From contig KE159578.1 in NCBI GenBank assembly GCA_000403255.2, forward strand, positions 1 through 44,845: a stretch of 44,845 bases of DNA. Reading direction: 5' to 3'. Source of the DNA: Lachnospiraceae bacterium 3-1 (lineage in GTDB: Bacteria > Bacillota > Clostridia > Lachnospirales > Lachnospiraceae). A model generated the notes under the pieces. It searched no databases. It was not told the origin of the DNA and saw only the letters and a list, made by a program, of their open reading frames with translations. The position numbers and the translations under genes are program-made. This document shows, one piece after another, positions 1 through 44,845 of the stretch. Position 1 is the stretch's first letter, and each line of letters begins with the position of its first letter.

Positions 1-360
1 CCGTCTATCCTGAACCGGCTGACCGGCGTGTTTGCCGAGGACAGGGCGGCCTTTATCGCCAGCCTGGACGATTACAGCCTGCTTGTCATTGATGATTTAG
101 GCGTGGAGCGCAGTACCGAGTATGCCATGGAGCAGATGTTCACCGTCATTGACAGCCGGTATCGGAGTAAGAAGCCGCTGATTGTCACGACAAACCTGAA
201 ACTGGAAGAGATCAAGAACCCGCCAGACCTTGCCCACGCAAGGATTTATGACCGCATACTGGAACGGTGTGCGCCGGTTCTCTTTTCCGGTAAGAACTTC
301 CGGGAGGAAGGAGCCAGGGCGACTAAAGCGGCGGCGAAGGAGATTGTGAAGAAGGGATAA
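1..360 (+). CDS. DnaC/IstB-like helicase-loader ATPase, 3' part
   Basis: The frame is open from the first base, so the start lies outside the window; only the C-terminal part of the AAA+ domain is present. Visible motifs are a Walker B stretch LLVIDDLGVER, a sensor-like strand PLIVTTNL and an arginine-finger-like RIYDRILERC. Proteins of this type load the replicative helicase and are common in the replication module of Tn1549-like conjugative elements. The gene sits 30 nt upstream of tnpW, which supports an element origin rather than the chromosomal dnaC. An IstB transposition helper is the alternative, but no istA-like gene is adjacent. Confidence 0.85.
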   Translation, partial: PSILNRLTGVFAEDRAAFIASLDDYSLLVIDDLGVERSTEYAMEQMFTVIDSRYRSKKPLIVTTNLKLEEIKNPPDLAHARIYDRILERCAPVLFSGKNFREEGARATKAAAKEIVKKG

Positions 361-390
361 CATAAACTGATTGCATGAAAAGGAGAATTT

Positions 391-573
391 ATGGGCGGCG
401 AGAAAATCACAGAGGACACTACCACCACAGCACCGGCTAAGGACGCCCCCGCGCTGGTGAAGAAGATTGGCCGGACGACCTACATTGTGAGGGTTCATTT
501 CAGCAAGACCGGAAAGGAAACCATGAGTGACAAAATCAAGCGTATGCTGAAAAATGAGATACAGCAGATGTGA
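391..573 (+). CDS. tnpW: TnpW-type transposon-encoded small protein
   Basis: A 60-residue protein with a good ribosome binding site (AAGGAGAA) before the ATG. After a Thr-rich N-terminus comes the core KKIGRTTYIVRVHFSKTG and a basic C-terminal helix, matching the small TnpW family (transposon-encoded protein) found beside replication genes in Tn4451/Tn1549-like elements. Its biochemical role is not established. It directly follows the DnaC-like gene and probably shares its transcript. Confidence 0.8.
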   Translation: MGGEKITEDTTTTAPAKDAPALVKKIGRTTYIVRVHFSKTGKETMSDKIKRMLKNEIQQM

Positions 574-582
574 CAGTTTAAA

Positions 583-614
583 AGCTGGGAATTGGAGAAA
601 TCTGATTCTCAGCT
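583..614 (+). terminator. Hairpin after tnpW
   Basis: AGCTGGGAATT (583-593) can pair over 11 positions, two of them G-U, with GATTCTCAGCT (604-614). There is no T-run directly behind it, so it is a weak terminator candidate at the boundary to the AT-rich parA gene. Confidence 0.35.
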
Positions 615-696
615 TTCTAAGCAAGGATTTTTAGCTGTAAGCAACTTTCTTTTTTAGAAATTTTATGGTAAAATATCGAAAAGAGGAGGCTTAAAT

Positions 697-1761
697 ATGG
701 GATTAATTCACAGTTACGCTTTATGGAACAATAAAGGTGGAGTTGGAAAAAGTACGATAACATTTCATTTGGCAATGAGATATGCAGAACTTCATCCACA
801 AACTAAAATATTAGTTATTGACTTGTGCCCGCAAGCTAATTCAAGTATGATGCTTCTTGGAGGCGGCCCTGTTGGTGAAGAAAATATAATAAATCTTTGT
901 AAAGAGGCAACTCCGCGCTCTGTTGTTGGTTATTTAAGTACTGTCATTACAAATGGACGTGGGGCACAGTTACCAGACCCATATAAATTTGTTGTGAATG
1001 TGTCTGATTATAATACTTATGCTCCACAAAATTTATTTTTACTATGTGGAGACGGAAATTTAGAGCCTATGGCACCAGCAATCAATGAGGCTGCATCTGC
1101 TAAAGCTTTAACTCCGACAGCTCAACCATGGAAATGGATTCAAGAAATTATAAGAAATTTCATAGAGGATATTACTGAATCAAACGATGAATGGTTAGTT
1201 TTTATTGACACAAATCCAAGTTTTAGCATATATACCCAGATTGCAGTATCGGGAGCAGAGAGATTGTTAGTACCAATAAATGCAGACGATTCTTCTAAAA
1301 CAGCAGCCTCTGCTATGGTGGCATTATTGCATGGTACAAATCCTCCCCATCCTATATATGGATCATGGACTTATGCTAAAATGGCAAATGAACAAGGTAT
1401 TATAGTGCCTAAGATACATATGTTAATTGGAAATAGATTAACGCAATTTAAGGGCTCTGCAGCAGCCTTTAAAGCTCTGTCAGATGCCACTTCAACATCA
1501 TTATATGAGATTTATAAGAAAAATCCAGATTATTTTGTAGAGCCTAAAGTTACTATAAGCAGTAAAGAAAATTTCATTGATTATTATTCAAAACCGTTGA
1601 GAGATTTTAATAGCGCAGGCGTTGTATGTGCACATTTGGGCAGATTATTATCATCTATGAAGCAGAAGTATTATACAGTATATTCCGAAGAAGCAAAAGT
1701 TAATGCAGAAAAAATAAAAGAATGTACAAAGGCCATAGATGAAATAATTGTAAATTTGTAG
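697..1761 (+). CDS. ParA/MinD-type P-loop ATPase, solitary
   Basis: A 354-residue protein with a deviant Walker A motif NNKGGVGKST (residues 11-20, signature Lys13), a Walker A' strand LVIDLCPQAN (39-48, where Cys44 replaces the usual Asp or Glu) and a Walker B strand LVFIDTNPSF (Asp171). The RBS GAGGAGG precedes the ATG; a TAAAAT -10 lies at 669-674 with only a weak -35. ParA ATPases normally act with a ParB partner on plasmid or element partitioning, but no parB or parS-like array is next to it. The gene is clearly more AT-rich than its neighbours and the following gene is an Rpn nuclease, so the pair looks like acquired cargo. Its role may be segregation or something else; the sequence does not decide. 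Confidence 0.82.
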   Translation: MGLIHSYALWNNKGGVGKSTITFHLAMRYAELHPQTKILVIDLCPQANSSMMLLGGGPVGEENIINLCKEATPRSVVGYLSTVITNGRGAQLPDPYKFVVNVSDYNTYAPQNLFLLCGDGNLEPMAPAINEAASAKALTPTAQPWKWIQEIIRNFIEDITESNDEWLVFIDTNPSFSIYTQIAVSGAERLLVPINADDSSKTAASAMVALLHGTNPPHPIYGSWTYAKMANEQGIIVPKIHMLIGNRLTQFKGSAAAFKALSDATSTSLYEIYKKNPDYFVEPKVTISSKENFIDYYSKPLRDFNSAGVVCAHLGRLLSSMKQKYYTVYSEEAKVNAEKIKECTKAIDEIIVNL

Positions 1762-1770
1762 TGAAAGTGG

Positions 1771-2583
1771 GTGAAGATGTTGACAGTAACAGAACAGATA
1801 GACCAGAAACATCAGGAAGATTTACAGAGGCTACGAGATTTTCGCCTGCTTGATGATGATTTCCTCACAAAGTGTTTTGAGGGAGATACGGCAAGCATAG
1901 AACTGGTATTGCAGATTGTGCTGGAAAAGCCGGATTTAAAGGTGCTGGACGTTCGCACCCAGGTATTTGTGGAGAACCTGCTGAACCGTTCAGTGAGGTT
2001 GGATATCCTGGCTACGGACAGCACATGGGCAAAACTGAATGTCGAGGTACAGCGCTCCGACAAAGGAGCCGGGAGAAAAAGAGCCAGGTACAACAGCAGC
2101 ATGATGGACGCAAACCTTTTGAAGAAAGGCGAGGACTTCGATAAGCTGCCGGAAACGTGGGTAATCTTTATCACAGAGAATGACGTAATGGGAAAAGGGC
2201 TGCCGCTCTATCCGGTTGAGCGGTGCTTTTTAGGAACCGGGGAAAGATTTGAGGACGGTTCGCACATACTGTATGTAAATGGCGCTTACCGTGGAGATAC
2301 GCCAATCGGGAAGTTAATGCATGACTTCTCCTGCACAAACGCAGCGGATATGTATTATGGGACACTGGCAGACAGGGTGAGATTTTTCAAAGAGAGCAAG
2401 GAGGGAATCGAGATTATGTGCCGTGCTATGGAAGATATGAGGAATCAGACATTGAAAGAGGGAGCAATCAATTCCGCAAAGAGAATGTTGGCAGATGGGA
2501 TTTTGACACTTGAAAAAATTGCGGAATACGCAGGACTTCCACTTGACGAAGTGAAAAAACTGAAAGCAGAACGGACAGCATAG
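1771..2583 (+). CDS. Rpn family PD-(D/E)XK nuclease (recombination-promoting nuclease/putative transposase)
   Basis: The product is about 270 residues. The conserved core reads RLDILATDS then LNVEVQRSD, the Asp and Glu-x-Gln of the PD-(D/E)XK fold, followed by the family's basic RKRARYNSSMM segment. The C-terminus contains a short amphipathic repeat (LADGILTLEKIAEYAGL) typical of these proteins. The start is uncertain: GTG at 1771 or ATG at 1777, neither with a strong Shine-Dalgarno. It starts 9 nt after parA and has its own terminator. Rpn proteins promote RecA-independent recombination in E. coli; many Firmicutes copies are annotated as transposases without proof of transposition. Confidence 0.83.
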   Translation: MKMLTVTEQIDQKHQEDLQRLRDFRLLDDDFLTKCFEGDTASIELVLQIVLEKPDLKVLDVRTQVFVENLLNRSVRLDILATDSTWAKLNVEVQRSDKGAGRKRARYNSSMMDANLLKKGEDFDKLPETWVIFITENDVMGKGLPLYPVERCFLGTGERFEDGSHILYVNGAYRGDTPIGKLMHDFSCTNAADMYYGTLADRVRFFKESKEGIEIMCRAMEDMRNQTLKEGAINSAKRMLADGILTLEKIAEYAGLPLDEVKKLKAERTA

Positions 2584-2593
2584 TAAAACCGTA

Positions 2594-2633
2594 GGCCGGG
2601 AATCTAAAAACAGGTTCCCGGCCTTATTTTTTT
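2594..2633 (+). terminator. Intrinsic terminator of the parA-rpn pair
   Basis: A perfect 9-bp stem, GGCCGGGAA (2594-2602) with TTCCCGGCC (2615-2623), is followed by TTATTTTTTT. It is placed 11 nt after the rpn stop codon. Confidence 0.9.
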
Positions 2634-2664
2634 GCCCTGAAATGTAAAATTTCTGTGAATTTGA

Positions 2665-2973
2665 TTAAAAAGTCCTTTACAAAACGTCACTGGCAAGACG
2701 GCAAAAAGTATCCTTATTTCGTGCGGCGCAAGATTGGCTCCGTTTGACATTAAAGAGCTGCGTGACCTTATGGAGTATGACGATCTGGAGCTTGACACGC
2801 TTGGGGAGCAGAAAACAGCGTTGTTTGTCATTATTTCAGATACGGACGCCACATTTAATTTCGTGGTGTCGATCATGTATTCGCAGCTCTTTAACCTGCT
2901 CTGTGACAAGGCGGATGATGTTTATAACGGCAGGCTTCCGATTCATGTGAGGATGCTGCTGGATGAGTTTGCG
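2665..2973 (+). pseudogene. traG/virD4 coupling protein, truncated 5' exon
   Basis: The frame is open from 2665 but has no proper start. It carries TGKTAKSILISCGARLAPFD, then a VIISDTD strand and ends at MLLDEFA, all typical of the type IV secretion coupling protein VirD4/TraG of Tn1549-like elements. Residues before this, including the P-loop half, are missing, so the gene is 5'-truncated at about 2665-2690, probably where the parA-rpn cargo joined. The reading frame continues exactly in the 3' exon at 5509 if the intron between is removed. Confidence 0.82.
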
Positions 2974-3292
2974 GTGCGCTCGTAAGCGGAACCCATTTGT
3001 TCCGCGCGGGCTTGTTTGTAATCTATCTTTAGCAAGATAGTAGGTTCAATGTGAGGGCTTCATTTGAAGCCTAATTCCTATCATCAACCGACTTATCCGA
3101 AAGGGAAACCCGACGGGGAGTATAGCATGTCGGCAACGGTGCTATTCAGCCAGTTATCAGGCTGTGAACGGGCATCAAGATGAAATGTCATGTATGAGGT
3201 TAAACAGCTACACTGCTTAAATGACAGCCAGAGGGGCTTTATCGTCAGCACTGACGGAAGATAGCTATTATACGTCAGGCAGTGCAGGGTGT

Positions 3293-3314
3293 ACGCAGAG
3301 TTTGCGAACTGCGT
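3293..3314 (+). other. EBS1 stem-loop of the group II intron
   Basis: The stem ACGCAG (3293-3298)/CTGCGT (3309-3314) presents a loop with TGCGAAC (3303-3309). This can pair, allowing two G-U pairs, with GTTTGCG, the last seven bases of the 5' exon (2967-2973). That fits the EBS1-IBS1 contact that selects the insertion site. Confidence 0.6.
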
Positions 3315-3580
3315 CTACACATCACATTCCGCACTGGCCAGCCGCAATAAGCGGAAAACGGCGAACGTCATAGCCGACAGCATGACACGCTTGTACAGAC
3401 AAGCCTAAACGAGGATAGCCTAAACAGGAACGCTTACCATTTTAAGCTATGGCATACAGTGTCTGAATATCCTGCATGGCTACGGAGTCTCCATAGTAGT
3501 CCGAGGCGGTAATACCGTTCACATGGCGAAGGGAGACAGCTATACGACTGAAATAATTTAGGAAAGGTGTGTGAGACATC

Positions 3581-5392
3581 ATGAGAAGTCCAAAAATTAT
3601 TTTGGAGAATCTACAGAAACACTCGAAAGAGGAAAACTACAAGTATGAGAGACTGTACAGGAATCTTTATAATGAGGATTTCTACTTGCAGGCTCTCCAA
3701 AACATCTACGCCAACAAGGGCGCAATGACACCCGGCATAGATGGGCTGACACTCGACGGTTATGGTAAAGAAAGAGTGGAGCGGATTATCCATGCGGTGA
3801 AAGACCACAGTTATCAGCCGAACCCTGTCCGCAGACAGTATATCAAAAAGAAAAATGGGAAAATGAGACCGCTTGGGATATCATCGTCAGACGACAAACT
3901 GGTGGAGGAAGTCATTAAGATGATTCTTGAAAGTATTTATGAACCGACATTCTCCAACTATTCCCACGGCTTTAGACCCGGCAGAAGCTGCCATACGGCA
4001 CTCTTACAGTTACAGCAGAACTTTACAGGTGTGAAATGGTTTGTGGAGGGCGATATAAAGTCGTACTTTGATACGATAGACCACCACAGCCTTGTAAATA
4101 TCCTGCGCAGGCGGATTAGAGATGAAGCCTTTATTGAGCTGATTTGGAAATTCCTCAAAGCAGGGTATATGGAGAACTGGGAATACAACGCCACTTTCAG
4201 CGGTATAGCCCAAGGTTCTGGCATCAGCCCAATCCTTGCAAATATCTACCTTAATGAGTTTGACAGATTCATGGAGGACTACAAAAAGGGATTCGATAAA
4301 GGCACGGGCAGAAAAAGGAACAATGAGTACTCCAGAAAGCAGTCATACCGCCAAAGGTGCAAAGCTAAAATCCGAAAAGAATGGGACGGCTACTCTGATA
4401 CAGAAAAGCAGGAAGCGGTACGCCGACTGGCAGAGTTAAAGAGAGAGTTCCAGAAAATCCCTATGGGAGACCCAATGGACACAGGTTATAAGCGGATTCA
4501 ATATGTACGGTATGCCGATGATTTTCTTATTGGCGTAATCGGAAGCAAAGAGGACGCTGAAAAGATAAAGTCCGATATTGGGAGGTTCTTTGAGGAAACG
4601 CTGAAACTGGAATTGTCTGTGGAAAAGACGCTCATCACGAACAGTGACGACAAAGCGAGGTTTCTCGGCTATGACGTTACGGTATGCAACGACAGTGCGC
4701 TGAAAAAAGCCAAAGGAAAAGGGACTGTTAAAGCCTACACCGGCAAAATCAAGCTGTACCTGCCAAAAGAGAAATGGGTGGGGAAACTGTTAGGATACGG
4801 TGTGCTGAAAATCGTGTCAAGGGCAGGGGAAAAAGAAGTCTGGAAGCCGTTACAGCGGAACGACTATATTTTTCTGCCAGTGCATGAAATGGTACGGAAG
4901 TACAATGCGCAGATTCGGGGGATTTACAATTACTACCGACTTGCGAGTAATGTCTCCGTATTAAATAAGTTCCATTATGTCATGGAATACAGCCTATACA
5001 AGACCGTTGCGGCAAAATACCGTATCACGATGACAAAAGCAAAGCTCAAATATACCAAAAACAAAGAATTTAAAGTGCCGTACAAAACACAGAAAGGTAC
5101 AAAGTATGCAGTCCTCTACAATGAGGGATTCCGCAGGGTGAAATATGCCCTTGGAAGTTATGCAGACATCATACCCGAATATGAGCAGATGAACAAGCCC
5201 AAAGAACTGTTTTTCAGATATAAGGCGAATGTCTGCGAAATGTGCGGCGCATATGTGCCAGCGGTTAAGGTATATCAGGTAAAAAGTATGAGCGACCTTG
5301 ATGTTAATACGGAATGGGGAGCGATTATGAACAAGAAGAAAAGAAAAACGCTTGTAGTGTGTGGAGACTGCTATGACAGAATCCATAAATAA
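3581..5392 (+). CDS. ltrA: Group II intron reverse transcriptase/maturase
   Basis: A 603-residue multifunctional intron-encoded protein. It has the RT fingers/palm (GIDGLTLDGY, KMRPLGISS, the substrate-binding SHGFRPGRSCH), the polymerase active site YADD at residues 311-314, a maturase/X domain in the 400s to 500s, and a C-terminal Cys-rich segment (CEMCG and CGDCYDRIHK) resembling an HNH-type endonuclease domain. It would assist splicing and carry out target-primed reverse transcription during retrohoming. RBS GGAAAGG lies upstream of the ATG. The frame is intact and of normal family length. Confidence 0.95.
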   Translation: MRSPKIILENLQKHSKEENYKYERLYRNLYNEDFYLQALQNIYANKGAMTPGIDGLTLDGYGKERVERIIHAVKDHSYQPNPVRRQYIKKKNGKMRPLGISSSDDKLVEEVIKMILESIYEPTFSNYSHGFRPGRSCHTALLQLQQNFTGVKWFVEGDIKSYFDTIDHHSLVNILRRRIRDEAFIELIWKFLKAGYMENWEYNATFSGIAQGSGISPILANIYLNEFDRFMEDYKKGFDKGTGRKRNNEYSRKQSYRQRCKAKIRKEWDGYSDTEKQEAVRRLAELKREFQKIPMGDPMDTGYKRIQYVRYADDFLIGVIGSKEDAEKIKSDIGRFFEETLKLELSVEKTLITNSDDKARFLGYDVTVCNDSALKKAKGKGTVKAYTGKIKLYLPKEKWVGKLLGYGVLKIVSRAGEKEVWKPLQRNDYIFLPVHEMVRKYNAQIRGIYNYYRLASNVSVLNKFHYVMEYSLYKTVAAKYRITMTKAKLKYTKNKEFKVPYKTQKGTKYAVLYNEGFRRVKYALGSYADIIPEYEQMNKPKELFFRYKANVCEMCGAYVPAVKVYQVKSMSDLDVNTEWGAIMNKKKRKTLVVCGDCYDRIHK

Positions 5393-5413
5393 ATGTAGAG
5401 GATGTATAGTGGG

Positions 5414-5447
5414 GAGCCGTATACATCGAGAGGTGTACGTGCGGTTC
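5414..5447 (+). ncRNA. Group II intron domain V
   Basis: A 34-nt hairpin starts GAGCCGTAT, has a GAGA tetraloop and ends TGCGGTTC. It carries the AGC catalytic triad. It lies 61 nt before the 3' splice site, the expected position. Confidence 0.9.
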
Positions 5448-5508
5448 CGGGGCGAGGGTTCGGAAACCTGCTGTCGTGAGACAGTAAGGCGCCGGATTCT
5501 TAGCCTAC

Positions 5509-6078
5509 AACATCGGGCAGATTCCGCAGTTTGAGAAGCTGATCGCCACAATCCGGAGCAGGGAAATATCGGCATCTATCATTTTACAGTCAAAATCTCA
5601 GCTAAAGGCGATTTATAAGGACAACGCTGACACAATCGAAGGGAATTGTGACACCACCTTATTCCTCGGAGGGAAGGAAAAGACCACGCTGAAAGAGCTG
5701 GAAGATGTTTTAGGAAAGGAAACCATTGACCTTTACAACACTTCCGACACAAGGGGTACATCACAGTCCTACGGTCTGAATTACCAAAAGACCGGGAAGG
5801 CGCTGATGAGCCAGGATGAGATTGCGGTCATGGACGGCGGGAAATGTATCATGCAGCTTAGAGGCGTCAGACCATTCTTCTCGGATAAATTCGATATAAC
5901 GAAGCATAGCAGGTACAAAGAGCTGTCCGATTATGACCCGAAAAACACCTTTGACATTGAGGACTATGTGAAGCATCTGCAGCACATGAAAGTTACTCCA
6001 AATACAGAGGTGGATGAAGCGTTTGACTGCGGGGAAGTCAGCGGGCAGGAGGATAATTCTCCAACTACAACTAAATAG
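5509..6078 (+). pseudogene. traG/virD4 coupling protein, 3' exon
   Basis: In frame with the 5' exon after intron removal, it begins NIGQIPQFEKLIATIRSRE and runs for 189 codons to TAG at 6076. The stretch NCDTTLFLGGKEKTTLKEL and the acidic C-terminus (DEAFDCGEVSGQEDN) match the end of VirD4-type coupling proteins, which dock the relaxosome at the type IV secretion channel. The spliced product would still lack its N-terminal part, so the gene is a remnant. Confidence 0.85.
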
Positions 6079-6081
6079 CGG

Positions 6082-6104
6082 CTTCTGGACATTGTGTCCA
6101 GAAG
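6082..6104 (+). terminator. Perfect 10-bp inverted repeat after traG
   Basis: CTTCTGGACA and TGTCCAGAAG flank a 3-nt loop just behind the traG stop. No T-run follows, so it may be an RNA stability or processing hairpin rather than a terminator. Confidence 0.45.
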
Positions 6105-6170
6105 TGCAAAACGACAACTGAATATGGAACTTGTAAACCTTTGGCATAAAGCCAAAATCAGGAGTTTTGT

Positions 6171-6341
6171 ATGTACTTTGGGAACGGACTAAACAGGACA
6201 CCCGGCACAGCCTATCGCCAAACAGAATGTACCGGATGCCCGCACGGGGTTCTCCAAAAGGATTCCCCTGCCCTTATTGTACCACAAAGGGCGGGGGATT
6301 TACATATCAAAGCTCTTTCTTTATCAAAAAATCAAATTTAA
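6171..6341 (+). CDS. Small hypothetical protein, 56 residues
   Basis: ATG at 6171 has an AGGAG about 7 nt upstream. The product starts MYFGNGLNRTPGTAYRQTE and contains a CTGCPHG cysteine pair. The position between traG and maff2 corresponds to a short spacer-ORF slot in Tn1549-like conjugation operons. I do not recognise a family, and it may be non-functional like its neighbours. Confidence 0.45.
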   Translation: MYFGNGLNRTPGTAYRQTECTGCPHGVLQKDSPALIVPQRAGDLHIKALSLSKNQI

Positions 6342-6361
6342 GGAAAGAAAGAGGTAGAAAA

Positions 6362-6406
6362 ATGAGTTTTTTCACAACAGCGGTAACAGGTGTGAATTGT
6401 GAGTAA
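6362..6406 (+). pseudogene. maff2 remnant (first ~8 codons)
   Basis: After an AGAAAGAGG ribosome binding site, ATG AGT TTT TTC ACA ACA GCG GTA reads MSFFTTAV, the usual beginning of the small Maff2 membrane protein that follows virD4 in Tn1549-like elements. The sequence then leaves the family and stops after 14 codons. This marks the right breakpoint of the conjugation operon near 6385. Confidence 0.5.
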
Positions 6407-6500
6407 AGTGAAAAATGGGAAATATAAGCAAAGAGAATATCCGGTGTATGTAGATAGCCCTCAAAGTGATAAAATTCTATGAGAAACGAGGTAAATCAAT

Positions 6501-6875
6501 ATGGAGAAACAGGCATACATCACAGAGGAAGAACGGGAAAAGTGTCGCAAAGTGATTGATGCATTTACGGAACTGTACGAAATAGAAGATGAAGATATTT
6601 TAGTGGTTGATGTTGGCAGGTATGGTTTTATTAAATTACAGTGTTATACACCATCATATGGCTTTGAAGTGCTTGACACATATACAGACAGTAACAGCTT
6701 ATTTGAGGGGCTTTGGAACGAATGGCTCAGTCTAAATGTGTTTTTACTTGCTAAGGAAATGCAGTTAGATGATATTCTCTATGAGGATGTGTTTAACATT
6801 CTGCCAAAGGAAAAACAGTCGGAACTTATCGGGAGAAAAGATGACTTTGCAAAAAAGGCGGGTATAAATCCGTAA
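6501..6875 (+). CDS. Hypothetical protein, 124 residues
   Basis: ATG with a GAGGT ribosome binding site. The acidic protein begins MEKQAYITEEEREKCRKVI, has a central VVDVGRYGFIKLQCYTPSYG strand pair and a helical C-terminus ending KKAGINP. It has no signal peptide or membrane segment. It resembles small cytosolic proteins of unknown function in accessory regions of gut Clostridia; I cannot assign a function. It is followed by its own terminator, so it is monocistronic. Confidence 0.75.
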   Translation: MEKQAYITEEEREKCRKVIDAFTELYEIEDEDILVVDVGRYGFIKLQCYTPSYGFEVLDTYTDSNSLFEGLWNEWLSLNVFLLAKEMQLDDILYEDVFNILPKEKQSELIGRKDDFAKKAGINP

Positions 6876-6929
6876 AATGAATTTTACAGAAAGAAAACGC
6901 TCTATGTAGAGGGAAAAAAGAATAGAACG

Positions 6930-6965
6930 GCTCTGTGTATGATAATATATGCAGAGCTTTTCTTA
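6930..6965 (+). terminator. Intrinsic terminator after the 124-residue gene
   Basis: GCTCTGTGTAT (6930-6940) pairs with ATATGCAGAGC (6947-6957) over 11 bp including two G-U pairs, followed by TTTTCTT. Confidence 0.8.
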
Positions 6966-7035
6966 ATCAGCAAGTATATATGCAATTTACCATTACCTTC
7001 TATTGAATGGGGAATACAGCAAATTTTCTTTAAGA

Positions 7036-7557
7036 TTACTTTCCCTCATCTTCAATCATTTGATAGAAAATCCGCACCATTTCATCTGGTGATTCCTTAA
7101 AACCACGCCGTACCCATTCATCTAGCAATCCAAAAAGCCCATATGAATAAAAACGAACTTGATAACATTCTTTTGCGTCTGTACTGTGCTGTGGCATCAT
7201 TACCTGATAGAAGGCATCATAAACTGCCGATTGCATATCAGCATCATACACGACCTGCAAAATATGTTTGATTTCATAATTGAACTGAAAGAAATCACTC
7301 GCATTACTAGGATTGAAGCGATTTCGGATGGCAATGGCATGTTCGTCAGCCCAACGGTTCCATGCCTGTATGAATTTAAAAGTAAGTGCCTCGCCTTTGC
7401 TTGTATAGTTGCGGAACCATGTGGCTCGTCCTATTCCTGCGGTATTTACAATATCCTTTATTGATATTTTTTTAAATTCATTATCACGCATCAGCCGGAT
7501 TAGGGCATCAGACAAGCATTCTTTCAAGAATTCTGTTGTTTTTGTTCCTCTTGCCAT
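7036..7557 (-). CDS. TetR family transcriptional regulator
   Basis: The product is about 173 residues from ATG at 7557 (MARGTKTTEFLKECLSDALI), chosen because a G-rich Shine-Dalgarno (GGGGAGAG) sits just upstream; a longer frame to 7602 lies in mobile DNA. The N-terminal HTH reads FKKISIKDIVNTAGIGRATWFRNY, the hallmark of TetR DNA-binding domains; the C-terminal half is the ligand/dimer domain. It would repress by binding a palindrome, and a candidate operator exists in front of the divergent hydrolase genes at 9652-9665. A nested mobile element has separated the gene from its original promoter region, so its expression may be changed. Confidence 0.88.
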   Translation of the reverse strand: MARGTKTTEFLKECLSDALIRLMRDNEFKKISIKDIVNTAGIGRATWFRNYTSKGEALTFKFIQAWNRWADEHAIAIRNRFNPSNASDFFQFNYEIKHILQVVYDADMQSAVYDAFYQVMMPQHSTDAKECYQVRFYSYGLFGLLDEWVRRGFKESPDEMVRIFYQMIEDEGK

Positions 7558-7629
7558 AAGCTCTCCCCCCCCAGCCTGTCCGAAAACTAGATTTTTAGGC
7601 ATAAATTTAGCCCCTTTCCTTCTTCTGTG

Positions 7630-9470
7630 ACATTGAAAACTGAATAAAATACACAGTATGAAGAAAGAGGCTTATGCCTGTTCCATCAATTCCATCATTT
7701 TTTGAAATCCAAGAAGATTTTTCGCCCGTTCAAGATTATACCCCAGACAGAAGAGCGCAAACTCTCCAGCCACTTTTCGCATCCCCCTCAGTAGGAAATA
7801 AGTGGCTCCCATCGCTCGTTTTATTGTCCCAAACGGATGCTCCGATAAACACATTCTTTGGCGCATCTTTTCCTTGTTTGGTTTCAGAAAAAACTTTACA
7901 ACCTTTCTTTTTTCATAATGCCATTTTTCATTGGCTTTCGTTTCTTCTGGCTTCTTTCCTTCTGCCTTTAGCCAGTCCTTACAGGGTTTTATCAGCTGGT
8001 CTTTGCTAAAGTCAGTCTCTTTCCATTCACCTTTTCCCTTATAACACTTATTACGCCTTGGACAGTGCCTGCAGGCATTTTTATTAGAATAGCGGATGTT
8101 CCCGTTTTTCTTTATACTTTTCTGTCTCAGGATTTCTCCTGCCGGACAGTATACCATGTTTCTCTCAGGATCTCTAACAAAATAACCTTCTTTTGCCTTT
8201 TCCAGCATTTCCTCAGGGCTTCCATACACGCTGCTGTTTTCCTGTTTTTCATCCACCACTTTACGCCGGACTGTTTCCACCCTCATATCCTGTATCACTT
8301 CTGCATAAGCTTCCGGAATCCTGCCTGCGTGCAGTGCTTTTTTCAGTTCTTCAGGAGCCGTGCCGGCAGTATCAGCTTCTGCTTCTTCATAAGGTATTTC
8401 TATTTCGTAACCATCTTTTCCATCATCCGCTATGACATGTGGGATAATACCCTTTTCCAGACACTCTGCCATATCTTCCGTAGCTTCATAACCTTTATCA
8501 GCCACTGCTTCTATGATTTTTTCCGGATCGGAATCCTTTATTCCCTGCATGGCACTTCCCAGTAATCCATGGTCAGTTACCTGATTGGTCATCTGAAAGT
8601 CACGAATCAGATGCGTTTCAGAATCTACCGCCGTCTGTGGGTTATATGCTACTGCAAAACCATTTTTATTTTTCATGAGCCTTGCGTCTGCGTCTGTAAT
8701 GGAAAGCTGGGATGCCCCCGTTTCTTCCATCAGTTTCTGATAACCTTCATATCTGGCAAGTCTCTCCCGTGCCTCTTTTAACTTAGTCTCAAGACTTTCT
8801 CTTGTCAGTTCCCCAGGAATTCCATCTGCTTCTTCCTGCTCATCCATTTCATTCAGAATCCGCAGATATTCATCTGTATGGCCATTCAGCCATTTGATCC
8901 TGTCATCCAGCTTATTTTTGGTGAAGTTGTTATCCTTTGCATTATTCGCCTGAATCTTTGTCCCGTCAACAGAAGCAAATCCCCATTCCACTGCACTGGA
9001 AATCCGCCGGTTGAATTCATGAAAAATTTCTTTCAGGCTGTCTATGTTGTCTTTCCTGAAATCTGCAATGGTACGAAAATCAGGTTCCACACCGCCGGTC
9101 ATCCATTTCACTTCAAGATTTACTTTACAGCTTTCTGCCAGTTTTCGTGAGGAGCGGATACCCTTTCTGCTTCCATAAATATAAACCTTATAAAGGCTTT
9201 TAGGATCGTAAGATGGACGGCCTTCTGCTGCTACAGGTTTTACACCGTACTTTTCTATATCAAGATGATTTACAAACGCATCAATGATCCTTGCAATACT
9301 TTCTTTATCTACAAATGCATCCCATGAACAATACATCAGCTGATCCCTGTTAAAACCTGAAACATACGGCATTTCAATTCACCCCGGAATAAATTTTTCT
9401 CAGCTTCCATTATACTATATTTGAGCCATAGATGCATGATTTTCTGTGTACTTTATTCAGTTTTCAATGT
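7630..9470 (-). mobile_element. IS1182-family insertion sequence
   Basis: It is bounded by 27-bp inverted repeats, 7630-7656 against 9444-9470, identical at 26 of 27 positions and beginning ACATTGAAAACTGAATAAA. The enclosed 1,841 bp carry a single full-length transposase. No convincing target duplication is visible (left flank TTCTGTG, right flank ACAATTT). Confidence 0.88.
7672..9372 (-). CDS. IS1182 family transposase
   Basis: A 566-residue DDE transposase. The N-terminus (GFNRDQLMYCSWDAFVDKES) and the block SVDGTKIQANNAKDNNF are typical of the IS1182/IS1478 group; the catalytic core continues through AVDSETHLIRDFQMTNQ and AVADKGYEATEDM. Near the C-terminus a cysteine cluster (ACRHCPRRNKCYKGKG) is followed by the conserved RQRMCLSEHPFGTIKRAMG. 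It is full-length and intact, so the IS could be active. The gene points in the same direction as the TetR gene. Confidence 0.95.
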   Translation of the reverse strand: MPYVSGFNRDQLMYCSWDAFVDKESIARIIDAFVNHLDIEKYGVKPVAAEGRPSYDPKSLYKVYIYGSRKGIRSSRKLAESCKVNLEVKWMTGGVEPDFRTIADFRKDNIDSLKEIFHEFNRRISSAVEWGFASVDGTKIQANNAKDNNFTKNKLDDRIKWLNGHTDEYLRILNEMDEQEEADGIPGELTRESLETKLKEARERLARYEGYQKLMEETGASQLSITDADARLMKNKNGFAVAYNPQTAVDSETHLIRDFQMTNQVTDHGLLGSAMQGIKDSDPEKIIEAVADKGYEATEDMAECLEKGIIPHVIADDGKDGYEIEIPYEEAEADTAGTAPEELKKALHAGRIPEAYAEVIQDMRVETVRRKVVDEKQENSSVYGSPEEMLEKAKEGYFVRDPERNMVYCPAGEILRQKSIKKNGNIRYSNKNACRHCPRRNKCYKGKGEWKETDFSKDQLIKPCKDWLKAEGKKPEETKANEKWHYEKRKVVKFFLKPNKEKMRQRMCLSEHPFGTIKRAMGATYFLLRGMRKVAGEFALFCLGYNLERAKNLLGFQKMMELMEQA

Positions 9471-9614
9471 ACAATTTTAATTTATATTGAACACTCACAA
9501 GAGCGTATCAATCTTTATTTCTTTAGGTTAAATTATCCGAGTTTTCGGACAGTCTCCCCCAAAAAAAAATAATGATACTTTTATGTCAATTAGTCTCAAA
9601 TAAAAAGTAATCTA

Positions 9615-9643
9615 TTGAAAACAGCCTCATAAATTTGTATAAT
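9615..9643 (+). promoter_or_regulatory. Sigma-A-type promoter of the hydrolase genes
   Basis: TTGAAA (9615-9620) and TATAAT (9638-9643) are separated by 17 bp. The first hydrolase gene starts about 115 nt downstream. Confidence 0.82.
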
Positions 9644-9651
9644 GCCAAAAG

Positions 9652-9665
9652 GATACTATCGTATC
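9652..9665. promoter_or_regulatory. Palindrome GATAC-N4-GTATC, candidate TetR operator
   Basis: GATAC TATC GTATC sits 8 bp after the -10 box, over the expected transcription start. This position would block transcription if bound by the divergent TetR-type regulator. The assignment is by position only. Confidence 0.5.
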
Positions 9666-9759
9666 TTTGACGAACTATTGTCTACTTGTGCGCTTATTAT
9701 ATCAGACCGTGCAATGCAGGTCAAGAAATATCACAGATAATACAATAAGGAGAGTTAAA

Positions 9760-11025
9760 ATGAAAGAACAAGTTATTATGCAAGAACCCTCTATGGGCGA
9801 TAAATCCGACAAGTCAAAAAACAAAAGGAAGAAAAAGAAAGTGACAATTACTCTTTCAATTATAGGAACGGTTTTATTCGCTATTATCCTTACTGTTTTA
9901 TTATTCTTTAACGATATACTTAATTTTTTTGTTAATACAACAATGGGGAAAAATTTACCGCAATTAAATGGTGAACCCGAAGTTGGTAAATGGTATGCAG
10001 TAGATGTCGAAGATACTGTTAGTTCGGATGGAAGTAATTGGCAAGGATATTTTCGCAAGGGAAGCGAAAACAAAGTGGTCTTATACTTCTATGGTGGCGG
10101 TTTCAGTGTAAACGACTTTACGGCGGCAAGATCTTTGGATATTGAAGGTGGGTTTTATAATGCACATTTGAACACGGGACTTAACGTTATGACTTCTGCT
10201 ATCAGGAAATGGGGTATTGGTAATTCCGCAAAAGATAATATGCTTAAAGATTGGACATTTATAGGCGTACCCTATTGTAACGGTGATTTTCATTCAGGAA
10301 CGGGCACAAAAGAATATACAGCATTGGATGGAAGTACAAAAACAATTCATTATGTTGGATACACGAATTATCGTAGGTTGATAATGAAGATATTTAACTA
10401 CATTGATGATTCGCCAGAACAACTGCTCATTACGGGTTCAAGCGCAGGAGGTTTTGGGACAGCCATACTGGCAGACGATGCCATCGAATTATTCCATAAC
10501 CCACAAGATGTCACCGTGCACGTTGATAGTTCGCTACTTATCAATGAAAATTGGTACGATGTTATGGTAAATGAATGGAATACGCCCAAGGCATTCAGTG
10601 ATGTGGTTACAACTGATAATATAACCCTCGATTCACTTGTTGCATTACATAAAAAGAGAGACAATGTGAAAATCTTATTTGACTGTTCTGTACGCGACAT
10701 TGCTTTGTCTACGGCGCAGGTATTTTTCGATGAAGGCTGTAAAAATGATACGCCTTCTACAGTCGGAAAATCCGAAGGCGATAGATTTCAGCAATTATTG
10801 AAAAAGATGGTGTCCGAAATGCAAGCTCAAATACCCAATTGTGGAATATATATTTGGGACGAGGAAACTCAAAAAGACGGACATTTAACAGTTCATACAG
10901 CAACAGGTACTAAAATTTATTTTAATAAAAGAGGCGAAAATCCGAGTATTGCAAAATGGCTTGAAGATTCAATTAATGGGAATATAAATAACTACGGATT
11001 AGAATTATTGGATAAGAATTTTTGA
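9760..11025 (+). CDS. Membrane-anchored pectinacetylesterase-like hydrolase 1
   Basis: A 421-residue protein from ATG 9760 (RBS AAGGAGAG). A Lys/Arg-rich cytosolic tail (residues 18-27) precedes one transmembrane helix (about 28-50), so the catalytic domain is outside the cell. The fold is the pectinacetylesterase/Notum type: oxyanion strand VVLYFYGGGFS, nucleophile motif GSSAGGFG with Ser228, then VDSSLL and a C-terminal HLTVHT with the likely Asp and His. The family removes acetyl or acyl groups from polysaccharides or proteins; the substrate here is unknown. The longer frame upstream (from 9667) lies over the promoter and is rejected. It is divergent from the TetR gene. Confidence 0.83.
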   Translation: MKEQVIMQEPSMGDKSDKSKNKRKKKKVTITLSIIGTVLFAIILTVLLFFNDILNFFVNTTMGKNLPQLNGEPEVGKWYAVDVEDTVSSDGSNWQGYFRKGSENKVVLYFYGGGFSVNDFTAARSLDIEGGFYNAHLNTGLNVMTSAIRKWGIGNSAKDNMLKDWTFIGVPYCNGDFHSGTGTKEYTALDGSTKTIHYVGYTNYRRLIMKIFNYIDDSPEQLLITGSSAGGFGTAILADDAIELFHNPQDVTVHVDSSLLINENWYDVMVNEWNTPKAFSDVVTTDNITLDSLVALHKKRDNVKILFDCSVRDIALSTAQVFFDEGCKNDTPSTVGKSEGDRFQQLLKKMVSEMQAQIPNCGIYIWDEETQKDGHLTVHTATGTKIYFNKRGENPSIAKWLEDSINGNINNYGLELLDKNF

Positions 11026-11093
11026 TAATAAACTGAATGAACCCGGCTGTGCGAATTTATTACTGAAGCAATTTGATTAGTGGAGAATATTGT

Positions 11094-11222
11094 ATGAAAA
11101 AAATTGAAAATGATAGGCAAGGCTTTTGTTGGCAAAGAAGTAGAGATATTATCCAATGCGAATTGGCAGGATATAGAGAAAAATTAATAATTAAAATCAA
11201 TTGGAAAGGAAAATCACTATGA
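11094..11222 (+). CDS. Possible 42-residue ORF coupled to hydrolase 2
   Basis: ATG at 11094 has GGAG 8 nt upstream; the frame ends TGA at 11220-11222, overlapping the next gene's ATG as ATGA. The peptide (MKKIENDRQGFCWQRSRD...) is basic and unrecognised. The overlap suggests translational coupling, but it could be a chance frame or a gene remnant. Confidence 0.35.
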   Translation: MKKIENDRQGFCWQRSRDIIQCELAGYREKLIIKINWKGKSL

Positions 11223-12361
11223 ATGGTATATTAGTAAGGAAAAAACATCGTGCATTGAAAATTCTTGGAATCATTTTGGCAATCATCTTAGTATTGGTGT
11301 TAGCTATCTTCATCTTTCTGAAAATGACGTTCCTAAAATCGTTCCCCGAATTAACGGGGGAGCCGGAAATCGGCAAATGGTATCGTATTACGCCGGAAAA
11401 TACAAAGTCTTCTGACGGAAGCGAGTGGCATGGTATATTCCGTAAAGGCAACGAGAATAAAGTCGTTGTTTATTTCTTCGGTGGTGGTGTTAGTATTACC
11501 GGTGAAACATCTGAAGGCGGCAAGAATTTTTTTGCGACCACAATATTCGGACAAGACTTTGTGGCACAGGGAGGCATTGGTAGTACAGTTGATGAAAACC
11601 CGTTTAAGGACTGGACTTTCATTGTGATTCCATATGCTTCCGGTGATTTCCATTCTGGAACAGGCGAATATCATTACACAAAAAACGGAAAAGATAAAAC
11701 TGTTTATCATAACGGTTATAATAACTATTCCACATATATAGATGAGGTAAAAAAATATATCAGTGAACCTGATACATTGCTTGTGACAGGCTTTTCCGCA
11801 GGCGGATTTGCCACCTCACTTCTTGCGGATGATGTGATTGATAGGTTTCCAATGGCAGAAAACATAACAGTTTGTGTTGATAGTTCGCTCATTCTCTATG
11901 ATGGTTGGCACGATACGGCGGTCAATTTATGGAAATCACCGTCGGAAATTTCCGACAGACTGATGACCGATAACCTCGTACTGGATAGCTTAACAGCACT
12001 CCATGAAAAGCGTGGAGATAGTGTGAAAATCCTTTTTGACTGTTCCTATCGTGATGATACCTTGCAGCAGTATCAATCTTATATTAATAGCGGAAAAATG
12101 GATAAGACAAAGGAACTTGGAGATCAATTCCAAGAGGCTTTAAAAGATATGGTGGAAGGGTTACAGGCAAATATTCCTGATGTGGGTATTTATATTTGGA
12201 GTTTTAATGAGGATGATGAGACAAAAAACACGCAGCACACCATTATTTCAAGCAATGTTTTTGACAAGCTCGAAAACGATAAAAGTGTCTGCGAATGGAT
12301 TTATGACGCTGTGAGCGGGTATGTTCGAAACTACGGTTTGGAATTATTGGATAAGGAGTAG
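11219..12361 (+). CDS. Membrane-anchored pectinacetylesterase-like hydrolase 2
   Basis: A 380-residue tandem paralogue of the preceding hydrolase, starting at ATG 11219 (RBS GGAAAGGA). A short basic N-terminus is followed by a transmembrane helix (LGIILAIILVLVLAIFIFL, about residues 15-35). Shared blocks are LTGEPEIGKWYRITPEN, VVVYFFGGGVS, the nucleophile motif GFSAGGFA with Ser193, VDSSLI, and the C-terminal NYGLELLDKE (NYGLELLDKN in paralogue 1). Its extracellular esterase role is inferred from family. The pair probably forms one operon under the 9615-9643 promoter. The duplication is old, because the two differ over much of their length. Confidence 0.83.
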   Translation: MNGILVRKKHRALKILGIILAIILVLVLAIFIFLKMTFLKSFPELTGEPEIGKWYRITPENTKSSDGSEWHGIFRKGNENKVVVYFFGGGVSITGETSEGGKNFFATTIFGQDFVAQGGIGSTVDENPFKDWTFIVIPYASGDFHSGTGEYHYTKNGKDKTVYHNGYNNYSTYIDEVKKYISEPDTLLVTGFSAGGFATSLLADDVIDRFPMAENITVCVDSSLILYDGWHDTAVNLWKSPSEISDRLMTDNLVLDSLTALHEKRGDSVKILFDCSYRDDTLQQYQSYINSGKMDKTKELGDQFQEALKDMVEGLQANIPDVGIYIWSFNEDDETKNTQHTIISSNVFDKLENDKSVCEWIYDAVSGYVRNYGLELLDKE

Positions 12362-12763
12362 TAATTGGAGAAGCATGGATAAACATATGAAAAGGAAAGA
12401 TATTATGACAAAGATTATTTTGCCATGTATATCCTGGGTAAGACACAGAATAATGCGCAATAGAGAGAATCAAGTTTTCTGTATTTATATCATAGACTCC
12501 TAAAAAGTCAGCTATGTGCAAAAATATTATAGCAGGAAAGTAGCCATGAGGAGTTTATTGTTTTATCCGGTCATTGCTATGATATTTTATATTGCTTCCA
12601 CTAAGAAAGTGAAATAAATTTAGAGAATTACATAAAAGGCTATCAATTGGCATGGAAATCTGCAAACAGAATTGAAGTACAAATTTGGAAAGAATTATGA
12701 TAAAAGAATATGCGAATGTATGGAAGCGTACAAAGAGAAAAATATCGGCAGATTGCCGCACAT
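12362..12763 (+). other. Stretch without a convincing gene
   Basis: AT-rich and full of short frames only. A 42-codon frame from ATG 12375 and a 23-codon hydrophobic frame from ATG 12546 are visible, neither with a strong ribosome binding site or recognisable sequence. The later part (about 12676-12780) looks like decayed coding sequence. In related mobilisable elements the relaxase gene would lie here on the minus strand behind mobC, but no trace is recognisable. Confidence 0.5.
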
Positions 12764-12812
12764 AAAGGTGTATCGTAATGGAGTAAAAACTTCTAAGCGA
12801 TACACCTTTTTT
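12764..12812 (+). terminator. Intrinsic terminator
   Basis: AAAGGTGTATCG (12764-12775) pairs with CGATACACCTTT (12798-12809) around a 22-nt loop and runs into TTT. It closes the plus-strand hydrolase region and could also act toward mobC transcripts. Confidence 0.8.
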
Positions 12813-12921
12813 AATGTCGAATTTTAAGCATTTACCGATTTTTTTGCGGTTTCTCTCTTATAGATTTGTGTGAAAAAAATCATCTATTGATGTACGGTTT
12901 CAGATGCTTTTTAGATTTGGA

Positions 12922-13263
12922 TTACTGTTTCATGTATGGCTGTTTTGACAGCATAGTTTTCTGCGTATCCCACACTTTTTTCATCAGCTCTTTTACTTCC
13001 TTTACATCAGATGCGTAGACAGTGCCTGTTGCGTTCATGCGCTTGGCAATTTGGTTTAGATTGTTGCCGATTTTTCCAAGTGCTGTGTTGTATTCCCGAA
13101 GCTCCGAATAGTCAATGTCATAGACATAGCCATACAAAATCTGATGCCGCAGGAAAGATGATTTATCCCTCATGCCGGACGCTTTGACTTTCTGCTCCAG
13201 TATGTATTGCTCATTGTCACTTAGGTAAATTTTCAACTCGTTTTTGCGCTCTCTGTTTGCCAT
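12922..13263 (-). CDS. mobC: MobC-type relaxosome accessory protein
   Basis: A 113-residue protein from ATG 13263 (RBS AGAAAGGACA; the longer frame upstream is rejected). It begins MANRERKNELKIYLSDNEQ, a ribbon-helix-helix N-terminus, and continues with the MobC family core YNTALGKIGNNLNQIAKRMN. MobC binds beside oriT and helps the relaxase open the DNA. The relaxase that normally follows on the same strand is absent. The adjacent hairpin-rich spacer at 13264-13642 is the likely oriT. Confidence 0.9.
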   Translation of the reverse strand: MANRERKNELKIYLSDNEQYILEQKVKASGMRDKSSFLRHQILYGYVYDIDYSELREYNTALGKIGNNLNQIAKRMNATGTVYASDVKEVKELMKKVWDTQKTMLSKQPYMKQ

Positions 13264-13642
13264 TTTAATGTCCTTTCTGTAATGGGATGATAAAAGAATT
13301 TTACACAATATTCTATCCCATTATGGGGGATATTCGTGCAAAAAAATGAGTGAAAAAATCAGAAATTCCGGCAGAACATTTTGTGGATTTTTGAGCGCAG
13401 AGGGGGCTAGGGGGAGACTTCCCCCTACAAGCATTTTTTTCAAGTTTCCGTCTTTTGGAAAATTGGAAAAAATCAGCCTGTGAGGGAACACAGGCAGTGC
13501 TTGCTATTCTTCCCTGAAAAGGTAAAAGCCTTTTCAGGCATTGCGGAAAAAATTAGAAATTTTTTCGGGCAATATCCCAACAGAGGGGATATTACTTTAT
13601 TTACAATTAACATCAGAAACAGCGGGAAAGGAGGTGAAAAAA
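13264..13642. other. Hairpin-rich spacer, candidate origin of transfer
   Basis: The 379-bp gap between divergent mobC and an HTH gene contains several inverted repeats: TATCCC/GGGATA near 13313-13333; TAGGGGGA (13408-13415)/TCCCCCTA (13420-13427); CCTGTG/CACAGG (13477-13494); CCTGAAAAGG (13513-13522)/CCTTTTCAGG (13529-13538), a perfect 10-bp pair; and AATATCCC/GGGATATT (13571-13593). Proximity to mobC and dense dyads are typical for oriT; the nick site cannot be located by eye. Confidence 0.5.
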
Positions 13643-13981
13643 ATGGCAGACCACGCATTCTGGCGGCGCAGGGAAATGGAGAGTATGTTACTGGCGGGAA
13701 AAAAACTGACTGTGGCAGAGCTTGTGGGCAGGTTTTGTGTAAACAGGAAGTCCATAATCAGGGATTTTGAAATCATAGGCGAAGCACTTCCCGTTATTGC
13801 GAAGCAGGGCTATAACGGTGGCTACTTCCTCATGGACGGGGTAGGAAAATATCAAAACTCGCTATCCCAAGAGCAACTGGAATGTTTGGAAAAAATCGCT
13901 GTTTCCTGTGCGGCAGAGGACAGGGAAACCATTCTGTCAATCATACATGAATTTGGACCATACTGTGAGAAATTTACATAG
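13643..13981 (+). CDS. Small DeoR-type HTH protein
   Basis: A 112-residue protein from ATG 13643, chosen for the strong AAAGGAGGTG ribosome binding site; the longer frame from 13541 lies in the hairpin-rich spacer. The winged-helix segment LTVAELVGRFCVNRKSIIRD (after the start MADHAFWRRREMESMLLAG) matches DeoR/HTH_11 domains; a GYNGGYF wing follows. The C-terminal part (LSQEQLECLEKIAVSCAAED) has no sensor domain. It is probably a regulator of the element's transfer or replication genes and resembles the next HTH gene in design. Confidence 0.78.
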   Translation: MADHAFWRRREMESMLLAGKKLTVAELVGRFCVNRKSIIRDFEIIGEALPVIAKQGYNGGYFLMDGVGKYQNSLSQEQLECLEKIAVSCAAEDRETILSIIHEFGPYCEKFT

Positions 13982-14001
13982 ACACTGATTGCCATTCTTA
14001 T

Positions 14002-14041
14002 AAAGCATATAAAAGATTTTGGGATGTTTTATGTGCTTTTA
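14002..14041 (+). terminator. Hairpin between the two HTH genes
   Basis: AAAGCATATAAAA (14002-14014) pairs with TTTTATGTGCTTT (14027-14039), a 13-bp AU-rich stem with one G-U, followed by a short T-run. Confidence 0.5.
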
Positions 14042-14093
14042 GGGCTGGCAATCCTGAACAGTTTCCAAGCCCAAAAATGAGGGGAGGTGCGGC

Positions 14094-14423
14094 ATGGGTT
14101 CAGCACACCGGAGAATGGAAATCATCAGCATTTTATCCGCCAGGGGTCATGCGACAATGCGGGAACTTGCATGGGAACTGGATGTTACAAGGCGAACGAT
14201 AATGAATGACATTATTGCATTGTCTTTTGACTATCCAATCTACACAAAACCGGGCGAGGGCGGCGGGGTTTTCATTACGGAAAACTACAAGCCTTATGCC
14301 AACACCCTCACGCAGACGGAGCTTGAAACGCTGTGCGGATTATACGGCAGGGCAGAGGGAAAAGAGAAGGAAATATTGTTCCGCATTATCCATAAGTACG
14401 GTGCGGACAAGCTGGAAATTTAG
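14094..14423 (+). CDS. Small DeoR-type HTH protein
   Basis: A 109-residue protein with RBS GGGGAGGTG. The N-terminal HTH reads ATMRELAWELDVTRRTIMND and is followed by a wing YTKPGEGGGVFI. The C-terminus (LTQTELETLCGLYGRAEGKEKEILFRIIHKYG) parallels the end of the preceding HTH protein (LSQEQLECLEKIA...ILSIIHEFG), so the two are diverged paralogues. No effector domain is present. They are likely to act on element-internal promoters. Confidence 0.8.
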   Translation: MGSAHRRMEIISILSARGHATMRELAWELDVTRRTIMNDIIALSFDYPIYTKPGEGGGVFITENYKPYANTLTQTELETLCGLYGRAEGKEKEILFRIIHKYGADKLEI

Positions 14424-14525
14424 ACGGACAGACGGGAATGATTTTCTGCTGGTGCGGGCTTAACTGCATGGCAGGCTGACAACTGAATATGGATAATCCT
14501 GCAAGACGTATGAAACAGCCGAGCT

Positions 14526-14663
14526 ATGCAGAAACACGCCATGATTGCCTTTGATGAAAAGGACAGGAGCGGTAAATGTTTTACTGTAAACAAGGTGTGG
14601 GAACCTTGTGCCATGACACTGTTTCCTGATAATGATACTTCCGTAAAACGGTCACAAAGATGA
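14526..14663 (+). pseudogene. 46-codon frame ending at an in-frame UGA before the next gene
   Basis: ATG 14526 opens MQKHAMIAFDEKDRSGKCF and stops at TGA 14661-14663. After that single stop the same frame continues without interruption into the hypothetical gene ending at 15131. No ribosome binding site is visible at 14526. It may be the 5' part of a gene broken by a nonsense mutation, or a chance frame. Confidence 0.35.
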
Positions 14664-14744
14664 TGGTGCGATTCCAATGTGGGCTTTTCTCCCGAAAGCC
14701 ACTTGCAGGATATAAAATTTTGTAAAAAAGAGGTTTTTCAGAAA

Positions 14745-15131
14745 ATGGCGGATGAAGAAATATGTCAGGAGTTTCGGGATTTCATTGCAAAGCGGAGGAA
14801 GTCTACGATTATTTTGAATGGAAAGCAGATAAAGGCGTATGACATCAGGAAAATCACCCTTGAACAGTTCCGTATGCTGATCGCCTGCGGGAATGACAGC
14901 CACAATAACCAGATAAGGGTAACAAAAAGCGGCATGGTCTATCTTTCGGAGGATATCGTCGGCTCGGAGCAGCTTGATGATGTTGCGCTCAGCTTTGAAA
15001 CATTCAGTGCGCATAACGGGTATGTCGGAGTGAAAGCAGCGGAGGACAACAGCCACGTTATACCGTTATATTATGCGCTGATTGGGAACTGGACGAGTGG
15101 GTGCAGCCATACATATATAGACAGCTTTTAG
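14745..15131 (+). CDS. Hypothetical protein of the mobilisable element
   Basis: The product is about 128 residues from ATG 14745 (MADEEICQEFRDFIAKRRKS). The frame is open back to 14664, so GTG 14679 is an alternative start; AGAGG 11 nt before 14745 is a modest ribosome binding site. Conserved-looking segments are IILNGKQIKAYDIRKITLEQF and YVGVKAAEDNSHVIPLYYAL. It is soluble, with no known motif. It lies between HTH regulators and replication genes and ends before a terminator. Function is unknown. Confidence 0.65.
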   Translation: MADEEICQEFRDFIAKRRKSTIILNGKQIKAYDIRKITLEQFRMLIACGNDSHNNQIRVTKSGMVYLSEDIVGSEQLDDVALSFETFSAHNGYVGVKAAEDNSHVIPLYYALIGNWTSGCSHTYIDSF

Positions 15132-15188
15132 ATATTGTTAAAGAGAAGATTGCGGGCATTGCCTGCTGATAATGATTTACACAGCGTT

Positions 15189-15236
15189 AGGGCAGTTATA
15201 AACCTATTGGATATGGGTTTATAGCTGCCCTTTTTG
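15189..15236 (+). terminator. Strong intrinsic terminator before the replication genes
   Basis: A 16-bp stem, AGGGCAGTTATAAACC (from 15189) with GGTTTATAGCTGCCCT (to 15231), is followed by TTTTT. It separates the 14745 gene from the primase/helicase pair. Confidence 0.85.
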
Positions 15237-15253
15237 CGTGCATGGAGGATTGT

Positions 15254-15874
15254 ATGAATGTATTTGAAGCAGTGAGGGAGAATGGGATAACCGCAAGGCA
15301 GGCGGCGGAGAATTGCGGGATAAAGATAAACCGTAACGGTATGGCAGTCTGCCCGTTCCACAAGGACAAAAACCCAAGCATGAAGATAGACAGGCGGTAT
15401 TACTGTTTCGGATGCGGGGAGAAGGGGGATGCCATTAATTTTGTGGCAAAGTTTTATGGGCTTGGCAAGAAAGATGCGGCAGTACAGATTGCGGCGGCTT
15501 TCGGTATCAGTTTTGATGACAGCAGGGGCAGGAAACCGCCGTCAAGACGTAAGAGAAAGTTATCGCCGGAGCAGAGGTTTGAGAGGGCGGAAAAGAAGTG
15601 TTTCCGTGTGCTTTCAGATTACCTGTGCTGTTTAAGGCAGTGGGAAGAACAGTATGCGCCGCATAAGGCAGAGGAAGAATGGCATCCGCTGTTCTGTGAA
15701 GCATTGGAAAAGAAGGATTACATTGAGTACCTGTTAGATATTTTATTATACGCTCCGTTATCGGAGCGTGTGGAACTGGTAACAGATTATGGAGAGGAAG
15801 TGTTGAGGATTGAAAGAAGATTGGAACAGTGTGTCAAAGGAACAGCGGGCGGCACTGGAACAGACCATGAATAA
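15254..15874 (+). CDS. CHC2 zinc-finger primase-like protein
   Basis: A 206-residue protein. ATG 15254 has GGAGG 5 nt upstream; ATG 15242 is too close to that site. An N-terminal HTH-like helix (GITARQAAENCGIKINRNGM) leads into the CHC2 zinc finger: CPFHKDKNPS then YYCFGCGEKGDAINFV, as in DnaG-type primases. The Toprim catalytic domain is absent; the rest is a basic linker and helices. It overlaps the SF3 helicase gene by 65 nt and very likely works with it in autonomous replication of the element. Confidence 0.88.
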   Translation: MNVFEAVRENGITARQAAENCGIKINRNGMAVCPFHKDKNPSMKIDRRYYCFGCGEKGDAINFVAKFYGLGKKDAAVQIAAAFGISFDDSRGRKPPSRRKRKLSPEQRFERAEKKCFRVLSDYLCCLRQWEEQYAPHKAEEEWHPLFCEALEKKDYIEYLLDILLYAPLSERVELVTDYGEEVLRIERRLEQCVKGTAGGTGTDHE

Positions 15875-17186
15875 GATGGAGCAGGCGTCACAGCCGGAAA
15901 CATGGTTTGACGGGAACAAAGTCAATGACGTGCTTTTCTGTGAGGATTTCCTTGCCGGACACCCTATGAAGTGCATACATGGAACATTTTTTGATGTAAA
16001 CGGTGCAGTCGGTGATGCGGAGCAGATTAAGGCGGAGATATACCACAAGATTGCGCCCTATGTTACATCAAATATCGCAAAAAAGGCAGCCTCACTCCTT
16101 GATGCGCTGCGGATCAGGAGCTACTCGCCGCCGCTGCCGTTCCAGACAGACCGTATCCATGTGGCAAACGGCACATACTTTTTATCAAAGGACTTCTCCG
16201 CACAGAAAGATTTCTGCATGAACAGGCTCCCGGTGAGGTATATGCCGGATGCGCCGGAACCGTCACAGTGGCTTTCCTTTATAGGGCAGTTATTGGAGCC
16301 GGAGGACATAATCACATTGCAGGAGTTCATGGGCTATGTGCTGCTCCCAACAACAAAAGGGCAGAAAATGATGATAGTCATAGGGAAAGGCGGGGAGGGA
16401 AAGTCACGCATCGGCAGGGTGCTGAGGGCTTTACTTGGTGACAGCATGAACACGGGCAGCATACAGAAAGTGGAAGTTGACCGCTTTGCAAGGGCAGACC
16501 TTGAGTGGAAACTCCTGATGCTTGATGATGACATGAAGCTGGAGGCGCTCCCGCAGACCAACAACATCAAGTCCATAGTGACGCTGGAAGATAAAACGGA
16601 TTTGGAGCGCAAGGGAAAGCAGAGCAAGCAGGGGTATTTATGTGTGCGGTTTATCTGTTTCGGGAATGGCAACCTTGGTTCGCTGTATGACCGTTCTTAT
16701 GGCTTTTTCCGCAGGCAGATAGTTCTCAATGTGAAAGAGCGTGAGCCAGACAGGAAAGATGATCCGTTCCTTGGGGAAAAGCTGATTGCTGAAGCAGAGG
16801 GCATATTTCTATGGTGTCTTGATGGATTGCACCGTCTGATTGATAACGGGTATGAGTTTACCATAAGCAAAAGAGCGGAGGACAACCTTACAAAAGCCAT
16901 GCAGGACGGGAACAACATCATCGTATTCATGCAGTCGGAAGGCTATATAAGGTTGGAGAAAGGCACACACGCCACGTCAAAGCAGCTTTACAGCGCCTAC
17001 AGCCAGTGGTGCGAAGATAACCTTGAAAAACCGTTGGGGGAGCGCAGCTTTTCCAACTATTTAAGGCAGAATGAAAAGCAGTACGGGCTTGACTATACCC
17101 ACAATATCGCAGTCGGGGCAGGGAAAACAGCGAGGGGATTTAAGGGAATCCATGTAAAAGTGCGGACAGAGGAAAACGGGCATTAA
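15810..17186 (+). CDS. P4/D5-type superfamily 3 helicase (phage/plasmid primase family)
   Basis: The product is about 458 residues starting at TTG 15810 (TTG AAA GAA GAT), with an AG-rich site upstream, inside the end of the CHC2 gene. The D5_N-like region (QWLSFIGQLLEPEDIITLQ) is followed by the SF3 Walker A GKGGEGKSRIGRVL, the Walker B LLMLDDDMK, and motif C around FICFGNGNLGSLYD. The C-terminus has the winged helix seen in P4 alpha and poxvirus D5-like proteins. It would unwind the element's origin; the GCGTCT repeats just downstream are a candidate binding region. Confidence 0.87.
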   Translation: MKEDWNSVSKEQRAALEQTMNKMEQASQPETWFDGNKVNDVLFCEDFLAGHPMKCIHGTFFDVNGAVGDAEQIKAEIYHKIAPYVTSNIAKKAASLLDALRIRSYSPPLPFQTDRIHVANGTYFLSKDFSAQKDFCMNRLPVRYMPDAPEPSQWLSFIGQLLEPEDIITLQEFMGYVLLPTTKGQKMMIVIGKGGEGKSRIGRVLRALLGDSMNTGSIQKVEVDRFARADLEWKLLMLDDDMKLEALPQTNNIKSIVTLEDKTDLERKGKQSKQGYLCVRFICFGNGNLGSLYDRSYGFFRRQIVLNVKEREPDRKDDPFLGEKLIAEAEGIFLWCLDGLHRLIDNGYEFTISKRAEDNLTKAMQDGNNIIVFMQSEGYIRLEKGTHATSKQLYSAYSQWCEDNLEKPLGERSFSNYLRQNEKQYGLDYTHNIAVGAGKTARGFKGIHVKVRTEENGH

Positions 17187-17194
17187 GGCGTATA

Positions 17195-17454
17195 AGACGC
17201 AAAGACGGGCAAAATCCGAAATCCTTTTTTATATATACATACGGCTGTGTAAGAGCCTGTATCTTATATATAAATATTTTTATTTTCTAATTTGAAAAAG
17301 AAGTGTCTTAGCGTCTAAGCATAGGAAACATAAGGGTTTGAGGGTATTTTGGAAGCGTCTTTGTTGCGTCCTTTCAAAGCGTCTGATACCCGGCAGGAGA
17401 ATTTTAACACCCTGCCGGGCTTTTATTTTATAGAACAGGACGCAGAAAGCGTCT
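17195..17454. repeat. GCGTCT repeat cluster, candidate replication origin
   Basis: The 299-bp non-coding gap after the helicase holds GCGTCT or its complement at 17195 (minus), 17311, 17355, 17379 and 17449, plus GCGTCC variants at 17366 and 17438 (minus). AAGCGTCTGATA occurs twice (17377, 17447). The spacing is uneven. Short repeats beside an SF3 helicase gene resemble iterons, but this is inference. Confidence 0.5.
17389..17430 (+). terminator. Intrinsic terminator
   Basis: A perfect 9-bp stem, CCCGGCAGG (17389-17397)/CCTGCCGGG (17411-17419), is followed by CTTTTATTTTA. It lies inside the GCGTCT cluster and ends the helicase transcript. Confidence 0.88.
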
Positions 17455-17485
17455 GATATTAGATTAAAATTGGGAGGGATTCTAT

Positions 17486-17680
17486 TTGAATAAAGCAAAA
17501 CTGATAGTGACGAGGGTATTTGACAGCGAGCGTACACCGCAGGATGCGTTTGTGAGGGCAATATTAAATTCAGACAAATATGAAAAAAACTTGCACGTTT
17601 CGGGCAGTGAAAGTATAATAAAAGACAGAGGGCTTATCTACGTTCAACCGGATTCGGACGAAGAAGGGAGAATAAGATGA
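17486..17680 (+). CDS. Small protein upstream of the serine recombinase, 64 residues
   Basis: TTG start at 17486 with GGGAGGG 6 nt upstream. It begins MNKAKLIVTRVFDSERTPQD and has an acidic end (QPDSDEEGRIR). It overlaps the recombinase start by four bases (ATGA), so translation is probably coupled. Short proteins in this slot commonly precede large serine recombinases in Clostridia; the function is not known to me. GCGTCT-rich DNA precedes it. Confidence 0.65.
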   Translation: MNKAKLIVTRVFDSERTPQDAFVRAILNSDKYEKNLHVSGSESIIKDRGLIYVQPDSDEEGRIR

Positions 17681-17850
17681 GCAGGACAACATACAGAGGT
17701 ACACCAAAGGCAGGGTTATATACCCGTTTATCGGTTGACGATGGGTACGTTGACCGTGAAAGCAATTCCATAACGAGCCAGAAGCAGATGCTGACACAGT
17801 TTGCGGAATACCACGGCATAGAGATTGTCGAAACCTATGTGGATATGTAA
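17677..17850 (+). pseudogene. Large serine recombinase, N-terminal fragment
   Basis: The ATG at 17677 begins a resolvase domain: AGLYTRLSVDD (with the catalytic Ser) then RESNSITSQKQMLTQFAEYH and ETYVD. After 57 residues the family sequence, which continues with a DGxSGTNFDRP-like motif, is lost and TAA follows at 17848. The recombinase that would integrate or excise the element is therefore destroyed. The break at about 17846 is the right limit of recognisable element DNA. Confidence 0.85.
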
Positions 17851-17907
17851 AACCGCATTTTGATACAATCGACTCCAAGAAAATATGTGAAAAACGCTTG
17901 AAATAAA

Positions 17908-17950
17908 GGCTTTCGGCAGATTCGATAACCTGCCGGGAGCCTTTTCTTTT
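17908..17950 (+). terminator. Intrinsic terminator
   Basis: GGCTTTCGGCAG (17908-17919) pairs with CTGCCGGGAGCC (17930-17941), 12 bp with two G-U pairs, then TTTTCTTTTT. Confidence 0.85.
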
Positions 17951-17984
17951 TATGTTCTGAAACAGTGCTCCGTTCTTAAAATGT

Positions 17985-18018
17985 AATTTGAACCCCTTCA
18001 ACCAATTTGAACCCCCTC
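17985..18018 (+). repeat. Two direct repeats AATTTGAACCCCYTC
   Basis: AATTTGAACCCCTTC (17985-17999) and AATTTGAACCCCCTC (18004-18018) lie 19 bp apart. Such multiple short terminal repeats are seen at ends of IS21-like elements, but no istA/istB is adjacent, so this may be an IS scar. Confidence 0.4.
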
Positions 18019-18087
18019 GCAAGGCAAAACAAAAAAGTTTAAAAAGGTTATTTTTCCTTATTAAGAAACAGAAACCTGCTAAGTAAT

Positions 18088-19398
18088 CTATTGATAAATC
18101 AGCTTTGTTTTTCTGGTAAGGATAACCGCGATGGCAAATGTAATCATTTCAGCAACGAGCGGGGCTGCCCAGATTGTGTTGCTTCCGAATATAATAGGGA
18201 TACAGAATATGGCGATAGCTTTTATTACGATTCCCCTGCATATGGCAATGATATCCGACTGCTTTGTCCTTTTCGTGGAATAAAGCAGTGAGGTGTAGAC
18301 CAGATTTAAAGCCATGGGAATAAAGGACAGGGCAAAAACCGGCAATGCTTTGGATGCTGCATTTATCAGCTCCATGTCTTGGCTGAAAATGCGGATGGCT
18401 GGTTCATCAAAGAGAATCAGAACTGCAGAAACCAGAACTGACAGCATAAGATTGATTGCCATGCCAAAGCGGAAATAGTCGTTGATTTCTTTTGTATCCT
18501 GTTTTCCATAACTGTTGCCCCAAAGCGGCTGTAATCCCTGTGCCACACCAGAAAGAACTGCATTTGCCAGAGAATAGATAAAACTTAGGACACTGTAGGT
18601 GGATACCCCAATATCGCCTACCAGACCGGCAAGAACCAAATTATAACACAGGGCTGTGACCGGGGTGGTAAGCTGTGTGACAGCTTCGGGAGCGCCGCGT
18701 TTGCAGATCTTCCTGATCAACACAGGCTGTATTGTAAAACGTCGAATTCGGAGATTTCCATGTTTACGGATGAAATGGGACAGCAGAACCAGAAGTGAGA
18801 CAATCTGTCCCAATCCAGAGGCAACAGCAGCCCCAATCACGCCCATCTGAAGCGGGAAAATAAAAAGCCAGTCAAGAAAGATATTGGATACTGCCCCTGC
18901 ACACATACCCACGAAGGATAGGGTAGGGGAACCGTCATTCCGGACAAATACGGAAAGGCAGTTGCTCATCAACATGGGAAGTGAAAATGCGGAATAGTAA
19001 AAAAGATAGTCTGCCGACATTCTGCGCATTTCCTCCCCCAGCTTACGTGCGCCACTTAAATCCACGATGTGCTGTGAAAAAACAGTTCCGACAACTGTCA
19101 GAATAACCGCTGTCAGGACAGTCAGTGTTAAGGCTGTCATGAAAGCATTATTTGCCCCATCCTTGTCATCCCGTCCCATTCTGATGGCAATAATAGTGGC
19201 ACCTCCCATGGGGAACATTGCGACAATGGCTACAGCGAATGTAATGAATGGAACGCCGATATTGACAGCACCTAAAGCGGCTGAACCGACTCCCTGGCCT
19301 ACGAAAATACCATCCATGACATTATACAGATAAGTGACAAACAGGCTTCCTACAGCCGGAAAGATATAGCTGCATAATTGCTTTGCTTTGGGATTCAT
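18088..19398 (-). CDS. MATE family efflux transporter 1
   Basis: A 436-residue polytopic membrane protein with about 12 hydrophobic segments. It starts MNPKAKQLCSYIFPAVGSLF with the MATE hallmarks YNVMDGIFVGQGVGSAALGA and, in the second half, GVAQGLQPLWGNSYG. MATE proteins export drugs or metabolites with Na+ or H+ antiport. The start at 19398 has a strong GGAGG RBS. Its leader is remarkable: a promoter at 19522-19550, a 15-codon leader peptide and an intrinsic terminator stand before the coding region. It belongs to a different subgroup from the MATE gene at 24027. Confidence 0.92.
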   Translation of the reverse strand: MNPKAKQLCSYIFPAVGSLFVTYLYNVMDGIFVGQGVGSAALGAVNIGVPFITFAVAIVAMFPMGGATIIAIRMGRDDKDGANNAFMTALTLTVLTAVILTVVGTVFSQHIVDLSGARKLGEEMRRMSADYLFYYSAFSLPMLMSNCLSVFVRNDGSPTLSFVGMCAGAVSNIFLDWLFIFPLQMGVIGAAVASGLGQIVSLLVLLSHFIRKHGNLRIRRFTIQPVLIRKICKRGAPEAVTQLTTPVTALCYNLVLAGLVGDIGVSTYSVLSFIYSLANAVLSGVAQGLQPLWGNSYGKQDTKEINDYFRFGMAINLMLSVLVSAVLILFDEPAIRIFSQDMELINAASKALPVFALSFIPMALNLVYTSLLYSTKRTKQSDIIAICRGIVIKAIAIFCIPIIFGSNTIWAAPLVAEMITFAIAVILTRKTKLIYQ

Positions 19399-19421
19399 AA
19401 CATAATACCTCCTTTAAATTA

Positions 19422-19460
19422 AAAAAAGTGGGATAAAATCCATTGGATCTTATCCCACTT
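19422..19460 (-). terminator. Leader terminator (attenuator) of MATE 1
   Basis: In the minus-strand transcript AAGTGGGATAA (19460-19450) pairs perfectly with TTATCCCACTT (19436-19426), with a further 4-bp inner stem, and is followed by a run of T. It lies 5' of the MATE ribosome binding site, so it would stop transcription before the gene. The 5' arm contains the leader-peptide stop codon. Confidence 0.82.
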
Positions 19461-19497
19461 CAACAATCATATTGATCGCAAGTCCTCTGACAAGCAT
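19450..19497 (-). CDS. Leader peptide MLVRGLAINMIVEVG
   Basis: A 15-residue ORF with AGGA 9 nt upstream, starting about 17 nt after the predicted transcription start. Its last codons and UAA form the 5' arm of the terminator hairpin, so a ribosome near the end of the leader would prevent hairpin formation. This is the design of translation-dependent attenuation in antibiotic-responsive resistance genes. The peptide itself is not one I recognise. Confidence 0.6.
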   Translation of the reverse strand: MLVRGLAINMIVEVG

Positions 19498-19521
19498 ATA
19501 TTTATATCCTAATAATTTTTT

Positions 19522-19550
19522 ACTCTAACACCTTTTTGTGAAAAAGTCAA
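19522..19550 (-). promoter_or_regulatory. Promoter of the MATE 1 leader
   Basis: On the minus strand TTGACT (19550-19545) and TAGAGT (19527-19522) are spaced by 17 bp. Confidence 0.7.
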
Positions 19551-19590
19551 TACATATTTTTTACGGTATTGAAAAGTTTAACAAAAATGA

Positions 19591-19658
19591 ATTATTGCGT
19601 TTTATACATCAATAATGCGAAACATTCACTTCACTTTTCTGAAAAAGTGTGTTTTAAT
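19591..19658 (+). promoter_or_regulatory. hsp20 promoter with LysR-type dyad
   Basis: The dyad ATTATTG-N12-CAATAAT (19591-19616) stands 13 bp before a promoter TTCACT (19630-19635)-N17-TTTAAT (19653-19658). The dyad, the TTCACTTCACTTT block and the -10 recur at identical spacing in front of groES. The adjacent LysR gene makes it the likely binding protein. Confidence 0.65.
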
Positions 19659-19707
19659 AGCCCTAAAGAAAGCAGAAGGCTTTCAGTTATGAAAGGAGCG
19701 ATGCACT

Positions 19708-20139
19708 ATGTTATTGCCAAGTATTTTCGGAGAAAGTTTGCTGGATGAGTTTTTTGATCATCCGCACCAGAGAACCCATTACCAATCCCACGTGTCCGAG
19801 ATGATGAGGACTGATATTAAAGATTTGGGGAATGCTTATGAAATGACCATGAATCTTCCTGGCATTAAGAAAGAGAATGTAAAGGCAGAGCTGAAAGACG
19901 GATACCTGACAATCAGCGCCTCATCCGCTTCCCAAAATGAAGAGAAGGACAGCGATGGGGTATACATCAGGCGGGAGCGCTATGCTGGTACCTGCAGCAG
20001 GAGTTTCTATGTAGGGGAAGATGTGAAGCAGGAAGACATTAAGGCACGTTTTGAGGATGGCACTTTGAAACTGCAGGTTCCGAAGAACATGAAGGAAGCA
20101 GTCCCTGAAAAATCTAATTATATCGCAATCGAAGGGTGA
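19708..20139 (+). CDS. Hsp20/alpha-crystallin small heat shock protein
   Basis: A 143-residue protein with RBS AAAGGAG. A short N-terminus with FDEFF-like residues (LLDEFFDHPHQ) leads into the alpha-crystallin domain: IKDLGNAYEMTMNLPGIKKE, LKDGYLTISAS, YIRRERYAGTCSRSFYV, and FEDGTLKLQVPK. It is an ATP-independent holdase that binds unfolding proteins in the cytoplasm. It is monocistronic (own promoter and terminator). Its promoter lacks CIRCE but copies the groES upstream region, pointing to co-regulation by LysR. Confidence 0.95.
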   Translation: MLLPSIFGESLLDEFFDHPHQRTHYQSHVSEMMRTDIKDLGNAYEMTMNLPGIKKENVKAELKDGYLTISASSASQNEEKDSDGVYIRRERYAGTCSRSFYVGEDVKQEDIKARFEDGTLKLQVPKNMKEAVPEKSNYIAIEG

Positions 20140-20180
20140 TGGGGCTGTACGCAGATAAACAGACATTTTGTATATCAAAT

Positions 20181-20222
20181 AAAAAGCGATGTGGATGCTT
20201 TCCGGTATCCATATCGCTTTTT
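20181..20222. terminator. Bidirectional terminator between hsp20 and lysR
   Basis: A 16-bp stem, AAAAAGCGATGTGGAT (20181-20196)/ATCCATATCGCTTTTT (20207-20222), has A-run and T-run on opposite sides, so it works for both converging genes. Confidence 0.9.
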
Positions 20223-20232
20223 GTTGTGAAAG

Positions 20233-21111
20233 TTAATGGTAAGATGTATTCGTCACGATAGCAATAAATTTTTTCAGCAAAGGACTTTGTGAACTTTTTT
20301 TATAAAAAAGACCGTAGGATAATGGATCGCTGTTTTTTAGAGGGACTGAACAGATATCCGAATTTATAAAATTCATCTGTGGAAGTACAGAACAGCCATA
20401 CCCTGCCCTGACAAGAGTAAGAAGCACCTGCAGGTTTTCACATACATAAGTGGATTCAGGCAGGATATGCTGTGAAATCTGGTTCTGCATTTCTGCGACT
20501 TTGGCAGGAATGGCATAGGAGTTACAGACAACAATATTCTCCAGATACAATTCCTCTTTTGCAAGCTCAGATCTGGCCGCATAAGGATGCGCGGCGGGGA
20601 CAATACAGCACAGTGGTATCCGGAATAATTCTTTGTAGACCGTATCGTTCTTTATTGGGATATCATCTTGGAATCCAAACAGCAGATCCAGTTCTTCCTG
20701 GTAGAAGAGATTTAAAATGGACCTGTGGGGGATCACTTTCAAAAAGGGATATAGTTCTGGTATCTGCTCCCTGCAGGATTTCAGTATCTTACAGAGCAGA
20801 TCCAGATTAGCCTCACTTTGGCAGCCTATCGTTAAGACCTGCAAATTCGTACTTTGATGGCGCTGTAGTTTCTGTTCCGCAATTTTTAACCTGCCCATAA
20901 CATTTTTCGCATCTTCCAGAAAGCTGATACCGGCGGGGGTAAGGGTAACTGTCCTGGTGGTGCGGTGAAGAAGTTTTGTCCCCAGTTCATCTTCCAGCGA
21001 ATGAATCTGCCGGGAAACGGCAGACTGGGTAATCTTTAAAATTTCAGCGGCTCTTGCAAAGTTCAGGTTTTCGGCAACCTGGATAAAGCTCTTTAACTGG
21101 TCTGTATTCAT
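20233..21111 (-). CDS. LysR family regulator, likely of hsp20 and groESL
   Basis: A 292-residue protein from ATG 21111 (MNTDQLKSFIQVAENLNFAR), preferred over 21126 because GGAGGTGA precedes it. The N-terminal winged HTH contains LKITQSAVSRQIHSLEDELG; the C-terminal half is a periplasmic-binding-type effector domain (GYGCSVLPQMNF). It is divergent from groES; the dyad at 21125-21150 directly abuts its start region, which fits autoregulation plus activation of groES, and a second dyad precedes hsp20. LysR control of a chaperonin operon is unusual. The effector is unknown. Confidence 0.9.
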   Translation of the reverse strand: MNTDQLKSFIQVAENLNFARAAEILKITQSAVSRQIHSLEDELGTKLLHRTTRTVTLTPAGISFLEDAKNVMGRLKIAEQKLQRHQSTNLQVLTIGCQSEANLDLLCKILKSCREQIPELYPFLKVIPHRSILNLFYQEELDLLFGFQDDIPIKNDTVYKELFRIPLCCIVPAAHPYAARSELAKEELYLENIVVCNSYAIPAKVAEMQNQISQHILPESTYVCENLQVLLTLVRAGYGCSVLPQMNFINSDICSVPLKNSDPLSYGLFYKKSSQSPLLKKFIAIVTNTSYH

Positions 21112-21124
21112 GGGTTTCACCTCC

Positions 21125-21192
21125 ATTATTGCGTTTTCGTCATTGATAATACCATATTTTCACTTCACTTTCAAGAGCGGGTGTGGTTTAAT
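21125..21192 (+). promoter_or_regulatory. groES promoter with LysR-type dyad
   Basis: The dyad ATTATTG-N12-TGATAAT (21125-21150, half-sites conserved in the outer five bases) precedes TTCACT (21164-21169)-N17-TTTAAT (21187-21192). Compared with the hsp20 upstream region, the long blocks ATTATTGCGTTTT and TTCACTTCACTTT fall at identical spacing, with no gap needed. Confidence 0.65.
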
Positions 21193-21206
21193 ATGTATTG
21201 CAAAGG

Positions 21207-21233
21207 TTAGCACTCGAAAAACATGAGTGCTAA
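21207..21233 (+). promoter_or_regulatory. CIRCE element (HrcA operator)
   Basis: TTAGCACTC-N9-GAGTGCTAA is a perfect CIRCE inverted repeat between the groES promoter and its start codon. In Firmicutes this is bound by the heat-shock repressor HrcA. The hrcA gene is not in the window. Confidence 0.97.
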
Positions 21234-21260
21234 CAATAAAAAGAAAGGCAGGTAAAAGGA

Positions 21261-21545
21261 ATGAAATTAAGACCATTAGGTGACAGGGTTATTTTACAGT
21301 ATCAGGAAACAGAAGAAAAAACACAGTCAGGCATTATCCTGCCGGACAGTGCAAAGGAAAAACCGCAGGAAGCCGTTGTGGCAGCAGTCGGGGACGGTAA
21401 AGGATACGAAGGAAAGGATGTGCAGATGCAGGTTAAGGAAGGGGATCATGTGATCTTTTCCAAATATGCCGGGACAGAGGTAAAAGTTGAGGAAGAAGAG
21501 TACATTATCGTTTCCCAAAAAGACATTATTGCGGTTGTGGAATAG
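21261..21545 (+). CDS. groES: Co-chaperonin GroES
   Basis: A 94-residue protein of normal length with the Cpn10 signature LRPLGDRVILQYQETEEKT, the mobile-loop segment KTQSGIILPDSAKEKPQ and the C-terminal EYIIVSQKDIIAVVE. It forms the heptameric lid on GroEL and triggers substrate release inside the cavity. It lies downstream of a CIRCE element and 46 nt ahead of groEL, in one operon. Confidence 0.97.
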   Translation: MKLRPLGDRVILQYQETEEKTQSGIILPDSAKEKPQEAVVAAVGDGKGYEGKDVQMQVKEGDHVIFSKYAGTEVKVEEEEYIIVSQKDIIAVVE

Positions 21546-21588
21546 CAGGCAAAAGGAAGAACAAATTTTGAAAGAAGGAAGGAATTGA

Positions 21589-23214
<1,626 letters not shown>

Positions 23215-23278
23215 AATGTATATGGGGCAAGGAGGAAAAACTGCCCTGTCTTATAAAAAGGATGGAAGGGGGAGTGAA

Positions 23279-23533
23279 ATGAAGATTTATTCTATTGAAA
23301 TTCCTTCAGCAGATAATCTGAGAGAATTGGTTCATATTGTGAATCAGTTCCCTTGTGATGTAGATTTGAAAAACGGGCTTGGCTGTATAGACTGTAAAAG
23401 CCTGTTAGGAGTTTTACAAATGGGGTGTTCCCGCAATATGACGCTTGAAGTGATTGGAGAAGATACAGACTGCGGTGCATTGGAAAATGAACTGGCTGCT
23501 TTTTTCCATATCAGTTTAAAGGAAGTGACGTGA
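23279..23533 (+). CDS. HPr-fold protein without the catalytic His (Crh-like)
   Basis: An 84-residue protein from ATG 23279 (RBS GGAAGGGGGAG; the longer frame overlapping groEL is rejected). The sequence MKIYSIEIPSADNLRELVHI aligns with HPr, but the phospho-accepting His motif is missing. The Ser46-like regulatory site is kept as CKSLLGVL (Ser41). That combination occurs in Bacillus Crh, a catabolite-control cofactor phosphorylated only on Ser. A PTS phosphotransfer role is therefore unlikely; a regulatory role is inferred. It ends 3 nt before the marR gene. Confidence 0.72.
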   Translation: MKIYSIEIPSADNLRELVHIVNQFPCDVDLKNGLGCIDCKSLLGVLQMGCSRNMTLEVIGEDTDCGALENELAAFFHISLKEVT

Positions 23534-23536
23534 CTT

Positions 23537-23980
23537 ATGGATGGAAAACAGTGTGCCGGTTCTGTTCTGGGGCTGGCCAACCAGATAAAAAGGGTTTTTG
23601 ATACAACGACGGGACGCTGCGGTACGCAGATACGGATTTTAAATTTTGTCCTTGTGTCATACCCGGACAGGGAAATTTACCAGAAGGATATAGAGGAGGA
23701 ACTGAACATAAGAAGTGCGTCTGTTTCCACGCTTTTGAAGAAAATGGAGGCACAGGACTTTATCCGCAGGGAAAAGGTTTCCTATGATGACCGTTTGAAA
23801 AGAATACTGCCAACCAGCCATACAGTGGAGATGAAGGAACAGGTTGAGCGGCATATTACTTTACTGGAAAAAAGACTGACAGCAGGCATCGGGGAAGAAG
23901 AACTAAGGGTTTTCTATGATGTGCTGAAAAAAATGCAGGAAAATATGGATTTAACGGAAAAGGGAGACAGATATGGGTAG
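23537..23980 (+). CDS. MarR family transcriptional regulator
   Basis: A 147-residue winged-helix protein. The HTH region (YQKDIEEELNIRSASVSTLL) and the wing (FIRREKVSYDDRLKRILPT) carry the MarR hallmark DxRxK/R-like DDRLKR. It starts 3 nt after the HPr-like gene. MarR proteins usually repress drug-exporter operons and release on ligand binding; directly downstream are a MATE exporter and an ABC exporter, so these are the obvious targets. No operator could be identified by eye. Confidence 0.92.
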   Translation: MDGKQCAGSVLGLANQIKRVFDTTTGRCGTQIRILNFVLVSYPDREIYQKDIEEELNIRSASVSTLLKKMEAQDFIRREKVSYDDRLKRILPTSHTVEMKEQVERHITLLEKRLTAGIGEEELRVFYDVLKKMQENMDLTEKGDRYG

Positions 23981-24026
23981 GATTTTGTTCTTATATTCAT
24001 CATGTGTTTTGAGTTAGGAGGTAAAA

Positions 24027-25385
24027 ATGGATACAACAGTAACAAAAACAAATCCACTTGGTACGGAACGTATTGGAAAACTGGTACTTACATTTGCTGT
24101 TCCAAGTATCATTTCTATGGTGGTCAACGCCTTATATAACATTGTTGACCAGATTTTTATCGGGCAGGGGGTAGGGTATCTTGGCAATGGAGCGACTAAT
24201 GTTGTCATGCCGATGACTGTGATTGCCATTGCTTTAAGCCTGCTGATCGGCGATGGAGCTGCGGCATACTTAAGTCTGAAGCTCGGTGAGGGTGATGAAA
24301 AATCAGCAGCCAGCGGCATAGGATGTTCCATTTCGGTTATGGCAGTCGCTGGCATTGTTCTCTGTATACTGTTTAACTTGTTTCTGGAACCTTTATGCAG
24401 GCTGTTTGGTGCAACAGAAGATATCCTGCCTTATGCGATGGATTATGGACGGATTATTTCTTATGGAATCCTGTTTTCTTCCATTGATTCCGGCATGGCG
24501 GGCATGATCCGTGCGGACGGCAGCCCGAAATACAGTATGGCAGGGCTTCTTGTGGGCTGTATTACCAATATTATCCTTGACCCGATTTTTATTTTTGGGT
24601 TCCATTGGGGTGTAAAAGGAGCCGCCTGGGCAACAATCGCCGGGCAGATATTGAATGCTTTTCTGTACCTTGCTTACATTTGGAAATTTAAGAGCATTAA
24701 GCTGGATAAGAAGTGCTTCCGCATTTCAGGGAAAGTGATAGCGAAAGTCAGCGGTCTTGGCATATCCAGTTTTATCACGCAGATCGCCATCGTGCTGGTC
24801 ATGGCGGTTACCAATAACATACTGGTATCTTACGGCGCACAGTCGAAATATGGTGCGGAAATTCCCCTGACGACCATAGGCATTACCATGAAAGTGAACC
24901 AGATCGTTTCTGCTGTCCTTCTTGGACTGGCAACAGGTGCGCAGCCTATATGGGGCTACAATTATGGCAGTGGTCAGAAGGACAGGGTAAAGCAGGCATA
25001 CCGTATTATATTGACTGCATCGACAATCATGTTGATCCTGGCATTTTTGGTGTTCCAGTTTGCCCCGATGAGTATTGTCCGGCTCTTTGGTTCAGAATCA
25101 GAACTGTACAATGAGTTTGCGGTGAAATGTTTCCGCATTTTCCTTCTGGCGTGTCCGATCAACGGGCTGCAGATGGCAACAGGCATTTTCTTCCAAGCTA
25201 TCGGAAAACCGACACAGGCAACCATCCTTTCCCTGTCCCGTCAGATTGTTTATTTGCTCCCGGCGACCTTATTGCTGCCGCTGGTATTAGGGGTGGAAGG
25301 TGCATTATGGGCAGGTCCGCTGGCAGATGTGCTGGCGTTTATAACAACTTTGGTTATGTTGAAATTATATTGGAAAAAAATTTAG
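24027..25385 (+). CDS. MATE family efflux transporter 2
   Basis: A 452-residue membrane protein of normal MATE length with RBS TTAGGAGG. Typical segments are YNIVDQIFIGQGVGYLGNGA near the N-terminus and LGLATGAQPIWGYNYGSGQ in the second half, together with about 12 hydrophobic helices. It exports cationic drugs or metabolites by ion antiport. It lies between marR and a kinase-like gene in a tight run, so it is likely under MarR control. It is clearly diverged from the MATE protein at 18088. Confidence 0.93.
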   Translation: MDTTVTKTNPLGTERIGKLVLTFAVPSIISMVVNALYNIVDQIFIGQGVGYLGNGATNVVMPMTVIAIALSLLIGDGAAAYLSLKLGEGDEKSAASGIGCSISVMAVAGIVLCILFNLFLEPLCRLFGATEDILPYAMDYGRIISYGILFSSIDSGMAGMIRADGSPKYSMAGLLVGCITNIILDPIFIFGFHWGVKGAAWATIAGQILNAFLYLAYIWKFKSIKLDKKCFRISGKVIAKVSGLGISSFITQIAIVLVMAVTNNILVSYGAQSKYGAEIPLTTIGITMKVNQIVSAVLLGLATGAQPIWGYNYGSGQKDRVKQAYRIILTASTIMLILAFLVFQFAPMSIVRLFGSESELYNEFAVKCFRIFLLACPINGLQMATGIFFQAIGKPTQATILSLSRQIVYLLPATLLLPLVLGVEGALWAGPLADVLAFITTLVMLKLYWKKI

Positions 25386-25394
25386 GAGGTATCT

Positions 25395-26018
25395 ATGCAG
25401 GGAAGAGTTATTACAATCAGCAGGCAGTGTGGAAGCGGTGGACACAGTATTGGAAACGAATTGGCAAAGAGGCTGAATGTCCAATTCTACGATAAAGAGA
25501 TCATCGAAATGACGGCAAAAGAGAGTGGTTTTCATCCGCAGTTTGTGGAGGAAAAGGGGGAACATATGGAGAGCAGTATGCTCTCCAATCTGGCAAGACA
25601 TCTGTCCTATGCAGGACGGGGAAATTATGAAGACTACCAGCCGCTGCAGGATCAGCTTTATTTTTCGCAGGCAAAGATTATAAAAGAACTGGCAGAAAAA
25701 GGACCATGCGTTATTGTGGGCAGGTGTGCAGATTATATCCTGCGGGACAGGAAAGATGTATTGAATGTCTTTATCCACGCAGATATGGGGTTTAAAAAAA
25801 AGCACTGTATGGAAAGACGGCAGTTTCCAGAAGGGAATGCGGAGGATATGATCCGCAGGAGGGATAAACTGCGTGCAGACCATTACCGGTATTATACAGA
25901 CCAGAAATGGGGGGATTCGTTCCATTACCATTTATGTCTGGACAGCAGTATGTTTGGCATTGAGAAATGCGTTGACATCATTGAAGATGCCTGTAAAGCT
26001 ATGCGTCCGGTTTCATAA
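25395..26018 (+). CDS. Cytidylate kinase-like family protein
   Basis: A 207-residue P-loop protein starting MQGRVITISRQCGSGGHSIG, followed by LAKRLNVQFYDKEIIEMTA, the signature of the cytidylate-kinase-like family (distinct from Cmk). Later VIVGRCADYILRD and the Arg-rich RRRDKLRADHYRYYT lid region are visible. These proteins are frequent next to transporters and regulators in Clostridia, but their substrate is not established. RBS TTAGGAGG, 9 nt after MATE 2. The house-keeping Cmk function is unlikely because key flanking motifs differ. Confidence 0.85.
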   Translation: MQGRVITISRQCGSGGHSIGNELAKRLNVQFYDKEIIEMTAKESGFHPQFVEEKGEHMESSMLSNLARHLSYAGRGNYEDYQPLQDQLYFSQAKIIKELAEKGPCVIVGRCADYILRDRKDVLNVFIHADMGFKKKHCMERRQFPEGNAEDMIRRRDKLRADHYRYYTDQKWGDSFHYHLCLDSSMFGIEKCVDIIEDACKAMRPVS

Positions 26019-26066
26019 AACAGTGGGAAAGTTTCAGATATTTATGAAAGAAACAGGGAGGCATTT

Positions 26067-27809
26067 ATGTTTAAAACACTTTTGAAGCAGATTGGAGATT
26101 ATAAAAGGGATGCCGTCCTCACTCCGATTTTCGTCATTCTGGAGGTTATCATGGAGGTCATTATCCCTATGATGATGGCAGCGATCATAGATTACGGACT
26201 GACCGGGCAAAGCCTCAAGACAGTGTGCCTGATTGGGGCGGCAATGATTGTGATGGCGGGGCTGGCACTATTTTTCGGTGTAGAATCTGGGAGGACGGCA
26301 TCCAGCGCCAGTTCCGGTTTTGCCATGAATCTGAGGCAGGCTATGTATGAAAGGATACAGACATTCTCCTTCTCCAATATAGACAAGTTTTCTACGGCAG
26401 GGCTTGTGACCAGGATGACTACAGACGTGATGAATGTACAGCAGGCATTCCAGATGTCAATCCGTATCTGTGTCAGGGCTCCGATCATGCTGGTCAGCGC
26501 CATGGTGATGACATTTCTGATCCATCCCCGCTTTGCCCTGATCTTTCTGATAGTGATCATCTGCCTGGCAGCCGTGCTTGCCCTGATTTCGTCCAAGGCA
26601 AACCCGACTTTAAGAAAAGTTTTCCATGAATATGATGAATTAAATGCGAAAGTGCAGGAAAATGTGAACGGGATGCGGGTAGTGAAATCTTTTGTAAGGG
26701 AGGATTATGAAACACAGCGTTTTGAAACAGAGAGCGAAAAAATCCGCAGCCTGTTCGTAAGCGCAGAAAAGCTGCTTGCTTTGAATTCCCCGGTCATGCA
26801 GTTTTCCATGTACTCCTGTATCCTGTTGATTTCATGGATGGGTGCAAAAATGATTATTACAGGGAGCCTGACGGAAGGGCAGCTTATGAGTATGTTTACA
26901 TATGTCATCAATATCCTTATCAGCCTGATGATGGTATCCATGACTTTTGTGATGCTTATTATGTCAAGGGCATCGGGAGAGCGGATTTCGGAGGTACTGA
27001 CCGAAGAGCCGGATTTATTTAATGTTCCCCATGCAATAAAAGAGGTTGCGGATGGTTCTGTTGATTTTGAACAGGTAGGTTTTGCATACCCATCCAATCC
27101 CGGAAAAGAAATCATCAGCGACTTGAATATCCATATCAGACCGGGAGAAACCATTGGTGTTCTTGGCGGAACCGGAAGTGCAAAGTCTTCCTTTGCTGCA
27201 CTGATACCAAGGCTTTATGATGTCACAAGAGGGGAGGTGCGGGTTGGCGGTGTTCCAGTGAAGGATTATGACATGGCCAGTCTGCGGGACAATGTGGCGA
27301 TGGTTCTTCAGAAAAATGTACTGTTTTCCGGGACGATCAAAGAGAACCTTCGGTGGGGAAAAGAGGATGCAACAGAGGAAGAAATCATAAATGCTTGCCG
27401 GCTTGCCCAGGCGGACGAATTTATCCGGGATTTCCCCGCAGGATATGACACGCATATTGAACGGGGCGGGGCAAATGTATCCGGCGGGCAGAAACAGAGG
27501 CTCTGCATTGCAAGGGCGCTTTTGAAAAAGCCGAAAATTCTGATTCTTGATGACTCCACGAGTGCTGTTGACACAAAGACAGATGCACTGATCCGTAAGG
27601 CATTCAGGGAGGAGATACCAGATACAACAAAGATCATCATAGCCCAGAGAATTTCGTCAATTCAGGATGCGGACAGTATTATTGTGTTTGATAACGGCAG
27701 AATGGAATCTGTAGGCACCCATGAAGAACTGCTGGATGGCAGCCCGATTTACAGAGAAGTCTATGAGTCGCAGACAAAGGAGGGCGGTAATGATGAAGGC
27801 AGAGAATAA
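26067..27809 (+). CDS. Heterodimeric ABC exporter subunit A (degenerate ATPase site)
   Basis: A 580-residue half-transporter with six transmembrane helices (residues about 15-300) followed by an ATPase domain. Walker A is GGTGSAKSS (Ala372 in place of Gly before Lys373), the signature is VSGGQKQRL, and Walker B is ILILDDSTSAVD with Asp496 where the catalytic Glu belongs. Such degenerate sites are typical of one subunit of heterodimeric multidrug exporters of the BmrCD/EfrAB type. The partner gene overlaps its end by about 20 nt. RBS GGGAGG. Confidence 0.92.
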   Translation: MFKTLLKQIGDYKRDAVLTPIFVILEVIMEVIIPMMMAAIIDYGLTGQSLKTVCLIGAAMIVMAGLALFFGVESGRTASSASSGFAMNLRQAMYERIQTFSFSNIDKFSTAGLVTRMTTDVMNVQQAFQMSIRICVRAPIMLVSAMVMTFLIHPRFALIFLIVIICLAAVLALISSKANPTLRKVFHEYDELNAKVQENVNGMRVVKSFVREDYETQRFETESEKIRSLFVSAEKLLALNSPVMQFSMYSCILLISWMGAKMIITGSLTEGQLMSMFTYVINILISLMMVSMTFVMLIMSRASGERISEVLTEEPDLFNVPHAIKEVADGSVDFEQVGFAYPSNPGKEIISDLNIHIRPGETIGVLGGTGSAKSSFAALIPRLYDVTRGEVRVGGVPVKDYDMASLRDNVAMVLQKNVLFSGTIKENLRWGKEDATEEEIINACRLAQADEFIRDFPAGYDTHIERGGANVSGGQKQRLCIARALLKKPKILILDDSTSAVDTKTDALIRKAFREEIPDTTKIIIAQRISSIQDADSIIVFDNGRMESVGTHEELLDGSPIYREVYESQTKEGGNDEGRE

Positions 27810-29667
27810 GAAAAATATGGGCGCAACCTTAAAGCGTCTGATTGCGTACATCCTGAGAAGATATAAATGGCAGTGCCTGCTTGTAGCATTATGTATCCTG
27901 GTCAGCACCGTTGCAAATATCGGCGGCACACTGTTCATGAGGAACCTGATTGATGATTATATTTTGCCTTTTGTGAATCAGGTGCAGCCCGACCTGACGC
28001 CTCTTTTACGGGCGCTGTTTGTGATGGCGGCAGTTTATTATATTGGCGTGTTCTGCACATGGGCCTATAACTTCATCATGATTTATGTATCTCAGGGAAT
28101 GTTGAAGACAGTGAGGGATGATTTGTTCCGCCATATGGAACGGCTGCCGATCCGTTATTTCGATACAAAATCCCACGGGGATATCATGAGTATCTACACT
28201 AATGACACAGACACACTGCGGCAGGTGATCAGCCAGAGCATACCGCAGATGCTGTCCGCAGTGATTACAATTGTGGGTGTGTTCTTTTCCATGCTGGTCT
28301 TAAGCCGACCGCTCACACTGATTACGGTGGTGATGGTCATCTGTATGGTATTTGCAACGAAAACCATATCCTCAAAAAGCGGATATTATTTTGTGAAACA
28401 GCAGACAGATGTGGGCAACCTGAACGGCTACATAGAGGAAATGATGGAAGGCCAGAAAGTGGTGAAGGTGTTCTGCCATGAGGATGCCTGTATACAGGAT
28501 TTTAAGTGTTTGAATGGAAAGCTGCGTGACAGTGCGAACAATGCCAACCGCTATGCCAGTATTCTTATGCCGGTGCTTGGCAATCTGGGATATGTAAGCT
28601 ATGCGGTGATTGCAATGGTGGGGGCGTGCCTGTCTATCTTCGGCGGGCATATGACACTGGGGACGCTGGCATCCTTCCTGCAATTCTCACGCTCTTTCAA
28701 TCAGCCGATTTCACAGCTTTCACAGCAGTTGAATTCTATCATTATGGCGATTGCGGGGGCAGAGAGGATTTTTGGACTATTGGATGAAGAGCCGGAAAAG
28801 GACGGCGGATATGTGAAGCTGGTGAATGCACGCTATGATGAAAAGGGAAATCTGGTCGAGGTTCCGGACAGGACTGGTGTGTGGGCGTGGAAGCATTATC
28901 ATAAGGCAGATCATACGACTACCTATCAGCCGATGCAGGGGGATGTAGTGTTTGATCATGTGGATTTTGGATACACCGATGGAAAAACGGTTCTGCACGA
29001 TATTGAGATTTTTGCAAGACCGGGGCAGAAAGTGGCTTTTGTCGGGGCAACAGGTGCAGGAAAGACGACCATTACCAATCTGCTGAACCGGTTTTATGAC
29101 ATTCAGGATGGAAAAATCCGGTACGACGGGGTCAACATTAACAAAATCAGGAAGGAAGACCTGCGGCATTCCCTTGGTATTGTTTTACAGGACACGCATT
29201 TATTTACAGGAACGGTGATGGATAATATCCGGTATGGAAAGCTGGATGCTACGGAGGAAGAGGTGATACAAGCCGCAAAGCTGGCAAATGCCCATGAATT
29301 TATTATGAAACTTTCGGATGGGTATCAGACTGTTCTGAAAAGCAGCGGCAGCAGTCTTTCCCAGGGGCAGAGACAGCTCCTGGCAATCGCAAGGGTAGCT
29401 GTGGCGGACCCTCCCGTGCTGGTTTTAGATGAAGCGACTTCAAGCATTGATACCCGGACGGAGAAGATTGTGCAGGACGGTATGGACCGGCTCATGAAAG
29501 GCAGGACAGTATTTGTGATTGCCCACAGGCTTTCCACGATCAAAAATTCAGATGTGATCATGGTACTGGATCATGGACGGATTGTGGAACGGGGAAACCA
29601 TGAGAGCCTGCTGGCAAAGAAAGGAATGTATTATCAGCTTTATACCGGGAAACTGGAGCAGGAATAA
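27790..29667 (+). CDS. Heterodimeric ABC exporter subunit B (canonical ATPase site)
   Basis: The product is about 625 residues; ATG 27790 or 27793 follows the ribosome binding site GGAGGG, and the gene overlaps the preceding one. Six transmembrane helices lead to an ATPase domain with Walker A GATGAGKTT, signature LSQGQRQLL and Walker B VLVLDEATSS including the catalytic Glu. An insert of about 45 residues (DEKGNLVEVPDRTGVWAWKH) lies between the membrane and ATPase domains. It pairs with subunit A to export drugs or lipophilic compounds. It is the last gene of the efflux run. Confidence 0.92.
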   Translation: MMKAENKKNMGATLKRLIAYILRRYKWQCLLVALCILVSTVANIGGTLFMRNLIDDYILPFVNQVQPDLTPLLRALFVMAAVYYIGVFCTWAYNFIMIYVSQGMLKTVRDDLFRHMERLPIRYFDTKSHGDIMSIYTNDTDTLRQVISQSIPQMLSAVITIVGVFFSMLVLSRPLTLITVVMVICMVFATKTISSKSGYYFVKQQTDVGNLNGYIEEMMEGQKVVKVFCHEDACIQDFKCLNGKLRDSANNANRYASILMPVLGNLGYVSYAVIAMVGACLSIFGGHMTLGTLASFLQFSRSFNQPISQLSQQLNSIIMAIAGAERIFGLLDEEPEKDGGYVKLVNARYDEKGNLVEVPDRTGVWAWKHYHKADHTTTYQPMQGDVVFDHVDFGYTDGKTVLHDIEIFARPGQKVAFVGATGAGKTTITNLLNRFYDIQDGKIRYDGVNINKIRKEDLRHSLGIVLQDTHLFTGTVMDNIRYGKLDATEEEVIQAAKLANAHEFIMKLSDGYQTVLKSSGSSLSQGQRQLLAIARVAVADPPVLVLDEATSSIDTRTEKIVQDGMDRLMKGRTVFVIAHRLSTIKNSDVIMVLDHGRIVERGNHESLLAKKGMYYQLYTGKLEQE

Positions 29668-29744
29668 ATTCTGCCAGATAGCTTTCGATATCTGGTACTG
29701 GATTGTAAAAATATAAGTTTATTTAAGGAAGGATGGTGGCACAT

Positions 29745-29885
29745 ATGGACACAACAGCAAAAATCAAATTATTGGAGGAAAGGTTTCAGAAACTGTCCTC
29801 CAGTGAAAAAGAGAACTACGGGATATGCAGAAAAATTAAAAGAGATATCAGAAAACTGCAAAAAGAATTGGCATTTCGTGCTTAA
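29745..29885 (+). CDS. Small helical protein, 46 residues
   Basis: ATG 29745 has a GGAAGGATGGTGG region upstream. The peptide starts MDTTAKIKLLEERFQKLSSS and is almost entirely charged helix with Lys/Arg at its end. No family is recognised. It lies 77 nt after the ABC genes; a weak hairpin (CCAGATA/TATCTGG, about 29673-29694) stands between. Confidence 0.5.
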   Translation: MDTTAKIKLLEERFQKLSSSEKENYGICRKIKRDIRKLQKELAFRA

Positions 29886-30040
29886 AGCGGTTCTTACCAG
29901 CAGACAGGGATGTTGCAGGTACCTTAAGGGTTATGGCTGTATGAAAGGCATCTGCGACATATCAGGACAGAAGCCTTCTGATATGGTCTGGCACCCTAAC
30001 CCGTTTTGTACAAGTGGCGTTTCGCAGTCTGGAGTGGAAA

Positions 30041-30241
30041 ATGTTGGAAGATAGTCAAAAAATTAATGCGATAGCATGGGAAGCCAAAAAAAGGAATCTT
30101 TCTTATGGCATATTTAGTTCTATGCTGACGGAAGAAGTCAAACAACAAATATATAGGGAATACGAAAAATATTTGTTGGCAAGGAAGGAGGCAGAAAAGG
30201 AACGGATGAGGAAGTGTTCTAAGAAAAAGAACAATCCGTAA
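30041..30241 (+). CDS. Hypothetical protein, 66 residues
   Basis: ATG 30041 has GGAG 7 nt upstream, preferred over the frame start at 30014. It reads MLEDSQKINAIAWEAKKRNL followed by SYGIFSSMLTEEVKQQIYRE and a Lys-rich tail. It resembles small phage/element-encoded helical proteins but I cannot name a family. It lies at the left limit of the prophage-like module. Confidence 0.55.
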   Translation: MLEDSQKINAIAWEAKKRNLSYGIFSSMLTEEVKQQIYREYEKYLLARKEAEKERMRKCSKKKNNP

Positions 30242-30308
30242 TAGAATATTTGAGTGTATGGGAATTGTTATATCATAGATATTTTAACAATTGCTGTTAA
30301 ATATGCAG

Positions 30309-30325
30309 GGCAAGATATACTTGCC
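30309..30325. repeat. Palindrome GGCAAG-N5-CTTGCC
   Basis: A perfect 6-bp dyad with an ATATA centre, 68 nt after the 66-residue gene and 6 nt before a terminator. It may be an operator. Confidence 0.35.
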
Positions 30326-30331
30326 AGGATA

Positions 30332-30364
30332 GGTCAATCTGCCTTGTGTAGATTGGCCTTTTTA
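30332..30364 (+). terminator. Intrinsic terminator
   Basis: GGTCAATCT (30332-30340)/AGATTGGCC (30350-30358) is followed by TTTTTTAAA. It separates the efflux island and small ORFs from the prophage genes. Confidence 0.85.
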
Positions 30365-30522
30365 AATTGCATTGTCGAAACTTGTTATATTATGAAGGTT
30401 TCTACAATGTGGTTACTATGTTGGTTCTGGCATTGTGAAGAGTCGCAGTCTTTATCAAAAATGGCAGTTTCATATATATTTTCACTATTTGAGATGGGTA
30501 TAAGGAAAGAGGTGTATATGAG

Positions 30523-30837
30523 ATGCGCAGGAAAAAGGAGGGACAAACTTATGAGATAAAGAATAGAATGCGTCCATCTGGCTGCCCGAAATGTGGGCGC
30601 AGGGTTATGGACGTGTCATTAGATACGAAAATGAGGTTCGTTACCCCAAAGAAGGGGAGAGATCCGGATTTCATCATAAAATGCTGGCACTGCGGCACAG
30701 AAATCGGGATAGTAAAACTGAATAGCGAACGATGGATCTGCTCCGAGCCGGAAGGCCGGGAGCTGACCGGAGATACCGCCACGGCAATACGGCAATCCCG
30801 TAGGGAATGTATACGGGACAGGGAAACGGATGGCTAA
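30523..30837 (+). CDS. Zinc-ribbon protein (phage-type), 104 residues
   Basis: Two cysteine pairs, CPKCGRR and CWHCGTE, about 30 residues apart form a zinc ribbon in the first 65 residues; the C-terminus is basic. The start at ATG 30523 has AAGAGG 10 nt upstream, so it is not fully certain. Similar short Com-like proteins occur at the beginning of prophage early regions. It is followed by a terminator before the sigma-like gene. Confidence 0.6.
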   Translation: MRRKKEGQTYEIKNRMRPSGCPKCGRRVMDVSLDTKMRFVTPKKGRDPDFIIKCWHCGTEIGIVKLNSERWICSEPEGRELTGDTATAIRQSRRECIRDRETDG

Positions 30838-30951
30838 ACCGGGACACGGGTCCACCCGTTTGCCTGAGCATGATGCACGGTGGGGAGATTTCATTCCAAA
30901 AAAACGGTCAAGCCACCATGATACCGCCCGAAAGATGGCGGAGACGACATT

Positions 30952-31003
30952 GAGCCTGGCAAGTGGCACTTTTTGTGCTGCTTGCCAGGCTCTTTCTTTT
31001 TGT
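30952..31003 (+). terminator. Strong intrinsic terminator
   Basis: GAGCCTGGCAAG (30952-30963) pairs with CTTGCCAGGCTC (30981-30992), extended by an inner GCAC/GTGC pair, and is followed by TTTCTTTTTG. Confidence 0.92.
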
Positions 31004-31056
31004 TTGCTGCGGCCATAGGTGCCGCTTGCCGGGCTCCAGAAAGGAGAACGGCAAAA

Positions 31057-31443
31057 ATGAAAATCAGTTACACATTTGCAAACGGAGAAAATTCAGAGGT
31101 TGAGGTCAACGAGGAAATCGGCACATTCATCCTTGATTCTAGGCGAGAGGAGGACAACCTCGGACGGAAGGAACGGTACCACTGCTATTCCCTTGATGCG
31201 GCGGAGTTTGAAGGGGAGGACATAGCGGACTGTGAAACGCCGGAAACGGTCCTGATGGGGCAGTTTGACAGGGCGCATATTACGGAGGCGCTTGGCAGCC
31301 TGTCGGATGTGCAGCGGCGGCGGATTCTGATGCTGGCGCAGGGACTTTCCGTCCGGGAAATTGCCCGAAGGGAAGGGAAAGAGATTAAAACCATCCGGGA
31401 GTCCATTGCGGGTGCAAAGGAAAAATTTAAAAAGTTTTTTTGA
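31057..31443 (+). CDS. Phage sigma-70-region-4-like protein
   Basis: A 128-residue protein from ATG 31057 (RBS AAAGGAG; the longer frame crosses the terminator). After a beta-rich N-terminus (MKISYTFANGENSEVEVNEE), the C-terminal half is a region-4-type HTH: LSDVQRRRILMLAQGLSVRE then IARREGKEIKTIRESIAGAK. Such sigma-like proteins stand at the head of prophage replication modules in Clostridia and probably regulate them; no region 2 is present, so it is not a complete sigma factor. Confidence 0.8.
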   Translation: MKISYTFANGENSEVEVNEEIGTFILDSRREEDNLGRKERYHCYSLDAAEFEGEDIADCETPETVLMGQFDRAHITEALGSLSDVQRRRILMLAQGLSVREIARREGKEIKTIRESIAGAKEKFKKFF

Positions 31444-31527
31444 AAAATACCCCCTCAAATAGCCCTCCAAATCTCCGTATAGTGAGGGGCACCAAAATGC
31501 AGCCCTTCGGAAAGCGGAGGTGACAGG

Positions 31528-31728
31528 ATGAAGCAGACATTACAGATCAGTGTTTCAAAAAAGCCTGTGAACGGTGGTGCGGTCAGTGTGCGCCGTGTTT
31601 CCATAAGAGAACGCTTTATGCGTTTCCTTTTTGGAGATACGGTCCGGCTGACGGTCATCGTTCCGGGAAATTCGGTGGAGGAACTTTCTATCAGAGAGAT
31701 TGCGGAAGGAGGACTGGTACATGAGTAA
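31528..31728 (+). CDS. Phage hypothetical protein, 66 residues
   Basis: ATG 31528 follows GGAGGTGACAGG. It begins MKQTLQISVSKKPVNGGAVS and ends AEGGLVHE; the middle is basic (RRVSIRERFMRFLFG). It is conserved in position ahead of the DUF2800/DUF2815 pair in similar prophages, function unknown. Its stop overlaps the next gene's start. Confidence 0.7.
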   Translation: MKQTLQISVSKKPVNGGAVSVRRVSIRERFMRFLFGDTVRLTVIVPGNSVEELSIREIAEGGLVHE

Positions 31729-32107
31729 GATCAAACTTTTGCTGGATGTCATCGGGGATTTACGTTCCCTTGCAGACAGCCTGCAGGCCGTTGCGGATGC
31801 GGTGGCAGACAATGGAACAGCGGAGGCAGAGCTGACCACCACAAAGGAACCGGAGGAAACCGGGAAAGCGGGAAAGACAGGGAAGGCTGCAAAGAACACG
31901 GCGAAGAAAGATGCGAAGGCGGCAAAACAGGAGCCGGAGGAGAAGCCGCTGACGCTGGAGGAAGTCCGCGCGGTGCTGGCGGAGAAGTCCCGCTCCGGAC
32001 ACACGGAGGAAGTGAGGGCACTGCTTGCAAAGCACGGCGCGGATAAGCTGTCGGAGATCGACCCGACGGAATACCCTGCGCTGCTTGCGGAAGCGGAGAT
32101 GCTGTGA
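31721..32107 (+). CDS. Phage protein with Ala/Lys-rich linker, 128 residues
   Basis: ATG 31721 (RBS GGAGGA). An N-terminal helix MSKIKLLLDVIGDLRSLADS is followed by a low-complexity Ala/Lys/Glu linker (residues about 35-75) and a C-terminal SAP-like helical segment VRALLAKHGADKLSEIDPTE. Homologues have been labelled rRNA biogenesis protein rrp5, which is not supported by the sequence. It is probably an accessory protein of the phage recombination module. It overlaps the DUF2800 start by one base. Confidence 0.72.
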   Translation: MSKIKLLLDVIGDLRSLADSLQAVADAVADNGTAEAELTTTKEPEETGKAGKTGKAAKNTAKKDAKAAKQEPEEKPLTLEEVRAVLAEKSRSGHTEEVRALLAKHGADKLSEIDPTEYPALLAEAEML

Positions 32108-33243
32108 TGGGTAGACACGCTTTATTATCAGCGTCCTCCAGCCACCGGTGGCTTGCCTGCCCGCCGTCTGCAAGGCTCTGTGAGAATTACGAGGATACGG
32201 GCAGCGAATACGCACAGCAGGGCACCGACGCCCACAGCCTGTGCGAATACAAGCTGAAGCTGTCCCTGGGCATGGAAACGGAGGACCCCACGGAAGGGCT
32301 TTCCTTCTACGATGAGGAGATGGAGGAGTGTGCCTGCGGCTATGCGGAGTATGTCCTCTCACTGGTGGAAGAGGCAAAGAAAACCTGCAAAGACCCGGTG
32401 GTGCTGATCGAGCAGCGTTTGGACTTTTCCAGGTATGTAGAGGAAGGCTTCGGCACAGGCGACTGCGTCATTATCGCAGACGGGACGCTGTATATCATCG
32501 ACTACAAGCACGGCAAGGGCGTGGAGGTTTCCGCAGAGGGGAACCCGCAGATGATGCTGTATGCCCTGGGCGCACTGGAACTATTCGATGGTATCTATGA
32601 TATTGAGAATGTCCGCATGGTGATCTACCAGCCGCGCCGGGAGAATGTCAGCGTGTATGCCGTGGCGAAGGATGCCCTTCTCCAGTGGGCGGAGGGCGAG
32701 CTTTCGGAAAAGGCAAAGCTGGCCTATGCCGGGGAGGGAGAGTTCTGTGCAGGGGAACACTGTAAATTCTGCAAGGCAAAGGCGGTCTGCAGGAAGCGGG
32801 CGGAGTACAATCTGGAGCTTGCGAAGTATGATTTTGAGATGCCCGCCACGCTGGAGGATGACGAGATCGCGGCAATCCTCGTGAAGGCGGATGAACTGGC
32901 GGCATGGGCGGCGGACGTGAAGGAGTTCGCATTGCAGCAGGCACTAAGCGGTGTGAAGTATGCCGGATTTAAAATCGTTGAGGGCCGTTCCAACCGGAAG
33001 TATACGGATGAAGCTGCCGTGGCGGATACCGTGAAGAAAGCAGGCTTTGACCCGTATGAGCCGAAGCTCCTGGGTATTACCGCCATGGAGAAGCTGCTTG
33101 GAAAGAAGAAGTTTGCGGAAATTTTGAAGGGCCTTGTGGAGAAGCCGCAGGGCAAGCCCGCGTTAGTCCCGGAGAGCGACAAGCGGCCGGAGATGAACAA
33201 CGACAAAGCCGCATCAGCGGCGGAAGATTTTAAGGAAGAATAG
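32107..33243 (+). CDS. DUF2800 protein (PD-(D/E)XK, Cas4/RecB-like)
   Basis: A 378-residue protein starting MGRHALLSASSSHRWLACPP, the hallmark of DUF2800. The nuclease core reads EQRLDFSRY, GTGDCVIIADGTLYIIDYKHGKG (Asp and Asp-x-Lys) and QMMLYALGAL. A C-terminal cysteine cluster (CAGEHCKFCKAKAVC) is the iron-sulfur cluster type of Cas4/AddB-like nucleases. Together with the DUF2815 protein next to it, it likely processes DNA ends for phage recombination. The start overlaps the previous stop (TGATG). Confidence 0.92.
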   Translation: MGRHALLSASSSHRWLACPPSARLCENYEDTGSEYAQQGTDAHSLCEYKLKLSLGMETEDPTEGLSFYDEEMEECACGYAEYVLSLVEEAKKTCKDPVVLIEQRLDFSRYVEEGFGTGDCVIIADGTLYIIDYKHGKGVEVSAEGNPQMMLYALGALELFDGIYDIENVRMVIYQPRRENVSVYAVAKDALLQWAEGELSEKAKLAYAGEGEFCAGEHCKFCKAKAVCRKRAEYNLELAKYDFEMPATLEDDEIAAILVKADELAAWAADVKEFALQQALSGVKYAGFKIVEGRSNRKYTDEAAVADTVKKAGFDPYEPKLLGITAMEKLLGKKKFAEILKGLVEKPQGKPALVPESDKRPEMNNDKAASAAEDFKEE

Positions 33244-33259
33244 TCAGGAGGAAAATCAT

Positions 33260-33832
33260 ATGTCAAACACAGCCAATAATCCAACAAAGGTGATCACCGG
33301 CCCGAACACCCGGTGGAGCTACTGCAACGCATGGGAAGCGAAGGCAATCCAGGGCGGCACGCCGAAGTTCTCCGTTTCCCTCATTATCCCAAAGTCGGAT
33401 AAAAAGACCATTGCCAAGATTGAGGAGGCAATCAAGGCGGCGTACCGTGAGGGCGAGGCGAAGCTGAAAGGGAACGGCAGGAGCGTCCCGGCACTTTCCG
33501 TGCTGAAAACCCCTCTGCGTGACGGGGATGTGGAGCGTCCGGATGATGAAGCCTATGCGGATTCCTATTTCGTCAATGCCAACAGCACTACAGCTCCGGG
33601 TATCGTGGATGCAGACCGCCAGCCAATCCTCGACCATTCTGAGGTGTACAGCGGCGTGTACGGCAGGGCAAGCATCAATTTCTATGCTTTCAATTCCAAT
33701 GGCAATAAGGGTATCGCCTGCGGTCTGAACAATTTACAGAAAATCCGTGACGGGGAGCCTTTGGGCGGACGTTCCCGTGCAGAGGATGACTTTGCGGATG
33801 ATGACGGGGATGATGAGGATTTCCTGTCTTAA
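33260..33832 (+). CDS. DUF2815 protein (putative single-strand DNA-binding)
   Basis: A 190-residue protein with RBS AGGAGG. DUF2815 features are VITGPNTRWSYCNAWEAKAI, FSVSLIIPKSDKKT, YADSYFVNANST and an acidic tail EDDFADDDGDDEDFLS. The fold is OB-like and the acidic tail resembles SSB proteins, so a single-strand-binding role beside the DUF2800 nuclease and the polymerase is inferred. Confidence 0.9.
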   Translation: MSNTANNPTKVITGPNTRWSYCNAWEAKAIQGGTPKFSVSLIIPKSDKKTIAKIEEAIKAAYREGEAKLKGNGRSVPALSVLKTPLRDGDVERPDDEAYADSYFVNANSTTAPGIVDADRQPILDHSEVYSGVYGRASINFYAFNSNGNKGIACGLNNLQKIRDGEPLGGRSRAEDDFADDDGDDEDFLS

Positions 33833-33921
33833 CAGCATAGCAAGATACACTGCCGGGTGGCGAGGAGAGGGCATCTGCCTTTTCCCTGCCGCCCTTAAGG
33901 CGGTGAAAGGAGCTGGTGGAA

Positions 33922-35850
33922 TTGAGGTGTATCAGTATTGATATTGAGTCGTATTCGGATGTGGATTTATCCAAATGTGGAGTTTATAAATATTCTTCTT
34001 CCCCGAACTTTGAAATCCTGTTGTTCGGATACAGCGTGGACGGCGGTGAAGTAAAGGTGGTCGATGTCGCCTGTGGGGAGGAAATCCCTGCGGATATCAT
34101 GGCGGCACTCTCGGATGAATCTGTTACCAAGTGGGCGTTCAACGCCATGTTCGAGAGGGTGTGTCTGTCAAATTATCTTGGGGAATGGCTGGAGCCGGAA
34201 TCGTGGAAATGCTCCATGGTCTGGTCTGCCACACTCGGCCTTCCGCTGTCTTTGGAGAACGTGGGTGCGGTGCTTGGGCTGGAGAAACAGAAACTGTCGG
34301 AAGGGAAAGACCTGATCCGGTATTTCTGTGTCCCCTGCAAGCCGACCAAGGCGAACGGCGGCCGGACACGGAACCTGCCGGGGCATGACAGGGAAAAGTG
34401 GGAGCGGTTCAAGGCATACAACCTTCGTGACGTGGAGGCGGAGATGCAGATACAGCAGAGGCTTTCAAAGTTCCCCGTGCCGGATTTTGTGTGGGAGGAA
34501 TACTGGCAGGATCAGGAGATCAACGACCGGGGTATCGGCGTGGACATGGAGATGGTCAGGAACGCAATCGCCATGGACGGACGCTCCAAGGCGGGGCTGT
34601 CTGCCGCCATGAAGGAACTGACGGAGCTGGAGAACCCAAACTCCGTACAGCAGATGAAGCAGTGGCTTTTGGAGAACGGGGTGGAGACGGACTCATTGGA
34701 TAAAAAGGCGGTGACTGCGTTGCTGAAGGATGCACCGGAGCCTTTGAAGACTGTGCTGACGCTCCGGCAGCAGCTTGCCAAATCTTCCGTGAAGAAATAC
34801 CAGGCCATGGAGAATGCTGTGTGTGCAGACAGCCGGGCGCATGGGATGTTTCAATTCTACGGAGCTAATAGGACCGGCCGGTATAGCGGGCGCATTATAC
34901 AGTTGCAAAATCTGCCTCAGAATCATATCCCTGACTTGGCACAGGCACGGGAACTTGTGAAAGCCGGGGATTTTGATGCCCTTGCCATGCTCTATGAGGA
35001 TATCCCGGATACGCTCTCGCAGCTTATCCGCACGGCATTCGTGCCGCAGGACGGGAGGAAATTCATCGTGGCAGATTTTTCCGCAATTGAGGCGAGGGTG
35101 ATTGCCTGGATTGCCGGGGAGCGGTGGCGGCTGAAGGTGTTCGAGGGCGGCGGTGACATTTACTGCGCCTCGGCAAGCCAGATGTTCCATGTGCCTGTGG
35201 AAAAGCATGGCGTGAATGGGCACCTGCGGCAGAAAGGTAAAATAGCGGAACTGGCCCTTGGCTATGGCGGATCAGTCGGGGCATTGAAATCCATGGGCGC
35301 TTTGGAGATGGGGCTTGCGGAAGAAGAACTGCAGCCGCTTGTCTCGGCGTGGCGGGATTCCAACCCAAATATCACGGAGTTCTGGTGGGCGGTCGACCGT
35401 GCCGTGAAGGAATGCATCAAAAAGAGGATGCCAACGGAAACACACGGCATCCGCTTCAGCTATGAAAGCGGGATGCTGTTCATCACTTTATTTTCCGGGC
35501 GGAGGCTTGCCTATGTGAAGCCGAGGATTGGGGAGAACCAGTTTGGCGGGGAGTCCGTCACCTATATGGGCGTGGGAGGCACGAAGAAATGGGAGCGGCT
35601 GGAAAGCTACGGTCCCAAGTTTGTGGAGAACATTGTGCAGGCCGTCAGCCGGGATATTTTGTGCTATGCCATGCAGACGCTTCGGAACTGCTCCATTGTG
35701 GCGCACGTCCACGATGAGATCATCATTGAGGCGGACAGGAGGATGTCCCTTCCTGCCGTCTGTGAACAGATGGGAAGGACGCCGCCCTGGGCAAATGGGT
35801 TATTGCTCCGGGCGGACGGTTACGAATGTTCGTTTTATCAGAAAGATTAG
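33922..35850 (+). CDS. Phage family A DNA polymerase
   Basis: The product is about 642 residues. TTG 33922 is favoured because GGAG lies 9 nt upstream, while GTG 33916 is only 3 nt from it. The N-terminal 3'-5' exonuclease has SIDIESY (Asp-x-Glu), WAFNAMFER and YNLRDVEAE. The polymerase part shows motif A IVADFSAIEARVIAW, motif B around KGKIAELALGYGGSVGALKS and motif C VAHVHDEII with the catalytic Asp. It would replicate the phage genome. It is intact and in the expected position after DUF2815. Confidence 0.93.
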   Translation: MRCISIDIESYSDVDLSKCGVYKYSSSPNFEILLFGYSVDGGEVKVVDVACGEEIPADIMAALSDESVTKWAFNAMFERVCLSNYLGEWLEPESWKCSMVWSATLGLPLSLENVGAVLGLEKQKLSEGKDLIRYFCVPCKPTKANGGRTRNLPGHDREKWERFKAYNLRDVEAEMQIQQRLSKFPVPDFVWEEYWQDQEINDRGIGVDMEMVRNAIAMDGRSKAGLSAAMKELTELENPNSVQQMKQWLLENGVETDSLDKKAVTALLKDAPEPLKTVLTLRQQLAKSSVKKYQAMENAVCADSRAHGMFQFYGANRTGRYSGRIIQLQNLPQNHIPDLAQARELVKAGDFDALAMLYEDIPDTLSQLIRTAFVPQDGRKFIVADFSAIEARVIAWIAGERWRLKVFEGGGDIYCASASQMFHVPVEKHGVNGHLRQKGKIAELALGYGGSVGALKSMGALEMGLAEEELQPLVSAWRDSNPNITEFWWAVDRAVKECIKKRMPTETHGIRFSYESGMLFITLFSGRRLAYVKPRIGENQFGGESVTYMGVGGTKKWERLESYGPKFVENIVQAVSRDILCYAMQTLRNCSIVAHVHDEIIIEADRRMSLPAVCEQMGRTPPWANGLLLRADGYECSFYQKD

Positions 35851-35860
35851 GTGGTGTGCG

Positions 35861-36166
35861 ATGGAACGGCTGCGGATTGAATACGGGACGGGATACATGG
35901 AGCTGAACATTGAGGCGTTCTTCCCTTGTAAGATGCCAGCGGCAAGGAAAGCCGCAAGGCTCATCAATTCATACTGCACGGATGAGGCAAGGGCGGAGCT
36001 GCTCTCGGAACTGCGGGAGCTGGCTGATGGTTACAAGGCTCTGTGCGATATGTACGCAGAAAAGGCGGAGGGGCTTCCAGCGGAGGCACTGGAGGGCGCA
36101 GTTCAACAAGACGGAAGTCCTCCACAGAAGGATGGAGGGGAATATCAAATTAATTTCAGGAGGTAA
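35861..36166 (+). CDS. Phage hypothetical protein, 101 residues
   Basis: ATG 35861 lies 10 nt after the polymerase stop with a weak GGTGG site. It is MERLRIEYGTGYMELNIEAF and then mostly helical (ARAELLSELRELADGYKALC); the tail is Gly/Gln-rich. The Cys-Lys-Met-Pro motif FFPCKMPAARKAARLI recurs in homologues by position. No function known to me. Confidence 0.65.
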   Translation: MERLRIEYGTGYMELNIEAFFPCKMPAARKAARLINSYCTDEARAELLSELRELADGYKALCDMYAEKAEGLPAEALEGAVQQDGSPPQKDGGEYQINFRR

Positions 36167-36172
36167 GAAGGG

Positions 36173-36358
36173 ATGAGCAGGGCGGAAATGCAGGGGTGCA
36201 GGGCGCACAGCGACTGTTTCGCAAACAGCGGCGGCGTCTGCACCTGTTTGAAAGACAATGACTTTGGCGGGAGGGACTGCCCGTTTTACAAGCCTGCAGA
36301 CACGGTCCGGAAAGGGAGCTGCAGGCAGGATGGAGGTAAGTTTCATGGGAATCAGTAA
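36173..36358 (+). CDS. Cys-rich phage small protein, 61 residues
   Basis: ATG 36173 has the strong site AGGAGGTAAG. Cysteines in CRAHSDCFANSGGVCTCLKD, DCPFYK and SCRQD (seven in 61 residues) suggest a metal-binding fold, similar to short zinc-binding phage proteins. It overlaps the next gene by 14 nt. Confidence 0.65.
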   Translation: MSRAEMQGCRAHSDCFANSGGVCTCLKDNDFGGRDCPFYKPADTVRKGSCRQDGGKFHGNQ

Positions 36359-36767
36359 ATACAACAGCGAGGGATACAGCGACCCGACCAGCCATGCGGC
36401 ACTGTCGGGAATCAGGAGGGAAGAAAGGGCGGCGAAACGGGCATACCGGCCGCTTGTCTATATATGTTCCCCGTTTGCCGGGGACACGGAAAAGAACACG
36501 CAGAAGGCGAGGCGGTACTGCCGGTTTGCGGTGAAGAACGGCACGATACCGCTTGCGCCGCACCTGCTCTTTCCGCAGTTCTTAGATGATACAAAACATT
36601 CAGAGCGGGCAATCGGGATGTTCATGGGCATGGTGCTTTTGGGGAAATGTGAGCAGTTATGGGTGTTCGGCGGAACCATATCCGAAGGGATGGCGGCAGA
36701 GATTGAAAAAGCGGAAAAGCGTCAGATGCTCATCCGCTATTTCACAGAAAACTGCGAGTCCAGCTAA
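36345..36767 (+). CDS. DUF4406/DUF7768-type protein (deoxyribosyltransferase-like)
   Basis: A 140-residue protein from ATG 36345, with GGAGG 8 nt upstream. The core YRPLVYICSPFAGDTEKNTQ and the later LAPHLLFPQFLDD, then CEQLWVFGGTISEGMAAEIE, match the nucleoside-deoxyribosyltransferase-like fold common in phage early regions. It may act on nucleotides, but the activity is unproven. The IS110 element begins shortly after its stop. Confidence 0.82.
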   Translation: MGISKYNSEGYSDPTSHAALSGIRREERAAKRAYRPLVYICSPFAGDTEKNTQKARRYCRFAVKNGTIPLAPHLLFPQFLDDTKHSERAIGMFMGMVLLGKCEQLWVFGGTISEGMAAEIEKAEKRQMLIRYFTENCESS

Positions 36768-36879
36768 TAAATGTCAATAGGTAAATGAAAAATATTTTTC
36801 TTCTAAAAAAGGGCAGACTTTCCCCTTGGTGAAAATATCATTTTTTAAAAAGATATTGATTCGTTGGATTTGCAGTGTT

Positions 36880-38196
36880 TTATGCAGCTATGTCGCATTT
36901 AGCAGCATTGTATTGTTTGATATGTTCCTGCGGAGTAATGATTTCAAAAGGCTTGTTATCTCTGAGCATTGCAAATATTATGTTGCATACCTTGTGTGAA
37001 ACAGCACCCATTGCCACAAGCTTGGGTTTTGCTCCACATTTTTTGAGATAGTAATCCCGGAGTACTGGATTTTTAGCTTCACCTGTACGGGATACACTGA
37101 TGCTTTGTAAAGTTAGTGTATGAACAACGCGCCTGGCTATGGCAGAGCCTCTTTTGGACATTTGGATTTTGGTACCTTCAAATTTGCCGGATTGTTTTAC
37201 TGACGGATCAAGACCAAAGTAAGCAAAAAGTTGTTTTGGTTTTGAAAATGCAGAAAAATCACCAATCTCTCCCATGAGGGATATGGCAGATAAGAAACCG
37301 GCACCTTTGAATGTTTCGATCAAGTGAATCTGTTTCACAAAATCGGTATCTTCATTAGCATTTACGAGTTCGTGCATTGCTTCTAGAATGCTGCCGATTT
37401 CTTCATCATATTTGCGGATGAAGCTGATATAGAGCCGAATCCGCTTGATGTTGCTGTCAATGATGTAACCGAACTCATTTGCTTCATGAGCAGCCTGGAT
37501 AATGGCATTATACTTGTTTTGAGCATATGTAAGCCCAAAACGGGCAGTTGACTTGATGATACCAATAATCTCTTGTTTGTCTGCTTCAATAAAAGCAGAT
37601 GGAGAGGAATAAGTTTCCAATAAGGTAAGGGATGTATTAATTGTAACCTTGGAGAAAATGCCAAGATATTGTGGAAATGCCATGCGAAGTTCACCTTGGA
37701 GTTTGTTCACGTAAGCGCTGCGGTTATCCATTAAGTCATAGTATTCACGACATAGATTACGACAGTTCAAAGCAAGGTCAGAAGGCATGAGAGAAACCTT
37801 TAAATCAGGTTTCAAACCAACCAAAGCCGCTTTTTTAGAATCAAAACGGTCATTATGTACTTTTCGTATGTTGATATTTGTGCTATTCTTAGTGATGATA
37901 GGATTGATAACTGAGCAGTTAAAACCCTTATCACGAAGATAGCAGAAGAGTGGGTAATGATAAATTCCCGTGGATTCCAGGAAAATGCGACTTTCCAAAG
38001 AATACAGCTCTTCTGCTTCTTTTATTTTAGAAACAGCGGTTGTAAGGGAACTCATTTTGTTGTGTAGGATTTTATAAGGTTTTCCTACAAACTGTTGGTT
38101 TGGAAGTGCGATAGACATCCATGAGAAGTCAGCACCGACATCAATACCAACAGAGATGAATAGATCCTCAGGATTAAAAATAACTTTGTTTGGCAT
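36880..38196 (-). CDS. IS110 family transposase (DEDD recombinase)
   Basis: A 438-residue protein from ATG 38196 (RBS AGAAAGGAG; the longer frame is rejected). The N-terminal RuvC-like DEDD domain shows VGIDVGADFSWMSIA (Asp), LESTGIYHYPL (Glu) and VHNDRFDSKKAAL (two Asp). The C-terminal Tnp_20 domain contains FKGAGFLSAISLMGEIGDFS and KRGSAIARRVVHTLTL with the conserved Ser. Such recombinases are guided by an element-encoded bridge RNA. The frame is intact. Confidence 0.95.
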   Translation of the reverse strand: MPNKVIFNPEDLFISVGIDVGADFSWMSIALPNQQFVGKPYKILHNKMSSLTTAVSKIKEAEELYSLESRIFLESTGIYHYPLFCYLRDKGFNCSVINPIITKNSTNINIRKVHNDRFDSKKAALVGLKPDLKVSLMPSDLALNCRNLCREYYDLMDNRSAYVNKLQGELRMAFPQYLGIFSKVTINTSLTLLETYSSPSAFIEADKQEIIGIIKSTARFGLTYAQNKYNAIIQAAHEANEFGYIIDSNIKRIRLYISFIRKYDEEIGSILEAMHELVNANEDTDFVKQIHLIETFKGAGFLSAISLMGEIGDFSAFSKPKQLFAYFGLDPSVKQSGKFEGTKIQMSKRGSAIARRVVHTLTLQSISVSRTGEAKNPVLRDYYLKKCGAKPKLVAMGAVSHKVCNIIFAMLRDNKPFEIITPQEHIKQYNAAKCDIAA

Positions 38197-38545
38197 GGGT
38201 GAAAGCTCCTTTCTGATAGGAATCCATTTCCAATCTGGCAGGTACACAACCTAGCGTGTTATACGGGTATCGCCTTCCGGTTCCCAACCAGCTAAAACAT
38301 AAAACCCTGTCGAATGGACTAATTGACTCACTTGTAGGTATAGGCTGATGAAAATCAGCTTCCCAAGGAGGTGAACATTCTTTATCCTATCCTAAGGGAT
38401 AATACCTTATGTTTCATCTGGTGTCTATCAGGAACCGTCAGACATGATAATTATTTTTGGATAACATCTGATGAAGGAAGAACACCTTCTTCTGTTATCT
38501 GATTTATAGAAACTTATTAAACAAGTAGTCTTGATTGACTACACC
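38197..38545 (-). ncRNA. Candidate IS110 bridge RNA region
   Basis: The non-coding end upstream of the transposase contains several stem-loops: GTAGTC/GACTAC (38525-38542), ATAACA...GAAG/CTTC...TGTTAT (38461-38498) and a GCTGATGAAAATCAGC hairpin at about 38347-38362. In IS110 elements this location encodes the bridge RNA that pairs with target and donor DNA. Guide loops were not assigned. Confidence 0.55.
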
Positions 38546-38570
38546 ATTATTATACTAGGAGGTGAGGCAG

Positions 38571-38930
38571 ATGCCAAGGAAACCGAAGAGGCCGTGTTCC
38601 TTCCCCGGATGCCCAAAGCTGACGGAGGGACGGTTCTGTGAGGAGCATGGGAAGCAGGAGAACCGCCGCTACGAGAAGTACGACCGTGACCCGGCTGTAC
38701 GCCGTAAGTATGGCAGGGCGTGGAAACGAATCCGTGACCGCTACGCCGCAAAGCACCCGTTCTGTGAGGAGTGTCAAAAGAAAGGTCTGCTGCGGCCGGT
38801 GGAGGAGGTACACCACAGACTGCCATTGGCAGAGGGCGGGACGCATGACGAGGCAAACCTTGTGTCGTTGTGCCAGTCCTGCCATGCAAGGATTCATGCG
38901 GAGCGGGGCGACCGTTGGAATAAGCATTAA
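38571..38930 (+). CDS. Phage HNH endonuclease
   Basis: A 119-residue protein from ATG 38571 (RBS AGGAGGTGAGG). A Cys-rich N-terminus (CSFPGCPKLTEGRFCEEH) precedes the HNH motif: FCEECQKKG, VEEVHHRLPLAEGGTHDEAN, LVSLCQSCHARIH. Such HNH proteins stand immediately before the small terminase in many Firmicutes phages and help cohesive-end packaging. It is intact. Confidence 0.93.
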   Translation: MPRKPKRPCSFPGCPKLTEGRFCEEHGKQENRRYEKYDRDPAVRRKYGRAWKRIRDRYAAKHPFCEECQKKGLLRPVEEVHHRLPLAEGGTHDEANLVSLCQSCHARIHAERGDRWNKH

Positions 38931-39098
38931 ATCATTGTGTGCGGGTTCCTTACAGAGATTTCTGCCAGCCGGGAGGGGCGGGTGGAATCTCCACAAGGGA
39001 CCCGCCGGGGAACGGGCGTGGGGTGTCACGCATAAAAACCGGAAATCAAACGGGGGATTGCCCGCCCGGAGATTTCCCTGAAATAAAGTCTTTCAAGG

Positions 39099-39130
39099 TG
39101 CTGCGGCGTTTGATTTCCGCAGCATTTTTT
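39099..39130 (+). terminator. Intrinsic terminator before the small terminase
   Basis: TGCTGCGG (39099-39106)/CCGCAGCA (39117-39124) is followed by TTTTTT. The rest of the 230-bp gap between HNH and terS is GC-rich with no gene recognised. Confidence 0.88.
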
Positions 39131-39160
39131 CAAAAAAATCAATGAAACGGGGTGGAAACG

Positions 39161-39694
39161 GTGGCAAAAGACGGCAGCGGGCGCGGCGGCGCAAGGCCGG
39201 GGGCGGGGAGAAAACCGAAAGCCCTCACGGAGAAGATCAGCGAGGGGAAGACGGCGGAGGTGATGATGGAGCCTGCCGAACTGGAGGGCGTGGATGTGCC
39301 GCCCGTGAAGGACTTCCTCAAGTCCCCGCAGAAAAGCGGGCGGGAGCTGGTGGCAGAGGAGGTTTTCAACGAAACGTATGCATGGCTGAAAGCGAGGGGC
39401 TGCGAGAAGCTGGTCACCGTGCAGATGGTGGAGCAGTACGCCATGAGCGTCTCCCGGTGGATTCAGTGCGAGGAGATTGTTTCCTCCACTGGATTTTTGG
39501 CGAAGCACCCGACCACGGGGGCGGCCATCGCCTCCCCTTACGTTTCCATGAGCCAGTCCTACATGAAGCAGACCAACTACTGCTGGATGCAGATATACCA
39601 GATCGTGAAGGAGAACTGTTCGGTGGAGTTTTCGGGGAACACGCCAATGGATGATACGATGGAGCGGCTGCTCCGCGCGAGGAAAGGAGTGTAG
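39161..39694 (+). CDS. Phage terminase small subunit, P27 family
   Basis: The product is about 177 residues. GTG 39161 (MAKDGSGRGGARPGAGRKPK) is favoured over GTG 39152, since GGGGTGG lies 5 nt upstream and the family usually starts there. A Gly/Arg-rich N-terminus is followed by a DNA-binding helical region (KLVTVQMVEQYAMSVSRWIQ) and oligomerisation helices. It selects phage DNA for packaging. The large terminase must lie beyond the MTase cluster or outside the window. Confidence 0.88.
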   Translation: MAKDGSGRGGARPGAGRKPKALTEKISEGKTAEVMMEPAELEGVDVPPVKDFLKSPQKSGRELVAEEVFNETYAWLKARGCEKLVTVQMVEQYAMSVSRWIQCEEIVSSTGFLAKHPTTGAAIASPYVSMSQSYMKQTNYCWMQIYQIVKENCSVEFSGNTPMDDTMERLLRARKGV

Positions 39695-39700
39695 AGGAAA

Positions 39701-40984
39701 ATGGGAAAGACAACAACCGAGATGCAGCTTGTGCCGCTCTCCAAATTAGTGCCGTATGTAAACAACGCACGGACGCACTCGCCGGAGCAGCTTACGAAGC
39801 TCCGCTCGTCCCTGCGGGAGTTCGGCTTCATCAATCCGGTCATCATCGACCGGGAATTCAATGTCATCGCGGGGCATGGCAGGATTGCCGCCGCAAAAGA
39901 GGAAGGGATTATAGAGGTTCCGTGTGTGTTTGCAGATTTCTTGACGGAGGCGCAGAAGAAAGCCTACATCCTTGCGGACAACCGCATGGCTTTGGACGCG
40001 GGATGGGATGAGGAGCTGCTCCGCATCGAGATTGAAAGTCTGCAGGGTGCGGATTTTGATGTGTCCCTTACGGGCTTCGGCGAGGATGAGATTGCAGACC
40101 TTTTCTCCGGGGACGGTGAAAAAGATGTGAAAGATGATGACTTTGACCTTTCCGCTGCACTGGAGAAAGCGGCGTTCGTGGAGCGGGGCGATATCTGGAC
40201 GGTGGGCAGGCACCGGCTGATGTGCGGCGATGCCACAAGTGTGGAAGATGTGGCAGCGCTCATGGACGGGAAGAAAGCAAACCTCATCGTGACGGACCCG
40301 CCGTATGGCGTATCCTTCAAAAGCGGCAGCGGGCTTTCCATCCAGAATGACAGCATGAAAGGGGATGAATTCTACACATTTCTGTACAATTCATTTTCAC
40401 AGATGGCGGCGCACCTGGAGAACGGCGGCGCGGCATATGTGTTCCATGCGGATACGGAGGGCTTGAATTTCCGTAAAGCGTTTGTGGACGCAGGGTTCCA
40501 CCTTGCTGGGGTGTGCATATGGGTGAAGAATTCCCTCGTGCTTGGACGCTCGGATTACCAGTGGCAACATGAGCCTGTGCTGTACGGTTTTCTGAAGAAC
40601 GGCAAGCACCCGTGGTATTCCGACCGGAAGCAGACCACCATCTGGAACTACGACAAGCCGAAGCGGAACAAGAACCATCCGACTTCCAAGCCGCTTGACC
40701 TGCTCGGATACCCGATCTGCAATTCCTCCCAGGAGAACGCCATCGTGATAGACACTTTCGGCGGCAGCGGCTCCACGATGATGGCGTGCGAGCAGACGGA
40801 CCGCATCTGCTGCATGATGGAACTGGATGAGAAATATGCGTCTGTGATTCTGCGGAGGTATGTGGAGGATACCGGGGATTCGGAAAATGTGTATGTGGAG
40901 CGGGGCGGGGAGAAGATCCCATATTCCGCACTGGTGAAGGAGGTGGAGACGGATGCAGATGCAGGACAGGGAACTGATGGCTGA
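39701..40984 (+). CDS. ParB-domain DNA methyltransferase (N6-A/N4-C, beta class)
   Basis: A 427-residue fusion. Residues 1-90 are a ParB/Srx-like domain (PYVNNARTHSPEQLTKLRSS, VIAGHGRIAAAK). The methyltransferase part has motif IV DPPYGVSF before motif I DTFGGSGST, the beta-class order for N6-adenine or N4-cytosine modification. It likely protects phage DNA from restriction or modifies packaged DNA. It overlaps the next small gene by 32 nt. Confidence 0.93.
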   Translation: MGKTTTEMQLVPLSKLVPYVNNARTHSPEQLTKLRSSLREFGFINPVIIDREFNVIAGHGRIAAAKEEGIIEVPCVFADFLTEAQKKAYILADNRMALDAGWDEELLRIEIESLQGADFDVSLTGFGEDEIADLFSGDGEKDVKDDDFDLSAALEKAAFVERGDIWTVGRHRLMCGDATSVEDVAALMDGKKANLIVTDPPYGVSFKSGSGLSIQNDSMKGDEFYTFLYNSFSQMAAHLENGGAAYVFHADTEGLNFRKAFVDAGFHLAGVCIWVKNSLVLGRSDYQWQHEPVLYGFLKNGKHPWYSDRKQTTIWNYDKPKRNKNHPTSKPLDLLGYPICNSSQENAIVIDTFGGSGSTMMACEQTDRICCMMELDEKYASVILRRYVEDTGDSENVYVERGGEKIPYSALVKEVETDADAGQGTDG

Positions 40985-41141
40985 GATATTCCGCAGGATA
41001 CACGCCCTTGGCGGCTGTGACGCCTCGGAGCAGTTTGACCGGGGATGGGACGCGGCGGTGGCGTCCTGTGAGGATGTGCTGACGGAGCTGACTGGCATCT
41101 CCTATGATGATCTGGAAGATGGAGGCGGTGCGGATGGATAA
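40953..41141 (+). CDS. Phage hypothetical protein between two methyltransferases, 62 residues
   Basis: ATG 40953 has GGAGG 10 nt upstream. The acidic protein MQMQDRELMAEIFRRIHALG ends DDLEDGGGADG. It overlaps both neighbours, so it is translated in a coupled run. No domain recognised. Confidence 0.65.
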   Translation: MQMQDRELMAEIFRRIHALGGCDASEQFDRGWDAAVASCEDVLTELTGISYDDLEDGGGADG

Positions 41142-43128
41142 TGTGAATACAGAAAAGAAGCTGACCCTCGGAAGCCTGTTTGACGGCTCCGGGGGTTTTC
41201 CGCTCGCCGGCCTGCTGGCGGGGATACGCCCGGTCTGGGCTTCAGAAATAGAGCCGTTCCCCATCCGGGTGACCACGAAGCGGCTGCCGTCTGTGAAACA
41301 CCTGGGCGACATCAACGGCATATGTGGGGATGAGATAGAGCCGGTGGACATCATCACCTTCGGCTCGCCCTGCACCGACATGTCGGTGGCGGGAAAGCGG
41401 GCGGGGCTTGGCGGGAAGCAGTCCAGCCTGTTCTACGAGGCAATCAGGATCATAAAGGAAATGAGGTGTGCGACAGATGGAAAATATCCAAGGTTCATCG
41501 TGTGGGAGAATGTCCCCGGTGCCTTCTCATCCAACAAAGGGGAGGACTTCCGCTGCGTCCTCGAAGAAGTCTGCTCTGTCAGGGATGAGGGCGTTTCTGT
41601 TCCTGGACCTCCGAAGGGGAAGTGGCCAAACGCAGGGGAGATCGTGGGTGACGGATACTCCGTGGCTTTCAGGCAGATCGATGCGCAATTGTGGGGAGTC
41701 CCCCAGCGAAGGAAACGCATCTACCTTGTCGGGGATTTTGCAGGGTGGGGTGCCGGAAAAATATTATTTGAGTCCGAAGGCGTGTCTGGGTATTCTGCGG
41801 AGGGCTTCCGCGCGTGGCAAGGAGCTGCCCGCCATACTGAGGAAGGCGCTGGATCGGCAGGCGGCGTCCGGGAAGGAGTGACCTGCCTCTGCGACCAGGG
41901 CGGGCAGAGGATGGGCGTGATGGAGGACGCTGCCTGCACCCTGCGGGCGGAGGCGCACCACCCGCCGTGTGTTTTGGATGCGGCAGGCTTCTGCACGGAG
42001 CATTCCGCACAGGCGCGGGGCATCGGCTATGAAGAGGAAACCTCGCCTACGCTCCGCGCCGGGACGGTGCCTGCGGCGGTAATGTTTGAGAACCATTCGC
42101 AGGACACGCGCTACACGGGGCCGCTGGAAACCGCGCCTACAGTCAGCGCCACCTACGGGATGGGCGGGAACAACCAGCCTTTTGTGGCGGAGCCGGACAC
42201 ACCCAAGACCATGAAGGTGAGGGCTGGAAAATCCGGCGGGGGCAAGGGCATTTTAGTCCAGGAGGATAGATCGGCGACGCTCTCCTGCAATAACGACCAG
42301 ACGGTGTTCGTGCCAGTGCAGGCTTACGGCATCTGCTCCAAGGAGAGCAAAGCCATGAAGTCCGACAATCCCCACAGTGGATTTTACGAGGCGGCAACTG
42401 CCCGGACGCTGGACTGCAACTGCGGCAATCCCTCATCGAACCAGGGAGGGATCGCCGTGGTGGAGCCGGAGGGGATGTCGGCGTTCCACATCAACCAGAG
42501 GGACGAAGTCATCGACCTGCACGGGAAGTCCGGGGCATTGATGGCGACCCGGAACATGCAGATGCAGACTTTCGTCCTCCAGGGCTCCATGATCGGGCGG
42601 GACGACAAAAACGGGCCGCAGGGCAGCGGCATCAATAAGGATGTGTCTTTCACCCTGAACGCAACAGACCGCCACGCCGTGGCGCAGCCGACCTACTGCA
42701 CGAGCAAGAATTCCCATTTCACGCGGGCGGAGAAGGAACTGGCGAACACGCTGGTGGCTACTGATTATAAGGACCCGCCCGTCATCAACGATCTGAAGGA
42801 GGAGCCGGACTACATCGTGAGGAGGCTGACGCCTACAGAATGCGCGAGGCTGCAGGGCTTCCCGGACTGGTGGTGTGACGGCCTTGGCACGGAGAACCCC
42901 ACAGAGGATGAGCTGGCGTTCTGGCGGGAGGTCTTTGAGACCCACCGGAAGATCATGGGGACTTCCAAAAAGCCGAAGACCGACAGGCAGATACTGAAAT
43001 GGCTGAAAGACCCGCATTCCGATTCGGCGGAATACCGTATGTGGGGGAACGGCATCGCGCTGCCGAACGCATATTTTGTGCTTGCGGGCATTGTGTACTA
43101 CGCCCAGTTCCCGGACTTTTTATTGTGA
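41134..43128 (+). CDS. C5-cytosine DNA methyltransferase with internal repeats
   Basis: A 664-residue protein from ATG 41134 (GGAGG upstream; ATGs before it are in the previous gene). It shows motif I LFDGSGGFPLAG, motif IV FGSPCTDMS with the catalytic Cys, motif VI ENVPG, motif VIII QRRKRIYLVG, and a C-terminal GNGIALPNAYF (motif X type). Between motif VIII and the C-terminus lie about 290 residues with eight degenerate repeat units of the type xTLxAxx...V, far longer than a normal target-recognition domain. It methylates cytosine-5; the repeats may widen specificity. Confidence 0.92.
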   Translation: MDNVNTEKKLTLGSLFDGSGGFPLAGLLAGIRPVWASEIEPFPIRVTTKRLPSVKHLGDINGICGDEIEPVDIITFGSPCTDMSVAGKRAGLGGKQSSLFYEAIRIIKEMRCATDGKYPRFIVWENVPGAFSSNKGEDFRCVLEEVCSVRDEGVSVPGPPKGKWPNAGEIVGDGYSVAFRQIDAQLWGVPQRRKRIYLVGDFAGWGAGKILFESEGVSGYSAEGFRAWQGAARHTEEGAGSAGGVREGVTCLCDQGGQRMGVMEDAACTLRAEAHHPPCVLDAAGFCTEHSAQARGIGYEEETSPTLRAGTVPAAVMFENHSQDTRYTGPLETAPTVSATYGMGGNNQPFVAEPDTPKTMKVRAGKSGGGKGILVQEDRSATLSCNNDQTVFVPVQAYGICSKESKAMKSDNPHSGFYEAATARTLDCNCGNPSSNQGGIAVVEPEGMSAFHINQRDEVIDLHGKSGALMATRNMQMQTFVLQGSMIGRDDKNGPQGSGINKDVSFTLNATDRHAVAQPTYCTSKNSHFTRAEKELANTLVATDYKDPPVINDLKEEPDYIVRRLTPTECARLQGFPDWWCDGLGTENPTEDELAFWREVFETHRKIMGTSKKPKTDRQILKWLKDPHSDSAEYRMWGNGIALPNAYFVLAGIVYYAQFPDFLL

Positions 43129-43209
43129 CATTTTTCCTGCGGTTTCCCTTGCTATTTTTACCACTTTGAGTGATTAATGTAGTACCACAAAAAAAGGAGG
43201 GCAAACAGC

Positions 43210-44055
43210 ATGGAAAGAAGATTCAACGCAACAGGGGAACGCAGGAAAGAGATGGTAAAGGTCATTTCCGGGATCGTCGGGATGAAGGCGGTCTACATGA
43301 GGATGCCGACCTGCGCATACGCCATCAGCAATTTTACGGTCAGCAAAGAAGGGACGCTGGCCTGGGATGAGCGCAGCAGTGAGGAACTGGTGGAAAAGGT
43401 CCTGGCAGGGCTGGCGCAGGCAGGGTTTACGGCAGAGCAGGAAGAGACAGCAGAGGCGCAGGCGGAGGATTCTACAGAAGAAGCGGTGGAGCCGCAGACC
43501 GCAGAGGCAGAGGAAGCGGCTGCGGACGCGCCGGAACCGGAAGAATCCGCAGAGGAACCGGCCATGAATACGCAGGTGGCGGCAGTTGGAGAAACCGCCC
43601 AGGCAGAACCGCAGGATGCGGGCATCAGGCTTACGGTGTCGCTGCCGAGGGAGTCCTTCACGGACGCCGCCCTGGAGAACCTGCACAGGCTGGTGGACGC
43701 CAAGGCCGCCCTGATCAAAAAGGCGCTGGCGGTTGAGAGCCTCCCGGTTGAGGCGGATGAGGAGAAGGTCTCCTTCCCCTGGTTCGCGGACGGGCAGGAT
43801 GGCGATGCGGCGAAGGCATACACGCATTTCATCACCGCCCTCTGCGACATGGCGCGGAAGCAGAAGCGTGTCACGGCGAAGGAGCGGCCGGCAGACAACG
43901 AGAAATACGCCTTCCGGTGCTTCCTGCTCCGGCTCGGATTCATCGGGGAGGAATACAAAAACGAGAGGAAGGTCCTGCTGAAGAACCTCTCCGGCAACGG
44001 CAGCTTCAAGAGCGGGGCAAGGAAGGGGGCGGCAGACAATGACATTTCCGAGTAG
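43210..44055 (+). CDS. Phage virulence-related protein
   Basis: A 281-residue protein from ATG 43210 (RBS AAAGGAGGG). The N-terminal domain (RFNATGERRKEMVKVISGIV, MPTCAYAISNFTVSKEG) is the type annotated as virulence-related in Firmicutes prophages. A low-complexity Glu/Ala/Pro linker (residues about 76-138) separates it from a C-terminal domain (LTVSLPRESFTDAALENLHR). Its function is not known; it overlaps the DUF4314 gene by 17 nt. Confidence 0.8.
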   Translation: MERRFNATGERRKEMVKVISGIVGMKAVYMRMPTCAYAISNFTVSKEGTLAWDERSSEELVEKVLAGLAQAGFTAEQEETAEAQAEDSTEEAVEPQTAEAEEAAADAPEPEESAEEPAMNTQVAAVGETAQAEPQDAGIRLTVSLPRESFTDAALENLHRLVDAKAALIKKALAVESLPVEADEEKVSFPWFADGQDGDAAKAYTHFITALCDMARKQKRVTAKERPADNEKYAFRCFLLRLGFIGEEYKNERKVLLKNLSGNGSFKSGARKGAADNDISE

Positions 44056-44257
44056 GGAGATTGTAGAGCGCGTCCGCAGGGAGTACCCTGCGGGGACGCG
44101 GGTGGCCCTGGTCAGGATGGACGACTGCCAGGCCCCGCCAGCCGGGACGGAGGGCGTGGTGGAAGGTGTGGACGACACGGCTTCTTTGATGGTCCGCTGG
44201 AACAACGGTTCGCACCTCCATGTGATCTACGGCGAGGACGAAGTCCGCAAAATATAG
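44039..44257 (+). CDS. DUF4314 domain protein
   Basis: A 72-residue protein beginning MTFPSREIVERVRREYPAGT with the family core GTRVALVRMDDCQAPPAGTEG and WNNGSHLHVIYGEDEV. The small beta-barrel domain is frequent in phage and element early modules; function is unknown. The start overlaps the preceding stop. Confidence 0.9.
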   Translation: MTFPSREIVERVRREYPAGTRVALVRMDDCQAPPAGTEGVVEGVDDTASLMVRWNNGSHLHVIYGEDEVRKI

Positions 44258-44319
44258 TGGGAGGAACCCATAAACTACACAAAATACGGCATCAAACCTT
44301 GTGTACTTTATGCCCGTAA

Positions 44320-44347
44320 TTGACTTGCTATTATCCCCTTTTAGAGC
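44320..44347 (+). promoter_or_regulatory. Possible promoter of the amidoligase gene
   Basis: TTGACT (44320-44325) and TAGAGC (44342-44347) at 16 bp spacing stand in the 140-bp gap after DUF4314. The -35 is good and the -10 is weak. Confidence 0.4.
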
Positions 44348-44397
44348 GAATATGTGTACTACCGAAAGGGAAAACACACAAAACGGAGGTAAAAGGA

Positions 44398-44796
44398 ATG
44401 AACGAAAAAATGGCAAGGCAGATAGCGGAAGCAAAGAAACAGACCATCGGGGTGGAGATAGAGATGAACGGCATCACGAGGAGCAGGGCGGCAAAAGCAG
44501 CAGCGGAGTTTTTCGGGACCGGGCGGTACAAGGACACGGCGGCACGGAACGGATACTGTACCTGGAGCGCCTGGGACGCGGACGGCAGGGAATGGAAATT
44601 CCAGAGGGACGTCAGCATCGCGGGGCCGGACAGCGAAAAATGCGAGCTGGTAACGCCAATCCTCACCTACGCGGACATTGAAACCCTGCAGGAGCTTGTC
44701 CGGCAGCTCCGGCACGCCGGCGCGAAGAGCGACGCGGGGAGGGGCTGCGGGGTCCATTATGCATCGTCCAGAGTTATAAGAAAGATTTATGCATAA
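44398..44796 (+). pseudogene. Amidoligase-type protein, truncated
   Basis: ATG 44398 with RBS GGAGG. The N-terminal part IGVEIEMNGITRSRA, WKFQRDVSIAGP and CELVTPIL matches the ATP-grasp-like amidoligase family found in phages. At GCGVH the family usually continues with His-Val or Ile-His, but here it turns into unrelated residues (YASSRVIRKIYA) and stops. The break is at about 44757, so the C-terminal half is lost. Confidence 0.8.
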
Positions 44797-44845
44797 CCTT
44801 TGATTTTACAAGGATTCCCGCCACATTATCAGACTTGTAAACTTT
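44758..44845. other. Unidentified sequence at the right edge
   Basis: AT-richer than the phage genes before it and unrelated to the amidoligase it interrupts. It probably begins another inserted element; too little is present to name it. Confidence 0.4.

Follow-up and report, generated by a model that had tools for sequence, protein, structure and literature searches.

A conserved 46-nt RNA upstream of a MATE exporter gene: a probable ON riboswitch acting at transcription termination

RESULTS

Organization of the region 5′ of the MATE gene

The window analyzed here, a 44,845-nt stretch of contig KE159578.1 from Lachnospiraceae bacterium 3-1, encodes a MATE family efflux transporter of 436 amino acids on its minus strand (18088 to 19398, start at 19398). 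The protein scores above the cut-off for TIGR00797 and matches PF01554; its closest solved chain is 4lz6, BH2163. Between 19550 and 19398, all on the same strand, lie a promoter-like site, a short open reading frame, a strong terminator and the ribosome binding site that leads into the MATE gene. The promoter-like site, TTGACT-N17-TAGAGT, was assigned from the sequence at 19522 to 19550 (TTGACT at 19550 to 19545, TAGAGT at 19527 to 19522). It is followed by a 15-codon ATG...TAA ORF (MLVRGLAINMIVEVG, 19450 to 19497) with a weak AGGA on its 5′ side, by an intrinsic terminator stem-loop of 17 pairs with a T-rich tail (19425 to 19461), and by the AGGAGG of the MATE gene, identified by eye (19408 to 19413). 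A first-pass annotation had already picked out these pieces and had noted that the end of the ORF, UAA included, falls within the 5′ arm of the terminator; the window sequence bears this out.

By count, neither kind of site is commoner than chance in the surrounding region (17900 to 21300), with 7 promoter-like sites against a shuffle mean of 6.3 and 3 terminator-like sites against a mean of 3.4. The stem in the MATE leader has 17 pairs, however, against 7 in each of the other two nearby sites, and the 152-nt region folds with z = −5.1 (0 of 200 shuffles were equally stable). We judge the terminator and the sensor described below to be above chance because they are conserved in homologues.

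A nearly invariant core

Most of the closer homologous loci share a nearly invariant 46-nt RNA, CUUGUC-AGAGG-ACUUGCAAUC-n-GAUUGU-UN-AAGU-GG-GAUAAG, that runs into the terminator. Alignment and folding define its parts on the minus strand of the window. CUUGUC (19489 to 19494) is the 5′ strand of a helix, P1, and pairs with GAUAAG (19449 to 19454). A joining strand, AGAGG (19484 to 19488), leads into a hairpin, P2 (19457 to 19483), built from ACUU/AAGU (P2a) and GCGAUC/GAUUGU (P2b) with a two-base bulge, U-N, on its 3′ side. GAUAAG is common to P1 and the terminator: it can serve either as the 3′ strand of P1, the antiterminator, or as part of the terminator 5′ arm. In an alignment of 29 elements (A1), the invariant or nearly invariant columns are CUUGUC, AGAGG, ACUUG, UU-N-AAGU, GG and GAUAAG, and both hairpin loops are variable. 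AGAGG is unchanged in all 29 rows and reads GAAGG in a weak relative, L137.

Core and gene were compared between the window and 20 relatives. In 15 of these, with 61 to 75% protein identity, the core is 74 to 94% identical (87 to 94% in 14, 74% in L037), and the fourfold-degenerate sites are 23 to 41% identical. The other five, at 84 to 96% protein identity, have 59 to 93% identity at fourfold sites and 93 to 98% in the core. What is under constraint, by this comparison, is the leader's nucleotide sequence.

The 15-codon ORF is not conserved

The first-pass annotation had proposed translation-dependent attenuation, with the 5′ arm of the terminator hidden by a ribosome that has read through to the end of the 15 codons. 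Antibiotic-resistance attenuators of the ermK, msrD and bmrCD type operate through leader peptides, and our locus resembles them: a resistance or exporter gene lies behind a terminator that gives way to an alternative fold. The ORF was examined in the 44 elements that carry TCAGAGGACTTG exactly, of which 29 are distinct (L131, L135 and L137 were left out). The proposal can draw on an ATG or GTG before CTTGTC, in frame with TAA, in the window and in L004, L007, L009, L010 and L012, and on an in-frame start of one kind or another, 5 or more codons ahead of the stop, in 22 of the 29 distinct copies (ATG in 14). Yet a start directly 5′ of CTTGTC (ATG, GTG or TTG) in frame with TAA is present in only 9 of the 29, with ATG in 4, and 7 copies have no in-frame start at all. 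The alternative starts lie at differing places, several of them inside the promoter or coinciding with TTGs of the invariant core. The leader frame, whose conservation in homologues the annotation had itself made decisive, is not kept: from CTTGTC to the stop, frames 0, 1 and 2 occur in 14, 12 and 3 of the 29 copies, altered by indels in the loops.

The placement of the predicted promoter also tells against such a peptide. From the end of the −10 box to CTTGTC there are 7 to 8 nt in 22 of the 29 copies, and an RBS therefore has no space in these; the distance is 9 nt in one copy, 11 nt in three and 19 nt in one. The window and L007 are the two copies with 27 nt, and there an RBS has room. The −10 boxes were chosen by best score (the weakest, in L030, scored 8 of 12), and transcription starts are predicted, not mapped, using the usual distance from −10 box to start. 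With the box so close, most predicted transcripts would begin at about the first pairing strand. Conservation of the stop codon reflects the pairing role of GAUAAG; L037 has UGA as its stop.

What is conserved, then, follows the RNA sequence and its helices, and not the start, the frame or the room for an RBS, which also sets these leaders apart from attenuators of the ermK, msrD and bmrCD type. We rejected the leader peptide as the agent, regard it as refuted computationally, and give translation-dependent attenuation next to no credence; the ORF in the window is judged incidental. What stands of the earlier proposal is that the MATE exporter gene is preceded by a transcriptional attenuator whose terminator 5′ arm another structure can mask. 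The case illustrates how an accidental ORF lying across an RNA sensor can be mistaken for a leader peptide.

Sensor and terminator compete for the same strand

Covariation in the sensor was assessed on 28 distinct rows of A1 against 500 shuffles, which ignore relatedness. P1 (CUUGUC/GAUAAG) and P2 (ACUUGCAAUC/GAUUGU-UN-AAGU) are paired in 99.1% of cells, falling to 36 to 51% when the partners are slid by 1 to 3 columns. Six of the 16 pairs, in 11 cells, have changed on both sides, and 0 of 500 shuffles reach these values or the covariation score. Five of the six pairs with two-sided changes are in P2 and one is in P1. Within P2, P2a never varies in A1, and P2b covaries. The six pairs of P1 are formed in 100% of cells, with one two-sided change (UA to CG in L037) and one one-sided change (L028). 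The terminator together with P2b is 95.3% paired. Two-sided changes are found there in 28 cells, the terminator accounting for 18 of these, and no shuffle among 500 does as well. A wider alignment that adds L133, L135 and L137 is 97.7% paired, with 6 pairs and 11 cells changed two-sidedly. Further pair types were not clearly above shuffles, which equaled them in 41 of 500 cases for the sensor, 259 of 500 for the terminator plus P2b, and 30 of 500 for the wider alignment.

Folded alone, every one of the 29 copies of the core has a minimum-energy structure with all six pairs of P1 and all four of P2a. With 32 further bases, which supply the terminator 3′ arm, P1 is lost in all 29; the mean energy is then −31.1 kcal/mol, compared with −16.7 kcal/mol when P1 is enforced, a cost of about 14 kcal/mol. 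Four relatives added later were also folded; L134 and L135 form P1, and L131 and L137 do not. In these folding models, the P1/P2 sensor is mutually exclusive with the intrinsic terminator. The layout is that of an ON switch, with the sensor coming first and having to be held if the terminator is to be blocked.

A sequence pattern also points to a second strong hairpin with terminator-like arms, between the terminator and the RBS, in 12 of 38 loci (L016, L017, L020 to L025, L038, L048, L054 and L058).

Homologous loci and associated genes

The MATE protein is rare among 99 relatives, with 3 genomes, its own included, matching at 1e-60. We report on the best 80 of 342 loci encoding relatives of the protein in a one-genome-per-species collection, scoring the element within 700 nt upstream of the gene. 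It is present on the same strand before MATE in 38 of the 80 loci and on the opposite strand, pointing away from MATE, in three (L040, L043 and L056). Within the 700 nt it was absent from 27 loci of 37 to 44% identity, from 6 of 55 to 63%, and from L036 (65%), L049, L050 and L086; for the last three, the true upstream DNA may lie outside the view, since the match starts only at residue 80 or later. L035 and L063 contain too little upstream DNA for the count. A covariance search with model R1 found no missed copies in 40 pattern-less loci (39 of the 80, plus L003; best E value, 0.81).

The genome of the window holds two copies of the element, the one described above and one on another contig (L005, G000:C22:8697-11069), where the accompanying MATE protein is 92% identical. 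A 172-aa ORF, which we take to be an IS200-type transposase, sits there between the terminator and the MATE RBS. The element is also kept before damaged MATE genes, split in pieces in L091 and reduced to a remnant in L095.

Apart from MATE, whose cluster spans 43 loci, no gene family within 4.5 kb is retained at almost every locus. Next in size come ORFs that, judged by position, run antisense to MATE, and a LysR-type gene present in 16 loci. No conserved linked regulator is therefore seen. This bears on protein-dependent antitermination, in which a widespread RNA-binding protein would stabilize P1/P2 with no small molecule involved. The architecture would fit a protein-bound antiterminator equally well, but no conserved gene for such a protein is seen within 4.5 kb and, given that the carrier records include ones titled Lachnospiraceae, Oscillospiraceae, Acutalibacter and Treponema, it would itself need a very wide spread. 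We regard it as unlikely.

The loci with the element on the opposite strand suggest a different placement of the same switch. In L040 and L043, a MerR-type ORF of 272 to 284 aa, divergent from MATE, lies 130 to 165 nt downstream of the element (PF13411 in L040); in L056 the contig ends before any gene behind the element. Of nine loci examined, seven (L040, L042, L043, L044, L046, L053 and L056) have a MATE promoter of the form TTGACT-N19-TATACT; L036 has TTGACT without TATACT, and L039 has neither. Promoters activated by MerR typically have a spacer of this length, 19 nt. L042, L044 and L046 carry a divergent MerR homologue (62 to 66% identity) without the element. These layouts place the RNA on the pump or, in two cases, on the presumed regulator of the pump.

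Other gene contexts are few. In L135, from a Treponema-family genome, the element has an intact fold and precedes a different MATE gene, of 22% identity, in what looks like a separate association. One further reading of the locus is that of a constitutive terminator or RNA-stability element responding to no signal. A strong terminator by itself also lowers expression; it would have no need, however, for a 5′ strand kept almost unchanged and complementary to its own arm, nor any reason to recur before merR-type genes and a distant MATE gene, and we hold this reading to be extremely improbable.

In L133, the start of a GNAT gene lies about 220 nt beyond that of the core and roughly 150 nt past the terminator, a tentative association. 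In L134 (1500 to 1897), an element without a terminator is closely preceded by a distant MATE gene and followed by yjdF (DUF2992). L137 (1500 to 1575), the diverged relative with GAAGG in place of AGAGG, has an intact terminator and precedes a nucleoside hydrolase gene; it scores 49.7 bits, or 61.6 bits with model R2, which includes L137. It is possibly a variant with another ligand; since it does not fold into P1, we offer it as a lead only. The GNAT, yjdF and nucleoside hydrolase contexts occur once each and are weak. L131, with no P1 fold, and L134, a core without a terminator, were treated as remnants.

Distribution of the element

Searches with model R1 in the family of the window's genome returned 9 of 397 genomes, its own included and one a false match; two of the real ones are L091 and L095. 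L097 (30.5 bits with R1) appears to have only a terminator-type hairpin and was discounted. The class draw gave 1 of 391 genomes and the phylum draw, run with the exact pattern, 1 of 398, in each case its own; the pattern would miss variants such as L034 and L135. Fifty of the 80 loci led to 49 genomes that were searched (L020 was left out), of which 39 matched. That search added one diverged copy, L131, and its rows near E values of 0.02 to 0.05 overlapped known copies on the other strand. The families of G1243, G1247 (the Treponema genome) and G1251 gave 5 of 250, 2 of 118 and 2 of 200 genomes, respectively; with model R2, no copies were found beyond the center genome in sets of 48 and 47 relatives. 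The counts in the large draws are lower bounds, because filters were stricter and only part of the first-look candidates were scored. Viral contigs and plasmids yielded no relative; nor did phages, where the one resemblance, 35 bases long and to the terminator, came from a single phage represented by two records (E value, 0.6). The element is thus rare and patchy and crosses families, as would be expected for a pump that moves with its switch.

Comparison with known RNA classes

Rfam 15 has no match at the place of the element in the window. A relaxed scan returned 14 low-scoring matches, each well short of its gathering score; the best, to caiA, reached 24.0 bits against a threshold of 55.5 and covers the terminator and RBS part. 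Among homologues, L131, L133 and L134 were scanned. In L134, an azaaromatic (yjdF) riboswitch (RF01764) lies about 220 nt downstream of the terminator-less copy of the element; it has a different structure and no match in the window.

The closest parallels in function are the guanidine-IV RNAs and the Gd4v motif. In the excerpted accounts, guanidine-IV (GGAM-1, the mepA motif) is an ON switch that works by antitermination, often before MATE or MepA-like genes and in several phyla (PMC7736828, PMC12186494, PMC11611296). Its aptamer is described there as a pair of far-apart loops linked through a pseudoknot, and the loop of the terminator hairpin carries conserved nucleotides (PMC7736828, PMC12186494). 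Gd4v, according to the excerpt of its report, is enriched in mammalian guts, is linked to terminators, and occurs before MATE and GNAT genes and most often before a transaminase gene; it shares the two-hairpin pseudoknot plan of guanidine-IV and adds an extra hairpin on the terminator (PMC9788692).

Our element, like both, precedes a MATE gene, is tied to a terminator and follows an ON logic; Gd4v's enrichment in mammalian guts adds to the resemblance. It differs from these excerpted descriptions in architecture. The conserved hairpin-loop nucleotides described for both classes have no counterpart here, the loop columns of A1 being variable. Its invariant bases lie instead in the P1/P2 internal loop, and the P1 strand is itself the antiterminator. 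Guanidine-IV therefore fails as a candidate on the architecture given in those portions of the papers, and membership in, or variation on, guanidine-IV or Gd4v seems very unlikely to us.

Among open-licence PMC papers, those that came up for the letters of the core were unrelated by title. As to a link with MATE, multidrug efflux or exporters, nothing relevant appears in PMC11109978, PMC8632094 or PMC6429828, and nothing relevant appears in the excerpted part of PMC10043782. The element is likely absent from print, as judged by the main texts of open-licence PMC papers.

DISCUSSION

The RNA upstream of the MATE gene is real, conserved and switch-like, with its helices, its exclusive folds and its gene association all computed here. 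We consider it likely that it represents an unreported class of ON riboswitch that turns on the MATE gene through control of termination, presumably in response to a small molecule that is itself a toxic compound.

We propose a cis-acting switch in which the 46-nt sensor and the terminator together set MATE expression at transcription termination. The nascent transcript would fold P1 and P2 first. Without a signal, the growing 3′ arm of the terminator would strip GAUAAG from P1, and RNA polymerase would stop. A ligand seated in the internal loop that joins the two helices would keep P1 closed, and no terminator would form. Transcription would then continue into the MATE gene or, in certain Blautia relatives, into the merR-type gene divergent from it. 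The presumed trigger is a toxic small molecule, akin to the cargo of the pump and bound directly by the RNA, and the pocket would consist of AGAGG, the GG at 19455 to 19456 and the bulged U at 19462.

With rather less confidence, we lean toward a fuller picture. Here the 46-nt aptamer would define an undescribed class, found mostly in gut bacteria, that binds a toxin exported by the MATE protein, be it a drug, a dietary compound or a microbial product. It would travel with its pump among hosts of Lachnospiraceae, Oscillospiraceae and Treponema type; certain Blautia relatives would instead have it above a MerR-type regulator. The riboswitch reading is tempered by the thin covariation in P1, by the lack of variation in P2a, by the failure of L131 and L137 to form P1, by the rarity of the element and its occurrence mostly with one MATE clade, and by its absence from L036 and from the six loci of 55 to 63% identity.

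If the element is a riboswitch, it would be a new and very small natural aptamer and would provide a handle on MATE export, the ligand probably being a substrate of the pump or a close relative of one. Being so short, the sensor lends itself to immediate screening with compound pools, and any ligand could be checked internally by comparing the two layouts, with the RNA on the pump or on the adjoining MerR-type gene.

Elsewhere in the window, all on the plus strand, a Group II intron (RF00029, 5412 to 5508) and a pemK RNA motif (RF02913, 14629 to 14680) score above their gathering thresholds, and an ORF that appears by eye to be MarR-like is followed by a second, different MATE gene (24027 to 25385, in the region 23537 to 25385).
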